64,000 bases of DNA from Flavobacteriaceae bacterium (GTDB lineage: Bacteria > Bacteroidota > Bacteroidia > Flavobacteriales > Flavobacteriaceae), in the NCBI GenBank assembly GCA_022428005.1, contig JAKMDI010000002.1:62001-126000 (forward strand), given 5' to 3'. Position 1 is the first letter of the stretch; each line of letters begins with the position of its first letter. Positions 1-64,000 of the stretch are shown here, in pieces. The notes under the pieces were generated by a model. The model was not told the DNA's origin. It searched no databases and saw only the letters and a list, made by a program, of their open reading frames with translations. The position numbers were made by a program, and so were the translations under genes.

Positions 1-99
1 ATGATATTGGAAGGCGCTTTTGTTTATATGCTGCTCGAGAAGTCCAGTCAGCCCTTTATACTGTTCGAAACCTTGTTATTAAAATACGAGTTATCTTAG
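1..99 (+). CDS. C-terminal end of an unidentified protein (truncated by window edge)
   Basis: An open frame runs from base 1 to a TAG at 97-99 and could enter from outside the window. It reads about 32 residues, largely hydrophobic with a helical look (EGAFVYMLLEKSSQPF). Helical tails of this kind occur in TetR-type regulators, but the fragment is too short to identify a family. It may also be a chance open frame. The 130 bases that follow are AT-rich and non-coding. Confidence 0.35.
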   Translation: MILEGAFVYMLLEKSSQPFILFETLLLKYELS

Positions 100-207
100 A
101 TCTTATTATATACAAGTAATTACTTACTTTTTATATTACAAATCATTTTTGTTCTATAATTAATATTATGTAAAATAGAAATTTACTTAAACCAAATCTT
201 TTTATTG

Positions 208-215
208 TACTTTTA
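208..215 (+). promoter_or_regulatory. Weak candidate -7 box for the DUF2911 operon
   Basis: TACTTTTA matches the Bacteroidota -7 consensus TAnnTTTG at all but the last base and ends 18 nt before the ATG at 234. No convincing -33 TTTG lies 19-21 nt upstream. Confidence 0.3.
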
Positions 216-233
216 AGAAAAATCTACCATATC

Positions 234-767
234 ATGAAAGCATTAAAAGTTATTATCGGTGCAGTGATTGGCCTTATAATCATAGCGGGCTTATTCTTTG
301 TTTATGCACTCTACATCAATCCGACGAGCCCAAAAGGAAAAGCGAGCTATAAAAATGGAGACAAATCCATCCATGTGCGTTACTATCGCCCATTTAAAAA
401 AGAACGTTTGATTTTTGGTGAAGCTGCTCAGGGTGCTTTAGTTCCCTATGGAACTTACTGGCGTTTGGGCGCTAATTTGACCACTAAATTGAGTACCAAT
501 CAAGATTTAATTATTGAAGGTCGTACACTCCCCAAAGGATCTTATGGGCTCTACACCTATCCTTATGCGGACCACTGGGAGGTTTTTGTGCACAACAAAA
601 CATGGGGCATCAGTTATAAAGAACCAGCAGCAGACGGCATTGTAATGAAGTTTAAGGTTGCTGTACAGTCATCAGAGGAAACCGTTGAGCAATTTACAAT
701 CGATTTTGTTGAGTCCTCCCTGCGAATGCGCTGGGATACAACCAAAGTTGTAATACCGATCAATTAA
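234..767 (+). CDS. DUF2911 family protein, membrane-anchored
   Basis: 177 aa. Residues about 5-27 form one hydrophobic segment after a single lysine-containing start, so the protein is either anchored in the inner membrane or exported. The rest matches the DUF2911 family: the stretch YGTYWRLGAN and the later LPKGSYGLYTYP are characteristic. The family has no established biochemical role. The stop codon overlaps the ATG of the next gene (TAATG), so it is the first gene of a translationally coupled plus-strand operon with the amidohydrolase and the YbjQ-like gene. Confidence 0.8.
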   Translation: MKALKVIIGAVIGLIIIAGLFFVYALYINPTSPKGKASYKNGDKSIHVRYYRPFKKERLIFGEAAQGALVPYGTYWRLGANLTTKLSTNQDLIIEGRTLPKGSYGLYTYPYADHWEVFVHNKTWGISYKEPAADGIVMKFKVAVQSSEETVEQFTIDFVESSLRMRWDTTKVVIPIN

Positions 768-1906
768 TGCGAAGGTTTTTTTCTCAGCTTTTTTTCCTTT
801 TTAAAATTATTTTGGCATTGCTTTTTATTGGGGGTATTTCCTATTATATCATCGATAAAATTCAAGAAAAAAACAACCTGATGGACATAGAGGAATACAG
901 TCCAAAATCTACCTTAATCGTCCCTGAAACTTCGATTAAGCGGGCGAAGTTCCCCTTTATCGACGTCCACAACCACCAATTTGATATGCCGCTGAAGGAC
1001 CTGTCCAAACTGACGGCGGAAATGGACAGCTTAAACATGGCGTTTATGATCAATCTCAGTGGGTTTCGGGGGTTGTATCTGCAGCAATCCCTAAAAAATG
1101 TAAAAGAAAACGCCCCTACCCGCTTTGGCTTGTTTGTTAACATCGATTTTGAAACCATAGATGAGGCTGATTTTGCTACTGAGCAAGTTGCCTTGATTGA
1201 CCAAGCGGTGCAAGACGGCGTGATGGGTCTAAAAGTGTACAAGTCACTGGGACTCACCGACCGAGATGAAAACGGGACTCGGATCGCGGTTAACGATCCC
1301 CGTTTGGACCCTATTTGGAAGGCCTGTGGGGACAATAACATTCCTGTTTTGATTCACAGTGGAGAACCCGCTTCGTTTTGGCATCCAAAAGATAAGTTTA
1401 ACGAACGCTGGTTGGAATTGCGCCAAAAACCCAACCGTTATCGCGATCCCGAAACCAATCCCTCCTTTGAGGAAGTCCTTGCGGAACAACACGACATCTT
1501 TCGGAAGCACCCCAACACCACTTTTATCAATGCGCATTTGGGATGGATGGGAAATGATTTAGACCGACTGGGCGCTCATCTTGACACCTACCCCAATGTG
1601 GTAACCGAAATTGGAGCTGTTTTGGCAGAGTTGGGCCGACAACCCAAACGCGCCCGACAGTTTTTTATCGACTATCAAGACCGGATTCTTTTTGGGAAAG
1701 ACAGCTACCGAGTCAGTGAGTATTACACCTATTTTAGAGTCTTAGAAACTGACGATGAATATTTTGACTACTACCGAAAACGACACGCCCACTGGAAAAT
1801 GTACGGCCTGGCCCTCCCCGACTCCATCTTAAAAAAACTGTATTACAAAAATGCGTTGCGTTTGTTTCCCAAAATTGATAGAACACCTTTTAAAACTGAA
1901 TTATGA
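767..1906 (+). CDS. Amidohydrolase-family metal-dependent hydrolase, membrane-anchored
   Basis: 379 aa. An N-terminal hydrophobic segment (about residues 8-29) precedes an amidohydrolase-2-type TIM barrel. Visible metal-site motifs are HxH at H68/H70 (FIDVHNHQF), a histidine in VLIHSGEP, another in FINAHLGW, and an aspartate in ILFGKDSYR. The layout predicts hydrolysis or decarboxylation of a small cyclic or carboxylated substrate, but the substrate cannot be read from sequence. The TAATG overlap with the DUF2911 gene and the ATGA overlap with the next gene place it in the middle of an operon. The membrane anchor is unusual for an otherwise soluble enzyme fold. Confidence 0.8.
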   Translation: MRRFFSQLFFLFKIILALLFIGGISYYIIDKIQEKNNLMDIEEYSPKSTLIVPETSIKRAKFPFIDVHNHQFDMPLKDLSKLTAEMDSLNMAFMINLSGFRGLYLQQSLKNVKENAPTRFGLFVNIDFETIDEADFATEQVALIDQAVQDGVMGLKVYKSLGLTDRDENGTRIAVNDPRLDPIWKACGDNNIPVLIHSGEPASFWHPKDKFNERWLELRQKPNRYRDPETNPSFEEVLAEQHDIFRKHPNTTFINAHLGWMGNDLDRLGAHLDTYPNVVTEIGAVLAELGRQPKRARQFFIDYQDRILFGKDSYRVSEYYTYFRVLETDDEYFDYYRKRHAHWKMYGLALPDSILKKLYYKNALRLFPKIDRTPFKTEL

Positions 1907-2218
1907 TTATTGTAAATACACCCGAAATCCACAATAAAAAAATTACGGAAACCCTGGGTATTGCCAGAGGCAGCACGGTACGTGCCCGCAATGTAGGGCA
2001 AGATATTTTTGCAGGATTAAAGAACATCATCGGTGGGGAAATCTCGGAGTACACCAAACTGCAAGCCCAGTCCCGCGAACAAGCCCTGCAGCGCATGATC
2101 GAAGATGCCGAGCGTATGGGTGCCAATGCCATTGTAAAAGTCCGCCTCACCGCCTCTATGGGTCATGCAAGGCTGCTCTGAAATCCTCGCCTATGGAACT
2201 GCTGTCGTGGTGGAGTAA
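1903..2218 (+). pseudogene. YbjQ/DUF74-family protein gene with a one-base frameshift
   Basis: The reading frame from ATG 1903 (ATGA overlap with the upstream gene) encodes a YbjQ-type protein (GIARGSTVRARNVGQD, then a conserved AERMGANAIVKVRLTAS). It shifts at a GGG run, 2160-2162, and ends early at 2181 with an atypical MGHARLL tail. Removing one G restores the usual family ending, MVMQGCSEILAYGTAVVVE, with a TAA at 2216-2218. The intact product would be about 104 aa, the normal family size. Function of the family is unknown; it is often labelled heavy-metal-binding on weak grounds. The lesion is either a sequencing error in a short homopolymer or a real mutation near the C-terminus. Confidence 0.8.
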
Positions 2219-2324
2219 AATAGAACTCCTGTTTTTTTTAGTCTGTGGGGTGCTCTTGATTTATCTCCTTTATAAAAAAGGTAAAGAAAAGAACGAGGAA
2301 AACTTTGAGGACCGAGAGTATTAA
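2193..2324 (+). CDS. Small single-pass membrane protein (43 aa), hypothetical
   Basis: An ATG at 2193 opens a 43-codon frame overlapping the 3' end of the YbjQ-like gene in another frame. The product has WW near the N-terminus, one strong hydrophobic segment (about residues 11-27, IELLFFLVCGVLLIYLL) and a highly charged tail rich in K and E, a classic small membrane protein layout. The stop TAA at 2322-2324 shares the TTAA with the stop of the convergent DinB-like gene. The position directly after three coupled genes supports expression as the last gene of the operon. No family is recognised. Confidence 0.5.
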   Translation: MELLSWWSKIELLFFLVCGVLLIYLLYKKGKEKNEENFEDREY

Positions 2325-2902
2325 TTTTTAACTCCCAAAAACACGTTCACCCCTTTAGGGATAGGATTTCCTGAAGTACGTCTAAAACTCACCACCTGTC
2401 CGGTGTGGTAAATTGCATCAGTGATCGGACCGTTGATTAAGTTCCAGATTGGAAATTGAGACTGCATCCCACTCCGATCAAAAACGATGTGTAATTCCTT
2501 TAGCTCTTGATCTGTTTTATCTGCTAACTCTATTGCTGCTTTTTTTAAAAATTCTAAGGTCTCTCGCCTAAGGGTTTGTAAGTCTTCGGGGGCTTTGACC
2601 GCTGGCCGTATCGAAGGTTTTCCCTGAATCGCCTCTGCTATGGTTCGGCTCAAACCGTGGATGTGCCTCAGGGTTCCTAAAGTACTCTGTGATTCTGAGG
2701 TTGGTTGGTAATTTAAATCCTCTTCCCTTAGTCCTTCGGTGGCCCAATAATATCGAAATCCTAAGCCTTCAATCATTCGTGAGATGCTGTTTGCCGCGGT
2801 ATAGTGTTCTGCTGCAGGAGGAATTGAATAAAAAGGAAGCTCTTGTGACATAGCGTTAAATGAAATTAAAAATAAGAGGGGTAAAATTCGAGTAAAGCCC
2901 AT
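2321..2902 (-). CDS. DinB-like superfamily protein with signal peptide
   Basis: 193 aa. A typical signal peptide (about residues 1-19, ending NAMSQ) sends it to the envelope. The mature part is a four-helix-bundle DinB/YfiT-like domain. Candidate metal-ligand histidines are visible in LRHIHGLSR and in the C-terminal AIYHTGQVVSFRR, the usual positions of the DinB triad. Members are metal-dependent transferases or have unknown roles; the substrate is unclear here. The 3' end overlaps the upstream small ORF by 4 nt in a convergent TTAA, with no terminator visible. Confidence 0.75.
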   Translation of the reverse strand: MGFTRILPLLFLISFNAMSQELPFYSIPPAAEHYTAANSISRMIEGLGFRYYWATEGLREEDLNYQPTSESQSTLGTLRHIHGLSRTIAEAIQGKPSIRPAVKAPEDLQTLRRETLEFLKKAAIELADKTDQELKELHIVFDRSGMQSQFPIWNLINGPITDAIYHTGQVVSFRRTSGNPIPKGVNVFLGVKN

Positions 2903-2943
2903 ATGTTCTAAAATAGTATTTTAGCATGAATAATCATTGCCTT

Positions 2944-3285
2944 ATGTCCAAAAAATTAAACAGCTTAGAAGCACTTGCGGCGATTCAATTTAAAAATTTA
3001 GCTCCAAACCCAGAGCCCAAGCCAGAGGCCGAACCTGAATTTCAACCTCAAGATTTGGAAGCCCACTTCAGTAACAAAGGACGCGCCGGGAAGTCGGTTA
3101 CCTTGATCAAAGGTTTTGAGGGCAGTTCAGCGGAATTAAAAGAGTTGGCAAAAAAGTTAAAACAAGCGGTTGGTGTTGGCGGAAGTATTAAAGAAGGTGA
3201 GATTATTATTCAAGGGAATTATCGTGAACAATTGATTGGGATTCTCCAAGAAATGGGACATCGCGTAAAACGGATTGGCGGCTGA
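2944..3285 (+). CDS. SUI1/eIF1-family translation factor (YciH-like)
   Basis: From ATG 2944 the product is 113 aa; an in-frame ATG at 2926 would add six residues (MNNHCL) that look non-native. The N-terminal half is a low-complexity proline/glutamate linker. The C-terminal half is a SUI1 domain: GKSVTLIKGFEG, then GVGGSIKEGEIIIQG and EMGHRVKRIGG at the very end. Bacterial SUI1 proteins resemble eIF1 and are proposed to act in initiation fidelity, probably on the 30S subunit. It is divergent from the DinB-like gene (about 40 bp shared upstream region) and ends one base before the convergent ung gene. Confidence 0.85.
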   Translation: MSKKLNSLEALAAIQFKNLAPNPEPKPEAEPEFQPQDLEAHFSNKGRAGKSVTLIKGFEGSSAELKELAKKLKQAVGVGGSIKEGEIIIQGNYREQLIGILQEMGHRVKRIGG

Positions 3286-3286
3286 T

Positions 3287-3958
3287 TTACAGTTTCCAAT
3301 CAATCGGTTTCTTTCCTATGGAACTCAGGTAAGTATTGGCTTTACTAAAATGCTGGTTACCAAACCAGTAGCCTCTATTAGCACTTAATGGTGAAGGATG
3401 TCCCGCAGTTAAAATACTGTGTTTTTCCGCATTGATCAGCTTTTGTTTTTGTTTGGCATAGCTTCCCCACAACAAGAAAACAATGCCCTCGTATTGGTCC
3501 GAGAGCCTTTGGATTACTTCATCGGTAAACTGCTCCCATCCTTTGCCTTGGTGGCTCCCAGCTTGGTGGGCTTGGACAGTAAGTGTGGCGTTGAGTAATA
3601 GCACTCCTTGTTTTGCCCACGGGGTTAAATCACCGCTAACGGGATAGGGTATTTTCAGATCTTGCTCCAATTCTTTAAATATATTCACCAAAGACGGTGG
3701 ATGTTTTACACCAGAAGGTACAGAAAAGGACAAACCGTGCGCCTGGTCGGGTCCGTGGTAGGGATCCTGACCTATGACAACCACCTTGGTTGTCTTAGGG
3801 GGACAAAGGTCAAAAGCATTAAAAATGAGTTTTCCTGGGGGATAACAGCGTCCCGACTGATAAGCCTGCTTTACAAAATTGATTAAATTCTGAAAATACG
3901 GAGATTCGAAACTTTGGTGTAACACATTTTTCCAATCCGAATGTATGCTGACTGCCAC
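3287..3958 (-). CDS. ung: Uracil-DNA glycosylase
   Basis: 223 aa, normal family length. It removes uracil from DNA in base excision repair. Diagnostic motifs are present: the water-activating loop GQDPYHGP with D65, the uracil pocket segment LLNATLTVQ, and the DNA-intercalation loop AGHPSPLSA with H187. The start is GTG at 3958 (MAVSIHSDW); no nearby in-frame ATG fits the N-terminus of the family. It is divergent from mutS2, about 37 bp away, and convergent with the SUI1 gene with one base between stop codons. Confidence 0.95.
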   Translation of the reverse strand: MAVSIHSDWKNVLHQSFESPYFQNLINFVKQAYQSGRCYPPGKLIFNAFDLCPPKTTKVVVIGQDPYHGPDQAHGLSFSVPSGVKHPPSLVNIFKELEQDLKIPYPVSGDLTPWAKQGVLLLNATLTVQAHQAGSHQGKGWEQFTDEVIQRLSDQYEGIVFLLWGSYAKQKQKLINAEKHSILTAGHPSPLSANRGYWFGNQHFSKANTYLSSIGKKPIDWKL

Positions 3959-3965
3959 TATTTCT

Positions 3966-3973
3966 TAATTTTG
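3966..3973 (+). promoter_or_regulatory. Candidate -7 box (TAATTTTG) for mutS2
   Basis: Exact match to TAnnTTTG, 22 nt before the mutS2 ATG at 3996, in the short divergent gap between ung and mutS2. No clear -33 element is seen. Confidence 0.5.
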
Positions 3974-3995
3974 CATTGCTAATTTAAAAAAATCA

Positions 3996-6149
3996 ATGGG
4001 GTATCTCCCAAATAAAACACTCGAAGACTTAGAGTTTTTTGAAGTCACAAAACAGATTGCTGACTTTGCCATTACCCCCTTGGGAAAATCAGCTTGTTTG
4101 GAGATGACTCCACTACCCGACTCCAAAGCAGCCTTAGATGCACTACACGGAGTGTCAGAATACCGCGCCTCCTTTGATAATGACAACAGGATTCCAAATC
4201 ATGGATTTGAGGATCTTTCTCCTGCCATCAAGTTGCTAAAAATTGAGAACAGTGTGTTGGAGATCAATTCCTTTAGGAATATTGCAGCGGCAACCGAGAC
4301 GGTCAACACACTATTGAAGTTTTTAAAGAAGTTCAAAAATTACTACCCAACTGTAAATCAGTTCAGTAGTCATCTTGAGGTAAACAATGAAATTAAGAAA
4401 GAAGTCGATGGGGTGATTGATCGGTTTGGAGAGGTTCGCGACAATGCCTCCGAACAACTCTATGCCCTCAGAAAGCAGATTCAATTCCTAAAAGGAAAAA
4501 TTGCCCAAAGTTTTAATAAGGCACTATCCCATTACAACAATTTAGATTATCTGGACGACATTCGAGAATCGGTTGTTGAAAACAAACGTGTATTGGCGGT
4601 CAAGTCGATGTACCGTAGAAAAGTAAAAGGAGGTATAATGGGCAGCTCCAAGACCGGCAGCATTGTTTTTATAGAACCCGAGGCTACCCTACAATATTCT
4701 CGTGAGCTACAAAACCTCCTTTTCGAAGAAACGGAAGAAGTCAAGAGGATTCTCAGTGAATTAACTGATTTTTTGCGCCCTATGCGGTATCAAATCAAGT
4801 CCTACCAAAGCTATCTACTTCACTTGGATACCCTTTATGCTCGTGCGCGTCACGCCGCAGTGATCGATGCCCTTCTTCCTATTTTGTCCGACCAGCAAGA
4901 GCTGGAGTTTAAAAATGCCTTTCACCCTCTTCTCCTGCGTGCCCATCAGTTGGAAAATAAAAAAACCTTCCCCCAAGATATTCAGCTGAGTCCAAAGAGC
5001 AGAATTGTAGTGATATCTGGGCCCAATGCCGGTGGAAAAAGTATCACGCTAAAAACCGTGGGCCTATTGCAATTGATGCTCCAAAGTGGCATATTGATCC
5101 CCGTACACGAAAAAAGTAGGTTTTGCTGGTTTGACAGTATATTGACCGATATCGGAGACAATCAGTCCATAGAAAATCACTTGAGCACTTATTCTTACCG
5201 GCTTAAAAACATGAAAGGGTTTCTGAAAAAATGCGATGATAAAACCCTCTTTTTGATTGATGAGTTTGGAACAGGCTCAGACCCTGAACTTGGTGGAGCC
5301 TTGGCCGAGGTGATCTTGGAAGACTTCTATGAACGCAAATCATTTGGCCTGATCACCACCCATTATGCCAATTTGAAGCTCTTGGCCGATGAACAAGCTG
5401 CCATGGTCAATGCCAATATGCAATTCAATGACAAAACCTTGGAGCCTGTATTTAAATTGGTTTTGGGTGAGGCAGGGAGCTCTTTCACCTTTGAAGTGGC
5501 CCAAAAAAACGGAATTCCCTTTAGCTTGATCAACCGCGCTAAAAAGAAAATCGAACGGGGTAAAGTGCGGTTCGATGCAACCATTGCAAAACTCCAAAAA
5601 CAAAGGCATCAAATGGCCAAGACCGGGAAATCTCTTCAAGAAAAAGAAAGTAAATACAAAGACGAATCAGAACGCTTGGAATCCCTAAATATAAAGCTAA
5701 AGACCAAGCTGGTAAGCTATCAAGAATTGTTTGATCACAACCAGCGGATGATTGTTTTGGGGAACAAACTGAATGATGTGGCAGAGCGATATTTTCAAAA
5801 CAATAAAAAACGCCCTATGATCGCCGAAATACTGCGCCTGGTAGAAACCGAAAACTCCAAAAGAAAAAGAAAGTCGGCTGCTCAGTCCAAAAAGGCCAAG
5901 GCCGTTAAAAAAACAGTTGAAAAGGAAGTAGAAGAAAAATTGGTGACCCTTAGGAAGGAAAAAAAGAAAAAGAAAAACGAAGCTGTTCAACCCAACCCCT
6001 TGGTCGTTTTAAAAGTAGGAGACAAAGTTCGGATGTTGGACGGGAAATCTGTAGGCAGTATCGACGCCATTGAAAAGAAAAAAGCCATTGTTAATTACGG
6101 TATTTTTACTACACAAGTCAATTTAGACCAACTGGAATTGGCAAAATAA
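3996..6149 (+). CDS. mutS2: MutS2 family ATPase/endonuclease-like protein without Smr domain
   Basis: 717 aa. A MutS core (lever and clamp helices, about 1-330) leads to the ABC ATPase with Walker A GPNAGGKS (342-349) and Walker B LIDEFGTGSDPE (D422/E423), then the signature region and a long helical segment. From about 620 a lysine-rich linker (RKRKSAA, KKKKK) leads to a small SH3-like KOW domain (LKVGDKVRMLDGKSVG). The C-terminal Smr nuclease domain of canonical MutS2 (usually about 780 aa) is absent. MutS2 is linked to recombination control and, in some bacteria, to rescue of collided ribosomes; without Smr, nicking activity is not expected. The stop overlaps the next start. Confidence 0.9.
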   Translation: MGYLPNKTLEDLEFFEVTKQIADFAITPLGKSACLEMTPLPDSKAALDALHGVSEYRASFDNDNRIPNHGFEDLSPAIKLLKIENSVLEINSFRNIAAATETVNTLLKFLKKFKNYYPTVNQFSSHLEVNNEIKKEVDGVIDRFGEVRDNASEQLYALRKQIQFLKGKIAQSFNKALSHYNNLDYLDDIRESVVENKRVLAVKSMYRRKVKGGIMGSSKTGSIVFIEPEATLQYSRELQNLLFEETEEVKRILSELTDFLRPMRYQIKSYQSYLLHLDTLYARARHAAVIDALLPILSDQQELEFKNAFHPLLLRAHQLENKKTFPQDIQLSPKSRIVVISGPNAGGKSITLKTVGLLQLMLQSGILIPVHEKSRFCWFDSILTDIGDNQSIENHLSTYSYRLKNMKGFLKKCDDKTLFLIDEFGTGSDPELGGALAEVILEDFYERKSFGLITTHYANLKLLADEQAAMVNANMQFNDKTLEPVFKLVLGEAGSSFTFEVAQKNGIPFSLINRAKKKIERGKVRFDATIAKLQKQRHQMAKTGKSLQEKESKYKDESERLESLNIKLKTKLVSYQELFDHNQRMIVLGNKLNDVAERYFQNNKKRPMIAEILRLVETENSKRKRKSAAQSKKAKAVKKTVEKEVEEKLVTLRKEKKKKKNEAVQPNPLVVLKVGDKVRMLDGKSVGSIDAIEKKKAIVNYGIFTTQVNLDQLELAK

Positions 6150-6538
6150 TGACGAATATTATTTTTTATGACGGCCTGTGCCCCTTTTGTCACTTTTGGG
6201 TTCAGTTCGTTATCAAAGTAGATCGAAAACAACAATTTTTATTCGCATCACTACAAGGAGCCACATCGGAAAACCTCCTTCCAGCACAGTTTCAGGAAGT
6301 CGATTCGGTAGTAATGTATGTGAACAAGAGAAAAATATACACCAAATCCAATGCCGTTTTTACAATCATTCGTGCCTTGGGTGGAGTCTGGAAGTTGCTA
6401 TTTGTCTTCCAGTTTTTACCAAAATCACTCCTTGATCTCCTTTACGACTTTGTTGCCAAGTACCGCTATATATTGTGGAAACCCATGGACCAATGTCCGC
6501 TTCCCGACCCCAAGGTAGCCGCTCGTTTTTTAGCGTAA
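6149..6538 (+). CDS. DCC-family thiol-disulfide oxidoreductase-like protein (DUF393)
   Basis: 129 aa. It opens with the DCC signature: YDGLCPFC, with D8, C11 and C14 near the N-terminus, as expected for DUF393. A central helical region and a C-terminal YRYILW stretch complete the fold. The family has a predicted thioredoxin-like redox role; partners are unknown. Its ATG overlaps the mutS2 stop (TAATG), so it is cotranscribed and probably translationally coupled with mutS2. The following 217 bases hold only a possible 35-codon ORF. Confidence 0.8.
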   Translation: MTNIIFYDGLCPFCHFWVQFVIKVDRKQQFLFASLQGATSENLLPAQFQEVDSVVMYVNKRKIYTKSNAVFTIIRALGGVWKLLFVFQFLPKSLLDLLYDFVAKYRYILWKPMDQCPLPDPKVAARFLA

Positions 6539-6651
6539 AATGTAACCATCATATCGTTTAGCACTATCCTATAAATCCCATGACAGGAAAGTCTACACCA
6601 ACGTATTTTATAAATTATTATTAAATTTAGTACTATATAACCCTGAATACT

Positions 6652-6759
6652 ATGAAGAACTACCTACATTCCTCTCATTCGTTTTATGCCTTTTTTTCCC
6701 CATTGGAAGGATACTCAATTAATAGTTTTCCTAAAAAACCAAAACCCCAAAGTCTATGA
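6652..6759 (+). CDS. Possible 35-aa leader ORF overlapping the DUF1801 start
   Basis: ATG 6652 opens 35 codons that end with TGA at 6757-6759, overlapping the next ATG (ATGA). The peptide (MKNYLHSSHSFYAFF...) has no recognised family. The coupling geometry is the only support; it may be chance. Confidence 0.2.
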   Translation: MKNYLHSSHSFYAFFSPLEGYSINSFPKKPKPQSL

Positions 6760-7211
6760 GATCCACCGCTGCCTCCCCAGAAGAATACATCGCACAGCTT
6801 CCCCAAGACAGAAAAGAAGTTTTTGTGCGATTGCGGAGCGTTATATTAAAGAATTTACCCGAGGGATTTTCAGAGGGTATTAATTATGGGATGATTGGCT
6901 ATTTTGTCCCGCACAGCCGCTATCCACAGGGCTATCATTGCAATCCAAAACTACCGCTCCCCTTTATGAGTCTGGCCTCCCAAAAAAATTCAATAAATGT
7001 TTATCACAGCGGCATTTACACAGATAAAAATCTATACAATTGGTGGGTAAAATCCTACACTAAACACGCAACAGCGAGGTTAGATATGGGAAAGAGTTGT
7101 ATTAGGTTTAAAAAAATGGATGCTATCCCTTTTGAACTTATTGGATCGCTTTGCAGGAAAATTTCCGTAAAGCAATGGATTACACTTTACGAGAGATGTC
7201 TTAAAAAATAG
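6756..7211 (+). CDS. DUF1801 (YdhG-like) domain protein
   Basis: 151 aa. The segment SPEEYIAQLPQDRKEV followed by LPEGFSEGINYGMIGY is typical of DUF1801/YdhG-like proteins, and the middle part PLPFMSLASQKNSINVYH fits the frataxin-like fold of the family. No catalytic residues are recognised and the function is unknown. The gene stands alone, convergent with the symporter gene 17 bases downstream. No -7 box was found in the 217-base gap before it. Confidence 0.7.
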   Translation: MRSTAASPEEYIAQLPQDRKEVFVRLRSVILKNLPEGFSEGINYGMIGYFVPHSRYPQGYHCNPKLPLPFMSLASQKNSINVYHSGIYTDKNLYNWWVKSYTKHATARLDMGKSCIRFKKMDAIPFELIGSLCRKISVKQWITLYERCLKK

Positions 7212-7228
7212 AGCGGGAATTAAAAACG

Positions 7229-8539
7229 CTAATCGTTTTTTTTGTAGTGATCATCCCATTTCTTTTCTTTAGGATTTTTTTTGAGTTTCCCAACACTTTT
7301 GGCCACCATCATGGACACGGCTGAATCTCCTGTTACGTTAACCACAGTTCGGCACATGTCCAAAGGCCGGTCTATGGCAAAAATCAATGCCAATCCTGCC
7401 TCAGGGATGCCTGCCTGCCCCAAAACAATTACCAACATCACCATACCTGCACCAGGGACTGCTGCAGCACCAATAGAGGCGAGTGTTGCGGTAAGGATGA
7501 TTCCCAACTGAGCTCCCAAGCTAAGGTCCATACCAAAAGCCTGTGCGATAAAAACAGCGGCCACAGCCTGGTAGAGGCTGGTGCCATCCATATTGATGGT
7601 TGCCCCTATGGGCAATACAAAACTGGCCACTTCCTCATCGACCCCAAGATGTTCCTCTACCCTTTCCATGGTAACGGGCAGTGTTGCCGCACTGGAGCTC
7701 GTTGAGAAAGCCAAAAGCTGAGCAGGGGCAATGCCTTGAAGGAACTTGCTGGGTTTGATTTTAACATAGAGTCGTAGCAAAAGTGAATACACCCCTATCA
7801 TCAGCGCCAGTCCAATCAATAGCGTAATGGCATACATTCCGAGTGCTCTAAACAAATCCAAACTTGGGGACTCAACTACCAGAGCCGCCAGCAGAGCAAA
7901 TACACCGTAGGGCGCTGCCATCATGATGAGGTCGATGAGTTTTAGAATGACTTCGTTAAATGCATCAAAAAAATCTTTGACTGGCTTTGCCTTCTCAGGA
8001 GGTATTAGTATGAGTCCAATACCAAAAAACAAAGCGAAAAAAATGACTTGGAGCATGTTACCGTTTTCGGTAGTGGCTTTAAAAATATTATCGGGAACCA
8101 AGTCCACGAGTGCTTGTAAAGGCCCTGCCTCTTTTTGTTTTTTAGCGACAGCTTGTTTTTCAGCCGCATCGCTACTATAAGTGGCTACCAGTTCCTCTCG
8201 GGTCTCTTCAGCGATAGAAGTTCCCGGTCGAAAAGTATTGACCATCAACAAGCCAATAGAAACTGCCAAAACGGTGGTAATAATATAAATTCCTATGGTC
8301 CTTCCCCCCATCAAGGAGAGCTTTGAGATGTCTTTGAGATCGGATACTCCTTTGATCAAAGACCCTAAAATCAAAGGCATGGCGATGAGCTTTAGGGCAT
8401 TGATAAATATAGTGCCAAAAGGCTTAATCCAGTCCGATACAAGCTGAACACCTCCTTCAAATTGAGTAAAAGCAATACCACAGAGCACCCCGAGTACCAT
8501 ACCCAGCATGATCCTCAAATGCAGTGGGGGCTTTTTCAT
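7229..8539 (-). CDS. Dicarboxylate/amino acid:cation symporter (DAACS family)
   Basis: 436 aa, the normal size for GltP/DctA-type carriers. It is a polytopic inner-membrane protein importing acidic amino acids or C4-dicarboxylates with sodium or protons. Family motifs: a serine-rich hairpin (FSTSSSAATLPVTME), the NMDGTSLYQ stretch of TM7, the second hairpin AAVPGAGMVMLV, and DMCRTVVNVTGDS in TM8. An extra charged loop (about 115-140, EETREEL and KKQKEAG) is an insertion often seen in Bacteroidota members. The substrate cannot be fixed from sequence. It follows aroC by three bases, so the two are probably one transcript although functionally unrelated. Confidence 0.9.
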   Translation of the reverse strand: MKKPPLHLRIMLGMVLGVLCGIAFTQFEGGVQLVSDWIKPFGTIFINALKLIAMPLILGSLIKGVSDLKDISKLSLMGGRTIGIYIITTVLAVSIGLLMVNTFRPGTSIAEETREELVATYSSDAAEKQAVAKKQKEAGPLQALVDLVPDNIFKATTENGNMLQVIFFALFFGIGLILIPPEKAKPVKDFFDAFNEVILKLIDLIMMAAPYGVFALLAALVVESPSLDLFRALGMYAITLLIGLALMIGVYSLLLRLYVKIKPSKFLQGIAPAQLLAFSTSSSAATLPVTMERVEEHLGVDEEVASFVLPIGATINMDGTSLYQAVAAVFIAQAFGMDLSLGAQLGIILTATLASIGAAAVPGAGMVMLVIVLGQAGIPEAGLALIFAIDRPLDMCRTVVNVTGDSAVSMMVAKSVGKLKKNPKEKKWDDHYKKND

Positions 8540-8542
8540 AAA

Positions 8543-9607
8543 TTATTTTTTGATGGTTCTGTTCAGCAGGGTAAAATCCGCCAAGACCAATGCAGCCATA
8601 GCCTCCACTATAGGAACTGCTCTGGGCACCACGCAGGGGTCGTGTCTTCCTTTGCCTTGCATGTCTACCTGTTCACCTTTGTTGTTGATTGTTTTTTGAG
8701 ACTGCATTATGGTAGCAACGGGTTTAAAAGCTACGTTAAAGTAAATGTCCATCCCGTTGGAAATTCCACCTTGGATCCCTCCAGCGTGATTGGTTTTTGT
8801 CGTACCGTCCGTATTGTAAAGATCGTTGTGATCACTTCCTCTTTTTTGTGCGCCTTCAAATCCACTACCATATTCAAAACCCTTTACAGCATTTATGGAA
8901 AGCATGGCCTTGCCCAACTCTGCGTGAAGCTTATCAAAAACTGGCTCACCCAATCCAATGGGTACATTTTGAATAACCCCAGTAATGACCCCGCCTACGG
9001 TATCTCCTTCCTTTCGTATTTTTTTTATGTAATCTTCCATTTCCGCTGCCTTTTCGGGGTCTGGGCAACGAACTGGATTTTGCTCTATAAAATCGAAATC
9101 TAAATTGTGGTAGGGCTTGTCCAGCTTTATGTCTCCCACAGAGGAAACAAAAGCAGTAAACTTAACATCGGGTAAAAACTGCTTTGCTATGGCCCCTGCG
9201 ACAACCCTACTTGCAGTTTCCCTGGCAGAACTCCTGCCTCCACCTCGATAATCTCTTACCCCGTATTTGTCGTCATAGACCTTGTCCGCATGAGAGGGGC
9301 GGTATTGATCCTTGATGTGGTCGTAGTCACGTGATTTATGATTGGTATTAAAAATGGCAAAACCGATGGGCACTCCAGTAGTTTTACCTTCAAAAATCCC
9401 TGAGAAAAACTGCACCTCATCGGGCTCTTTTCGTTGGGTTACAATTGCAGATTGCCCGGGCTTTCGCCGGTTTAAATCTTTTTGTATGGCTTGTAAATCC
9501 AACTCAATTCCAGAGGGACATCCATCGATGACACCGCCAATGGCAGCGCCGTGGGATTCCCCGAAAGTGGTCAATTGGAATACTTTTCCGAATGTGTTTC
9601 CTGACAT
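8543..9607 (-). CDS. aroC: Chorismate synthase
   Basis: 354 aa. It converts 5-enolpyruvylshikimate-3-phosphate to chorismate, the last shikimate-pathway step, using reduced FMN. Signature stretches are present: [20 protein letters not shown] near the N-terminus, [18 protein letters not shown] in the middle, and GSDHNDLYN later. Length and motifs match bacterial AroC. It is first in a minus-strand pair with the DAACS symporter. A TATATTTG box sits 14 nt before the ATG. Confidence 0.97.
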
Positions 9608-9621
9608 ATTTTTTCAAAACA

Positions 9622-9629
9622 CAAATATA
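9622..9629 (-). promoter_or_regulatory. Candidate -7 box (TATATTTG) for aroC
   Basis: On the minus strand this exact TAnnTTTG match ends 14 nt before the aroC ATG at 9607. No clear -33 TTG was found at 19-21 nt. Confidence 0.5.
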
Positions 9630-9672
9630 CTGTGAAAGTTTTGAATTTGCCCGAGTAACAAAATGAGAAGGT

Positions 9673-10500
9673 CTAAACCGACAGAAATAGCTTGTAGTGG
9701 GACTCTTGGGGTAGTTTTCGTTGGGTGTCAAAAACCACCACTCCCAATTTGAAAAAATCAATCGAAAAAACCACTCCTTGCTGTGTTGAAGCTTCTCGCC
9801 AAGCCTTTTGCATCCCAGGACTCCAATGGATATCGTCGAAAATCACTACTGCGCGTCTTGTTAGCTTATTTTTTAACCACTCAAAATAATTTAGCGTTGC
9901 TTGATATTGATGATTGCCGTCTAAAAAAATCAGGTCGAATGTGCTGTCTTTTCTTACGATCTGTTTCAGAGCTTGGTCGTATAGTCCGTGAATGACTTCA
10001 TAACCCTCTGGTGTACTCAAGCGACCAAATTGTTTCTCAGCGATCTCGCAAAGTCCCTTCACCCCCTCTATCGTGGTAAATTTGGTATCTTTTTTTCCTT
10101 CCAGACCTTTGATAAAGTATTGTCCCGAAACGCCTAAATTGGTCCCAATTTCGAGGATATTTGTTACTTTTTCTACTTTCGATAACTCGTAGAAAAATAA
10201 AGACCATTGACGCGGTGAAGCTGCTCGTTGGGCAATATTGGCGACCGTAAGTGTCTGGTCGGAACCAATTTCGTCAAAACTTATGGGGCTTTTATCTAAA
10301 AGCAATGCTTCCCTGTATTTTTCCAAAGGCTTGAGGTGTTTGTAGGCCTCTGGGCTGTTTTTTCGGTGCAATACATTGCGAAAAGCTTGCGCTATCCAAA
10401 AGCCCTCTTCGCCCTGCTTTTCCAACGATCGAAGGGTTTTGGATTGAAATGTTTTACCTGCTAACAGGTGTTTTATTTTTAAAAATTTTTGATAAAGCAT
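9673..10500 (-). CDS. Class I SAM-dependent methyltransferase
   Basis: 275 aa. The region from about residue 110 is a Rossmann methyltransferase domain: motif I ILEIGTNLGVSG, an acidic residue in FTTIEG after strand 2, and DLIFLDGNHQYQAT like the Methyltransf_24/O-methyltransferase group, followed by VVIFDDIHWSPGM. The N-terminal 100 residues are helical and specific to this Bacteroidota family. The acceptor is unknown. It stands between aroC and the FAD/Fe-S oxidoreductase, all on the minus strand, with gaps of 65 and 43 bases. Confidence 0.8.
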   Translation of the reverse strand: MLYQKFLKIKHLLAGKTFQSKTLRSLEKQGEEGFWIAQAFRNVLHRKNSPEAYKHLKPLEKYREALLLDKSPISFDEIGSDQTLTVANIAQRAASPRQWSLFFYELSKVEKVTNILEIGTNLGVSGQYFIKGLEGKKDTKFTTIEGVKGLCEIAEKQFGRLSTPEGYEVIHGLYDQALKQIVRKDSTFDLIFLDGNHQYQATLNYFEWLKNKLTRRAVVIFDDIHWSPGMQKAWREASTQQGVVFSIDFFKLGVVVFDTQRKLPQESHYKLFLSV

Positions 10501-10543
10501 AAAATATTATCTAACGTCAAAAAGTTGGTTCATGTTGGAAGAT

Positions 10544-13441
10544 TTATTTTGCAACCAATGCATTTTTTAAAATGCTAATCGGATGAAGTGCTGTTTTTTG
10601 TGTACCGTCAAATATTTGATGCCTGCAACTTGTTCCGTTGGCCGCCAGCACTGTTTGGGAATCCATTTTCCTTACGGAAGGAAAAAGGCGCTCCTCTCCG
10701 ATTTTTTGACTGATTTCGTAATGTTCTTTTTCATAACCAAAAGAACCTGCCATTCCACAGCAGCCCGTCGACAAAAGGGTCACGCTATAATTCTTAGGTA
10801 AATTGAGCATTGCAAAAGTGTCCACTGGGTTACCCAATGCCTTTTGGTAACAATGGGCGTGAATTTTTAAATTTTTGGATTGATCGGTAAACGCGTTGGG
10901 TGAAATGTGATCCCTGGTTATTTCACGAGCTATAAACTCCTCAATCAAAAAGCAGTTTTTGGCGAGTTTACGCGCATTCTTTTTATCAGAGGCAAGTTTT
11001 AGGTATTCATCTTTAAAGGTGTAGAGTGCGGAAGGTTCTATTCCCAGTAAAGGAGTTTTATCGGAAACGATGTCTTTGTAGCGCGCAATGTTTTGGTCAG
11101 CACATGCTTTGGCTTCTTTTAAAAACCCTTTCGAAATATAGGCCCTTCCACTTTCTGATGCAGGGAGGACTTCAACTTGATAGCCCAAGCGGACTAGTAA
11201 TTCATAGGCGTCACGCCCAACAGAAATATCAAAATAATTGGTGAATTCATCTAAGTACAGGTAAACTTTTTGGGAAGACCCAGCAGTTTTTTTTGCTACC
11301 AAAGAACGGTCTAAAGGTGCATGAAGTTTAGGCATAGAACGCTGGGGTGCGATCCCTAAAGCACTTTTAATAATATATCCCAAAACAGGAGTTTTAAAAA
11401 GGGTGTTTTGGACCCCCCTAAAAGGATGAATGAATTTGCTAATACCAAAATTAAAAGCAAAAATGCGGTCCCGCATCGGGATGGCGTTGTTTTTATTGAA
11501 TTGGTATTGAAATTCAGCTTTGTAAGTGGCGACGTCAACATTGCTTGGACATTCTGAAGCGCAAGCTTTACAACCGATACACAAATCCATTACTGCTTTG
11601 AGCTCCTGACTGTCAAAGGGATTACTGGTGTTTCCTTGGGTCAAAACTTCCCGCAGCACATTGGCCCTACCTCGGGTACTGTCTTTTTCGGCTTTTGTAG
11701 CACGATAACTTGGGCAAATGGTAGCATCGGTGGTCGTTTTTCTACAATCTCCTGAGCCGTTACATTTTTCCGCTGCACGGAGTATCCCTTGATCTGCACT
11801 GAAATCCATAAAGGTATTTACCTCGGGTTCCTTTCTTTCAGGCTGATACCTTAAATTTTGATCCATGGGTAGTGGACCAATAATTTTACCGGGATTGAAG
11901 TAGTTGTGAGGATCAAATAATCGCTTTACTTCTTGAAGTAAAGAGTGGTTCTTCTTCCCCAACATCAAAGCGATGTATTCCGATCGTACAATACCGTCTC
12001 CATGTTCTCCGCTCATGGACCCGTGGTATTTTTTGACCAGCTGGGCTACAGCTTTTGTTATGGATTTGAACTGTTTTACCCCTGTATTTTTTTTCAAGTT
12101 TAGCATGGGCCTCAGATGCAGTTCACCTGCTCCCGCATGGGCATAGTACACCGGACTTTGATGGAATTTTCCCATTAGTACAGTAAAATCTTCGATATAA
12201 TCTGCCAGTTGATCGACGGGTACGGCCGTATCTTCAATACATGCGACTGCTTTTTCGTCCCCGACAATGTTGCCCAGAAGACCCAAACCAGCACTTCTGA
12301 GATTCAAGGCAGCATCAATTTCTTTGCCCCGCAGTACGGAATGACCGTAGGAAAGGTTCATGCGTTCTAAGGTACCCTCCAAAGAATTTAGTTGTTTATT
12401 TAATTCCAATGAGGTATGCGCCCGCAATTCTAACATTAAAATACCCTGTGGATCTCCCTTTAAAAAAAATCTATTTTTGGCGTGATTGCTATTATTCTTG
12501 GTGCAATCTAATATGGTTTTGTCCATCATCTCGCAGGTGTACAATGGATGTTTCATTAAGGGCGCTACAGATCTTAGACATTTTATTATACTATCATAAT
12601 GCGCAGCTACCATTACCGACTCCTGTGGAGGGACATCATCCAGCGAAAGGGTTATGGCCGTTACAAAACCAAGCGTTCCCTCACTGCCAGCAATCAGTTT
12701 AGCCAGGTTCAGCATAGGGACCTTATGGTCCGTAAAATGATTTAATAGTGCATCGAGAGCATAGCCGGTATTCCTCCGATGAACAGTAGAATTGGGATAC
12801 TCGGTTCGAATACTCTTTTGGTGATCTGGGTCGGATAATATTTCAGTAAAAAACTGATAAATTTGATGCTCAAGATCGGATTTAGAACCTTTTTTAAAAC
12901 ATTCCTCCATTTCCTTAGCTTCAAATAAAACTAAACTTCCGTCGTATAAAACACATTCCACAGATTGTATTTTATCGCGGGTTACTCCATACTTAATTGA
13001 GGTGGTTCCGGACGAATTATTTCCCACCATCCCGCCTATGGTACATCGGTTTGAAGTAGAGGTATTGGGACCAAAAAATAATTGATGGGGAGCCAAAAAG
13101 GCATTGAGATCGTGACGTACTACCCCAGGTTCAACGGTAACGGTTTTTGCTTTTGCATCAAAATCCAAAATATTATTGAAGTATTTGGAAACATCTACGA
13201 TCAATCCACTTCCAACCACTTGTCCCGCCAAAGAGGTTCCACCAGCACGGGGAATCAAAGGAATTTTGTTTTCTCTTGCAAAATTGACCAAGCTGACAAT
13301 ATCCAACTTGTTTTTAGGAAAACACACCCCTTCAGGTAATATTCTATATACAGAGGCATCTGTGGCGTAAAGCTGGCGGTGGAGCGAATCGGTATTCATT
13401 TCTATTCCCCCCAGTGAATTAAAATCGTATCTTGGCATCAT
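10544..13441 (-). CDS. FAD-linked oxidase / Fe-S cluster protein (D-lactate or D-2-hydroxyacid dehydrogenase-like)
   Basis: About 965 aa from the MMPRYDF start at 13441; a longer in-frame start at 13480 is less likely because a -7-like box overlaps that region. Order: FAD_binding_4 (LVNFAREN, then RAGGTSLAGQVVG), FAD-oxidase C domain with the HAGAGELHLRP and GSMSGEHGDGIVR motifs, then Fe-S motifs (CNGSGDCRKTTTDATICPSY and CIGCKACASECP, about residue 630), and a C-terminal cysteine-rich GlpC/CCG-type domain (GCCGMAGSFGYE). The fusion matches GlcD+GlcF-like or Dld-type enzymes that oxidise D-2-hydroxyacids and pass electrons to the membrane pool. Exact substrate is unknown. Confidence 0.88.
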   Translation of the reverse strand: MMPRYDFNSLGGIEMNTDSLHRQLYATDASVYRILPEGVCFPKNKLDIVSLVNFARENKIPLIPRAGGTSLAGQVVGSGLIVDVSKYFNNILDFDAKAKTVTVEPGVVRHDLNAFLAPHQLFFGPNTSTSNRCTIGGMVGNNSSGTTSIKYGVTRDKIQSVECVLYDGSLVLFEAKEMEECFKKGSKSDLEHQIYQFFTEILSDPDHQKSIRTEYPNSTVHRRNTGYALDALLNHFTDHKVPMLNLAKLIAGSEGTLGFVTAITLSLDDVPPQESVMVAAHYDSIIKCLRSVAPLMKHPLYTCEMMDKTILDCTKNNSNHAKNRFFLKGDPQGILMLELRAHTSLELNKQLNSLEGTLERMNLSYGHSVLRGKEIDAALNLRSAGLGLLGNIVGDEKAVACIEDTAVPVDQLADYIEDFTVLMGKFHQSPVYYAHAGAGELHLRPMLNLKKNTGVKQFKSITKAVAQLVKKYHGSMSGEHGDGIVRSEYIALMLGKKNHSLLQEVKRLFDPHNYFNPGKIIGPLPMDQNLRYQPERKEPEVNTFMDFSADQGILRAAEKCNGSGDCRKTTTDATICPSYRATKAEKDSTRGRANVLREVLTQGNTSNPFDSQELKAVMDLCIGCKACASECPSNVDVATYKAEFQYQFNKNNAIPMRDRIFAFNFGISKFIHPFRGVQNTLFKTPVLGYIIKSALGIAPQRSMPKLHAPLDRSLVAKKTAGSSQKVYLYLDEFTNYFDISVGRDAYELLVRLGYQVEVLPASESGRAYISKGFLKEAKACADQNIARYKDIVSDKTPLLGIEPSALYTFKDEYLKLASDKKNARKLAKNCFLIEEFIAREITRDHISPNAFTDQSKNLKIHAHCYQKALGNPVDTFAMLNLPKNYSVTLLSTGCCGMAGSFGYEKEHYEISQKIGEERLFPSVRKMDSQTVLAANGTSCRHQIFDGTQKTALHPISILKNALVAK

Positions 13442-13455
13442 TATAAATGAGTGAC

Positions 13456-13463
13456 TAAAGATA
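13456..13463 (-). promoter_or_regulatory. Candidate -7 box (TATCTTTA) for the FAD/Fe-S oxidoreductase
   Basis: One mismatch to TAnnTTTG, 14 nt before the preferred ATG at 13441; supports that start over the longer one at 13480. Confidence 0.35.
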
Positions 13464-13539
13464 ATTTTTTGTAGACACATTCGTTTAAAGATAAGCCGCT
13501 TGTTTATAATAAAGTAATTATAATTTAATATTTTTCGTC

Positions 13540-14649
13540 ATGCTTAAAAAGCTACTTTTTTTCACCTCTATTGTTCTGTTGACTGGTTGTTCCTCCAACA
13601 ATGGTGAGTTCACCATCAAGGGTTCCACGGATGTTGTGGATGGAAATATGATTTATCGAATTATCGTTGATGCCAATCAACAGCCTTTGATTGTCGACTC
13701 CTTGGTCGTTAAGGACGGTTCTTTTGAAATTAAAGGAATGTCAGAATCACCAGATGTAAATTTTTTCTCCGTTCAAAATATTAATGGTAACCTTCCTTTT
13801 ATATTGGAGTCTGGAACTCTTAAAGCTAAAATCTACAAAGACAGTTTGATGAATTCAAGGGTCGTAGGGACTGTTTCTAACGACGCTTTCATGCAATACA
13901 AGGACGATACAAAGGGTTTTATCAACTCATTGAATGGCATTGGAATGGATTTGCAACAAGCTTCCATTGCTGGAGACAGCCTTTTGGTAAGCGACCTTCA
14001 GGACCAATATAAAGATGTACAAGATCAGATCAAAAAATACGAAACTGATTTTATAAAAACCAATACAGACGCTTACATTTCAGCTTTAATACTGGAGCGT
14101 TTTATCACCAGCAACCAAATGACCAAAGAGGAGGTAAAAACACTCTATGATGGATTTACCACTAGAATAAAGAACAGTAAATCGGGTAAAAAATTGGCGG
14201 GTATTTTGGAGACTCCCCCACCCCCAGCCGAAGTCGGCCAAATTGCTCCAGGCTTTGAAGGTCCTGGACCCAAGGGTGAGCTTGTGAAATTAGAAAACAG
14301 TCTTGGAAAAATAACCGTAGTCGATTTTTGGGCTTCATGGTGTCGCCCTTGTAGGATTGAAAATCCAAATCTGGTTCGAACATATAATAAACTCAAAGAC
14401 AGGGGACTCAAAATTATTGGAGTATCGCTGGATAAAAATAAAGACAGTTGGATCAAGGCCATTGATGACGACGCTTTAAATTGGGATCATGTTTCTCATC
14501 TTCAATACTGGAACGAGCCCATTGCAAAGTCTTATCAGGTAAGGTCCATACCGGCTACTTTCATATTGGATGAAAATGGTAGGATTATAGCTAAAAACCT
14601 AAGAGGAAGTGCATTAGAGCAGAAATTAGAAGAATTGCTCAGCAACTGA
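13540..14649 (+). CDS. TlpA-type thioredoxin lipoprotein with DUF4369 N-terminal domain
   Basis: 369 aa. The N-terminus is a lipoprotein signal with lipobox LLTGC (Cys 17), followed by serines, so an outer-membrane or periplasmic lipoprotein. Residues about 25-130 are a DUF4369-like beta domain, a helical stretch follows, and a TlpA/AhpC-type thioredoxin domain fills about 230-369. The active site DFWASWCRPC has C268 and C271. It should reduce or exchange disulfides in the periplasm. No redox partner is adjacent. It is monocistronic: divergent from the FAD/Fe-S gene and convergent with rhomboid five bases downstream. Confidence 0.88.
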   Translation: MLKKLLFFTSIVLLTGCSSNNGEFTIKGSTDVVDGNMIYRIIVDANQQPLIVDSLVVKDGSFEIKGMSESPDVNFFSVQNINGNLPFILESGTLKAKIYKDSLMNSRVVGTVSNDAFMQYKDDTKGFINSLNGIGMDLQQASIAGDSLLVSDLQDQYKDVQDQIKKYETDFIKTNTDAYISALILERFITSNQMTKEEVKTLYDGFTTRIKNSKSGKKLAGILETPPPPAEVGQIAPGFEGPGPKGELVKLENSLGKITVVDFWASWCRPCRIENPNLVRTYNKLKDRGLKIIGVSLDKNKDSWIKAIDDDALNWDHVSHLQYWNEPIAKSYQVRSIPATFILDENGRIIAKNLRGSALEQKLEELLSN

Positions 14650-14654
14650 TGGAA

Positions 14655-15305
14655 TCAGCCGAATCTTTTTAAAACTAAAGCGGCAACAACTAAGGTTCCC
14701 ATCAAAAGAGCCAGGGTAAACCCTGCGTCCACAACCACTCTGGGAACAAATGCTATGGTCGAAAGCAATCCTGAAACGGCCCCTCCAAAATGGGCTGTAT
14801 GCCCAATATTATCCCTTTGTTTTTTCATCCCCCAAATGGTGTAAATCAAATAGAGTGAGGCTAAAATATAACCCGGCAAGGGAATCGGGAAAAAAAGCAA
14901 CATCATTTTCATTTCAGGATACAACAATACTGCGCTAAAAACTACCCCTGAAACTGCCCCACTCGCACCCACTGCCGTATAATTGTCTTGTTTATAATGG
15001 TATCGATAAGAGAGGTAGTTTCCCAGGTAAAGACTGGTGAGGTAAAGGGCCAAAAACTTAAAATCACCAATACTGGCAACCACATAGCCCGCAAAAAAAT
15101 AGAGCGAGAGCATGTTGACAAAAAGATGGTTAAAATCGACATGTAAAAATCCAGCACTCCACATTCTGAACTTCTCTCCTGACTTGATCCGGGACAGCTG
15201 AAATTGATATTTACTGAAAAAAGAGGAATTTTTGAATCCTACTAAAGAGACCAAAACATTTGCTAGTATTACAAGGGTAACAATAAAAGGTATGCTGGGC
15301 ATCAT
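14655..15305 (-). CDS. Rhomboid-family intramembrane serine protease
   Basis: 216 aa with six predicted membrane segments. The catalytic dyad is visible: S115 in GASGAVSG and H172 in GHTAHFGGAVSG. The HxxxN-type stretch HVDFNHLFVNM is also present, as expected for rhomboids. It cleaves transmembrane segments of substrate proteins in the inner membrane; substrates are unknown. It is divergent from the acyltransferase gene; its ATG is only two bases from the first in-frame ATG of that gene, and a TATATTTG box lies 14 nt upstream on its strand. Confidence 0.9.
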   Translation of the reverse strand: MMPSIPFIVTLVILANVLVSLVGFKNSSFFSKYQFQLSRIKSGEKFRMWSAGFLHVDFNHLFVNMLSLYFFAGYVVASIGDFKFLALYLTSLYLGNYLSYRYHYKQDNYTAVGASGAVSGVVFSAVLLYPEMKMMLLFFPIPLPGYILASLYLIYTIWGMKKQRDNIGHTAHFGGAVSGLLSTIAFVPRVVVDAGFTLALLMGTLVVAALVLKRFG

Positions 15306-15319
15306 GAATGTTTCAAAAT

Positions 15320-15327
15320 CAAATATA
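15320..15327 (-). promoter_or_regulatory. Minus-strand -7 box (TATATTTG) for the rhomboid gene
   Basis: Exact TAnnTTTG match reading left, 14 nt before the rhomboid ATG (15305). It is separated by a single base from an oppositely oriented -7 box at 15329. Confidence 0.5.
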
Positions 15328-15328
15328 C

Positions 15329-15336
15329 TATCTTTG
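15329..15336 (+). promoter_or_regulatory. Plus-strand -7 box (TATCTTTG) for the acyltransferase gene
   Basis: Exact TAnnTTTG match reading right. It lies inside the region that would be coding if the acyltransferase began at ATG 15308, and 13 nt before the in-frame TTG at 15350, which it therefore favours as the real start. Confidence 0.5.
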
Positions 15337-15349
15337 GAAAAATTTGACC

Positions 15350-16234
15350 TTGCAAAAAATCGTTTACTTTCTGGCCTACCCCATAATTTATCTGTTGGCC
15401 TCCATCCCTTTCAGTTTTTTATATGTTTTATCAGATTTTATAAGGTTCATTATCTACAATCTGTTGGGTTACCGTAAAAAAGTAGTCCGTGCCAATCTCA
15501 GAAAGGCTTTTCCAGACAAAAGTGAGAAGGAATTAAAGTGGATAGAACAAAAGTTTTACACGCATTTTTGTGATATTACCCTTGAGGCCTTCAAGACCTT
15601 TAAAATGAATACATCGGAAATGCAAAAGCGCATGGTTTTCAAAAACCTATCAGTGTTAACGCAATTCGAGCGTGAAAATCGTAGTGCTATAATTATGTGT
15701 GGCCATTATTCCAGTTGGGAGTGGATGATGTCTGTGGGGTACAACACCCAATCGAAATGCTACGGAATCTACACGCCCATAATGAATCGATACATCAATC
15801 AATTGGTGATCAAGATCAGGAAAAAACACAAAGGATATCTCATTTCTCGTTACAGCGCCCTCAAAGAAATAGAATCCATGGAGCAGCGGGGAGAAGTATC
15901 CATATATGGTTTTGCCAGTGACCAGTCGCCCCGACCAAAACCTAAATCGTATTGGAGACCATATCTAAGCGTCAAGGTGCCAGTTTTTGTGGGTGCAGAG
16001 TTGGTGGCAAAAAAACACAATTCAGGAGTGGTTTACGCCCGAATCAATCGAGTCAAGAGAGGGTTTTATGAGGTTCACTTTGAATTGATCTCTGACCAGC
16101 CTCAAAAAGAGGATCCAAATAGGATTACCGATACTTTTACCGAATGGTTGGAACAAGATGTGTATTGTGACCCTACGCAATACTTGTGGACGCACAATAG
16201 ATTTAAACACGCAGACAAGGCCCCTGTTGATTAA
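15350..16234 (+). CDS. LpxL/HtrB-type lipid A (or lysophospholipid) acyltransferase
   Basis: 294 aa from TTG 15350 (M-QKIVYFLAYP), which resembles the N-terminus of Bacteroidota homologues; an in-frame ATG at 15308 would add 14 poorly fitting residues and lies upstream of the putative promoter. An N-terminal membrane anchor is followed by the acyltransferase domain with the HX4(D/E) motif in CGHYSSWEW (about residue 119). It probably adds a secondary acyl chain to lipid A at the inner membrane. The last codons overlap glmM by four bases in a convergent TTAA. Confidence 0.85.
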   Translation: MQKIVYFLAYPIIYLLASIPFSFLYVLSDFIRFIIYNLLGYRKKVVRANLRKAFPDKSEKELKWIEQKFYTHFCDITLEAFKTFKMNTSEMQKRMVFKNLSVLTQFERENRSAIIMCGHYSSWEWMMSVGYNTQSKCYGIYTPIMNRYINQLVIKIRKKHKGYLISRYSALKEIESMEQRGEVSIYGFASDQSPRPKPKSYWRPYLSVKVPVFVGAELVAKKHNSGVVYARINRVKRGFYEVHFELISDQPQKEDPNRITDTFTEWLEQDVYCDPTQYLWTHNRFKHADKAPVD

Positions 16235-17613
16235 GTCAATTGGTTTATTTCCGCTATAAAACGCTCGGATAGTTCTTCAGCGATTGCCGCTGTCTTTCCC
16301 TCCGTATAAACCCGAACTATAGGCTCTGTATTGGATTTCCTGAGCTGCACCCACGATGACTCAAATACTATCTTCAGCCCGTCAATGGTAATGGGATCGT
16401 GATCGGAATATTTTTTCTCTATAGCAGTTAGTACTGCGTCAACATCCATTTCTGGTTTTAGCAATACTTTGGATTTACAAATTTCATAATGGGGATAAGA
16501 AGCCCTTAAATCAGAAACAGATATATCGGACTCCGATAGGTGACTTAAAAACAATGCGATGCCTACCAAAGCATCCCTTCCATAGTGAAGCGCTGGGTAG
16601 ATCACGCCACCATTCCCTTCTCCACCAATAACGGCTTGAACGGATTTCATTTTCTCAACTACATTGACCTCTCCCACTGCACTGGAATAATATCGCCCTC
16701 CCCGCTGATGGGTTACATCGGCCAAAGCCTGAGTTGAGGAAAGGTTCGATACGGTATTTCCTGGCGTTTTAGACAATACATAGTCGGCACAAGCGACCAA
16801 GGTGTATTCCTCTCCAAATACAGCTCCATTTTCGTCCACAAACGCCAATCGATCTACGTCAGGATCAACCACAATACCAAAGTCAGCCTTCTCTTGTAAA
16901 ACCTTTTCCGTCAGGGCAGTCAAATGTTCTTTTAACGGCTCTGGATTGTGGGGGAAATGCCCTGTAGGTTCGCAAAAAATTGGAATAGTAGTAACCCCCA
17001 AGGCTTCCAAAAGTAAGGGAACTGCGATGCCTCCTGTTGAATTAACCGCATCTACAACTACTTTAAATCGCTTTTCTCGAATGGCTTGTGATTTGACCAA
17101 TGGTAAGTTTAATACCTGCTCGACATGGACTTCCATGGCCCCCTCAATGGGCGTAATGGTCCCCAAGGCGTTGATCTCGGCAAAATCAAAATCATTCGTT
17201 TCGGCCAACTCTAAAATGGCAGTGCCAGCGGCAGCGTTCAAGAAATTACCGTGATGATCCAGCAATTTCAAGGCATTCCATTCCTTTGGATTGTGACTGG
17301 CGGTAATGATAATACCACCTTGTGCTTTTTGTTGGGTAACCATGACTTCTACGGTAGGGGTGGTCGAAAATCCCAAGTCTAAAACATCAATACCATATCC
17401 CACCAAAGTCTGATTGACCAATCCCTGAATCATATTACCAGAGATTCTGGCGTCCCTTCCAACCACTACAGCATATCGATCGGTCTTAATGTTCCTCTTT
17501 AACCAGCGGGCATATGCTGCGGTAAATAAAACAGTATCTAAAGGAGTTAAATTTTCAGAAGTTTTACCACCAATAGTACCCCTAATACCTGAAATTGATT
17601 TGATTAAAGTCAT
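16231..17613 (-). CDS. glmM: Phosphoglucosamine mutase
   Basis: 460 aa from ATG 17613 (MTLIKSISGIRGTIGG); a TTG 18 bases upstream is in frame but lies across the promoter box. It interconverts glucosamine-6-phosphate and glucosamine-1-phosphate for UDP-GlcNAc, peptidoglycan and LPS. The phosphoserine loop TASHNPKEWNALK has the catalytic serine at about residue 106; the metal loop is VDPDVDRLAFVDENG; a C-terminal phosphate-binding loop (RKSNTEPIVRVYTEG) closes the enzyme. Bacteroidota annotate this clade as GlmM, although phosphomannomutase activity is possible. The -7 box is 4 nt before the ATG. Confidence 0.9.
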   Translation of the reverse strand: MTLIKSISGIRGTIGGKTSENLTPLDTVLFTAAYARWLKRNIKTDRYAVVVGRDARISGNMIQGLVNQTLVGYGIDVLDLGFSTTPTVEVMVTQQKAQGGIIITASHNPKEWNALKLLDHHGNFLNAAAGTAILELAETNDFDFAEINALGTITPIEGAMEVHVEQVLNLPLVKSQAIREKRFKVVVDAVNSTGGIAVPLLLEALGVTTIPIFCEPTGHFPHNPEPLKEHLTALTEKVLQEKADFGIVVDPDVDRLAFVDENGAVFGEEYTLVACADYVLSKTPGNTVSNLSSTQALADVTHQRGGRYYSSAVGEVNVVEKMKSVQAVIGGEGNGGVIYPALHYGRDALVGIALFLSHLSESDISVSDLRASYPHYEICKSKVLLKPEMDVDAVLTAIEKKYSDHDPITIDGLKIVFESSWVQLRKSNTEPIVRVYTEGKTAAIAEELSERFIAEINQLT

Positions 17614-17617
17614 AAGA

Positions 17618-17625
17618 CAAATATA
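17618..17625 (-). promoter_or_regulatory. -7 box (TATATTTG) abutting the glmM start
   Basis: Exact TAnnTTTG match on the minus strand with only 4 nt (TCTT) between it and the ATG. The transcript would begin at or next to the start codon. Confidence 0.5.
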
Positions 17626-17729
17626 CACCAATATCGAAAGTGATAAATTTTAATTTTAAACACAAGATCAAAGTAATTACCCGATCAATAGTTTATTTTA
17701 GTCATTGAATTCATAATTACTGTACAGGC

Positions 17730-18314
17730 ATGAATTACTTGGCGCATGTATATCTCTCTGGAGCCGACCCTGATTTGTCCATCGGGAATTTTATCGCAGA
17801 TCAGGTGAAGGGAAAATCATATGTAACCTACCCCTATGCTATCCAAAGAGGAATACTCCTTCATCGAAAAATTGATGATTTTACAGACCGTCACCCTTTG
17901 TTCAAAAAAAATGTAAGATTGCTTTTTCCTAGCTTTCGGCACTACAGTCGGGTCATCGTTGATATGTTCTTTGATCATTTTTTGGCCACCCAATGGCGGG
18001 AATACCACCACCAACCTTTGGAACAGTTTAGTAGTGATTTTTATGATTTGATAGACCAATACCCCGGAACACTACCCCACAAAATTAATAATATGATTCC
18101 CTTTCTCATCGATCAAAACTGGTTTATGGATTACGCTACAGTCGAGGGTTTAGAAAAAATATTAAAACAAATGTCCCGACGCACCCAATATCCAGTTGAA
18201 ATGGACCGGGCAGTAATCGACTTAAAAGCTAATTATATCGATATTAAAGATGACTTTACTGTATTTTTTGAATCGTTAGAAAAGCATGTAGCAGAAGCGG
18301 TTTTGAAAATGTGA
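17730..18314 (+). CDS. Acyl carrier protein phosphodiesterase (AcpH, DUF479)
   Basis: 194 aa, the normal AcpH length. It removes the 4'-phosphopantetheine arm from holo-ACP. The N-terminus MNYLAHVYLSG and the stretch SIGNFIADQVKG match the family, and the HD-like histidine/aspartate cluster (LLHRKIDDFTDRHP, then VDMFFDHFLA) provides the likely metal ligands. It starts about 115 bases after the divergent glmM and is followed by uvrA after 95 bases. The short gap before uvrA contains a uvrA promoter box. Confidence 0.88.
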   Translation: MNYLAHVYLSGADPDLSIGNFIADQVKGKSYVTYPYAIQRGILLHRKIDDFTDRHPLFKKNVRLLFPSFRHYSRVIVDMFFDHFLATQWREYHHQPLEQFSSDFYDLIDQYPGTLPHKINNMIPFLIDQNWFMDYATVEGLEKILKQMSRRTQYPVEMDRAVIDLKANYIDIKDDFTVFFESLEKHVAEAVLKM

Positions 18315-18391
18315 AAAAACCAAATGCATCAGAAGCTTAGAGATTTGATGATGTTGGGAATACATTAGGTTAATTTCCTTTTATAAATTCA

Positions 18392-18399
18392 TACTTTTG
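18392..18399 (+). promoter_or_regulatory. -7 box (TACTTTTG) for uvrA
   Basis: Exact TAnnTTTG match, 10 nt before ATG 18410; supports that ATG rather than the TTG at 18404. Confidence 0.5.
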
Positions 18400-18409
18400 C
18401 AAATTGACT

Positions 18410-21250
18410 ATGAAAGAAAGCGAAAACTGTATTGACATTCAGGGTGCAAGGGTACATAATTTAAAGAATGTAAGCCTTTCTATCCCCAGAGAAAAATTGG
18501 TCGTTATAACTGGACTTTCAGGCAGCGGTAAGTCCTCCTTGGCTTTTGATACCCTCTATGCGGAGGGACAACGCCGCTATATGGAAACTTTTTCTGCCTA
18601 TGTTAGGCAATTTTTAGGGAATCTTGAAAGACCCGATGTGGATAAAATCGATGGACTCTCCCCTGTGATTGCCATTGAACAAAAAACCACTTCAAAAAGT
18701 CCACGATCCACCGTTGGAACCATTACCGAACTCTATGATTATATAAGACTTTTGTATGCCCGTGTAGGTTCAGCGTTCAGCTATGTAACGAACGAAAAAA
18801 TGGTAAATTACAGCGACGAGCAAATTCTTCAATTGATACTCGATGAATATCTAGAAAAAAAAGTCATCATCCTTTCCCCCCTCATCAAATCCAGGAAAGG
18901 TCATTATAGGGAATTGTTTGATTCATTGTCGCGACAAGGGTTTCTAAGGGTAAGGGTCGACGGAGTTATACTGGATTTAAAACCTGGAATGCGTGTTGAC
19001 CGTTACAAAACCCATGATATTGAACTCGTCATTGATAGAATAAAAATCAAAGAAGATGAAAATGACCTAAAACGCTTAAATGACTCGATCAAAACAGCGA
19101 TGTATTACGGCGAGGAATCCCTCATTTTAATTGATATGGGTACTGAAAAAGTTCGATATTTCAGCAGAAAGCTGATGTGTCCCACATCTGGAATTTCCTA
19201 TGCTCTTCCAGAACCGAATTCTTTTTCATTTAATTCCCCAAAGGGCATGTGTTTGAACTGCAAAGGGTTGGGAAATCAATTTGAGGTGAACAGAAAAAAA
19301 ATTATTCCCAATAATCAACTGTCTATTGAAAAAGGCGGTATTGTTCCCATGGGAGAAAAAAAAAGCAATTGGGTATTTCGTCAAATGGATGTCATCGCCA
19401 AACGCTACAATTTTTCACTCTCAGATCCCATCCATAAAATACCAGATGAAGCATTGGAGGTAATTCTTCAAGGGGGGACCGAAAAGTTTTCTGTGGCATC
19501 AAAGTCATTGGGCATCACCCGTGACTATAAAATAGATTACGAAGGCATAGAAAACTTCATCAAACACCAATTTGAAAATACCGATGCTGCAGGGATCAAA
19601 AGGTGGGCTTATGGCTTTATGGACGAGAAAAAATGTAACGCTTGCAATGGCACAAGACTCAATAAAGCCTCTTTAAACTTTAAAATAGATGGTCTGAACA
19701 TCGCCGAGGTTAGTGCTTTTGATCTAAGTGATCTCTATCAATGGTTTGATGACCTGGAGGAGCGATTATCCACTAACGAGAAAATAGTCGCCGGAGAAAT
19801 CATTAAAGAAATCAAAACAAGGTTACAGTTTTTATTAGATGTTGGTCTTAACTATCTCGCTTTAAATCGCTCCTCAAAATCACTTTCTGGAGGGGAAGCC
19901 CAACGGATTCGACTGGCAACTCAGATCGGCTCCCAACTGGTGGGAGTACTCTATATTTTGGATGAACCCAGTATTGGATTGCACCAAAGAGATAACGAGA
20001 AACTGATCAATTCACTCCAGTCACTCAGAGACATTGGAAACTCTGTCATTGTTGTTGAGCACGACAAGGACATGATTCTCAGGGCCGACCACATTATAGA
20101 CATCGGTCCCAGAGCAGGGAAAAATGGCGGTGAAATAATTTCAGAAGGAACCCCTGCAGCGCTAAAAAAACAAAAAACAATCACAGCCCAATACCTGAAC
20201 GAACAAAGACAAATCGTTGTTCCAAAAGAAAGAAGAAAAGGGAACGGAAAGCGTATTGTCCTTTCGGGTTGTACCGGTAATAATCTAAAAGACATCTCCA
20301 TAGACATCCCTTTGGGGGTGATGGTTGGTGTCACGGGGGTATCAGGCAGTGGGAAATCCACTTTGATCAACGAAACCCTTTACCCTATTTTAAACCAATA
20401 TGTCTACAAGGCCGTAAAAACACCGCTGCCTTATAAAAAAATTGAAGGATTAAAATACCTCGACAAAGTAGTGGATGTCAACCAATCCCCTATTGGAAGA
20501 ACACCGAGAAGCAATCCTGCCACCTATTGTGGGGTTTTTAGCGAAATCCGATCCTTGTTTACTCTGACACCTGAAGCACAGATAAGGGGTTACAAACCTG
20601 GCAGGTTTAGTTTTAATGTCAGTGGAGGTCGTTGTGAGACCTGTAAGGGAGGCGGCATGAAGGTGATAGAAATGAACTTCCTGCCCGACGTTCATGTAGA
20701 ATGCGAGACTTGTAATGGAAAACGATTCAATCGTGAAACTTTAGAGGTCAGATACAAAGGAAAATCTATTTTCGACGTTCTGGATATGACAGTGAACCAA
20801 GCTTGTGATTTTTTTGAAAGCCATCCAAAAATATACAGGAAACTAAAAACTGTTCAAGATGTGGGGCTGGGATACATCTCCTTGGGACAGCCCTCCACTA
20901 CCCTTTCTGGCGGAGAGGCACAACGCATTAAACTCTCTACCGAACTGTCAAAAAAAGATACTGGTCAAACCATTTACATATTGGATGAACCGACCACTGG
21001 CCTGCATTTTGAAGATGTTAGGGTATTGATGGAAGTTTTAGATCAGTTGGTAGAAAGAGGTAATACTGTGATAATTATTGAACACAATATGGACGTGATA
21101 AAACGCGTAGATCACCTAATCGATATTGGTCCAGAAGGTGGAAAAAATGGTGGTGGATTGGTGGGCCAAGGAACTCCTGAAAGCATCATCAAATTAAAAA
21201 ACAGTCACACTGGAAAATACCTTGCCAAGGAATTAAAAACCAAAAAATGA
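18410..21250 (+). CDS. uvrA: Excinuclease ABC subunit A
   Basis: 946 aa from ATG 18410; the in-frame TTG six bases earlier is less likely. Damage recognition ATPase of nucleotide excision repair, working with UvrB. Two ABC modules: Walker A GLSGSGKS (about 35-42) and GVSGSGKS, signatures LSGGEAQRIRLATQIGS and LSGGEAQRIKLSTE, Walker B motifs ILDEPSIGLH and ILDEPTTGLH. The C-terminal zinc finger is complete (CETCKGG and CETCNGK). The first zinc-finger half reads CPTSG, so one expected cysteine is serine, paired with a normal CLNCKGLG. This variant may be a lineage feature. Its 3' end overlaps the LOG gene (ATGA). Confidence 0.95.
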   Translation: MKESENCIDIQGARVHNLKNVSLSIPREKLVVITGLSGSGKSSLAFDTLYAEGQRRYMETFSAYVRQFLGNLERPDVDKIDGLSPVIAIEQKTTSKSPRSTVGTITELYDYIRLLYARVGSAFSYVTNEKMVNYSDEQILQLILDEYLEKKVIILSPLIKSRKGHYRELFDSLSRQGFLRVRVDGVILDLKPGMRVDRYKTHDIELVIDRIKIKEDENDLKRLNDSIKTAMYYGEESLILIDMGTEKVRYFSRKLMCPTSGISYALPEPNSFSFNSPKGMCLNCKGLGNQFEVNRKKIIPNNQLSIEKGGIVPMGEKKSNWVFRQMDVIAKRYNFSLSDPIHKIPDEALEVILQGGTEKFSVASKSLGITRDYKIDYEGIENFIKHQFENTDAAGIKRWAYGFMDEKKCNACNGTRLNKASLNFKIDGLNIAEVSAFDLSDLYQWFDDLEERLSTNEKIVAGEIIKEIKTRLQFLLDVGLNYLALNRSSKSLSGGEAQRIRLATQIGSQLVGVLYILDEPSIGLHQRDNEKLINSLQSLRDIGNSVIVVEHDKDMILRADHIIDIGPRAGKNGGEIISEGTPAALKKQKTITAQYLNEQRQIVVPKERRKGNGKRIVLSGCTGNNLKDISIDIPLGVMVGVTGVSGSGKSTLINETLYPILNQYVYKAVKTPLPYKKIEGLKYLDKVVDVNQSPIGRTPRSNPATYCGVFSEIRSLFTLTPEAQIRGYKPGRFSFNVSGGRCETCKGGGMKVIEMNFLPDVHVECETCNGKRFNRETLEVRYKGKSIFDVLDMTVNQACDFFESHPKIYRKLKTVQDVGLGYISLGQPSTTLSGGEAQRIKLSTELSKKDTGQTIYILDEPTTGLHFEDVRVLMEVLDQLVERGNTVIIIEHNMDVIKRVDHLIDIGPEGGKNGGGLVGQGTPESIIKLKNSHTGKYLAKELKTKK

Positions 21251-21936
21251 ATCATTTCTCAAATCAATTAAAAAACTGGAACAATGTCAAAGCCAATGAC
21301 TCATGGGCATTGTTTAAAATAATGTCGGAGTTTGTCCATGGGTACGAGAACATGAGTCGGATAGGTCCGTGTATTTCCATTTTTGGATCTGCAAGAACTG
21401 CTCCAGAAGATCCTTATTATCGACTCACTACCGAAATTGCAGAATCTGTTGTTAAGTCAGGACTTGGTATTATAACAGGAGGAGGACCAGGCATCATGGA
21501 AGCAGCGAATTTGGGTGCAAAAAATGCAGGAGGCATCTCCGTTGGACTGAATATAAACCTGCCGTTTGAACAGAAAGCCAACCCCTATATTGACGAAGAT
21601 AAATTGATGAATTTCGAATATTTTTTCGTCAGGAAAGTTATTTTTATGAAGTATTCTCAAGGGTTTGTTGTGATGCCAGGTGGATTCGGTACCCTGGATG
21701 AACTTTTTGAAGCTTTGACTCTGATCCAAACGGAAAAAATCAAAATATTTCCCATTATTCTGGTGGGGAAGAAATTTTGGGGAGGACTGATGGACTGGAT
21801 CAATACGACCCTATTAGAGGAACATAAAATTGACCCTGATGATTTAGATCTGATTAGGGTTGTTGAAACCAAAGAAGAGGTATTGGAACATTTAGAAAGA
21901 TTTTATTATAAAGAATCTTTTAAACCTAACTTTTAA
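21247..21936 (+). CDS. LOG-family Rossmann-fold nucleotide phosphoribohydrolase (TIGR00730-like)
   Basis: 229 aa. The lysine-decarboxylase-like/LOG signature is complete: GGGPGIMEAANLGA and PGGFGTLDELFE (PGGxGTxxE), with the catalytic arginine in RKVIFMKY. Family members cleave nucleoside 5'-monophosphates (cytokinin riboside phosphates, AMP) to free base and ribose-5-phosphate. The bacterial physiological role is unclear. The ATGA overlap with uvrA implies cotranscription and translational coupling, an arrangement without obvious functional logic. Confidence 0.88.
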   Translation: MNHFSNQLKNWNNVKANDSWALFKIMSEFVHGYENMSRIGPCISIFGSARTAPEDPYYRLTTEIAESVVKSGLGIITGGGPGIMEAANLGAKNAGGISVGLNINLPFEQKANPYIDEDKLMNFEYFFVRKVIFMKYSQGFVVMPGGFGTLDELFEALTLIQTEKIKIFPIILVGKKFWGGLMDWINTTLLEEHKIDPDDLDLIRVVETKEEVLEHLERFYYKESFKPNF

Positions 21937-21973
21937 AATTCCTTTTATCAAAAAGTCGTTTGCTTTTGCGGGA

Positions 21974-24736
21974 ATGTATTTTATGGGAATTCTTTTACTC
22001 TTCGGACAAAAGAACATTTCTTATGATATCGATGCTACCTTAGATACAGTTCAAATGAAGCTGGTCATTAAGCAAAAGATCGTATTTGATCACGATTTCT
22101 ATTCTGAGTGGCTCTATTTCACCGACTGGTCCAACGCCTACTCCTCCAGTCAAACGCCTCTTGCACAGCGTCTGGTGGAAGAATATGACCGAAGCTTTTA
22201 TCTATCAAATAAATCAAAATTAGGAAGAACAGCCATAAGTTCTTTTAGGGTAAATGGTAAAGAGGTTCAATGGAAAAGGCTTGAAAATCAGGCGGATATA
22301 ATTCAAGTTGAGCGAGATAAGAAACAGAGTAGCACGACCACCGTAGAAGTGGATTATGATGTTTTTCTACCCGATGCAAAATTCACAGGATATGGTTACG
22401 ACAGTAATGGAAGTATTTATCTAAGATACTGGTACATAGCGCTGAGTCCTCACTTCAATCAGCAATGGCGAAACTACAGCCATCTCAATCTAGATGATTA
22501 CAGTATTCAAGCTGCTGATTATGATTTAAAACTTAGCGTTCCCAATACCCAAATGGTTGAGAGCAGTCTTAAAAAGATACAAACGACGGACAGCTCCCAT
22601 TATTTTTCAGGAAAGAATAACCGGGAAGTATCTGTTCTATTAACCCAATCCGATCAATACGATGAGTTTCAAGCCCAACGGGGCCGACAAGTCATAACCG
22701 ATATTTTTAAACAAACAGAGGACAAAGAGGCGGTGAAGAGAAAAGTTCAAAAAGTGGACGCCTTCGTTACCGACGCCTTTGATCACCTGGGCACTGAAAA
22801 GTTTATAGTCCCAGAACTGCTCTACAAAAAAAATCCTTTTTTCAGCTTAAATGATTTACCCAAATTTTTAGCGCCATTCAACAGTGAATTTTTGGAGGAA
22901 ATAAGCTTTTTAAAATCATATCTACACCTTTACTTGAACGACAACCTCCCCATTGACCTGCGAAAAGACCATTGGCTCGTTGGGGGACTTCAAACCTACT
23001 TGATGATCAAGTACATAGAAACCTACTATCCCCAGGAAAAATATTTAGGCAGATTGAGTCGGTTTAAATTGGTGAAGGCCTACACGCTCGCCAATATAGA
23101 TTTCAATGAAAATTTTTGGATGTATTATGAGCTCATGGAGCGCGTTAACCTGCACCAATCAGATTTTTTACCCAAAGACCAATTGATTAAATTCAATGAA
23201 AAAATTGGAGCTCCAAACCACGTAGGTATTGGACTCCGTTACTTGGAGCATTACAATGGTGAGGAATTCCTCCAAAAGGTTTTTAAAACCTACTTAAATC
23301 AACCAAATCATACCCTTTCTTTTATTCAACTTTTAAAAAAATACAGTCCCAACGATATTGATTGGTTTGAAGATTTCTATTTACGAGAAAGAACACCCAT
23401 CGATCTAAGGATCCATAAAATCAAAAAAAGAAAAGACAGTATTGCCTTTAATATATCGCGTTATTCAGATAACGAGATTCCATTTGTCTTAGCGCAGGTG
23501 AAGAACGACTCCATCATCAGTCAGCAATGGATGGAAGAAATAGGCAGCAGTGCCCAAGTAAAGCTAAAAAATCTTAAGCCCGATTATATCGTTATCAATC
23601 CAGAAATCCGATTACCAGAAAGCAATAAGGTCAATAACTGGAGGTATACCCAAAACATCTTTAACTTAAAACCCATTCATTTTAATTTCCTCAAGGACTA
23701 TCAATCTCGGAGAAGAAACCAAGTTTTTTACAATCCCGTTTTCAATTACAACCTTTACGATGGTATTTCGGTAGGAGCTCGATTGTACAATAAAGGCTTG
23801 TTGACTCAAAAATTCACTTTTGAATTGGCACCAGAATACTCCTCAATTGAAAAAAAATTGGTAGGCAAGGTTATCGCCTCTCTGAGGCTTAACAATGGAA
23901 ACCAAAAGAACTATGCTACCATAATCAATTTTTTTGGAAGAAGTTACCACTATGATCAAAATTTACAATATAACCTGATTACCCCAAGTATTAATTTCCT
24001 ATTCAGAACCGATGATTTTAGATCCAACAAAGGGAGTAAAATTGGACTTTATTATTACAATGTACGAAGGGACAGACCCGAGGGGAGTTTAAATTTAAGC
24101 CCAGATTACGAATTGTTTAACCTCAGGTATTTATACTCAGACCGAGGAGCACTAAAACACACCACCTTTAGCAGTAATGTTCAGTGGTCCAATAAATTCA
24201 GTAAACTCGAAATGAAATTTGATTTCAGAAGGCTCTTCGCCAGTGGAAGTCAATTTACTGCCAGGGTTTTTGCCGGAAAATTCATACATCACAATCAGAG
24301 AGAGACACAATATTTTGATTTTAACTTGGACCGACCCACGGATTATCTTTTTCAGTATAATTATTTTGGAAGGTCGGAAACCACAGGCATTTTTAGTCAG
24401 CAAATTGTAATGGCAGAAGGCGGGTTCAAGTCCAAACTCTCCCCTGCTACTGCAAACGATTTTTTGATTACCACCAATTTAACCCTGGGATTGTGGAAAT
24501 GGGTGGATGTCTATGCGGACTTTGGGATTGTCAAAAACCAAGGTGCGTCCTCTGAATTCTTACACGGCTCTGGTATTCGATTAAATTTCCTGCCAGATTA
24601 TCTCGAGATTTTCTTCCCACTGTACAGCTCCAATGGCTGGGAAATTAATGATACTCCTTATGAAAGTAAAATCCGATTTATTGTTTCTTTAAACCCCGAT
24701 AAGTTATTTCAGCTTTTTTCCAGAAAGTGGTTTTGA
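21974..24736 (+). CDS. M1-aminopeptidase-like protein fused to an outer-membrane beta-barrel
   Basis: 920 aa. The N-terminal ~500 residues look like an M1-type gluzincin (beta-domain with YDIDATLDTVQMKLVIKQKI; helical part with LVGGLQTYLMIKYIETYYP in place of the usual EG-A-Y segment). No HExxH zinc motif is visible; where it should stand the sequence reads LKSYLHLYLND. From about residue 560 alternating aromatic strands (GISVGARLYNKG, PLYSSNGWEI) end in a terminal F (SRKWF), as in an outer-membrane barrel. So it is probably a catalytically dead, barrel-anchored peptidase fold. The start is uncertain: no ATG upstream fits, yet the in-frame upstream codons read KIPFIKKSFAFAG, a better signal-peptide beginning. 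Confidence 0.7.
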   Translation: MYFMGILLLFGQKNISYDIDATLDTVQMKLVIKQKIVFDHDFYSEWLYFTDWSNAYSSSQTPLAQRLVEEYDRSFYLSNKSKLGRTAISSFRVNGKEVQWKRLENQADIIQVERDKKQSSTTTVEVDYDVFLPDAKFTGYGYDSNGSIYLRYWYIALSPHFNQQWRNYSHLNLDDYSIQAADYDLKLSVPNTQMVESSLKKIQTTDSSHYFSGKNNREVSVLLTQSDQYDEFQAQRGRQVITDIFKQTEDKEAVKRKVQKVDAFVTDAFDHLGTEKFIVPELLYKKNPFFSLNDLPKFLAPFNSEFLEEISFLKSYLHLYLNDNLPIDLRKDHWLVGGLQTYLMIKYIETYYPQEKYLGRLSRFKLVKAYTLANIDFNENFWMYYELMERVNLHQSDFLPKDQLIKFNEKIGAPNHVGIGLRYLEHYNGEEFLQKVFKTYLNQPNHTLSFIQLLKKYSPNDIDWFEDFYLRERTPIDLRIHKIKKRKDSIAFNISRYSDNEIPFVLAQVKNDSIISQQWMEEIGSSAQVKLKNLKPDYIVINPEIRLPESNKVNNWRYTQNIFNLKPIHFNFLKDYQSRRRNQVFYNPVFNYNLYDGISVGARLYNKGLLTQKFTFELAPEYSSIEKKLVGKVIASLRLNNGNQKNYATIINFFGRSYHYDQNLQYNLITPSINFLFRTDDFRSNKGSKIGLYYYNVRRDRPEGSLNLSPDYELFNLRYLYSDRGALKHTTFSSNVQWSNKFSKLEMKFDFRRLFASGSQFTARVFAGKFIHHNQRETQYFDFNLDRPTDYLFQYNYFGRSETTGIFSQQIVMAEGGFKSKLSPATANDFLITTNLTLGLWKWVDVYADFGIVKNQGASSEFLHGSGIRLNFLPDYLEIFFPLYSSNGWEINDTPYESKIRFIVSLNPDKLFQLFSRKWF

Positions 24737-24790
24737 TTTACCTCTATCATTCCTGAATCCATAGGAAAAATATCCCAAATCAAAATTTTG

Positions 24791-24798
24791 TATTTTTG
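24791..24798 (+). promoter_or_regulatory. -7 box (TATTTTTG) for the E1 gene
   Basis: Exact TAnnTTTG match, 14 nt before ATG 24813; no -33 TTG at the usual distance. Confidence 0.5.
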
Positions 24799-24812
24799 GA
24801 ATCCGAAAAAAG

Positions 24813-27218
24813 ATGAAAATCCAAGAACAGAATACCACACTGAGCTTTGAGGACTATAAAATTCAAGTCCTGGAAGACTATAAAATCATGGTTACCAGCC
24901 GAGAAACCAGTCTATTAGGTCGTAGAGAGGTTTTAATGGGCAAGGGCACCTTTGGTATTTTTGGCGATGGAAAAGAATTGCCTCAAGTGGTGTTAAATCG
25001 TTTTTTTAAAAAAGGAGACTATCGCTCCGGCTACTATCGAGACCAAACTCTATTAATGGCGCAAGGCCACCTTTCACCTGTTCAACTTTTTGCGGCCATC
25101 TACGCCCATCCCGACCAAGAAAAAGAACCCATGTCTGCTGGCCGACAAATGGTAGGCCATTTTTCCACTCCACTCATCAACGAAGATGGTACTTGGCTTG
25201 ATCAAACAAAAACAACAAACCACGTGGCCGATGTATCCTCTACAGCTGCTCAGATGCCACGACTTATAGGCCTTGCGCAAGCTTCTAAAATATACAGGAA
25301 CTTAAAGATAAAAAATGCAGAAAAGTTTTCTAAAGAGGGAAATGAAATAGCATGGGGGACCATTGGCAATGCCAGCACCAGCGAAGGCTTGTTTTTTGAA
25401 GCCATGAATGCTGCTGGTGTACTTCAGGTGCCAATGGTTATGAGTGTTTGGGATGATGATTACGGTATCTCTGTAGAAAACAGCCAACAAACCACCAAGG
25501 AGAGTATTTCAAAAGCAATGGAGGGTTTTGGAAGAGAAACAGATGTTGACGGCATTGAAATCTTAGAAGTGAAAGGATGGGATTACCCTGGGCTTATAAA
25601 AACCTATGCCTACGCTGAAAAGCTAGCCAGAGAAAAACATGTTCCAGTAATGATCCATGTGACAGAATTGACCCAACCCCTCGGACATTCAACCTCTGGA
25701 TCCCACGAGCGTTATAAATCTTCTGATCGACTGGCTTGGGAAAAAGAATTCGATTGCAACATAAAGATGAGAGAATGGATGCTCTCCAATAGTATTTGTG
25801 ATGCACAACAATTAGAGCAAATTGAATCAAGCATCAAAAAAGAAGTCAGAGCGGCCAAAAAAACAGCTTGGAATGAATATCAAAAACCGATGCTTGAACT
25901 GAGAGATCAGCTCAACGGTTTTTTAAAAGTATTTGTGACCCAAACAAACAATGATGTTGAATTAAAAATGCTTTTTAAAAATCTAAATGATAAAACAGAG
26001 CTTTTTTACCACGATATAATTGCTACCGCCCGAAAAACCCGACCTATACTAATCAAAAACAAGGTCAAAAACACCCATGGTTTTATTAAATGGTTGGAGG
26101 AAACCAAACAATACTTACAAGATAAATATTCTTCAAATCTGTTCAGTGAGGGGATCAATGCTACTGACCAGGTTCCTGTGATACTTCCTAAATATGACAG
26201 TGATTCCCCTGAGGTTGACGGGAGAATCATTTTAAGGGATAATTTTGATGCCCTTCTTAACAGTGATGATCGTATCATCATCTTTGGTCAAGACAGTGGT
26301 AAAATTGGAGGAGTTAATCAGGGATTAGAGGGATTACAAAAGAAATTCGGAAAAATGCGCGTGGCTGACGCTGGAATCAGAGAAGCGACTATTGTTGGAC
26401 AAGGGATGGGCATGGCCGTTAGAGGATTAAAACCCATTGCTGAGATTCAGTACTTGGACTACATTTTATATTGTATTAATATCCTTAGTGATGATTTGGC
26501 TACCATGAGTTACCGTACCAAAGGGAGACAACTGGCACCACTCATTATAAGAACCCGAGGACACCGCTTAGAGGGAATCTGGCACTCAGGATCTCCGATG
26601 GCAGGTTTAATCAATTTGATCAGAGGTGTATTTTTATTGGTACCGAGGAACATGACCCAAGCCGCAGGTTTTTATAATACCTTACTTAAAGCAAATCAAC
26701 CCGCTGTGTTGATAGAGTCCTTAAATGGATACCGCATTAAAGAAAAAAAACCCAATAATTTAGGAGAATACTGTCTTCCTGTTGGTGAAATTGAGGTCTT
26801 AAAAGAAGGTGCCGATATTACTTTAATTTCTTACGGTTCCACACTGAGAATCGTTCAAAATGTCGCTTTAACATTGGAACATTACCACATCGATGCTGAG
26901 GTTATTGACATTCAAACATTAATTCCCTTTGACATAACCAAAGAAATCAGAAGCAGCATTGCTAAAACCAATCGTTTATTGATTGTTGACGAGGACATGC
27001 CCGGGGGTGCCTCAGCCTATATATTGCAACAATTACTGGAAAAACAAAATATCTTTCCACTCTTGGACAGCGAACCGAAACTACTCACGGCCAAAGAGCA
27101 CAGGCCCCCTTACGCTGAAGACGGTGACTACTTCTCCAAACCTTCCGCTGATGATGTTTTTGAAAGTGTTTATGAAATAATGCATGAGCACGACCCAGTG
27201 AAGTACCCCAAATTATAG
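24813..27218 (+). CDS. Fused alpha/beta E1 component of a 2-oxoacid dehydrogenase
   Basis: 801 aa. The N-terminal half is the E1 alpha TPP-binding part (GTIGNASTSEGLFFEAMNAA, then VWDDDYGIS). The C-terminal half from about 460 is E1 beta (FGQDSGKIGGVNQGLEGL, IREATIVGQGMGMAVRGLKP, and TTFC-like C-terminal VIDIQTLIPFDI). The closest functional label is branched-chain or 2-oxoisovalerate-type dehydrogenase; the substrate is uncertain. It oxidatively decarboxylates a 2-oxoacid and transfers the acyl group to a lipoyl E2 encoded elsewhere. No E2 or E3 gene is adjacent. It is convergent with holA with one base between stops. Confidence 0.9.
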   Translation: MKIQEQNTTLSFEDYKIQVLEDYKIMVTSRETSLLGRREVLMGKGTFGIFGDGKELPQVVLNRFFKKGDYRSGYYRDQTLLMAQGHLSPVQLFAAIYAHPDQEKEPMSAGRQMVGHFSTPLINEDGTWLDQTKTTNHVADVSSTAAQMPRLIGLAQASKIYRNLKIKNAEKFSKEGNEIAWGTIGNASTSEGLFFEAMNAAGVLQVPMVMSVWDDDYGISVENSQQTTKESISKAMEGFGRETDVDGIEILEVKGWDYPGLIKTYAYAEKLAREKHVPVMIHVTELTQPLGHSTSGSHERYKSSDRLAWEKEFDCNIKMREWMLSNSICDAQQLEQIESSIKKEVRAAKKTAWNEYQKPMLELRDQLNGFLKVFVTQTNNDVELKMLFKNLNDKTELFYHDIIATARKTRPILIKNKVKNTHGFIKWLEETKQYLQDKYSSNLFSEGINATDQVPVILPKYDSDSPEVDGRIILRDNFDALLNSDDRIIIFGQDSGKIGGVNQGLEGLQKKFGKMRVADAGIREATIVGQGMGMAVRGLKPIAEIQYLDYILYCINILSDDLATMSYRTKGRQLAPLIIRTRGHRLEGIWHSGSPMAGLINLIRGVFLLVPRNMTQAAGFYNTLLKANQPAVLIESLNGYRIKEKKPNNLGEYCLPVGEIEVLKEGADITLISYGSTLRIVQNVALTLEHYHIDAEVIDIQTLIPFDITKEIRSSIAKTNRLLIVDEDMPGGASAYILQQLLEKQNIFPLLDSEPKLLTAKEHRPPYAEDGDYFSKPSADDVFESVYEIMHEHDPVKYPKL

Positions 27219-27219
27219 G

Positions 27220-28221
27220 CTAAGCAGCAAATACCTTTACCAACAAGTCCTGCATGATTTCGTGTTGTTGCAAGGACTTTACTCCAACCCCTTTACTTTT
27301 TAAATCCGCCTCTAAAATAAATGCTATGGCTTTACTGGATTGCTTTAACGTAAATTTCCGCGATGCAGATTCATAATCTTTTACAAAATAAGGACTGACG
27401 CCCAACAGGGCTGCTGCTTTTGATTTGTTCTCGAGCCCATGATAAATCAATATTCGTCTGAAAAAATTATAACAACCCCAAATCGTCAATACCAAAGGAT
27501 GATTTTTAGGATTTTCAGACATGTACTTGATAATTTTTATACATTGATAAAAATCACGCTTACCCATGGCCTTGTAGAGTTCAAAATTATTGTAGTCCTT
27601 ACTAAAACCTATGTGCTGCTCAACATGCTGGGCAGTGATTGTTGTGTTTGGGGCCAAAATGATTTTTAACTTGACAATTTCTTTTTCAATTTTACTGAGG
27701 TCACTGCCCATAGACTCCGTTAAAATTTGCAATGCACCTCCATCTATTTTAAACTGAGCCTCTTTCAATCGTGATGCAATCCATTGCCCTACTTGGTTTT
27801 CGTAGAGGGTTTTGGTTTCCAAAACCACTCCATTTTTTTTGACAGCCTTGTACAGTTTTTTTCTTTTGTCAAATAGTTTGTACTTATAACAAAAAACAAT
27901 GATGGTTTGGGGTTGCGGATGGGAGAGATAAGCTGCCAGCAGGTCAGTTGATTTATCCAAGTGCTGTGCCTCTCGAACTACAACCAAATGATGGGACGCG
28001 ATCATCGGAAAGCGTTTCGCAGACTCTACTATTTGAGCTGCTGTTACCTCTTTTCCATAGAACAATGAATAATCGAATGACCGGGATGCCTCATCCACCA
28101 ATTGTTCAGTAATCTTGTTTTCGATTTTATCAATAAAATAGGGCTCCAAACCCGACAACAGATAGAATGGTTGATAGACACCACGCTCCAAAGAGGACAT
28201 TAACTGATTAAATTCCTGCAT
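27220..28221 (-). CDS. holA: DNA polymerase III subunit delta
   Basis: 333 aa, normal HolA length. It opens the beta clamp inside the clamp-loader complex. Visible stretches: an N-terminal nucleotide-fold region (LLSGLEPYFIDKIENKI), RFPMIASHHLVVVREAQ, SMGSDLSKIEKEIVKL, and a C-terminal helical part (LLGVSPYFVKDYESASRKF). It is divergent from the HsdR_N nuclease with about 28 bases between starts, and convergent with the E1 gene. Confidence comes from the overall pattern, since delta is poorly conserved. Confidence 0.85.
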   Translation of the reverse strand: MQEFNQLMSSLERGVYQPFYLLSGLEPYFIDKIENKITEQLVDEASRSFDYSLFYGKEVTAAQIVESAKRFPMIASHHLVVVREAQHLDKSTDLLAAYLSHPQPQTIIVFCYKYKLFDKRKKLYKAVKKNGVVLETKTLYENQVGQWIASRLKEAQFKIDGGALQILTESMGSDLSKIEKEIVKLKIILAPNTTITAQHVEQHIGFSKDYNNFELYKAMGKRDFYQCIKIIKYMSENPKNHPLVLTIWGCYNFFRRILIYHGLENKSKAAALLGVSPYFVKDYESASRKFTLKQSSKAIAFILEADLKSKGVGVKSLQQHEIMQDLLVKVFAA

Positions 28222-28249
28222 CTAAAAAAATAATATGCAATTTTGCACA

Positions 28250-28702
28250 ATGATAAAACTTAATTTTCCCGATTATCAATATTCTATTAAAAGTAAGGAA
28301 AATAAATCCTATATTTTTGACCCAATAAGAAAAAAATGGCTGGTCTTAAATCCTGAAGAATGGGTCCGGCAAAATTGTGTGCAATTCTTGATCAATGAAA
28401 AAAAATTCCCCATCGGATTATTACAAGTAGAAAAAAAAATCGAGGTTTTCAACACTGTGAAAAGGTACGATCTGGTGGTTTTTAACACCGAAAAAAAAAT
28501 ATCACTTCTGGTGGAATGTAAGTCACCTTCTGTAAAAATTACACAAGAAGCATTTGATCAAATCGCACGATACAACACTGTAATTCAAAGCGAATACTTA
28601 ATGCTTACCAACGGCCTGGATCATTTTTATTATCAAATGGATTTTAAAGAAAAAAAATATATTTATTTGACTGATTTACCCACATATAATAGTCTAAAAT
28701 GA
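28250..28702 (+). CDS. Stand-alone HsdR_N-type PD-(D/E)XK nuclease domain protein
   Basis: 150 aa from ATG 28250; an ATG 15 bases upstream (MQFCT) is less likely. The product is only the nuclease domain of type I restriction HsdR subunits (HSDR_N_2-like). Catalytic residues: D74 in KRYDLVVFN and E89-x-K91 in LLVECKSPSV, followed by the QIARYNTV helix. No helicase, methylase or specificity subunit is near. In Bacteroidota this single-domain protein commonly sits beside holA, suggesting a conserved DNA-repair or replication-linked nuclease and not a restriction system; this is inference. The ATGA overlap with the glycosyltransferase gene couples translation. Confidence 0.8.
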   Translation: MIKLNFPDYQYSIKSKENKSYIFDPIRKKWLVLNPEEWVRQNCVQFLINEKKFPIGLLQVEKKIEVFNTVKRYDLVVFNTEKKISLLVECKSPSVKITQEAFDQIARYNTVIQSEYLMLTNGLDHFYYQMDFKEKKYIYLTDLPTYNSLK

Positions 28703-29679
28703 CAAAAATTGCTGTTGCCATATTAAATTGGAATGGGGAAGAATTGCTCAGACGTTTTCTAAAGTCAATTGTTGAAAACAGTCCAGACGATAGTATATAC
28801 CTGATTGATAACGCCTCAAATGACGGCTCGGTTACTTTTGTAAAAAATAGTTTTCCTGCTGTGAATATTATTCAATTGGACAAAAATTACGGCTATGCTG
28901 GGGGGTACAACAAAGGATTGATCGGTATTAAAGAAGACATACTGTGTTTGATAAACAATGACGTATTCGTACCTGAAGGGTGGTTGACTCCGTTTAAAAA
29001 TCATTTCAAAAAAAATCCCCATACCGCAATCGCTCAACCGCACGTCATGGACTTAAACCAACCCGATCTGTTTGAGTATGCTGGCGCTGCCGGAGGTTAT
29101 ATTGACCGTTTGGGTTACCCCTATTGTCGGGGGAGAGTATTCCATCATTTGGAAAAAGACCGAGGACAATACGATTTTGACCAGAAGGTATTTTGGGCCA
29201 GTGGAGCCTGTTTTTTCATTAGGAAAAATGTGTTTAACTCCCTGGGGGGGTTCGACGAAGATTTTTTTGCCCACATGGAGGAAATCGATTTGTGCTGGAG
29301 AGCACAAAACGAAAATCATGATATATATTCCCTATACCAAACCAAAGTACAACATCAGGGGGGCGGGACGCTAAAAATATCTCCAAAAAAAACCTTTTAT
29401 AATTTTAGGAATTCCCTCTATCTTTTGGTTAAAAACCTTCCCGAAAAAAGAAATCAAAGAATCTTAGAGCGCTTGTTTATGGATGGTATAGCGGTGTTGT
29501 TTTTTATTCTTCAGTTAAAAATACTTTCTGCCTTTGCTGTTATAAAAGCTCATTTTTGTTTTTACAAGCACGTTTCTGTAATGATCAGAAAAAGAACAGA
29601 AAAAGCCGATAGAGCCCACTATTACACAGAAACTCATCTTCCGTTTCGCTTTTTTCTAACGAACAAAAAGATTTTATAG
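28699..29679 (+). CDS. Family 2 glycosyltransferase
   Basis: 326 aa. A GT-A fold fills residues 1-250: AILNWNGEELLRRFLKS, YLIDNASNDGS, the donor/metal region CLINNDVFVPEGW, WASGACFFIRKNVF and GGFDEDFFAHMEEIDLCWRA, the typical rhamnosyl/GT2 pattern. A hydrophobic stretch near the C-terminus (about 262-290) could anchor it in the membrane. It probably transfers sugars for surface polysaccharide; acceptor unknown. It overlaps the upstream nuclease gene by four bases, an odd pairing conserved in many flavobacteria. Confidence 0.88.
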   Translation: MTKIAVAILNWNGEELLRRFLKSIVENSPDDSIYLIDNASNDGSVTFVKNSFPAVNIIQLDKNYGYAGGYNKGLIGIKEDILCLINNDVFVPEGWLTPFKNHFKKNPHTAIAQPHVMDLNQPDLFEYAGAAGGYIDRLGYPYCRGRVFHHLEKDRGQYDFDQKVFWASGACFFIRKNVFNSLGGFDEDFFAHMEEIDLCWRAQNENHDIYSLYQTKVQHQGGGTLKISPKKTFYNFRNSLYLLVKNLPEKRNQRILERLFMDGIAVLFFILQLKILSAFAVIKAHFCFYKHVSVMIRKRTEKADRAHYYTETHLPFRFFLTNKKIL

Positions 29680-29684
29680 TCACC

Positions 29685-29714
29685 TTGCTTTTTTAACATT
29701 TTATATTACTTTTA
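29685..29714 (+). promoter_or_regulatory. Promoter of the OmpA-family gene
   Basis: TTG at 29685-29687, spacer of 19 nt, then TACTTTTA at 29707-29714 (TAnnTTTA). Spacing matches the Bacteroidota -33/-7 rule. The ATG is 32 nt further, leaving a leader of about 25 nt. Confidence 0.5.
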
Positions 29715-29746
29715 CAGATGTTTAATAAAATTTACAACCAAAAACA

Positions 29747-30592
29747 ATGAAAAAATATATTGCTACAGCCACAATATTCGCTGTTTTGCTCTCTTCATGT
29801 GTTTCTCAACAGAAATACACTGAACTTGAGGCACTTCAACAAGACACTAAAAATCTCTTAGACAGTGCTACGGTAAAATTGAATACTTGTAATGAAGAAA
29901 AGGAAGCTGCAGAGGCCAGATTGGCTACATTGCAAGAAAGAGTAAATTTCCTTCAAGCCAACAACCAAGACTTGATCAATAACATCGGCAACCTTACTAC
30001 GCTATCTCAAAAAGGTGCTGAAAACTTAGAAAAGTCCTTGGAAAGCATGAAAGAAAAGGACATCAGAATTCAAACCATGCAGGAAGCCGTTACCAAAAAA
30101 GATTCTGTAACCCTCGCATTGGTTACCAGTCTTAAAGGTGTGCTTGGCAATATGAGCGACGAAGACATTGAAATCAACGTAGAAAAAGGTGTGGTCTATG
30201 TTTCCATTTCTGACAAACTATTGTTTAGAAGCGGTAGCTATACCGTTACCAATAAGGCCAAAGAAGTTTTAGGTAAAGTTGCGAAAGTAGTAAATGACAA
30301 GCCAGACATTGAGTTTATGGTTGAAGGACATACAGACAATGTGCCGATCAAAATCGATGGTATCGATGATAACTGGGACTTGAGTGTAAAACGTGCCACC
30401 TCTGTTATCAGAATTTTACAAAACGACTATGATGTAAGCCCTGCAAGAATGACTGCAGCCGGTCGCAGCTACTACATGCCACTTGTCGACAATGACAACG
30501 CTGCCAACAGAGCTAAGAACAGAAGAACAAGAATTGTGGTTCTTCCAAAACTGGATCAGTTCTACGACTTGATTCAACAAGGCATGCAATAA
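29747..30592 (+). CDS. OmpA-family lipoprotein
   Basis: 281 aa. Lipoprotein signal with lipobox LLSSC (Cys 18). Residues about 25-125 form a coiled coil of heptad-like helices (EEKEAAEARLATLQERVNFL). The C-terminal domain (about 150-275) is OmpA-like and binds peptidoglycan: FRSGSYTVTNKAKEVL, MVEGHTDNVPI and NRAKNRRTRIVVLP are the family landmarks. The protein likely tethers the outer membrane to the cell wall. It has its own promoter and is followed by a strong terminator, so it is monocistronic and probably well expressed. Confidence 0.92.
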   Translation: MKKYIATATIFAVLLSSCVSQQKYTELEALQQDTKNLLDSATVKLNTCNEEKEAAEARLATLQERVNFLQANNQDLINNIGNLTTLSQKGAENLEKSLESMKEKDIRIQTMQEAVTKKDSVTLALVTSLKGVLGNMSDEDIEINVEKGVVYVSISDKLLFRSGSYTVTNKAKEVLGKVAKVVNDKPDIEFMVEGHTDNVPIKIDGIDDNWDLSVKRATSVIRILQNDYDVSPARMTAAGRSYYMPLVDNDNAANRAKNRRTRIVVLPKLDQFYDLIQQGMQ

Positions 30593-30610
30593 ACATTGCA
30601 CTGATTTCTA

Positions 30611-30641
30611 AAAAGCACTCTTTCGGGAGTGCTTTTTTTTT
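30611..30641 (+). terminator. Rho-independent terminator after the OmpA gene
   Basis: A perfect 10-bp stem AAAAGCACTC/GAGTGCTTTT (30611-30620 with 30627-30636) encloses the loop TTTCGG and is followed by a T run. The A run on the other side also makes it usable for the convergent minus-strand gene, whose stop lies at its right edge. Confidence 0.92.
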
Positions 30642-31257
30642 ATAATAAATTTAAATCCCCCTTGCCTGCTCTTAAAATTTCTGGGGAAGTTCCGCAGAGA
30701 TCGACAATTGTAGAGGGAATGTTCCCTCCGAATCCATCGGCCAACATCAAATCTATTTTATCCTGCCACCGATCGAAGATTATCTCTGGATCTGTTGTGT
30801 AGTCCAGTATCTCATCTTCATCATGTAATGAAGTCGTGATCAGGGGGACTTCAATAAAATCCATCAAAGAGTCCAGGATGGGATGAAAAGCCATTCTAAC
30901 ACCAATCGATTTTCTTTTTTCAAAAGGCTTGGGCAATTTTAGCGAAGGAAGGATAAAGGTATATGGACCTGGCAAACAGCGTTTTAATAGCTTAAAAGTA
31001 GGGTTGTTTAATGGTTTGACGTATTTTGATAAATCACTGAAATCTCTTATAAAAAAACTAAAAGAAGCCTTTTCCAAACGAACGGCTTTCAGGTCTGCCA
31101 AGCGTTGCAGTCCAAGGGTGTTGTTACTCAGACACCCCAAGGCATAAACAGTATCGGTAGGATAGATGATCACGCCCCCCTCTCCGAGGGTCTTTGCTGC
31201 TTGTGCAATCAATTTCAAATTGGGATTGGAGTTGTAGAATTGTAAAACTGATCCCAT
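30640..31257 (-). CDS. L-threonylcarbamoyladenylate synthase-like protein (Sua5/YciO/YrdC family)
   Basis: 205 aa. The YrdC fold is clear: IIYPTDTVYALGCLSNN (PTDTVYGLG-like), a KxR motif region with LADLKAVRLEKASFSFFI, LPGPYTFIL and SIGVRMAFHP. Members make threonylcarbamoyl-AMP for t6A tRNA modification, but YciO-like members have unclear activity, and this sequence (STIVDLCGTSPEILRAGKGD) fits the YciO side. It overlaps the helicase stop by one base (TGATG), so they are one transcript. Confidence 0.85.
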   Translation of the reverse strand: MGSVLQFYNSNPNLKLIAQAAKTLGEGGVIIYPTDTVYALGCLSNNTLGLQRLADLKAVRLEKASFSFFIRDFSDLSKYVKPLNNPTFKLLKRCLPGPYTFILPSLKLPKPFEKRKSIGVRMAFHPILDSLMDFIEVPLITTSLHDEDEILDYTTDPEIIFDRWQDKIDLMLADGFGGNIPSTIVDLCGTSPEILRAGKGDLNLL

Positions 31258-33593
31258 CAGTCTTTGACTTTTAATTTAGCAAAACGCAAAAGTAAATGTT
31301 TTTGTCCTACCCCTTTAAAATCGATTAGCGCTTTTTTATCATTACCCTTTCCTTCAATGGTGAGAACTTCTCCATATCCAAAACGGGCATGTTCGACCCT
31401 TTTCCCCACTTCCAAGCCGATTGTCTCCTGGGAAAAATCTGTTGTATCATTTGCGTCAGAGGCGTTGATTTTCCTCAGTTTACCCAATTGATTTTGACTG
31501 GGTGCAGTATTGATTTTGGTGGTGCTTCCCGCCGGTGGATTGACTTTTTTGGGAGTCTGATATCCTCCAAAAACACCTTTGTCTATCATCGGTTTAAAGA
31601 CATAATCGTCTTTTGGAATAATATAATCGAGGTATTTTTCATCCATTTCCTCTATAAAACGGCTGGGTTCGGCATCCACCAATTTGCCCCAGCGGTATCG
31701 CGATAAAGTATAGGTGAGTATGGCTTTTTGCTCAGCACGTGTTAGCGCCACATAAAAAAGTCGCCGCTCCTCCTCCAGCTCGCTTCTTGTGTTTAAGCTC
31801 AGGGCAGACGGAAACAAATCTTCCTCCATTCCTACTATAAAAACCACAGGAAACTCCAGTCCTTTGGACAAGTGAATCGTCATTAGATAAACGAAATCCT
31901 CATCTCCTTCTGTTTCGGTATCAAAATCCGTAGCCAAAGCAACGTCTTCCAAAAATTCACTTAAGTTGCCTTTAGCATCTGCCAATTCTTTTTGACCTTC
32001 AACAAAATCTCGTATACCATTGAGCAGCTCCTCAATGTTTTCAACCTTTGAGACCCCTTCTGGCGTACCGTCTTTTTTTAATTCCAAAACCAATCCGCTC
32101 TTTTTGGTGACCAAATCGGCTATTTCAAAGGCATTCGACTTTTCATTTTCAATTTTTAAACTCAAAATTAAATCTACAAAACCTTCAATTTTCTTTAAGG
32201 TACCTGCATTCAATCCTAAGTTCAGTTGTGAGGCCTTCTCAAGGGTTTCAAAAAGGGAAAGATCATTGTGCTTGGCGCCAATAATCAGCTTATCCAAAGT
32301 AGTCTGTCCAATTCCACGAGCAGGATAATTGAGCACGCGTTTCAGGCTTTCTTCATCTTTCGGGTTAATGAGTAATCGCAAATAGGCCAAAAGGTCTTTT
32401 ATTTCCTTTCTCTGATAAAAAGAGAGCCCACCATATATTCGGTAAGGGATGTCTCGTTTTCGCAAAGCGTCTTCTATGGCTCTGGATTGGGCGTTGGTGC
32501 GGTAAAGAATTGCGAATTCTCTATTTTGTCGCTGCTCTTGCATTTTCTGCTCAAAGATCTGCGCTGCCACTTCCCTGCCCTCGTCTGCGTCTGTATTGCA
32601 ACGTTGCACCTTTATTTTGCTCCCTTCAAGGTTGGAGGTCCACACCACCTTTTCGATTTTATTTTTATTGTGACTAATGATTGAATTCGCTGCGTTTACA
32701 ATATTCTTGGTCGAACGGTAATTTTGTTCCAACCGGTACAATTTTACACCATCGTAATCCTTTTGGAAATTGAGAATGTTGTTGATGTTTGCCCCGCGAA
32801 AACCATAAATACTCTGTGCGTCGTCGCCAACCACACAGATATTTTGGAATTTATCGGACAATGCTCTCACAATCAGGTATTGGGAATGGTTGGTGTCTTG
32901 GTACTCATCGACAAGGATGTAGCGAAAGCGGTCTTGATATTTAGCCAAAACCGAGGGATGCAGGTTTAGTAACTCGTTTGTTTTCAGTAGCAGGTCGTCA
33001 AAATCCATAGCGCCAGCCTTAAAACAACGATCTACATATTCTTTGTAAATCTCCCCTATTTTAGGACGTCGGGAAAGCAGGTCGGCCTCCTGAACATCAG
33101 GGTCATTAAAATAAGCTTTTACCGTGATCAGACTGTTTTTAAATGATGAAATTCTGTTGCGAATCTGTTTGAACTTGTAAACATCTTTGTCCAATCCCAT
33201 TTCCTTTATGATCGATGCGATCAAGCGCCCGCTATCTTGGGTATCATAGATAGTAAAGTCTCTGGGGAAACCTAATTTATCCGCCTCTTGCCTTAAAATC
33301 CTGGCAAAAACAGAATGAAACGTACCCATCCATAGATTTTTGGCTTCTCCCTCGCCCACCAATGTGGCGATTCGGGCTTTCATCTCCCGAGAGGCTTTGT
33401 TGGTAAAAGTTAATGCTAGTATAGAAAAAGCATCTACCCCTTGATCCATCAAATGGGCTATACGAAAAGTCAAAACACGTGTTTTGCCAGAGCCCGCCCC
33501 AGCAATTACCATCAATGGCCCATCCTTGTGGAGCACGGGTGCTAATTGTGATTCATTAAGCTCTTCTAGGTAATTGGAAGCAGTATCATTCAC
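31257..33593 (-). CDS. UvrD/PcrA-type superfamily 1 DNA helicase
   Basis: 778 aa. A 3'-5' helicase of DNA repair and replication-conflict resolution. Motifs: Walker A AGAGSGKTRVL (31-41), TFTNKASREM, DEYQDTNHSQY (motif II), VGDDAQSIYGFRGA (motif III), MTIHLSKGLEFPVVFI (motif V) and VALTRAEQKAILTY (motif VI). The C-terminus has a Tudor-like tail (VEHARFGYGEVLTIEG), as in PcrA/UvrD of Bacteroidota. Start is GTG at 33593; a TAATTTTA box sits 4 nt upstream. It precedes the YrdC-like gene in an operon. Confidence 0.93.
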   Translation of the reverse strand: MNDTASNYLEELNESQLAPVLHKDGPLMVIAGAGSGKTRVLTFRIAHLMDQGVDAFSILALTFTNKASREMKARIATLVGEGEAKNLWMGTFHSVFARILRQEADKLGFPRDFTIYDTQDSGRLIASIIKEMGLDKDVYKFKQIRNRISSFKNSLITVKAYFNDPDVQEADLLSRRPKIGEIYKEYVDRCFKAGAMDFDDLLLKTNELLNLHPSVLAKYQDRFRYILVDEYQDTNHSQYLIVRALSDKFQNICVVGDDAQSIYGFRGANINNILNFQKDYDGVKLYRLEQNYRSTKNIVNAANSIISHNKNKIEKVVWTSNLEGSKIKVQRCNTDADEGREVAAQIFEQKMQEQRQNREFAILYRTNAQSRAIEDALRKRDIPYRIYGGLSFYQRKEIKDLLAYLRLLINPKDEESLKRVLNYPARGIGQTTLDKLIIGAKHNDLSLFETLEKASQLNLGLNAGTLKKIEGFVDLILSLKIENEKSNAFEIADLVTKKSGLVLELKKDGTPEGVSKVENIEELLNGIRDFVEGQKELADAKGNLSEFLEDVALATDFDTETEGDEDFVYLMTIHLSKGLEFPVVFIVGMEEDLFPSALSLNTRSELEEERRLFYVALTRAEQKAILTYTLSRYRWGKLVDAEPSRFIEEMDEKYLDYIIPKDDYVFKPMIDKGVFGGYQTPKKVNPPAGSTTKINTAPSQNQLGKLRKINASDANDTTDFSQETIGLEVGKRVEHARFGYGEVLTIEGKGNDKKALIDFKGVGQKHLLLRFAKLKVKD

Positions 33594-33597
33594 ATTT

Positions 33598-33605
33598 TAA
33601 AATTA
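33598..33605 (-). promoter_or_regulatory. Candidate -7 box (TAATTTTA) abutting the helicase start
   Basis: TAnnTTTA on the minus strand, only 4 nt before the GTG start; one mismatch to consensus, but the same spacing as the glmM and smpB boxes. Confidence 0.35.
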
Positions 33606-33643
33606 ATGTAATATTTAAAAACTATAAAGCCTTGATACTATAG

Positions 33644-33652
33644 TTATCCACA
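33644..33652 (+). promoter_or_regulatory. Single DnaA-box-like site (TTATCCACA)
   Basis: A perfect TTATCCACA lies in the AT-rich divergent gap between the helicase and recG. Two TTTACGGAA direct repeats follow at 33676 and 33721. Only one box was found, so it is not by itself an origin; a DnaA-regulated promoter or chance are the other readings. Confidence 0.3.
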
Positions 33653-33782
33653 GCTTTATAATGTTCTATGTTTACTTTACGGAATAAATTCAATGTGCTT
33701 TGAAGGCTATTTATCTTAAATTTACGGAAGTTGTAAACAATTCAAATCGAACCTTTCTTAAATCAATTATTTTAGAGGGATT

Positions 33783-35882
33783 ATGGATGTACTGCAAACT
33801 CCAATTGAATACTTAAAAGGTGTTGGTCCAAACAGAGCCAATATGCTCAAGCAAGAATTAAACATCTTTACTTTCCAGGATTTACTGCATTTTTTTCCCC
33901 ATCGATACATCGACCGATCGACTTTCTACAAAATCAAAGACCTGCCCGAAAACTCCTCTGAGGTTCAGATCAAAGGAAGGGTAATCAAAACCGAACTGAT
34001 ACCTCAAAAAAGAGGGAAACGACTGGTAGCCACTTTTTCGGATGGAGAAAACACTATGGAACTGGTCTGGTTCAGAGGCCACCAGTGGATCAAAGAAAGT
34101 TTAAAATTAAATACAGATTATGTGATTTTTGGTAGGCTGAATTGGTATGGAAAGCGGCCCAATATACCCCACCCTGAAATGGAAATAGAAGAACATTTCA
34201 ACAAGGGCTTTTCAAAAAAGCTACAGGCCGTTTACCCCAGTACCGAAAAACTACTATCGAAAGGCATTTCCCAAAGGGTCATGATCAAAATGATGGAGGA
34301 ACTGTTGCGCACCCTTAAAAACCCCTTTCTTGAAACCCTAACGGAAAACCTACTAAACACTTACCATTTTATTGATAAAAACGAAGCCCTTAAAAACATT
34401 CATTTCCCAATAGATCAAAACACTCTAACTGCGGCTCAAAATCGTTTGAAATACGAGGAACTGTTTTACTTACAACTTCAGTTATTGATGAAAAACCTAC
34501 AACGCAAACAAAAAATTAAAGGTTTTGTTTTTCAAAAAGTAGGTGCTCATTTTAATAACTTTTTTGAGCATCATTTGCCTTTTGACCTTACCGAAGCACA
34601 AAAAAAAGTGGTCAGAGAAATACGAAAAGATACAGGAGATGGAAAACAGATGAACCGCTTGTTGCAAGGAGATGTTGGCTCGGGAAAAACCATTGTCGCC
34701 CTTTTGACGATGTTGATCGCAGCAGATAACGGTTTTCAATCTTGCCTGATGGCACCAACAGAAATATTAGCAAAACAACATTTTCAATCGCTAAAATCCT
34801 TGATTGGTGACCTGGGAATCTCGCTGGCATTGTTAACTGGTAGCTCCACCAAGAAAGAAAGAGAAGAGCTCGCCATCGCCCTGGAGGAGGGATCTTTGAA
34901 CCTGCTTATTGGAACACACGCTGTAATTGAAGATCGTGTAAAGTTTAAAAATTTAGGCTTGGCAGTGGTAGATGAACAACACCGTTTTGGTGTGGCCCAA
35001 AGGGCAAAATTATGGCGTAAGAATAAAATCCCTCCACATGTTCTCGTTATGACGGCTACACCCATACCCAGAACTTTGGCGATGAGTGTATATGGAGATT
35101 TAGACATCTCTGTCATCGATGAACTTCCGCCTGGAAGAAAACAGGTTAAAACCTTTCACCGTTATGACAGCAATCGCCTCAAGGTTTTTAAATTTCTGAG
35201 CGATGAAATTGAAAAAGGAAGACAGATCTATATCGTCTATCCCCTAATCCAAGAATCAGAAAAAATGGACTATAAGGACCTGATGGATGGTTACGAGAGT
35301 ATTTCTCGAGCCTTTCCCGCTCCAAAGTATCAAATCAGTATCGTTCATGGAAAAATGAATGCCAAGGATAAGGATTATGAAATGGATCGATTCCTTAAAA
35401 AACAAACCCAAATCATGGTCGCCACCACAGTGATAGAAGTAGGGGTCAACATCCCAAATGCCTCAGTGATGGTCATAGAGAGTGCTGAACGGTTTGGACT
35501 TTCACAACTTCACCAGTTAAGGGGACGTGTCGGGCGCGGAAACGACCAAAGTTATTGCATACTGATGAGCAGTCACAAATTGAGCAATGAAGCAAAAACC
35601 CGATTGGAAACCATGACAGCAACCACCGATGGTTTTAAAATTGCAGAGGTAGATTTAAAGCTGAGGGGACCCGGAGACCTTATGGGTACCCAGCAAAGTG
35701 GAATCTTACAGCTTAAAATAGCCGACATCATTAAGGACAATCAATGGCTTAAAACAGCGCGTAGCGATGCACATCAACTGCTGAGAGCGGATCCGCAATT
35801 GAATGCCCAAAGCAATTTGCGCCTTAAACAAACATTGGCAAAAATGAAAACCTATCAAAACATATGGAATTATATCAGTTAA
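33783..35882 (+). CDS. recG: ATP-dependent DNA helicase RecG
   Basis: 699 aa, full length. It remodels stalled forks and Holliday junctions. N-terminal wedge/OB domain (about 1-165), then SF2 helicase motor: Walker A GDVGSGKTIVALL (about 296), DEQH in VVDEQHRFGV (about 397), MTATPIPRTLAMSVYGDLD, VATTVIEVGVNIPNA and QLRGRVGRG. It is divergent from the UvrD-type helicase across a 190-base AT-rich gap. No obvious -7 match lies directly before the ATG. The pheT promoter follows 24 bases after the stop. Confidence 0.95.
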   Translation: MDVLQTPIEYLKGVGPNRANMLKQELNIFTFQDLLHFFPHRYIDRSTFYKIKDLPENSSEVQIKGRVIKTELIPQKRGKRLVATFSDGENTMELVWFRGHQWIKESLKLNTDYVIFGRLNWYGKRPNIPHPEMEIEEHFNKGFSKKLQAVYPSTEKLLSKGISQRVMIKMMEELLRTLKNPFLETLTENLLNTYHFIDKNEALKNIHFPIDQNTLTAAQNRLKYEELFYLQLQLLMKNLQRKQKIKGFVFQKVGAHFNNFFEHHLPFDLTEAQKKVVREIRKDTGDGKQMNRLLQGDVGSGKTIVALLTMLIAADNGFQSCLMAPTEILAKQHFQSLKSLIGDLGISLALLTGSSTKKEREELAIALEEGSLNLLIGTHAVIEDRVKFKNLGLAVVDEQHRFGVAQRAKLWRKNKIPPHVLVMTATPIPRTLAMSVYGDLDISVIDELPPGRKQVKTFHRYDSNRLKVFKFLSDEIEKGRQIYIVYPLIQESEKMDYKDLMDGYESISRAFPAPKYQISIVHGKMNAKDKDYEMDRFLKKQTQIMVATTVIEVGVNIPNASVMVIESAERFGLSQLHQLRGRVGRGNDQSYCILMSSHKLSNEAKTRLETMTATTDGFKIAEVDLKLRGPGDLMGTQQSGILQLKIADIIKDNQWLKTARSDAHQLLRADPQLNAQSNLRLKQTLAKMKTYQNIWNYIS

Positions 35883-35906
35883 GAAAAAACCTTTTACTTA
35901 GATTGT

Positions 35907-35914
35907 TATCTTTG
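35907..35914 (+). promoter_or_regulatory. -7 box (TATCTTTG) for pheT
   Basis: Exact TAnnTTTG match, 29 nt before the pheT ATG and 24 nt after the recG stop. It suggests pheT is not dependent on recG transcription. No -33 TTG at 19-21 nt. Confidence 0.5.
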
Positions 35915-35943
35915 CGCTTTGATTTAAAAGTCTCTAACACCCG

Positions 35944-38379
35944 ATGAAAATATCATATAATTGGATCAAACAATTCCTGAAAATTGACCTCCACCACGAT
36001 GAGGTTGCTGAAATACTGACTGACTTGGGGTTAGAGGTTGAGGGGATTAGTGTTTATGAATCTGTAAAAGGGGGGCTTGCTGGAGTTGTGGTAGGCGAAG
36101 TCATGGCATGTGACCAGCATCCTAATGCAGACCGTCTAAAGCTAACACACGTAGATCTTGGTGAAGTCCAAGTTCCTATTGTTTGTGGGGCGCCAAATGT
36201 TGCCAAAGGACAAAAAGTCGCTGTCGCTACCGTGGGAACATCTCTTTACGATGCCTCGGGAAAAGCTTTTGAAATCAAGAAAAGTAAAATAAGGGGCGAG
36301 CTAAGCCAGGGAATGATTTGTGCTGAAGACGAACTCGGATTGGGCGATGCTCACGAGGGTATCATGGTATTGGACCCTGATCTAAAAAATGGTACCCCTT
36401 GCAACCAAGTATTTGATATAGAAACCGATCGAGTTTTTGAAATTGGACTAACGCCCAATCGTGCGGATGCCATGAGTCATATGGGAGTTGCCAGAGATTT
36501 AAGGGCTTACTTTCTGTATAAAAACATCTCTCACAAATGGTCTTCACCACCCACGGACCGTTTCAATATTATTACCTCTGACAAAAAGTTTAGCGTGGCG
36601 GTGGAAGATGTAAAAAAAGCGCCAAAATATGTCGGAGTAAACATTTATGGACTAAAAATTGGTCCCTCCCCCATGTGGCTTCAAAACAGATTGAAGGCCT
36701 TGGGAATATCCCCTAAAAATAATGTTGTAGACATAACAAATTATGTACTTCACGACCTTGGACAGCCCCTTCACGCTTTTGATCTCAACAAAATTGAAGG
36801 GGGTATCATCGTCAAAACCGTCAAGAAAAACAACTCTTTTACTACCCTCGATGGGGTGAAGCGAAATTTGGATGAGGAGGACCTTATGATCTGTGATCAT
36901 GAAAAACCACTGTGCTTGGCGGGGATCTATGGTGGATTGGATTCTGGAGTGAGCGAAAACACCGAAAGTATATTTTTGGAAAGTGCCTATTTCGACCCTG
37001 TAAGCATCAGAAAAACTGCCAAAAGACATGGGCTTAATACAGATGCCTCTTTTCGGTTTGAAAGGGGAATAGACCCTGAAATAACAACATATGCACTAAA
37101 ATTGGCCGCTAACCTAATCACCGAAATCGCCGGGGGTACTGTAGAAGGTAAACTACACGAAATCATACAAGATTTACCTGAAAAGTCAAAGTTCATGTTG
37201 CATTATGATCTGATTAATAATACAGTAGGGCAAGAAATATCTAAAGAAGTGATTTCAATGATTTTAAACGGTCTTGAAATTGACATAATCTCCTCAACAG
37301 AAGAAGCCATGTTGGTTGAAATTCCTTTGTACCGTGTTGATGTCACCCGCCCTGCGGATGTCATCGAGGAAATTCTCAGGGTATATGGGTACAACAACAT
37401 TGCCACCTCCGAGATATTGCAAAGCAATGTGCCCGAGTTTACTCCTTTTGACGATCATCGAGTCGCAGAAAAAATTTCAAATCAATTGGTGGGACTTGGC
37501 TTTAACGAAATAATGAACAACTCCATCACTACCCCTCAACATGAAGGAATTTCCCAGAGTATCAAATCAATTGAGGGAGTTAATATTATTAACCCCTTGG
37601 GAAAAGAACTTTCTCAAATGAGAACTTCTTTACTTCCAGGAGTTTTAGAAGTAATCGCCTTTAACCTGAACCGCCAATCAAAATTGCTGAAGCTATTTGA
37701 GTTGGGTAAAATTTATCGTCATGATAAAAATAACGGGGTACAAAAGGGTTTTGGAGAGGAGAAACACATTGCCTTGGCATTGACTGGACCCATTTATGAG
37801 GAGCACTGGGACTCCAACCACTCCCCCCAAACCTTCTATTACTTAAAAGGGATTCTTGAGGCAATACTTCCCCACAGCAGTGCACAACTTTGGGAAGAAA
37901 GCCAAAGTAAAAAAGATATTTTTTCTGATGGATTACAATACACCTTGGCTGGAAAAGAGCTCCTAAATTTTGGATATGTAAAACGTGAAATTCTGAGTCA
38001 ATTTGAAGTGAATCAAGAAGTACTCTACGCAGAATTCAATTTCAATGAAATGGCCCATGCCATAAGAAATAATAATATCAAGTATACAGAAATCCCAAAA
38101 TTCCCAGGGGTTAGAAGAGATTTTGCCTTACTACTAAACAGTGATGTTTCATTTGATTCTTTAAAGAGCTTAGCTTTATCTACTGAAAAAAAGATATTAA
38201 AAAAAGTAGCTCTTTTTGATGTATATCAGGGAGATAAGCTTCCTGAGGGGAAAAAATCGTATGGCGTCAGTTTTTATTTTCAGGACCACAAAAAAACATT
38301 AACCGACCAATATGTGGACAAAATAATGGGTAAGTTGCAAAAACAGTTTGAGAAAGAATTTGGAGCAAAACTCCGTTAA
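35944..38379 (+). CDS. pheT: Phenylalanine-tRNA ligase beta subunit
   Basis: 811 aa. Pairs with PheS (not in this window) to charge tRNA-Phe. Order: N-terminal tRNA-binding EMAP-like domain (about 40-150, NADRLKLTHVDLG), B3/B4 domain (NYVLHDLGQPLHAFDLNK), B5, catalytic-like core (TPNRADAMSHMGVARDL in the N-part, RTSLLPGVLEVIAFN later), and a C-terminal FDX-ACB anticodon domain (EIPKFPGVRRDFALLL, ending in FGAKLR). All parts are intact. It is the first of a short plus-strand run with two small hypothetical genes. Confidence 0.97.
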   Translation: MKISYNWIKQFLKIDLHHDEVAEILTDLGLEVEGISVYESVKGGLAGVVVGEVMACDQHPNADRLKLTHVDLGEVQVPIVCGAPNVAKGQKVAVATVGTSLYDASGKAFEIKKSKIRGELSQGMICAEDELGLGDAHEGIMVLDPDLKNGTPCNQVFDIETDRVFEIGLTPNRADAMSHMGVARDLRAYFLYKNISHKWSSPPTDRFNIITSDKKFSVAVEDVKKAPKYVGVNIYGLKIGPSPMWLQNRLKALGISPKNNVVDITNYVLHDLGQPLHAFDLNKIEGGIIVKTVKKNNSFTTLDGVKRNLDEEDLMICDHEKPLCLAGIYGGLDSGVSENTESIFLESAYFDPVSIRKTAKRHGLNTDASFRFERGIDPEITTYALKLAANLITEIAGGTVEGKLHEIIQDLPEKSKFMLHYDLINNTVGQEISKEVISMILNGLEIDIISSTEEAMLVEIPLYRVDVTRPADVIEEILRVYGYNNIATSEILQSNVPEFTPFDDHRVAEKISNQLVGLGFNEIMNNSITTPQHEGISQSIKSIEGVNIINPLGKELSQMRTSLLPGVLEVIAFNLNRQSKLLKLFELGKIYRHDKNNGVQKGFGEEKHIALALTGPIYEEHWDSNHSPQTFYYLKGILEAILPHSSAQLWEESQSKKDIFSDGLQYTLAGKELLNFGYVKREILSQFEVNQEVLYAEFNFNEMAHAIRNNNIKYTEIPKFPGVRRDFALLLNSDVSFDSLKSLALSTEKKILKKVALFDVYQGDKLPEGKKSYGVSFYFQDHKKTLTDQYVDKIMGKLQKQFEKEFGAKLR

Positions 38380-38412
38380 CAGCCTTTTTAAAACTGTTTT
38401 CATTTTTGACTG

Positions 38413-38442
38413 TTGTTTTAACCTATTTTTTTGCTAATTTTA
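38413..38442 (+). promoter_or_regulatory. Candidate promoter of the 38459 gene
   Basis: TTG at 38413-38415, 19-nt spacer, TAATTTTA at 38435-38442. The spacing is canonical although the last -7 base deviates. It ends 16 nt before the ATG. Confidence 0.4.
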
Positions 38443-38458
38443 CAATGCGAAAAGATAT

Positions 38459-39130
38459 ATGATGATGAAGTTCCTCCCTCCCACTCAAATTGACCGTATT
38501 TTAGAGAAAGTTTCCCAGCAAGATACTTTTGATCCAAAAGCGCTTTTAAAAAGTGCTGAATCCTCAGAGAGCATTAACAATTTCGATTTTGACCTTTTGG
38601 AAAGTCATAAGATTTTTCATTTGGATCAAATCAGAGAAGTTTGTATTGACTACCGATTGCGCTTTCTTGACCTCAAATACTTTAAAGGTAATGTGCCCAA
38701 AGAGGCCATTGCGAAGATCTCAGCATTGGAAAAGAATCACGACACCACCCTGGACAACTTCAAGGTCATGGCGCCTTCTGTGCTTTTTAGATTAAAAAAA
38801 GCCGATGACCCACTACTTTTCGTCCCGCTGGGGAATAAATATTTCTACCTGATTCACAAGTGGGGAGACGATCTCTCGTTTTTCAGAAAAGCTTGGGCGT
38901 GGTCCTTTAAGAACATTTGGAACCTTTTGATCACCGTAATGGTCGTTAGTTTTTTTGCTACACTGATCACACCTTATCAAATTTTCACCAAATCCCCTAC
39001 TCCTTCCACCTTTTGGATGTTATTCTTTTTTATGTTTAAAGCCATTGCCTCTATTGTATTATTTTATGGCTTTGCGTTGGGCAAGAATTTTAATCCAGCT
39101 ATTTGGAACAACCGTTACGATAAAACATAG
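38459..39130 (+). CDS. Hypothetical membrane protein with two C-terminal TM helices
   Basis: 223 aa. No family recognised with confidence. Residues 1-135 are soluble and helical (ILEKVSQQDTFDPKALLKSA, then FLDLKYFKGNVPKEAI). Two hydrophobic segments (about 160-180 ITVMVVSFFATLIT and 190-212 MLFFFMFKAIASIVLFYG) end in a short charged tail. A soluble N-part before a TM pair suggests a cytoplasmic domain anchored to the membrane. It lies 8 bases before the DUF2007 gene, which implies an operon. The start MMMKF is ambiguous by two codons. Confidence 0.65.
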   Translation: MMMKFLPPTQIDRILEKVSQQDTFDPKALLKSAESSESINNFDFDLLESHKIFHLDQIREVCIDYRLRFLDLKYFKGNVPKEAIAKISALEKNHDTTLDNFKVMAPSVLFRLKKADDPLLFVPLGNKYFYLIHKWGDDLSFFRKAWAWSFKNIWNLLITVMVVSFFATLITPYQIFTKSPTPSTFWMLFFFMFKAIASIVLFYGFALGKNFNPAIWNNRYDKT

Positions 39131-39138
39131 CCGCTGCA

Positions 39139-39357
39139 ATGCCCCATAATTTTGTGTTGATTTACCGAGGAAGTCCGATCAATGTTATGTGTTTGTCTGA
39201 TGCTCTTTCCACTAAAGGGATCGTTCCTATTGTCAAAGACCCACAAGAATCCGCCCGTTTGGCAGGGTTCGCAAGTATGACCCAGCAGCAGACGCTATGG
39301 GTACACAAAAGTGAAGAGCAACAAGCCCTACAATCACTAAAATCGCTCGCCCTTTAA
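39139..39357 (+). CDS. DUF2007-family small protein
   Basis: 72 aa. The sequence (VLIYRGSPINVMCLSDALSTKGI, then WVHKSEEQQAL) matches the DUF2007 putative signal-transducing fold with a ferredoxin-like layout. No catalytic residues. It follows the TM protein by 8 bases, so it is probably expressed with it. The function of the family is unknown. Confidence 0.7.
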   Translation: MPHNFVLIYRGSPINVMCLSDALSTKGIVPIVKDPQESARLAGFASMTQQQTLWVHKSEEQQALQSLKSLAL

Positions 39358-39370
39358 TTTTTATATTTTT

Positions 39371-39378
39371 TATATTTG
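39371..39378 (+). promoter_or_regulatory. -7 box (TATATTTG) abutting the DUF2490 gene
   Basis: Exact TAnnTTTG, five bases (CGCTT) before the ATG at 39384. A leaderless or nearly leaderless transcript is implied. Confidence 0.5.
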
Positions 39379-39383
39379 CGCTT

Positions 39384-40088
39384 ATGAAAAATTTTATTTA
39401 TCTGCTGCTGATTGGAACTTTGACCTTACTTCCCAAAAATTCATTTGCACAAGTAGACCCCGAAGAAATGGGTGCTTGGTACATGTATATTTTTAATACC
39501 CGATTCAAAAATGACAGTCTCTGGGGAATCCAAGGTGATATTCAACACAGGAATTTTAATGTAATCGGCGACCTGCAACAGTTGCTCATTCGAGGTGGAA
39601 TCACCTATATGCCCAAAGAAAGTCCGTTAAAGTTAACATTTGGCTATGCTTACATCGGAAATGGAACCCCAGGCGACAGTAAGGAAACCTCAGCGGTAGA
39701 ACACCGATTCTATCAGGAGACTTCATTTCCAGTCAAGTTGGGTAAAAAATTATTTCTCAACAACCGATTTCGATATGAACTGAGGAATGTTGAAAATCAA
39801 GATTTTAGAACGCGATACCGCTACAGTTTATTCCTCAATGTGCCCCTAAACAATCAGATATTAGAGCCTAAGACCGTTTACCTGTCCATGTACAATGAAG
39901 TATTTATCAACGGTCAAAGAAAGATAGGAGATGGAAAAACAGTTCCATTTTTTGATAGAAACCGTTTATATGGGGCTTTGGGATACATCTTCCGAAAAGG
40001 CTTGAAAATGCAATTTGGAATGATGCGACAAACCTCCAATAGCTTCGGAAAGAACCAATTACAGTTAAGTTTGCACCAAACATTCTAA
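39384..40088 (+). CDS. DUF2490 outer-membrane protein
   Basis: 234 aa. A cleavable signal peptide (ends NSFAQ, about residue 23) and alternating beta strands with a terminal F (LSLHQTF) point to a small outer-membrane barrel. The stretches WYMYIFNTRFKNDSLWGIQG and RYRYSLFLNVPLNN match DUF2490. Function is unknown; such proteins are proposed porin-like. Its own -7 box sits just before the start. No operon partner: the next gene is 92 bases on. Confidence 0.75.
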   Translation: MKNFIYLLLIGTLTLLPKNSFAQVDPEEMGAWYMYIFNTRFKNDSLWGIQGDIQHRNFNVIGDLQQLLIRGGITYMPKESPLKLTFGYAYIGNGTPGDSKETSAVEHRFYQETSFPVKLGKKLFLNNRFRYELRNVENQDFRTRYRYSLFLNVPLNNQILEPKTVYLSMYNEVFINGQRKIGDGKTVPFFDRNRLYGALGYIFRKGLKMQFGMMRQTSNSFGKNQLQLSLHQTF

Positions 40089-40180
40089 TCATTTAGGTTT
40101 ACTTTAACGCCCTATTTTTGCTGGATTGATATTATTTTTTTAATATTGATTAAATAAAATTACCCAAATCTATCACTACC

Positions 40181-40918
40181 ATGAAAGGAAAGTTCTATTT
40201 TTTCTACTTGTTTGCTTTTGTAATAGCCGTTTTATTTGTCAGTTGTACTCCAAACGATTCTGAAGATCAAGTAGATTCAACTCAAATGATCCAAGACGAA
40301 AACGGCGATTCAGGTGACGTTTCTCAGGAAGGCACAGAGGGAGATAATACCGATCAGACCACCCAAGACAACAACGGTAATTCAGACAATACTAGCCAGG
40401 AAGGCACTGAGGGGGGAAATACTGATGAAACCACCCAAGACAACAATGGCAATACAGATGGCGTTAACCAGGGAGAAACCGAAGTGGTAAATACCGATAT
40501 TGCTCCGGACTTTACCTTAACCGAATTGGATGGAAAACAAATTAAATTTTCTGATTATGAAGGAAAGGTATTGGTCATGTTCTTCTTTGGTAATTCCTGT
40601 CCCTCTTGTAAAACCGTTGCAACCCAAATTCAATCCAAACTGGCAAATAAGTTTGAGTCCAATGAAGCCTTTGCCATCGTTGGATTAGACCAGTGGAATG
40701 GCAACGCCTCTTCTGTAAGAAACTTCAAATCGGTTACTGGAGTCCAGTTTCCATTCCTTTTGGGTGCCTCATCGACAGCATCGGCCTACAAAACTACCTA
40801 CGACAGACTACTGGTAGTTGACAAAAAAGGAGCCATCCAATTTAGAGGGAAGAGAAATGCAACTAACGACCTCGACGACGTGGTCACAATAACGGCTACC
40901 TACCTTGAAAAACAATAA
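40181..40918 (+). CDS. Redoxin-domain lipoprotein with repeated acidic linker
   Basis: 245 aa. Lipobox FVSC (about Cys 22). Residues 34-107 are three near-identical 24-26-residue units rich in N, D, T, Q and G (e.g. TTQDNNGNSDNTSQEGTEGG), a flexible stalk. Residues about 108-245 are a TlpA/AhpC-type thioredoxin domain: APDFTLTELDGKQIKFSDYEG, active site NSCPSCK with C140 and C143. It is probably an outer-membrane-anchored disulfide oxidoreductase held away from the membrane. The 3' end overlaps the next gene by 14 bases, so they form an operon, and the broken DUF6029-like gene is third. Confidence 0.85.
   Translation: MKGKFYFFYLFAFVIAVLFVSCTPNDSEDQVDSTQMIQDENGDSGDVSQEGTEGDNTDQTTQDNNGNSDNTSQEGTEGGNTDETTQDNNGNTDGVNQGETEVVNTDIAPDFTLTELDGKQIKFSDYEGKVLVMFFFGNSCPSCKTVATQIQSKLANKFESNEAFAIVGLDQWNGNASSVRNFKSVTGVQFPFLLGASSTASAYKTTYDRLLVVDKKGAIQFRGKRNATNDLDDVVTITATYLEKQ
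40280..40501 (+). repeat. Three tandem units encoding an acidic Asn/Asp/Thr stalk
   Basis: Three successive coding units at 40280-40357, 40358-40429 and 40430-40501 (26, 24 and 24 codons) share a CCACCCAAGACAACAA-type core and GAAGGCACTGAGG-type core. They look like recent in-frame duplication, and the copy number may vary between strains. Confidence 0.75.
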
Positions 40919-41399
40919 ATTAGTTTTTTACTTCTGGATAAGTATCCTTTTTGTTGCAACTGCATCCGCACAAAAAATTAGGGATTTTCATCTCGAAGAT
41001 ATCCAAGGGGAGATTAAAAGTTTTGCTGAGATCAAAGGGGAACAGCTCACCATTATCGACTTTTGGGCATCCTGGTGCAAACCTTGCTTAAAGGCAATTC
41101 CTGAATTGGATAAGTTGTTCAAAAAATACCACAGTCAGGGAGTTGAAATAATTGGTATCAGCACCGACGGGCCCAGAAGTATCTCAAATGTAGCACCATT
41201 AGTAAGGACCATGGCCATTTCTTATCCAGTACTTACAGACATAGACAACGCTATAGTGAATGAAATGGAAGTTGCTCAAATACCCACTGTCATAATAATA
41301 AATAGGGACGGTGAGATTGCCTATCGCCACGAGGGATACAGTAAAAGAGACGAAATAGAAATTGAAGGTCAGATCACAACTTTACTTTCCAAACCTTAG
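40905..41399 (+). CDS. TlpA-family periplasmic disulfide reductase
   Basis: 164 aa. A signal peptide (about 1-22, ends ASAQ) precedes a single thioredoxin domain with active site FWASWCKPC (C58/C61) and a cis-proline region AQIPTVIIINRDG. The start is TTG at 40905, overlapping the upstream gene by 14 bases; the codons after it give a standard signal peptide. Together with the redoxin lipoprotein it forms a two-step thiol relay, presumably serving the third, outer-membrane gene product. Its TAG stop lies next to the ATG of the DUF6029-like gene. Confidence 0.88.
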   Translation: MKNNKLVFYFWISILFVATASAQKIRDFHLEDIQGEIKSFAEIKGEQLTIIDFWASWCKPCLKAIPELDKLFKKYHSQGVEIIGISTDGPRSISNVAPLVRTMAISYPVLTDIDNAIVNEMEVAQIPTVIIINRDGEIAYRHEGYSKRDEIEIEGQITTLLSKP

Positions 41400-42846
41400 A
41401 TGGCACAATTTTTCATCGTTGTTTTCATTGTTTTTTGTTCTACAGCGCAGGCACAATTTTCCGCGAGAAACTTGATGGAAAACCAGTACGGTAAATTACC
41501 AGATACTGACCAAAGTAACTTCAGCTCATCATACAACAAACTAATCGTTAATTATCGCTTTGATGATTTAAAAGCTACCTCTGGAGTACAAGCCTTTCAA
41601 ACATCTTTTACCGACCGGAATTAGATCGACCCCTCCTAGTTGGGTGTCAATTACAAAAAAAAATCATTAGAAATAAACTTGGGTAATTTTTACAAAACTC
41701 TGGGGAGGGGCCTGTTGCTGCGTTCCTATGAAGTCCAAGGGGGGCTATTAGAGGACCAGGGGTTCCGGACAAAGCACTATTTCTATCGCGATATTTTAGG
41801 CGCTTCAGCAAGCATAAAATTAGGAAAGGTCAATTTGACCGGACTTTGGGGACATCCCCTGAGCAATGTGTATCCTCCCAATCAACCTTTTGAAAACAAA
41901 CGCTCCGATGAAATTGCAGCACTAAATGTAGAATACAGACTGTTCAAACAAAAACTTGCCCTTACTGGCCTTAACGTTAAAAACAAATTTGAAAATTCCA
42001 ATTATGGAGCCATCAACATATCCGGAAGAATTTTACCTTCGCTCTCCTATTTTACCGCCTATGCCCAATTCCTGGGGGGATTCTAAACAAAAGAATAAAA
42101 AAATAACAGCGTTTTACGGGAATTTAAATTATTCAATGAATAAAATTGGGTTCAGCTTGGAGTGGAAAAATTATCAAAATTTTTTAATCGCCTCTGGAAT
42201 CAACGAGCCTCCTGCATTGGTGCGTGAACATTCTTATTTAGTATTAAACAGAAGTACAAACGTTCTCTTACCCGACAATGAATCAGGTGTTCAATTTGAG
42301 TTTTTCTAACAATTAAACAACGATAATTTAATTACCTTGAATTATACCCAAGCCAACAATGACTTATTTAAAACCTATAAATATAGTGAGTGGTTCGCCG
42401 AGTGGGCCACTGTGATTTTTAATGATTCCGATTTAAAAATATTTATCGACCAAGCTGAAGATCCCCTGAAAAATCAATCCCAACGGTTTTCAACAGGATT
42501 TTTATTGGACCACAAGCTGGTCAACAGGCGTGGGCTGGCCTTGGAGTTTAACTATCAAGTTTTTCAACGCGAAGGCTTATCGAATCAAAACTATCTTGGA
42601 AGAATAACCTGGAGGTTAAAGTCCGAGCTCTACCTGAACCTACATTACGAATGGAGCACCGATAGATTTCTTACCAGCACCCACCGAGAATGGTTGGGCA
42701 GTAACATCAACTACAAGATTAACAACCAACATCAACTACTGCTATTCCTTGGACAACGCAGAGGGGGGCCAGCATGTAATGCAGGAATATGTTATGAAAC
42801 ACTTGATTTTAGCGAGATTGAAGTCAGGTGGTTAGCAAGATTGTAA
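41400..42846 (+). pseudogene. Broken DUF6029-like outer-membrane protein gene
   Basis: The parts of one protein are spread over two frames. It begins with a signal peptide (FCSTAQAQFSARNLMENQYG) at ATG 41400. Frame one has in-frame TAG stops at 41622-41624 and 41637-41639, between FTDRN and LGVNYKKK, but continues open to a G6 run at 42074-42079. Removing one G there links YAQFLG to DSKQKNKKITAFYG in the second frame. That frame has one TAA at 42307-42309 and ends after LFLGQRRGGPACNAGICYE, the DUF6029 C-terminal hallmark. Restored length is about 480 aa. Four lesions, three of them substitutions, suggest real decay. The family is probably an outer-membrane barrel functioning with the two upstream thioredoxin-fold proteins. 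Confidence 0.85.
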
Positions 42847-42885
42847 TCTTGGTGCCCATCAATCAAATCGAAGCTATATTGAGTA

Positions 42886-44565
<1,680 letters not shown>

Positions 44566-44598
44566 TTAAAGTTTAGTTGCTGTAAATTGCATAGGCTT

Positions 44599-45993
44599 AT
44601 GAAAAATGTAAAACGATTTCTATTCTTATTTTCTGGTTTTCTTCTCTCCACCGCGGTGATTTCCTGCGTGGAGGACCCCCCTTCAAGCAAGATTTTTTTT
44701 GGTGGGCAAATCGTCAATCCCTCTTCGGATTACGTCACACTCTACAAGGACAATAAAACCATAGATTCCCTAAACCTGAATCTCAATTATCGTTTTTTTA
44801 AATACTATGACTCTTTAGAATCTGGGATTTACAAAGTGGAACACATTCCGGAATACAAGTCTGTTTTTTTAGAAAAAGGGGACAGTATTTGGGTGCGTAT
44901 CAATGCTTCCTCATTCGATGAATCCATAGTTTACTCGGGCAGAGGTGCGGCCAAAAATAATTTTATGATGGACCTCTTGCTCCGTTTTGAAGAAGAAAAC
45001 AGTTTTCTCTCCTCAAAATATGCTTCCGATGGACCTACATTTGCCAAAATAATAGATTCACTGCTGTTAGAGAAAAAAAACAAATGGATTCAAATGGATT
45101 CCATCAATCAATTGAGTCCCATAGCACAGAAGATCACCCAAGCCGCCTACATCTACCCCTATGCTACCCGAAAAGAACGCTATGCCTTATTGCGCGGCAC
45201 CTATTGGAATAAAAAGCAAGACTCCCTCTATTTTGATTTTAGAAAATACCTCAGCCAGTCTGAAACAGATTTGGCTTTTTTTGATCCTTATATTAATTAT
45301 TTACTCAACTTTCTAAGCGAAAAAGCTTTAGACAGTGGTCAAAACTATTTTGTCAACCGACAAAATGTAGACTTTAATATAAAGCGATTGCAGTTGATCG
45401 ATTCGCACATCAAGGGAAATGTACTGAAAAATAACCTGGCCAGAGCACTCGCGGTTGAAGAATTGATGAAAGTTGAAAACCACGAGAAACACGATAAGTT
45501 TTTGAGACAATATATCGTGGTAAACAATTCAAAGTCCTATTTGACAGAAGTTTTGAACCTACACAATGATATTGAAAACATGTCTGAAGGGCAAAAGCTC
45601 CCTGAATTAAAATTGCAAAATCATCAATTGGAAATTGTCAGCACCGGTGATTTGATCAAGCAGCCCACTGTTTTTTACTTTTGGTCACAGACCCAAATGA
45701 GTCACTACAGAAATACCATTAGAAAAGTAAAAACCTTAGAAAAACAATTTCCCGAATATGAGTTTAAAGGGATTTGTTTACAGCCTTTTAACGAAATTGT
45801 ATTTCAATTTCACCGCATGTTGCGTATTGCTCCTGAATCGCAATTGGCTTTTACCGATTTTGATCGCGACAGTAAAAAATGGGTCATCTCTCTTCTAAAC
45901 CGCGCCATTGTAGTGGATAAAAACGCAACTATTATCGAGGGCTTTGGAAATTTCAGTGCCCCAGATTTTGTCGATTCAATTAAAAAGAATTAA
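44599..45993 (+). CDS. TlpA-like lipoprotein lacking the CxxC motif
   Basis: 464 aa from ATG 44599 (MKNVKRFLFLF); an upstream in-frame ATG at 44515 precedes the promoter-like box. Lipobox AVISC (about Cys 22). The middle part is a DUF4369-like beta domain and helical repeat region. The C-terminal ~140 residues resemble a thioredoxin fold (PTVFYFWSQTQMSHY, then NRAIVVDKNATIIEGFG), but the position of the catalytic WCxxC is occupied by WSQTQMS. So it is unlikely to be a disulfide reductase. The role is unknown. It ends just before the convergent transaldolase gene. Confidence 0.75.
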   Translation: MKNVKRFLFLFSGFLLSTAVISCVEDPPSSKIFFGGQIVNPSSDYVTLYKDNKTIDSLNLNLNYRFFKYYDSLESGIYKVEHIPEYKSVFLEKGDSIWVRINASSFDESIVYSGRGAAKNNFMMDLLLRFEEENSFLSSKYASDGPTFAKIIDSLLLEKKNKWIQMDSINQLSPIAQKITQAAYIYPYATRKERYALLRGTYWNKKQDSLYFDFRKYLSQSETDLAFFDPYINYLLNFLSEKALDSGQNYFVNRQNVDFNIKRLQLIDSHIKGNVLKNNLARALAVEELMKVENHEKHDKFLRQYIVVNNSKSYLTEVLNLHNDIENMSEGQKLPELKLQNHQLEIVSTGDLIKQPTVFYFWSQTQMSHYRNTIRKVKTLEKQFPEYEFKGICLQPFNEIVFQFHRMLRIAPESQLAFTDFDRDSKKWVISLLNRAIVVDKNATIIEGFGNFSAPDFVDSIKKN

Positions 45994-46643
45994 TTCCCTT
46001 TTTTGTGATCCTCCAAGAATTTCTTCAAACCTATATCGGTCAAAGGATGATTTAATAAGCCCATGATCGCGCTCAAAGGACCTGTCATTACATCCGCTCC
46101 TATTTTAGCACAATTGACAATGTGCATGGTATGACGGACAGAAGCAGCCAATATCTCTGTTTCAAAGGCATAATTGTCATAGATCCCTCTGATTTCCTCA
46201 ATCAATGTCAAACCATCTGTAGAGACATCATCCAAGCGTCCTATAAATGGTGAGATATAGGTAGCGCCCGCTTTTGCAGCGAGAAGTGCTTGCCCTGAGG
46301 AAAAAATCAAGGTGCAATTGGTTTTTATATTCCGATCCGAAAAATACTTCAGGGCCTTAATACCGTCCTTAATCATGGGAATTTTCACCACAATCTGGGG
46401 GTGTAGCGCGGCCAACTGCTCCCCTTCTCTTACCATTCCCTCAAAATCAACAGCAATCACTTCGGCCGATACATCTCCCGACACTGCTTCGCATATATCC
46501 ACATAGTGTTTTAGAATATTGTCCGCTCCTGTAATGCCCTCTTTTGCCATAAGTGAGGGATTGGTTGTTACGCCATCCAACACCCCTAAGTCTTGGGCTT
46601 CTTTAATTTGATCGAGATTGGCAGTGTCAATAAAAAATTTCAT
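45990..46643 (-). CDS. Transaldolase / fructose-6-phosphate aldolase family
   Basis: 217 aa, the size of the short MipB/TalC type. It transfers a dihydroxyacetone unit in the pentose-phosphate pathway or cleaves fructose-6-phosphate. Schiff-base lysine K87 in VVKIPMIKDGIKAL, N-terminal MKFFIDTANLDQIKEA and the SPFIGRLDDVSTDG phosphate region are all present. Whether it is Tal or FSA cannot be told from the motifs read here. It overlaps the end of the lipoprotein gene by four bases (TTAA). The SDR gene is 17 bases upstream, so the two may be cotranscribed. Confidence 0.9.
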   Translation of the reverse strand: MKFFIDTANLDQIKEAQDLGVLDGVTTNPSLMAKEGITGADNILKHYVDICEAVSGDVSAEVIAVDFEGMVREGEQLAALHPQIVVKIPMIKDGIKALKYFSDRNIKTNCTLIFSSGQALLAAKAGATYISPFIGRLDDVSTDGLTLIEEIRGIYDNYAFETEILAASVRHTMHIVNCAKIGADVMTGPLSAIMGLLNHPLTDIGLKKFLEDHKKGN

Positions 46644-46659
46644 TTCTGTTTTGTTTTGA

Positions 46660-47466
46660 TTAAACTTTATAATGGTTCATGATGATTTTTTCAAATAAGG
46701 TGTCGGGTAAAATACGCTTTAACGTGAGCGATAATTTTTGCAAAAAGGAACCCGATAAATAATGGACTTTGCGGTTTTTAGTATGGATGATTTTATCAAC
46801 AGTAAGAGCAAATGTATCGGGATGTAATCCCGCATCGACATGGTCGTCCATCATGTCCAAGGAAGCCTTGTAAACCGCGTAGTAAGAAGATTTATCTTTT
46901 AAAGGTGAATAGATCCTTCTCGCAGCGATATCAGTGGCATAATCCCCAGGGGCTAAGGTAACCACATCAACACCAAATTGCTTTACCTCCATCCTGAGTG
47001 CCTCCGAAACAATCCCCAGCGCTCCTTTGGAGGCAGAGTAAAACCCTCTAAAAGGAAGTCCCATATAACCGCCTATCGAAGTGACATTGATGATCAAACC
47101 CGATTGCTGTTCTCGCATTACGGGCAACACCTGCTGCGCCACTGATAAAGGACCAAAAAAATTGGTGGTAAAATGATTTTGCATGGCCGAAAGGGAGGTT
47201 TCTTCAACCGGTCCAGTTATACCAGCACCAGCATTGTTGATCAAAACGTCTATACGTCCTGCTTTTTGCATCACCTCTGCAACCAGTTGTGAGGCGGAAT
47301 CCGACTGGTTGAGATCCAGTGATAATAATTCATAACCTATTGTTGGGTCGTGTTGCTCCGGGATCCTGCAGGTACCAAAAACACGGTATTTTCTTTTCGC
47401 CAATAAAGTGGCCGTGGCTTTCCCAAGGCCGGAAGAGGCTCCGGTAATTAAAATTACTTTAGACAT
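46660..47466 (-). CDS. Short-chain dehydrogenase/reductase (SDR)
   Basis: 268 aa from ATG 47466; the in-frame TTG at 47472 lies nearly in the ffs terminator. Cofactor site TGASSGLGKATATLLAKR, NNAGAGITGP, and catalytic Ser/Tyr/Lys in VTSIGGYMGLPF and YSASKGALG. It is a classical NAD(P)-dependent SDR; the substrate is unknown. It starts about 11 bases after the 3' end of the SRP RNA gene on the same strand, so transcription may come from read-through of the ffs promoter. No other -7 box was found. Confidence 0.9.
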   Translation of the reverse strand: MSKVILITGASSGLGKATATLLAKRKYRVFGTCRIPEQHDPTIGYELLSLDLNQSDSASQLVAEVMQKAGRIDVLINNAGAGITGPVEETSLSAMQNHFTTNFFGPLSVAQQVLPVMREQQSGLIINVTSIGGYMGLPFRGFYSASKGALGIVSEALRMEVKQFGVDVVTLAPGDYATDIAARRIYSPLKDKSSYYAVYKASLDMMDDHVDAGLHPDTFALTVDKIIHTKNRKVHYLSGSFLQKLSLTLKRILPDTLFEKIIMNHYKV

Positions 47467-47477
47467 GGACAATAAAA

Positions 47478-47580
47478 AATGGGCAAGCGATCTACATCAC
47501 ACCGCTACAACCGCCTACCCTTGCTGCGTTCCCGCCCTGGGGGGATTCGGCAGGAGCTGGTTGTGCAGGACTTGCCCATT
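47478..47580 (-). ncRNA. ffs: Signal recognition particle RNA (small bacterial type)
   Basis: Read on the minus strand, this ~100-nt segment begins AATGGGCAAG and ends CTTGCCCATT, which pair perfectly. The central hairpin has the conserved SRP domain IV loop: GCG-GGAA-CGC followed by AGCAAGGG, matching the SRP GGAA tetraloop and asymmetric AGCA bulge. It is followed by a run of T (ATTTTTTATT), giving factor-independent termination. The RNA binds Ffh to target membrane proteins. The promoter is TTG-N19-TATATTTG at 47611-47582. No ORF explains this region. Confidence 0.9.
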
Positions 47581-47581
47581 A

Positions 47582-47611
47582 CAAATATAATAGGTTTGTG
47601 GCGTTCGACAA
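47582..47611 (-). promoter_or_regulatory. Promoter of ffs (TTG-N19-TATATTTG)
   Basis: On the minus strand TTG (47611-47609), spacer 19 nt, TATATTTG (47589-47582). The first G of the RNA at about 47577 is 5 nt after the -7 box. This is the best complete -33/-7 promoter in the window. Confidence 0.7.
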
Positions 47612-47625
47612 TTATTTTAAATTCT

Positions 47626-47633
47626 TAATTTTA
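47626..47633 (+). promoter_or_regulatory. Candidate -7 box (TAATTTTA) for the glutaminyl cyclase gene
   Basis: TAnnTTTA, 22 nt before ATG 47656, divergent from the ffs promoter with 14 nt between the boxes' outer edges. Confidence 0.35.
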
Positions 47634-47655
47634 ACACATCTTACACCCATATCAT

Positions 47656-48678
47656 ATGAAAATTTGGATTTTATTATTGTCAATATTTTTCTTGAAGTGC
47701 AATGCCGATATCAATGCGGATTTTAAGCTGCAGCTCACCCAAAAAAATAAAAAATACACCCCCAATGACTCACTTCGGTTCAAGCTTATTAATAAAAAAA
47801 ATCATCCCATAGATTCTGTGGTATTCAGACTGAATGGAAAAAGAATCAGAAATGAACACCCCTTAATAGATCAAAAGTTGGGTATTTTTAGATTGACGTC
47901 CTCTGTTTTTGTCCAAGGGAAAGAATACCAGCAGCAAGAACAGCTGTCGGTGGTCTCCTACAACAAACCTAAATTATATTCCTACACCATCCTAAACGAA
48001 TACCCCCACGATAAAACGGCTTACACCCAAGGCTTGGAATTTTATCGAGATACCCTTTATGAAAGTACTGGACTGAGGGGAAAATCTAGTTTGCGGAAAG
48101 TAAACTACCAAACAGGGGAGCTCTACCAGCAAATTGCATTGGACAAGGTGTATTTTGGAGAAGGAATATCTTTCCTAAACGACAAACTCTACCAGCTAAC
48201 TTGGCAGGGGAATATAGGTTTTCAATATGAACCCAATAAGCTCTCCATGGAACGTTCTTTTGCCTACCAAAAAAGCAAGGAAGGATGGGGGCTTTGCAAT
48301 GACGGACTGCGGTTATACAAATCCGATGGCACCCATCACATTTGGTTTTTAGATCCTGAAAAACAACAAGAAATAGGAAGTATCCAAGTGATGACAGATA
48401 AAAAAGCCATTTCTAAAATCAACGAATTAGAGTGGGTCAACGGAAAAATTTACGCCAATACCTACCAAATGAGCAAAGAAGTGGGCATCATCATCGATCC
48501 CAATAGCGGGGCGGTTGAGGGCGTTATTGATTTTTCTGGCTTAAAGGAAAAAGTTGAGCAAGTTTCCAACCTCGATGTACTTAATGGAATCGCTTACCAC
48601 CCTAAAAAACAAAGTTTTTTTGTTACTGGAAAAAACTGGAGCAAACTTTTTGAAGTAAAAATAACGCCCAAAAAGTGA
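47656..48678 (+). CDS. Glutaminyl-peptide cyclotransferase (bacterial five-bladed type)
   Basis: 340 aa. The lipobox-like signal LSIFFLKC (Cys 15) indicates export or lipidation. The propeller core starts near residue 100: DKTAYTQGLEFYRDTLYEST, GLRGKSSLRKV, VYFGEGISFLNDKLYQLTW, and WGLCNDGLRLYKSDG, characteristic of the plant/bacterial glutaminyl cyclase fold (PF05096). It converts N-terminal glutamine to pyroglutamate on peptides in the periplasm. The stop overlaps the GTG start of the next gene. Confidence 0.9.
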   Translation: MKIWILLLSIFFLKCNADINADFKLQLTQKNKKYTPNDSLRFKLINKKNHPIDSVVFRLNGKRIRNEHPLIDQKLGIFRLTSSVFVQGKEYQQQEQLSVVSYNKPKLYSYTILNEYPHDKTAYTQGLEFYRDTLYESTGLRGKSSLRKVNYQTGELYQQIALDKVYFGEGISFLNDKLYQLTWQGNIGFQYEPNKLSMERSFAYQKSKEGWGLCNDGLRLYKSDGTHHIWFLDPEKQQEIGSIQVMTDKKAISKINELEWVNGKIYANTYQMSKEVGIIIDPNSGAVEGVIDFSGLKEKVEQVSNLDVLNGIAYHPKKQSFFVTGKNWSKLFEVKITPKK

Positions 48679-49085
48679 GCCACCGTTACATTCATAAAAT
48701 TGAAGTAGCAGCAGAACATTTGGACGGCCTAAACCACGTCAACAACGTTCAATATCTACTCTGGGCTCAAGATATCGCAAAATCGCATTGGGAAAAGATT
48801 AAAGATTTACATCCAAATTCCGCGGGCGTTTGGATGGTTAGAAGTCACCAGGTAAATTATCGATTGGGAGCATTTTTGGAGGATACCCTCATTATAGAAA
48901 CCTATGTAAAAGAAATCAGAGGCCCCTTGTCTCTTCGCGTCGTTGATTTCCTGAGTGCCCAAACGAATAAGGTGGTTGTGAATTGCAATACACAATGGTG
49001 TTATGTGGATCCCGATAACCGAAAACCATTAAGGATTCCTCTGGAGATAAGCAATAGCTTTCTGAGTCCTAAGCCACCCTATTAA
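48675..49085 (+). CDS. Acyl-CoA thioesterase, 4HBT/hotdog fold
   Basis: 136 aa. The N-terminal DGLNHVNNVQYLLWAQDI, with the conserved Asp/Asn-His-hotdog region, identifies a YbgC/FcbC-type thioesterase; SHQVNYRLGAFLEDTL fits. It hydrolyses acyl-CoA thioesters of unknown chain. Start is GTG at 48675, overlapping the cyclase stop (GTGA). Cotranscribed with the cyclase gene. It ends about 16 bases before the convergent PL8 gene. Confidence 0.88.
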   Translation: MSHRYIHKIEVAAEHLDGLNHVNNVQYLLWAQDIAKSHWEKIKDLHPNSAGVWMVRSHQVNYRLGAFLEDTLIIETYVKEIRGPLSLRVVDFLSAQTNKVVVNCNTQWCYVDPDNRKPLRIPLEISNSFLSPKPPY

Positions 49086-49101
49086 AAGAAATTGCCCTAC
49101 C

Positions 49102-51366
49102 CTACTCGATTACTACTGATTTTCCAGCCCATCCTCCTTGGGGTAAATCTATAACGAATTCTGTCATCCCTTGGGCTGCATTCCATGTTGACTTAAAATG
49201 TGTTCCTTTTCCATTAAATTTTTTAGAGACTGTAAGCATCATTTTAGACAACTCTCTGTTGGGGTCGCTCACCGATAGCTTTGCCAATTCTCCAGAATCA
49301 TTTAATGCCATCATCACGATTCCAGGGGCGGCAGATTTAATTACAAATCCATCTTGCACTTCCAATGCACCGGCTTTGTAAAAAACCACCTGAAGCAGCT
49401 TTTCACCGTGATCATAGACCGCCTGAAGATAAGGGCTATTAGACAATATTTCAATGGAAGAAACAAGGTCCTTGTCATCCAATTCCTCAAGTGTGGTATG
49501 CGGCCGAACGATATAGGCATAGGATGCCCTATCTGGAGAAACACCATGATTGATCCACGTCTTAAAAACCTCTTTTTGTTCTGTTGATTTAGAGGAATCT
49601 ATTTGCTTGCTGATGCGCCACCAGGAACCGCTTGCCAGCTCGTTTTCTATTGAAATATCCTGAGCTTGTGGCAGCAGATAAGCAATATTATCGTGATGAA
49701 TCCATTTTACCCCGCTATGTACCCCAGATTTATTACCCAAGATGTATACTTGTCCACTTACAGCAATATGTACCGGTCCCTTTAACAAGGATTGATTTAA
49801 GGTAGTATGTACCTCGTTTTTGGATTTTGTAGATATTCCGGCACCCAAACAAACATAAGCCTCATCAAAGAAAAACCATGATTTTCGAGCCACCAAAGGG
49901 TCGTGGATGCTTTTAAAATCAAAACCTACTACACCATAGTGACCATCTGTTGTGGCACCAACAAAATCTGTCAATCCCAACTTCTTTATTTGATTGTGGT
50001 GCGGCAACTGTTCTTTTTGAACAATGGTTGCTCCCGGAATTTTTTGATAATCCAATACAGGTGAGATGTCTTCATACTCATTTCCTCGGGTATAAATGTG
50101 ATTTGCGCCGTCACCGCGGTGGTGATTCAGCAAACCCTCACTGTTGTAAGGACTCTCCATATTCATATTTCGGGTGGAATACATCCGCACTGAAGTAAAA
50201 AAATTGGGTCTTTGAAACGTAAAATGTTCACTGTTCCAGAAGAAGGTCGCGTGAGAAAGTTTGTTTCCCGGCAGATTTGCAGTCCTCATCCTCACAATCT
50301 CCTTTATTTCCTCAGCCCTATAAGTGGTTATGTCGAGAATTTTTAAGGGAACAGCTGCACTGTACGGTTTTGTGTTTCCAGGTCTAGAAATACTTCTGTT
50401 CTTGGCGCCATAGTCGGGTCTCTGCCCAAAAACAGCTGTTTTGCAAACTCCATCCAAATAATAATCAACTAAAATTTTGGATTTTTCAGCTGGGAATGCA
50501 TAAGCTGTATTATGCACATAATGTGCCCATTCTACAAAAGCGCTGGACCAACCTAAACCATAGGACAAGGTATTGTTCACCCCATCCGTCCTGTGGTGAA
50601 AACTATTGTCGTATTGCAATCCCCTTCCATTGGCTTTAAGAAACTCTTTAAAACCTCCTGTATCGGTATTAGAATAAGTATAGCCAAACTCAGAACCAAT
50701 CCAATCTACAAATTTGACCTCCTGCGCTATGATGTTTATGATCAAATTGAACTGAGAAGAATCGTTTAAAAAAAGTTGATTCTTAGCCGCAATAGAAGAA
50801 ACTTTGATACGATCCCCACCCGGCCTTGACCCGCCTTTGTTGATATCAGCGCGGTTGATAATTTTTTGGGAACGCCTGACAAGATCTGAGGGCAGCTCAT
50901 CTCCAACCATAAGCATAAGATTAACCAGCGTACTGGGTGTCCCAATTTGATTGTTCCACCAATTCTCTCCTACAAAATCCTCATCACACCAAAAATTCAA
51001 GCCCTTTTCAATGTTTTTAAACAAGCTTTTTTTGTTAAAATATTGACTTTGAGGGGACTTATAGGCCACGGCCATTTTTAAGAGATTGTAAAGGTGTATG
51101 GTATTGTCAAAACCCTCCCTGGAAACATCCTCATAATGAATATAAGGCCACTTTTCTCCGTCGAACTCTGAAAGTATTGTTTTTACTTCTCCATCAAAAG
51201 ATGCTGTTAAAGCAGGAGCATCAGAATCAATATAATTACTGGTAATGGCATTGTAAACCCTTGATTTAATAACTTCTATATCGGTTTGTTGCGCAAAAGC
51301 CAGCCAAGAGAGTAGGGAGAAAAATAAGCTATAGAGGAAGCCATTGCGGTGCATAAAATATTTCAT
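49102..51366 (-). CDS. Polysaccharide lyase family 8-type enzyme
   Basis: 754 aa. Signal peptide (about 1-26, AFAQQ). The N-terminal alpha-toroid (30-370) has the PL8 hallmarks ENWWNNQIGTP (134-144) and SFHHRTDGVNNTLSYGLGW; H257/H258 and Y269 are likely catalytic residues, with R324/R328 in NRSISRPG. The C-terminal part is the beta-sandwich region. PL8 enzymes cleave hyaluronate, chondroitin, xanthan or related acidic glycans by beta-elimination. The spacing around the histidine differs from chondroitinase AC, so the substrate is uncertain. It is last in a four-gene operon of planctomycete-type proteins. Confidence 0.88.
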   Translation of the reverse strand: MKYFMHRNGFLYSLFFSLLSWLAFAQQTDIEVIKSRVYNAITSNYIDSDAPALTASFDGEVKTILSEFDGEKWPYIHYEDVSREGFDNTIHLYNLLKMAVAYKSPQSQYFNKKSLFKNIEKGLNFWCDEDFVGENWWNNQIGTPSTLVNLMLMVGDELPSDLVRRSQKIINRADINKGGSRPGGDRIKVSSIAAKNQLFLNDSSQFNLIINIIAQEVKFVDWIGSEFGYTYSNTDTGGFKEFLKANGRGLQYDNSFHHRTDGVNNTLSYGLGWSSAFVEWAHYVHNTAYAFPAEKSKILVDYYLDGVCKTAVFGQRPDYGAKNRSISRPGNTKPYSAAVPLKILDITTYRAEEIKEIVRMRTANLPGNKLSHATFFWNSEHFTFQRPNFFTSVRMYSTRNMNMESPYNSEGLLNHHRGDGANHIYTRGNEYEDISPVLDYQKIPGATIVQKEQLPHHNQIKKLGLTDFVGATTDGHYGVVGFDFKSIHDPLVARKSWFFFDEAYVCLGAGISTKSKNEVHTTLNQSLLKGPVHIAVSGQVYILGNKSGVHSGVKWIHHDNIAYLLPQAQDISIENELASGSWWRISKQIDSSKSTEQKEVFKTWINHGVSPDRASYAYIVRPHTTLEELDDKDLVSSIEILSNSPYLQAVYDHGEKLLQVVFYKAGALEVQDGFVIKSAAPGIVMMALNDSGELAKLSVSDPNRELSKMMLTVSKKFNGKGTHFKSTWNAAQGMTEFVIDLPQGGWAGKSVVIE

Positions 51367-51400
51367 CAGTTAATTGTTTAGTTTTTGAAATTTATACTGT

Positions 51401-53497
51401 TTACCAGATGATTATTTCATCGATAAAGATCCAGGTATTACGTTTTTTCCATTTCCTGTACACTGGTGCATCTGGAAATTTCATGTGATTCACAGCACGA
51501 ATCATCAGCTCGTCCTTGCCTTTTAAATTTATATCCAAGGTAAAGTCCTTAAAATAGGAAATCCTCTCATCGGGATGATCTTGAACAGGAATATCCAGTG
51601 TCTTGATAATTTCATATTGACCTGAAGAGGACTTACCATAAACTGCTATTTGTTTAGGAAAAACCGTTCTCATGTCTAAATTCTCTAACAAACTCAATGT
51701 TATGTGGTTGATTTTTTCTGGAGACTTAATCTTCACTACCAATTCTAAATCTTCTTCAACCACCCCCAGCCATGTTTTTCCGTGTTCAATACTGGTTCCT
51801 CGGTATACCCGCTCTCCTTTTTTTCCGTCAAATAAAACGGATTCGTTGCCCTCAAAAGTAAAATTCACATGATGGCTGATAGAAAAAGTAGGACTCAGAT
51901 CGTTTTTTATCGCATAGGATACTACTTGATTACTTTTCTTAAAAAATGGAGTTTCGACCGTTTCGCTGTCTTTCCATCCTTTCTTAATCGATTTTGCTTT
52001 AAGGGTAGCAGATTGCACCAATGGAAATGGGGTTTTATAGATTGGGGAATTTTTGTCGGGTGGACTGCCGTCAAGGGTATAGTGAATATTGATGTCCTTC
52101 ACCTTGGGAACATCAAAAGCGATGCTCAAGCTGTCCTCGAAAATAGTATTTTGGTTTAAAAGCTCAGGTGCCCCCAATCTCAACTCCTCAGAAAATAAGT
52201 CTGAAGTACCAAAATTTATAATCGATGGGGCAATGGATGCCAATTGTTGCTTTTGACTTTGATCGATCTCTGTGTTCCAAGCATAAATAGTCTTAGGAGG
52301 AGATTGTGTCAAAATATTTTTAATGCCAGCATAGGAAACTTTTGTGTTACACAAATTGAGTAACTCCAAATTACTGGCATTTAAATAGGATAAAGTAGTA
52401 TCACCGATGGGCGTATTGTCCATCCGTAAAATCTTTAGCCTTGGAAAATTGGAGAAGGCGGTTGCCATGTCGTCATTGAAATTGGTATGGCTTAAGTCCA
52501 GTTCAACCAACTGATCCTTAACCGCCGCTAAAGCTTGAATCTGCTGCTTATCAATGTTTTTTTTGAGGTACTTAAGCCTAAGTAAATTATCGTGAAGGGC
52601 ATTGGGTTTAATTCTAAAACCAGCAGCATCGAGCTGTGCCAGTACATTTCGATCTGCAGGCTTCACCTTATCCCCAACCCCCAAAAATGAAATAACTTTG
52701 TTTTTTAAAAGCTCGTCTTCATCCAGGCTTACAATTTTTTGTTCCAAATAGGCCTTGGAGTTTACCCAATGGGTCAATAGCCATTTCTCTTCTTGAGTAA
52801 GCTGTGACTTATTCTTTGGTGGCATGTGAAGCTTGTCCTCTAAGGGCAGCTCGATGTATTTTACCAATCGTCCCTCAGCTGTATTTTCTGAATTAAACAG
52901 GCTGCCACGCTCCCCCCCTTTTAAAATAAGATCGTATCGGTCTAACCTCAATTCGCTTTTGCTTTTATTGGCGTTGTGACAACTGATACATTTATCTACA
53001 AAAATGGGATGAACAACTTCTTTGTAGTAATCCAATGAATCTATTTTTACAAGCACTGGCGGAGTTTCAAATAATTCAGCGGTGGAGAGGAAATCGTCTC
53101 CATGGGTAATTTGGGCTCCTTTATGCCCTGTTACCGACAAAGCCACCAAGGTGAGCAGGAAACCACCAAAAAACAGATTTTCTTTGTTTTTCATTCGGTG
53201 GACTATACTCAATCCAAGGGTGAGCAACAAGGTGATGATCCCTGCCCAAAAGTGAAACTTTAAGGCCTCAAAATCATAGGCAGAATCCAATGAGAGAAAA
53301 TAGCCCAACAAGGCCGAAAAAAATGCCCCAGCAAAGGAAAAGTCTATCCCTATTCGTATGGCTTTGTCCAGGGGAACCTTTTGAAATCTTGAAACCAACA
53401 AAAGCAAAAAAGTCATCAACAATGAGCCGATGGGTAGGTGCAACACCAAGGGGTGAAACCTCCCTATATATGCGATTATTTCAGTTGCAAAATCCAT
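51401..53497 (-). CDS. Multidomain membrane protein: DUF2231, cytochrome c, LRR-like, chitobiase-like C-terminus
   Basis: 698 aa. Four or five N-terminal membrane segments (about 14-125) resemble DUF2231. A haem-binding site CISCH (170-174) lies in a planctomycete-type cytochrome c domain (PIFVDKCISCHNA, MPPKNKSQLTQEEK). Residues about 305-420 are leucine-rich repeats (LVELDLSHTNFNDD). Residues about 445-560 resemble a FN3/chitobiase-associated domain (HYTLDGSPPDKNSPIYKTPF), and the end looks like a carbohydrate-binding sandwich (KQIAVYGKSSSGQYEIIKTL). It combines electron transfer with glycan binding. It precedes the PL8 gene by 34 bases and follows the DUF1501 gene by 4. Confidence 0.85.
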   Translation of the reverse strand: MDFATEIIAYIGRFHPLVLHLPIGSLLMTFLLLLVSRFQKVPLDKAIRIGIDFSFAGAFFSALLGYFLSLDSAYDFEALKFHFWAGIITLLLTLGLSIVHRMKNKENLFFGGFLLTLVALSVTGHKGAQITHGDDFLSTAELFETPPVLVKIDSLDYYKEVVHPIFVDKCISCHNANKSKSELRLDRYDLILKGGERGSLFNSENTAEGRLVKYIELPLEDKLHMPPKNKSQLTQEEKWLLTHWVNSKAYLEQKIVSLDEDELLKNKVISFLGVGDKVKPADRNVLAQLDAAGFRIKPNALHDNLLRLKYLKKNIDKQQIQALAAVKDQLVELDLSHTNFNDDMATAFSNFPRLKILRMDNTPIGDTTLSYLNASNLELLNLCNTKVSYAGIKNILTQSPPKTIYAWNTEIDQSQKQQLASIAPSIINFGTSDLFSEELRLGAPELLNQNTIFEDSLSIAFDVPKVKDINIHYTLDGSPPDKNSPIYKTPFPLVQSATLKAKSIKKGWKDSETVETPFFKKSNQVVSYAIKNDLSPTFSISHHVNFTFEGNESVLFDGKKGERVYRGTSIEHGKTWLGVVEEDLELVVKIKSPEKINHITLSLLENLDMRTVFPKQIAVYGKSSSGQYEIIKTLDIPVQDHPDERISYFKDFTLDINLKGKDELMIRAVNHMKFPDAPVYRKWKKRNTWIFIDEIIIW

Positions 53498-53501
53498 AGT
53501 G

Positions 53502-54971
53502 TCAACTGGATAAAATGGCCCTGTTTACTTCTCCAGCTACATCGGTCAGGCGGAACCTTCTGCCTTGTGTTTTATAGATCATTTTCTCGTGATCGATACC
53601 GAATTGGTGCAGTAGCGTCGCTTGAAGATCGTGAACATGCATGGGATCTTTTACAATGTTATAGCCAAAATCATCGGTTTCGCCGTAAGTAAAACCGGGC
53701 TTGATACCTCCCCCTGCCATAAAAATGGTAAAAGAACGCGGGTGGTGGTCTCTTCCGTAATCTGTATCCGTTAATCTGCCCTGGCAATAGTTGGTTCGGC
53801 CAAACTCTCCTCCCCATATCACAAGGGTATCCTCCAGCAATCCTCTTTGTTTAAGATCCATTATCAGTGCAGCAGTACCTTGATCTACATCTTCTGCCTG
53901 GCGTTTTATCTGCGCTGGTAAATTATCGTGTTGGTCCCACCCAGTGTGGTAAAGCTGAACAAAGCGTACATCTTTTTCCACCAAGCGCCGTGCCAAAAGA
54001 CAATTTGCAGCATAGGTGCCAGGCTTATAGGAGTTTTTTCCGTACATCCTCAATATGTAGTCGGGCTCATCGCCGATGTCCATTACATCGGGAACAGATG
54101 TTTGCATTCTGTAGGCCATCTCGTAATTGGAAATCCTACTGTTGATTTCTGGGTCTCCAAAAGTCCTTTCGTCGGCCTCATTGATGGCAGCCAAATGATC
54201 CAGCATTTTCCTGCGCTCACTGTTAGAGACACCTTCAGGGTTTTGCAAGTAGAGTACGGGATCTTTTCCCGAACGAAACTGAACCCCTTGGTGCAGCGAA
54301 CTCAAAAAACCATTCCCCCAAAGACGCGAATACAGTGGTTGGGGCTGGGGCTTGCCGTTGCCGGTGGACAGCAATACGATAAAAGAAGGTAGATTTTCAT
54401 TCAAGCTCCCCAAGCCATAACTCATCCATGACCCAATACTGGGTCGACCAGGCAATTGAGATCCCGTCTGAAAAAAAGTAATTGCAGGATCGTGATTTAT
54501 CGCTTCTGTATGCATGGATTTTACAAAACAAAGCTCGTCCACAACTTTAGATACATGGGGCATCAAATCGCTTACCCAAGCGCGAGAAGCACCATATTGA
54601 TTGAAATTAAACAAACTCCCTGTCACCGGAAACTTATCCTGACCAGAGGTCATTCCTGTGAGTCGTTGTCCCTTCCGAATAGAATCAGGAAGATCCATAC
54701 CTCGGTATTGGTTCAAATGCGGCTTGTAGTCGAAAAGATCCAGCTGGGAAGGTCCACCACTTTGGAAGAGATAAATAACCCTTTTGGCTTTGGGAGCAAA
54801 ATGAGGCAAAGGCAAAGGCCCAGCCTGCAATTGAGGACCCACAGCCTCAGAAGAGTTCATCCCCAAAGGGTCCAACATAGAACCCAAAGCCAATCCACCA
54901 ATTCCAAACCCTAAGTTTTTTAAAAAGTGACGGCGGTTGTTATTTAAAAAATACTTATTGAGTGCTTCCAT
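53502..54971 (-). CDS. DUF1501 protein with twin-arginine signal
   Basis: 489 aa. A Tat signal NRRHFLKNLGFGIGGLALG precedes a sulfatase-like/alkaline-phosphatase-fold DUF1501 domain: QSGGPSQLDLFDYKPHL, HTGWDQHDNLP, VIWGGEFGRTNY and YGRDHHPRSFTIFMAGGG are typical. The family occurs in Planctomycetes and Verrucomicrobia, and in some Bacteroidota, always next to DUF1549/DUF1553 genes, and is suspected in carbohydrate or sulfated-glycan metabolism. No biochemical reaction is established. It is the second gene of the operon, three bases after the DUF1553 gene. Confidence 0.9.
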   Translation of the reverse strand: MEALNKYFLNNNRRHFLKNLGFGIGGLALGSMLDPLGMNSSEAVGPQLQAGPLPLPHFAPKAKRVIYLFQSGGPSQLDLFDYKPHLNQYRGMDLPDSIRKGQRLTGMTSGQDKFPVTGSLFNFNQYGASRAWVSDLMPHVSKVVDELCFVKSMHTEAINHDPAITFFQTGSQLPGRPSIGSWMSYGLGSLNENLPSFIVLLSTGNGKPQPQPLYSRLWGNGFLSSLHQGVQFRSGKDPVLYLQNPEGVSNSERRKMLDHLAAINEADERTFGDPEINSRISNYEMAYRMQTSVPDVMDIGDEPDYILRMYGKNSYKPGTYAANCLLARRLVEKDVRFVQLYHTGWDQHDNLPAQIKRQAEDVDQGTAALIMDLKQRGLLEDTLVIWGGEFGRTNYCQGRLTDTDYGRDHHPRSFTIFMAGGGIKPGFTYGETDDFGYNIVKDPMHVHDLQATLLHQFGIDHEKMIYKTQGRRFRLTDVAGEVNRAILSS

Positions 54972-54974
54972 AAA

Positions 54975-57290
54975 TCAACTTTTCTGTGAGGTTTCATCAA
55001 GGTTGTATATCAATAAAGACAAGGAGGTAAACGACTTGTGTAGGAGCTCTGCTGCTGGCAAATCACGGTTTTTGTCCCCGTGTATTTCAGCGATATCTTC
55101 CAGATAATCCATCATTTCTGATAGTGTTTTTTTGGAAGGCTCCCTACCCGTAATGCGCCTATATATGGCGATCAAGCGTTGTTTATCAGATTTTATCCCA
55201 CTCTCCAAAATCAAACTGGCGATTGCCGAGGCGGCGTTTTGTACCTGTGGGTCGTTGAGTAAAATAAGTGACTGCAGTGGAGTACTTGTTTTCTGTCGTT
55301 CCACTGTGCAATAATCGCGAGTGGCCGCGTCGAAGGTTACCATCCCTGGTGGTGGAGCTGTTCGTTTCCAATACGTATAAAGACTTCTGCGGTATTGGTT
55401 TCCATCCTTGGACATGACGTAACGCTTTAATGAATTGGAAGTACTCCCGCCTGTGAGGTCATCCCATAATCCTGGAGGTTGGTAGGGCTTAACACTGGGT
55501 CCTCCCAACTTATCTACAAACAGACCACTGCTCACCAAAACATTGTCGCGAATCATTTCTGCAGTGAGTTTTTGTCGGGGAAATACGGATAAAAATTCGT
55601 TTTTGGGATCCTTTTTTAGTTGGAGTTCAGTCGGCCTACTCGATTGCTGGTAGGTAGAAGACATTACTATTCTTTTCACCATTTTTTTAGTGTCCCATCC
55701 CTCTTCCATAAAAGTAACCGCCAGCCAATCTAACAAGGCTGGATGGGAAGGCAGCGCTCCTTGATTGCCAAAATCTGTGGGTGTGGCCACAATGCCACTA
55801 CCAAAAAATTGTTGCCAAAGGTTGTTGATGGCTACCCGAGCCGTTAGGGGATTTTTAACATCAAAAAGCCAATCTGCCAAACCCAGTCGGTCTTTTGAAA
55901 AACGCGCATCGAACTTTAGAATATTTTCAGGCATTCCTCCCTTGGTCTCAATATCAGTGGGCGCATCATAAGCACCACGGTTGAGCACATAGGTGTTTCT
56001 TAAGTTTTTAACCTCGTCCATTACCATCACCTCAACCTCTTGGATACTGTCTGGCCATTGAACAAATCGCAGCTCTTTTTTCACCATTTCTTGGGTCAAC
56101 CTAATTTTGGGTTCTGCAATTTCTTGATAACCAATTCTTCCCTTCTCCTCCAACTGATTGAAAAAATTGTAAAGATTAAAAAAGTCTTTTTGGGTGAGAT
56201 CATCGTATTTGTGGTCGTGACAACGGGCACATTCCATGGTCAATCCCATAAAAGATTTGGCGGTGGTGACGGTTCTGTCCGCAACATATTCCACACGGTA
56301 TTCCTCCTCAATGACTCCGCCCTCTTGGGTAATCATATGGTTACGGTTAAACCCTGTAGCTAAAATTTGCTCTTGGGTGGCATCGGGGAGCAAGTCTCCC
56401 GCCAATTGCCATTTGACAAACTGGTCATAGGGCATGTTTTTATTATAGGCATGGATCACCCAGTCCCGCCAAGGCCACATAAACCGTTCCGTGTCGTCTT
56501 GGTATCCGTTGGTGTCAGCATATCGTGAAATATCCATCCAATTCGAAGCCATTCTTTCTCCATATGCCGGAGAAGATAGCAATGCGTCTACTACTTTTTC
56601 ATAGGCATTCGCCTCCCTGTCATTTAGAAAATTATCAATCGCGTTGACCGAAGGAGGTAATCCGATTATATCAAAATACAAGCGCCTGAGCAATATTTCT
56701 TTTGGAGCCCTTTGCGCAGCTTTCAAACCGACTTTTTGCTGTGCTGCATATATAAATTGATCGATCTCGCTGGCATTTTTATCGACTGTGTTGGGAACAG
56801 TGGCTTTCTCAGGGGGGAGATAGGCCCAGTGGGTTTCCCACTGTGCACCTTGTTCAATCCAACGCTCAATTACCATTTTCTCTCTTTCCGAAAGCACCAA
56901 GTTGGACTCGGGCGGAGGCATCTGATGCGAAGCTCTCTGGGACCGTATTCTATCAATTAACTCGCTTTTTTCGATATTCGAGGGAGCGATGATTTGTTTT
57001 TCAGGATCCTCCTCACTAATTCTGTACCAGTCTTTTTTTTGATAGAGCCTTAGCTTGCCCTGAACCGCTTTTGGGTCTGGTCCATGACAGACATAGCATT
57101 TGTCGGAAAGAATAGGTTTGACATCAAAATTATAACTGATTACTTCTGGGATAGATAAATCAACATATTCATCGTCAGCGGAAGTCAACAGTTCAGTTTG
57201 TTCCTCAGGGGTACTATTAAAAATACCCTTTACGATCATGGCCAAAAAAAAGGCAGCAACGAAGAACAGTATGGGTGTAAACTTTTTCAA
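54975..57290 (-). CDS. Planctomycete-type cytochrome c / DUF1549 / DUF1553 protein
   Basis: 771 aa. An N-terminal hydrophobic segment anchors or exports it; the start is TTG at 57290 ([10 protein letters not shown]), with no alternative ATG before the membrane segment. Haem site CYVCH (65-69) is in a PSCyt1 domain; a DUF1549 domain follows ([18 protein letters not shown], then ADTNGYQDD) with a second CxxCH motif, [11 protein letters not shown], near residue 350; a DUF1553 domain ends it ([19 protein letters not shown]). First gene of the operon with DUF1501, DUF2231/cytochrome and PL8. Function is unknown; the cytochrome suggests a redox role linked to glycan breakdown. Confidence 0.9.
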
Positions 57291-57386
57291 TCTTAATATT
57301 TAGATACACAATTTAGTAAATAATTGCAAGGTGATAAAATCACCGCTTAGGTTACTAAAAACCAAGAATGTATTTACCCTCGAAAA

Positions 57387-58664
57387 TTAAGGATTGAACA
57401 GGGGTCTGCCCGCCATGAGTTGATGCACAGCTTGGGCTACAGCCTCGGTATTCTGCTCATCATCTGGATTAGTAATGATACGATCGATTAGCCCTACTAT
57501 TACATCCATATCGGCTTCTTTAAGGCCTCTGGTGGTAATGGCTGCAGTTCCAAAACGAATCCCTGAAGTGACAAAAGGTGATTTGTCATCAAAAGGAACC
57601 ATATTTTTGTTGGCGGTAATTTCCGCCTTAACCAGCGCTTGCTCAGCAGCTTTTCCGGTTATGTCTTTGTTCCTGAGGTCAATCAGCATCATATGGTTGT
57701 CAGTGCCTCCAGAGATCAAATGATAATCCCGCTTTACAAAGGCCTCGGCCATGGCATTGGCATTTTTTTTCACCTGTTCCATATAAGTTTTAAAACCAGG
57801 AAGTAGCGCTTCTCCGAAAGCTATAGCTTTTGCTGCTACGACATGCTCCAAAGGTCCCCCTTGATTCCCGGGGAAAACCGCCATATCTAAAAGATGCGAC
57901 ATTTTTCTTAGGGTTCCATTTTTCAGTGCAATCCCAAATGGATTATCAAAATCCTCACCCATTAAGATCAATCCCCCTCTGGGTCCTCTCAGGGTTTTGT
58001 GGGTAGTGGTGGTCACCACATGGCAATGCGGGATGGGATCGGAAAGCAATCCCGCTGCGATCATTCCTGAGGGATGCGATATATCGGCCAATAAAAAGGC
58101 CCCTACTTCGTCCGCTATGGCACGAAAACGCTTGTAATCAATGTCTCGGGAGTAGGCGGAGGCACCCGCAATAATCATTTGTGGCTGAACTTCCTTGGCA
58201 ATTGCCAAAATATTGTCGTAATCCAGTCTTCCCGAATTTTCTTGTACCCCGTAGAAGTGGGCTTTGTAGAGCCGACCTGAAAAATTAACTGGGGATCCAT
58301 GGGTCAAGTGACCTCCATGTGCCAAATCAAAACCCAAGAGCTTGTCTCCTGGCTTTAAAAAAGCATGAAAAACGGCCGTGTTGGCCTGAGAACCGGAGTG
58401 GGGCTGTACATTGGCATAGGCAGCACCGAATAATTCTTTGGCGCGGTCTATGGCGATTTGCTCGATCTCATCCACAATCTCACAACCTCCGTAATATCTT
58501 TTTCCTGGATATCCCTCCGCGTATTTGTTGGTCAATACAGAACCGGTAGCTTCCATCACCGCAGGACTGGTAAAGTTCTCAGAGGCAATCAGTTCTATTC
58601 CATTGAGCTGTCGCTGTTCTTCTGAAGCAATTAAATCAAAAATATTGCTGTCTCGTGCTGTCAT
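57387..58664 (-). CDS. glyA: Serine hydroxymethyltransferase
   Basis: 425 aa. It converts serine and tetrahydrofolate to glycine and methylene-THF. PLP lysine in [17 protein letters not shown] (about residue 222), N-terminal [19 protein letters not shown], and [18 protein letters not shown] are diagnostic. The gene stands alone, with a -7 box (TATTTTTG) 22 nt upstream; the following region 58665-58866 is a non-coding, AT-rich divergent gap. It is followed on its strand by the planctomycete-type operon, separated by about 96 bases. Confidence 0.97.
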
Positions 58665-58686
58665 CGTTCATTTTATGTTTGTAGCA

Positions 58687-58694
58687 CAAAAATA
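58687..58694 (-). promoter_or_regulatory. -7 box (TATTTTTG) for glyA
   Basis: Exact TAnnTTTG match on the minus strand, 22 nt before the glyA ATG at 58664. Confidence 0.5.
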
Positions 58695-58866
58695 AGATTT
58701 TCGCCAAACCTGTTTTGTTTTAAAATTAATAAAAATCAAAAATGTTTTAAACAGCAATCATAATTATCAAATGAAGTTGATTTAATAATATGAAAATCAG
58801 TATTTTAAATAATATTAGCCTGAAATGTTTATTTAATAAAGTTTAGATTCTTATTTTTAGTTGAGT

Positions 58867-60384
58867 ATGAAGATCCTCAATCGAACACAAATCCTAGAAG
58901 CCGACCGACAAACTTTGCGCAAAGCATCCATTTCTTCCACAGCATTGATGGAAAGAGCTGCTATGGCCTGTATGCATTGGATTACTGCGCATTATACTAC
59001 CAACCAAGTATTTGCCATATTTTGTGGAACTGGCAACAATGGTGGAGATGGAATGGCCCTCTGTCGATTGTTAACAGCAAAAAAATACAACTGTAGCCTC
59101 TATGAGTACCCGCTGAGCGAAACACCCGCCAAAGACTACCAGCTCAATAAAGCCAAAATAAAAGGGACAAGCATCAAAAAATTAACAGCAAAAGCGGTCG
59201 CTTCCCTTCACGGCAATGTGGTTGTAATAGATGCTTTGTTGGGCACAGGAACCAACAGGCCAGTGGAAGGAGTACTAAAAGAAATCCTTTGCGCACTAAA
59301 CCAATTGCCCAACCCGGTCATCTCTATTGACACCCCCTCAGGACTTATGTCTGAATACAACTCTAAAAATCCAGCGGAGGGGATCGTTCAGGCGCAACAT
59401 ACCTTGAGCTTTCAAAGACCAAAATTGGCATTTTTACTGCCAGAACGGGGGGGGAAAGCAGGGATTTTTCACCTTTTAGACATTGGTTTGGACCCAAAAT
59501 TTTTGGAGGAGGTAAAAACCTCTTTGCGTTATTTGACTGTGGAAAAGACAAAAAACATCTACCGATCGCCCAATAAATTTGACCATAAAGGCAATAATGG
59601 TCATCTTTTGGTCGTGGGAGGAAGCAAGGGAAAAATGGGGGCCGTCGTCTTGGCGGCCAAAGCGGGAATGCGAACCGGTGCAGGAAAATTATCTGTACTC
59701 TGTCCACAATCTGGAATAGAAATTCTTCAAAAATCAATCCCTGAAGTTATGATAGAGAATAATACAGGTATAGACTCAATATCAGGATATTATGGATTAA
59801 ATCATAATACCATAGCTGTGGGGCCAGGTATGGGAACCAATCCACAAACCACAGCTTTTATGACCTCTCTTTTAAGCCAGCCAAAAGCGCAACTGGTCAT
59901 AGATGCAGACGCCCTAAATATGATGGCGAAAGAAAAGCAGCTGCTTAAAAAGCTCCCCAAAAACACTGTTCTAACCCCCCACCCTAAAGAATTTGAAAGA
60001 TGGGTGGGATCTTGGCAAAACGATCAACAAAAAATCCAACTTTTGACCGACCTCACAGAACGCTATCAGGTCATTTGTGTGCTAAAAGGAGCCCATACTG
60101 CGGTGGCTTTGCCCAATGGAAGCGTGTGGTTCAACAGCAGTGGCAACCCGGGAATGGCGACTGCGGGAAGTGGTGATGTGCTCACGGGAATCATCGGCGG
60201 ACTGTTGGCGAAAGGCTATACCCCCGAAGATGCTGCCCTTCTTGGAGTCTATGCTCATGGTCGTGCTGCAGATATCATCTCCCGTTCCATGAACTACAAT
60301 TTTATGATGGCCTCCGACATCATCCGAGGACTGGATGAGGTGTGGATGGAATTGGAGAACCAACAAGACATTTTGTCATTATAA
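58867..60384 (+). CDS. nnr: Bifunctional NAD(P)H-hydrate epimerase / ADP- or ATP-dependent dehydratase
   Basis: 505 aa from ATG 58867; the in-frame TTG 6 bases earlier is less likely. It repairs hydrated NAD(P)H. N-terminal YjeF_N domain: FCGTGNNGGDGMALCRLL and VVIDALLGTGTNRPV. C-terminal carbohydrate-kinase-type domain (about 225-500): VVGGSKGKMGAVVLAAK, VIDADALNMM and GNPGMATAGSGDVLTGIIGG (the dehydratase signature). It stands alone between divergent glyA and clpB; a TATTTTTA -7-like box sits 7 nt before the ATG. Confidence 0.95.
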   Translation: MKILNRTQILEADRQTLRKASISSTALMERAAMACMHWITAHYTTNQVFAIFCGTGNNGGDGMALCRLLTAKKYNCSLYEYPLSETPAKDYQLNKAKIKGTSIKKLTAKAVASLHGNVVVIDALLGTGTNRPVEGVLKEILCALNQLPNPVISIDTPSGLMSEYNSKNPAEGIVQAQHTLSFQRPKLAFLLPERGGKAGIFHLLDIGLDPKFLEEVKTSLRYLTVEKTKNIYRSPNKFDHKGNNGHLLVVGGSKGKMGAVVLAAKAGMRTGAGKLSVLCPQSGIEILQKSIPEVMIENNTGIDSISGYYGLNHNTIAVGPGMGTNPQTTAFMTSLLSQPKAQLVIDADALNMMAKEKQLLKKLPKNTVLTPHPKEFERWVGSWQNDQQKIQLLTDLTERYQVICVLKGAHTAVALPNGSVWFNSSGNPGMATAGSGDVLTGIIGGLLAKGYTPEDAALLGVYAHGRAADIISRSMNYNFMMASDIIRGLDEVWMELENQQDILSL

Positions 60385-60458
60385 CTTCCCCTAATTCAGA
60401 CATTTAGTCGGTTATTTCTTGATGGAACAACTCTTGCACAGGGTTAAGAAAAATCGCC

Positions 60459-63059
60459 ATGAATCTTAATAACTTTACGCTTAAATCGCAGGAAGTGGTC
60501 CAGACCGCCCAGCAGTTGGCGCAGCAAATGGAGCACCAGCAGATTGAAAACGAACACCTTTTTAAGGCACTCTTAACGGTGGACACCAACGTGCTTCCTT
60601 TTGTGTTTAAAAAGCTTCAAGTTAATTTTTCGCTTTTGGAAAAGCTAACAGACAGCGCCCTTAAAAGTTTGCCCAAAGTAGCGGGAGGCAATATAATGGT
60701 ATCCCCCAATGCTTCAAAAACACTGATCAATGCCATTAATTATTCCAAAACTGCTAAGGATGAATTTGTGGCGACACAGCATTTAGTGATGGCACTGTTC
60801 GACAGCAGCGGTAATATTGGGAAAATCCTAAAAGACCAAGGGGTTACCAAAAAAAATCTCGAACAGACCCTTGGGGAACTCCAACAGGGCGAGAAAATTA
60901 CTTCCGCCTCTGCTGAGGACCAATACAATGCATTAGAGAAATACGCTAAAAACCTCAACCACTTGGCCAGAGAAGGGAAACTGGATCCAGTAATCGGTCG
61001 GGATGAGGAAATTCGGCGCTTACTTCAAATCATTTCCCGCCGTACCAAAAACAATCCCATCTTGGTAGGGGAACCAGGTACTGGAAAAACAGCCATTGCC
61101 GAGGGATTGGCGCACCGAATTATCGACGGAGATGTCCCCGAAAACCTAAAAGAAAAGCAAATCTTCGCATTGGACATGGGAGCCTTGATCGCAGGGGCCA
61201 AATACAAAGGGGAATTTGAAGAACGTTTGAAAAGCGTGATCAAAGAAGTCGTTGGTAGTGAGGGAGATATAGTGCTGTTCATCGACGAAATTCACACCTT
61301 GGTCGGTGCAGGAGGAGGCGATGGCGCTATGGATGCTGCCAATATCCTTAAACCAGCGCTGGCACGAGGCGAACTCAGGGCCATTGGCGCTACCACACTG
61401 GACGAATACCAAAAGTATTTTGAGAAAGACAAAGCTTTGGAACGTCGTTTTCAAAAAGTAGGGGTCGCAGAACCCGATACCGAAAGTGCCATCTCAATAT
61501 TACGAGGCATCAAAGACAAATATGAAGCGCACCACAAGGTAAGGATCAAGGACGAAGCCATCATCGGTGCGGTAATGCTTTCAGATCGCTACATCTCCAA
61601 TCGGTTCCTGCCCGATAAGGCCATCGACCTGATGGATGAAGCAGCCTCCAAACTGAGGATGGAAATGAACTCCAAACCCGAGGAGTTGGATACACTGGAT
61701 CGTAAAATTCGACAGATAGAAATAGAAATTGTCGCCATAAAGCGTGAAAAAGATCAGCAAAAAGTTGCGAAATTAAACGAGGAATTGTCCAATCTCAAAG
61801 AAGATCGGAATACCCTTTTTGCACAATGGAGCCGAGAAAAAGAAAGGGTGGACAAAATCCAACAGACCAAACAACAAATCGACGACTACAAACTAAAAGC
61901 CGATCGGGCCGAAAGAGAAGGCGATTACGCTACGGTGGCCGAGTTGCGGTACGGAAAAATAAAAACCTCCCAAGAAACCTTGGACCAACTGCATCGGGAA
62001 TTGTTGGAACACCAGCAAAAAGACAGCTTGATTAAAGAAGAGGTCAATTATGATGACATCGCAGAAGTGGTGGCCAAATGGACGGGTATTCCTACCAGCA
62101 AAATGTTGCAAACGGACAAAGACCGACTGTTGAATTTAGAAAATGAAATACACAAACGCATGGTGGGCCAAGAAATGGCCGTAGAAGCGGTTTCAGATGC
62201 CATCAGACGGAGCCGTGCGGGGCTCCAAGATCAAAATCGACCCATTGGTAGTTTTCTCTTTTTGGGCACCACCGGTGTAGGTAAAACAGAATTGGCAAAA
62301 GCCTTGGCAGAGGTGCTTTTTGATGACGAAAACAACCTCACCCGCATCGACATGAGTGAATATCAGGAACGGCATGCCGTGAGCCGTCTGCTGGGAGCAC
62401 CTCCAGGCTATGTGGGCTATGATGAAGGGGGTCAACTCACAGAAGCAGTGCGGAGAAAACCCTATTCTGTGGTGCTGTTGGATGAAATCGAAAAAGCCCA
62501 TCCCGACACATTCAATGTTTTGTTACAAGTATTGGACGAGGGCAGGCTCACCGACAACAAAGGGCGCACCGCAGATTTTAAAAACACCATTGTGATTATG
62601 ACCTCTAACTTGGGCAGCCATGAGATCAAAACTGCTTTTGAGCACCACCAAAATTTTGAGGAAGCCGAAAACAATGCCAAACAAGCTGTGTTACAACTGC
62701 TAAAAACCACCATTCGGCCCGAGTTTCTAAACCGCATTGATGATATTATCATGTTTTCTCCACTCACGGCCAAGGAAATAGAAGCCATCGTACGCTTGCA
62801 ATTCCAGGGGTTGGCAAAACGCTTGGCCCAACAAGACCTTGAAATCACAGCCACCGAAGAAGCCATTGCTGCTTTGGCCCAGTGGGGATTCGATCCCGAG
62901 TACGGCGGCAGACCCGTCAAACGCGTCATGCAAAAAAAGGTACTCAATGCCCTGAGCAAAGCCCTACTGGCAGGCACAATAGCCACGGAAAAACCAGTAG
63001 TGGTGGATCATTTTGAACAGGAAATCGTATTCCGAAATACCGAGAACGCTAAGAAATAA
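60459..63059 (+). CDS. clpB: ATP-dependent chaperone ClpB
   Basis: 866 aa, full length. It resolubilises aggregated proteins with DnaK. N-domain repeats (about 1-145, [18 protein letters not shown]), AAA1 with Walker [16 protein letters not shown] (about 204-211) and Walker [17 protein letters not shown], a middle coiled-coil region (about 400-525), and AAA2 with Walker [17 protein letters not shown] (about 603-610) and [12 protein letters not shown]. All catalytic parts are intact. A heat-shock promoter could not be seen. The smpB gene follows with its own -7 box within 20 bases. Confidence 0.97.
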
Positions 63060-63064
63060 GTTGT

Positions 63065-63072
63065 TAACTTTG
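63065..63072 (+). promoter_or_regulatory. -7 box (TAACTTTG) abutting smpB
   Basis: Exact TAnnTTTG match, four bases (CCGC) before the smpB GTG start; leaderless initiation is implied. Confidence 0.5.
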
Positions 63073-63076
63073 CCGC

Positions 63077-63538
63077 GTGCAAAAGCGAATCAACATACAA
63101 AACAAAAAGGCGCGGTTTGAATACGAGTTTCTCGATCAATTCACCGCAGGGATTGTATTGACGGGTACGGAAATCAAGTCGATCCGCAACAGCAAGGCCT
63201 CCATTGCTGAAAGTTTTTGTGAATTCAATGAAAACGGAGAGCTTTTTGCCGTAAACATGTACATTGAAGAATACGCTTTTGGCACCCGTTTTAACCACCG
63301 CCCCAGAGGCAGCAGAAAGCTTTTGCTCAACAGAAGAGAACTGAATAAACTTCACAAACAAGTGAAAAACTCAGGTCTCACCATCGTACCCCTCAAGCTT
63401 TTTATCAACGATAAGGGTTTTGCCAAAATGTCCATCGCATTGGCACGTGGAAAAAAACTTTATGACAAAAGGGATACCCTTAAAGACCGCGACAATCAGA
63501 GAAATTTAGATCGGGTAAAGAAAAGTTTTAATCAGTAG
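63077..63538 (+). CDS. smpB: SsrA-binding protein
   Basis: 153 aa, normal length. It binds tmRNA in ribosome rescue. FEYEFLDQFTAGIVLTGTEIKSIR, then EEYAFGTRFNHRPRGSRKLLLNR, and the C-terminal basic tail LARGKKLYDKRDTLKDRD are family landmarks. The start is GTG at 63077, directly after the -7 box. It follows clpB by 17 bases but its own promoter sits inside that gap. The tmRNA gene is not in the window. Confidence 0.95.
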   Translation: MQKRINIQNKKARFEYEFLDQFTAGIVLTGTEIKSIRNSKASIAESFCEFNENGELFAVNMYIEEYAFGTRFNHRPRGSRKLLLNRRELNKLHKQVKNSGLTIVPLKLFINDKGFAKMSIALARGKKLYDKRDTLKDRDNQRNLDRVKKSFNQ

Positions 63539-63629
63539 TTAATTTATTGTTTTGTAAATCAATTCCAAATCCTAAACTTATTTTGGCATGGAATTTGAAA
63601 CTTTATAAATACCCTAATCTTACTTTTCC

Positions 63630-64000
63630 ATGAAAAAAAAACTGATCTATTCCGTTCCCGCTATCTTATTTTTCTATTACCCCTCCTTTTGGGCTGTCAA
63701 AACAACGACGACAACGTCTTTGATCAAGAATTCTTAATCACTGATGCTGCCTTTCAAAATTTCTCGGAAAACTATAATTATCAAGAAGGTTTAATCCCTG
63801 CAGACAGCTACAAAATTGCCGTTAATTTACTGTCGGACAACACTTATGCAACACGGTATGGAATCAATCCAGAACAACAGAATAAAATATCAGGTATTTC
63901 AATAAAGACCCTTCTTGACTTAAAAGATTACGCCTAAGCGGGGGAGAACATTAACAAACTATTTTTAGTTCAAAAAAATTATCATGAGTTGTATCAAACC
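63630..64000 (+). pseudogene. Frameshifted, stop-containing lipoprotein gene (truncated by window edge)
   Basis: From ATG 63630 the frame breaks after a 9-base A run (63633-63641). Adding one A would give MKKKTDLFRSRYLIFLLPLL leading straight into LLGCQNNDDNVFD, a perfect lipoprotein signal and lipobox, in the frame that continues as FLITDAAFQNFSENYNYQ. That frame has a TAA at 63935-63937 after LLDLKDYA but is open again to the window edge (AGENINKLFLVQKNYHELYQ). So one homopolymer indel and one in-frame stop separate a plausible single lipoprotein. Family unknown. Confidence 0.7.

Follow-up and report, generated by a model that had tools for sequence, protein, structure and literature searches.

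In the 64,000-nt stretch of Flavobacteriaceae DNA analyzed here (the window, always meaning the whole stretch), two redox genes are followed by a DUF6029-type gene for a predicted outer-membrane barrel, the reading of which is interrupted at four points (Table 1). The locus raises the question of whether this gene is truly dead and, if so, how recently it was lost and whether the operon is an old possession of the lineage. We consider it highly likely that the broken gene is a true pseudogene of recent origin, belonging to an acquired three-gene cassette whose redox partners remain open. A pseudogene is in itself ordinary; the interest of this one lies in catching a single member of a cassette, probably an acquired one, in decay while its partners are still open.

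Table 1. Features of the cassette, its lesions and its flanks in the window
Feature	Position	Strand	Basis or remark
DUF2490 gene, flanking the cassette on the left	39384..40088	+	Neighbour of the right-flank ABC ATPase gene in 14 of the genus relatives
Redoxin/AhpC-TSA gene, intact, CPSC motif	40181..40918	+	Pfam AhpC-TSA, 5.5e-15; 57% identity (118 residues) with the first gene of the G188 cassette
TlpA/ResA-like thioredoxin gene, intact, CKPC motif	40905..41399	+	Pfam AhpC-TSA, 4.8e-22, and Thioredoxin_8, 6.8e-18; 44% to G188
Broken DUF6029-type gene, predicted outer-membrane barrel (pseudogene)	41400..42846	+	Frames, Pfam, homologues
In-frame TAG	41622..41624	+	Column is Tyr in 21/21 aligned intact homologues
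In-frame TAG	41637..41639	+	Column is Gln in 21/21 aligned intact homologues
G6 run, where the homologous reading changes frame	42074..42079	+	Frames and G188 alignment
In-frame TAA of the downstream frame	42307..42309	+	Frame and G188 alignment
Codons of the conserved C-x4-C pair (CNAGIC)	42775..42792	+	Kept, downstream of the lesions
ABC ATPase gene, right flank of the cassette	42886..44508	-	Profile families: two ABC_tran stretches and ABC_tran_Xtn

Frames and lesions of the DUF6029-type gene

The barrel gene starts at an ATG that directly follows the TAG stop of the TlpA-like gene. From there, the first frame runs past both TAG codons to a TAA at 42084 to 42086, and the downstream frame contains a single TAA before the closing stop that ends the gene. 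Taken in sequence, both frames align with a single intact 488-aa homologue in G188, a genome of the same family and another genus: in a tblastn search against a 16-kb subject from that genome, the first piece matched with 42% identity over 220 residues (E value, 1.5e-53) and the second with 47% over 247 residues (4.8e-72), well beyond what chance would give. The four lesions lie where the initial annotation of this DNA had placed them. Its assignment of the gene to DUF6029 also holds, on the evidence of the Pfam match of one piece and of intact homologues that score over the cut-off. Two of the four barrel pieces matched the DUF6029 profile, one at 27.7 bits (curated cut-off, 27) and one, at 21.4 bits, under it, and the other two gave no match. 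The broken copy, of about 480 codons, is a short and divergent gene of this family (PF19494). An outer-membrane beta-barrel fold is hinted at by the signal-like start and the C-terminal aromatic residue of the homologues, features that are suggestive only.

The two redox genes upstream have open frames in which the CxxC motifs are retained, in agreement with their earlier description as intact. The redoxin/AhpC-TSA protein has a predicted lipoprotein-like start, as judged from its translation. The linker of its gene holds about two copies of a 72-base tandem repeat (40325 to 40498), and its homologue in G188 lacks 56 residues by comparison in total length. The match of the TlpA-like protein to the ResA model is below the cut-off of that model.

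Artefact or continued use

The window genome is a probably metagenomic assembly of 1.72 Mb in 23 contigs, 82% complete, and such fragmentation would suit a sequencing, assembly or strain-mixing artefact behind which the real barrel gene is whole. One lesion does lie in a G6 run, but the other three are base changes, for which homopolymer error is, as had been argued before, a poor explanation. The two TAG codons fall in one short stretch, within which the intervening residues depart from the family as well; their spacing of 15 bases amounts to mild clustering, given that three positions placed at random were no more than five codons apart in 6.7% of simulations. Against an artefact, the two operon neighbours are open, and a coarse codon-likelihood decode of the 64 kb flagged no other gene as broken in its middle, two stops near the end of the window aside. 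The decode may miss lesions near gene ends, and it called 6145 to 7231 noncoding despite the open reading frames (ORFs) there. Its stops at 8543, 9614, 24734, 54975, 57300 and 57387 coincide with the ends of ordinary ORFs or lie just outside their starts; near the end of the window it placed stops at 63536 (an ORF end), 63596 and 63935. The last two fall in a stretch with a coding-like signal (63539 to 64000) beyond the ORF at 63077 to 63538. Coarse as it is, the decode speaks against a general assembly error, and we regard an artefact at the barrel gene as unlikely.

The barrel gene could also still be in use, if readthrough or recoding dealt with its stops and the frame shifted at the G6 run in a programmed or phase-variable manner. 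Residues beyond the lesions are indeed well conserved, but continued expression would require the bypass of two TAG codons, one TAA and one frameshift, none of which is needed by any of the 26 matching homologues described below. Recoding was rejected, as TAG is a normal stop here: of the 46 ORFs regarded as genes, 10 end in TAG, the adjoining TlpA-like gene included. Continued use is therefore extremely improbable.

Age of the loss

We used invariant alignment columns and branch lengths instead of dN/dS, the nearest homologues being only about 44% identical in protein sequence; at that level of identity, synonymous sites are expected to be saturated. Where the 21 other aligned homologues show no variation at all, the window barrel keeps 78 of 89 residues, and two of the 11 lost are the stops. 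The same test gave 25 of 30 for the intact TlpA-like neighbour and 17 of 20 for the redoxin, and the most divergent intact barrel homologue (L152) keeps 78 of 90. In the protein trees, the end branches of the window proteins measured 1.20 for the barrel, 1.77 for TlpA and 1.24 for the redoxin, with an uncertain placement of such long rows. Taken together, the columns and the branches indicate that, at the protein level, the broken barrel has not changed more than the two open genes beside it. Since otherwise invariant residues are kept as well as by intact neighbours, the loss looks recent, as the initial annotation had held.

A rough Poisson estimate combining the three nonsense changes with the changes at invariant columns placed the neutral age at 0.018 to 0.046 substitutions per base (the best values obtained with three assumed levels of ordinary divergence); the 95% ranges together span 0.005 to 0.077. 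By this rough estimate, "recent" means some 2 to 5% neutral change per base and not a strain-level event; the genome collection holds one genome per species. Relative to the changes at invariant columns, the number of nonsense changes is a little high, a weak signal with three events.

Homologues of the cassette genes

With the second barrel piece as the query, a search of 395 genomes of the order returned two carriers, counting the window's own genome; the other was G188, in which redoxin, TlpA and barrel genes stand in the same order as in the window and are all open. The redoxin and TlpA-like proteins are 57% and 44% identical between the two genomes, next to 42% and 47% for the first and second barrel pieces. 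G583, a second genome among the 199 of the G188 genus, likewise has all three genes, open and in the same order. The barrel tree groups the window with G188 and G583 (support, 98/90), as does the redoxin tree (97/93) and, less firmly, the TlpA tree (90/93).

A search with the intact G188 barrel found matches in 27 genomes out of 395 from the phylum, at a threshold of 1e-10. None of the other 26 has a stop inside the match, which leaves the window's as the sole broken copy in that search. The gene order is TlpA-barrel-redoxin in 19 of the 26 (18 of family f38 and one of f44) and redoxin-TlpA-barrel in G188; the remaining six encode more distant DUF6029 proteins with no redoxin match nearby. In three g76 genomes, one stop is listed inside a TlpA-like match (G097:C1:113539-114012, G153:C34:67616-68095 and G304:C4:23064-23525).

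Within the genus of the window genome, the last barrel piece matched none of the 21 other genomes, and the TlpA protein found distant thioredoxins only (best E value, 3.3e-14; 31% identity). A scan of genome contigs with the TlpA protein gave two distant loci. No relative of the last barrel piece was detected among viral contigs. A canonical DUF6029 gene does occur on a 10-kb contig of one genus relative (L016, also L164; G013:C25:1-10216), with no match in the 20 others; it possibly reflects contamination, for which that genome is listed at 5%, or a separate gain.

Origin of the cassette

The cassette lies between a DUF2490 gene and an ABC ATPase gene, which we take to be of the ABC-F type. 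The latter was found in 19 of the 21 genus relatives, the other two having no match at the threshold. In 14 of the 19, the end of the ABC-F gene and DUF2490 are 15 to 147 bases apart, measured between aligned ends, with nothing in between; in three, DUF2490 is missing from the junction and so is the cassette; and two junctions are cut by contig ends. The cassette is therefore absent from the site in all 17 readable junctions. Among the empty sites are those of L101 and L103, the deepest branches of the midpoint-rooted ABC-F tree, in which the window genome is nested among empty ones, its own fork having moderate support (81/82). At one junction without DUF2490 (L091; G008:C50), a short stretch resembling the C-terminal end of that protein remains, which suggests a deletion of the gene there.

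The initial annotation can be read as picturing an old operon of the lineage that lost one gene, and on this point the 17 empty junctions lead elsewhere. Given the empty sites in the relatives, gain of the 2.7-kb cassette in the window lineage is the simplest history: the redoxin-TlpA-barrel operon was probably not inherited from the ancestors of the genus and is most readily seen as an acquired cassette with a decaying barrel gene. Its ends carry no convincing flanking repeat, and no mobility family was recognized in the seven neighbouring genes scanned.

The contrary history is that the operon was ancestral to the genus and was lost in all others sampled, the window genome representing the last stage of the loss. 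Third-position GC content (GC3) and codon usage of the cassette fall within the host range and give no sign of transfer, and its closest kin are found in the same family, as descent within the lineage would have it. That history must nevertheless account for the absence of the cassette from every readable relative, including the deepest midpoint-rooted branches, for a tight DUF2490/ABC-F junction in 14 of the 17 empty relatives, and for the rarity of carriers (two among the 199 genomes of G188's genus and two among 395 in the order, the window's included). No cassette remnants were seen in the 17 genus junctions, in an inspection not aimed at short remnants, and separate losses in the relatives keep, strictly speaking, a small share of the probability. 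We judge an ancestral operon quite unlikely; as the barrel gene would be a pseudogene under that history too, the pseudogene claim is untouched by it, and the odds attached to the two readings overlap.

Under the preferred reading, a cassette encoding a redoxin-like protein, a TlpA-like thioredoxin and a DUF6029-type barrel would have entered the DUF2490/ABC-F junction in the window lineage. We infer that the barrel gene lost its function after this entry and gathered the three nonsense changes and the frameshift, while the two redox genes stayed open. In relatives in which the system works, the barrel would most likely partner the co-encoded thioredoxin at the outer membrane or be its client, as gene order and an invariant cysteine pair suggest; in the window genome, that outer-membrane step would be gone.

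A possible link of DUF6029 barrels to thiol-redox chemistry

In 39 of 43 distinct loci, the DUF6029 gene is directly preceded by a TlpA-like gene, counted as such when it lies on the same strand and at most 111 bases before the start of the match or ORF. The count comprises 14 of 16 loci in one set (L001 to L016) and 25 of 27 in another (L083 and L133 to L158); L159 to L163 are the same genes as five of the first set and were counted once. At L001 (the same as L160), for example, the TlpA-like match ends 29 bases upstream of the DUF6029 gene. As for the four other loci, one ORF intervenes at L153 and L156, no match was found within 1.5 kb at L011, and L016 starts at a contig end. All 43 intact DUF6029 proteins carry a C-x4-C pair about 20 residues from the C terminus (CNAGIC, CTSGIC, CVGGVC and similar), and the pair is present in the last barrel piece of the window as well. 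This pair is a feature found in the present analysis and not part of the published DUF6029 definition. From the usual layout of barrels, it probably lies in the last surface loop. No solved structure matched the family in a sequence-based profile search of the PDB (best E value, 0.95).

The adjoining TlpA-like genes and the universal C-x4-C pair suggest that DUF6029 barrels are linked to thiol-redox chemistry. We infer from these sequence patterns that the TlpA-like protein may handle the pair, perhaps during barrel assembly. More tentatively, and with somewhat less than even confidence, we propose that a conserved, exported module for thiol-redox chemistry in the phylum (Bacteroidota) could have DUF6029 barrels as its outer-membrane end, with a dedicated TlpA-like thioredoxin that forms or reduces the C-x4-C pair. 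If so, the window would display such a module after loss of its barrel, and the intact redox proteins may serve another client. DUF6029 is a family of unknown function, and its near-constant pairing with a TlpA-like thioredoxin, together with the invariant cysteine pair, makes a specific function testable.

Comparison with known systems

The window locus resembles DUF6029 loci (PF19494) at large in its C-terminal C-x4-C pair and in the TlpA-like gene just upstream, and it differs in that its copy is broken and shorter. Intact relatives of the window copy clearly belong to the family (G188, 75.7 bits; G583, 82.1 bits; cut-off, 27), in a divergent subfamily: the four intact members scanned score 51 to 82 bits, versus 206 to 217 bits for two more canonical proteins, and the canonical DUF6029 proteins of L001 to L016 stand higher still, at 411 to 698 bits.

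Our literature search found a single paper naming DUF6029 (PMC9603273), none naming PF19494, and none on a gene cluster of thioredoxin and outer membrane beta-barrel in Bacteroidota. That paper reported that many of 28 Wzi-barrel hits were similar to DUF6029 by HHpred, and it suggested a possible role in polysaccharide secretion (PMC9603273). Compared with such Wzi-like export barrels, the DUF6029 genes described above usually have thioredoxin-like proteins as their neighbours; the polysaccharide export and thiol-redox ideas do not exclude each other.

The decay of one probably acquired gene also has a parallel. In a study of gene loss, acquired genes with distant homologues were found to arise often and to persist less than ORFans (PMC2275313). 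That study concerned Escherichia coli and Shigella, whereas in the present case it is one gene of a three-gene cassette that decays.
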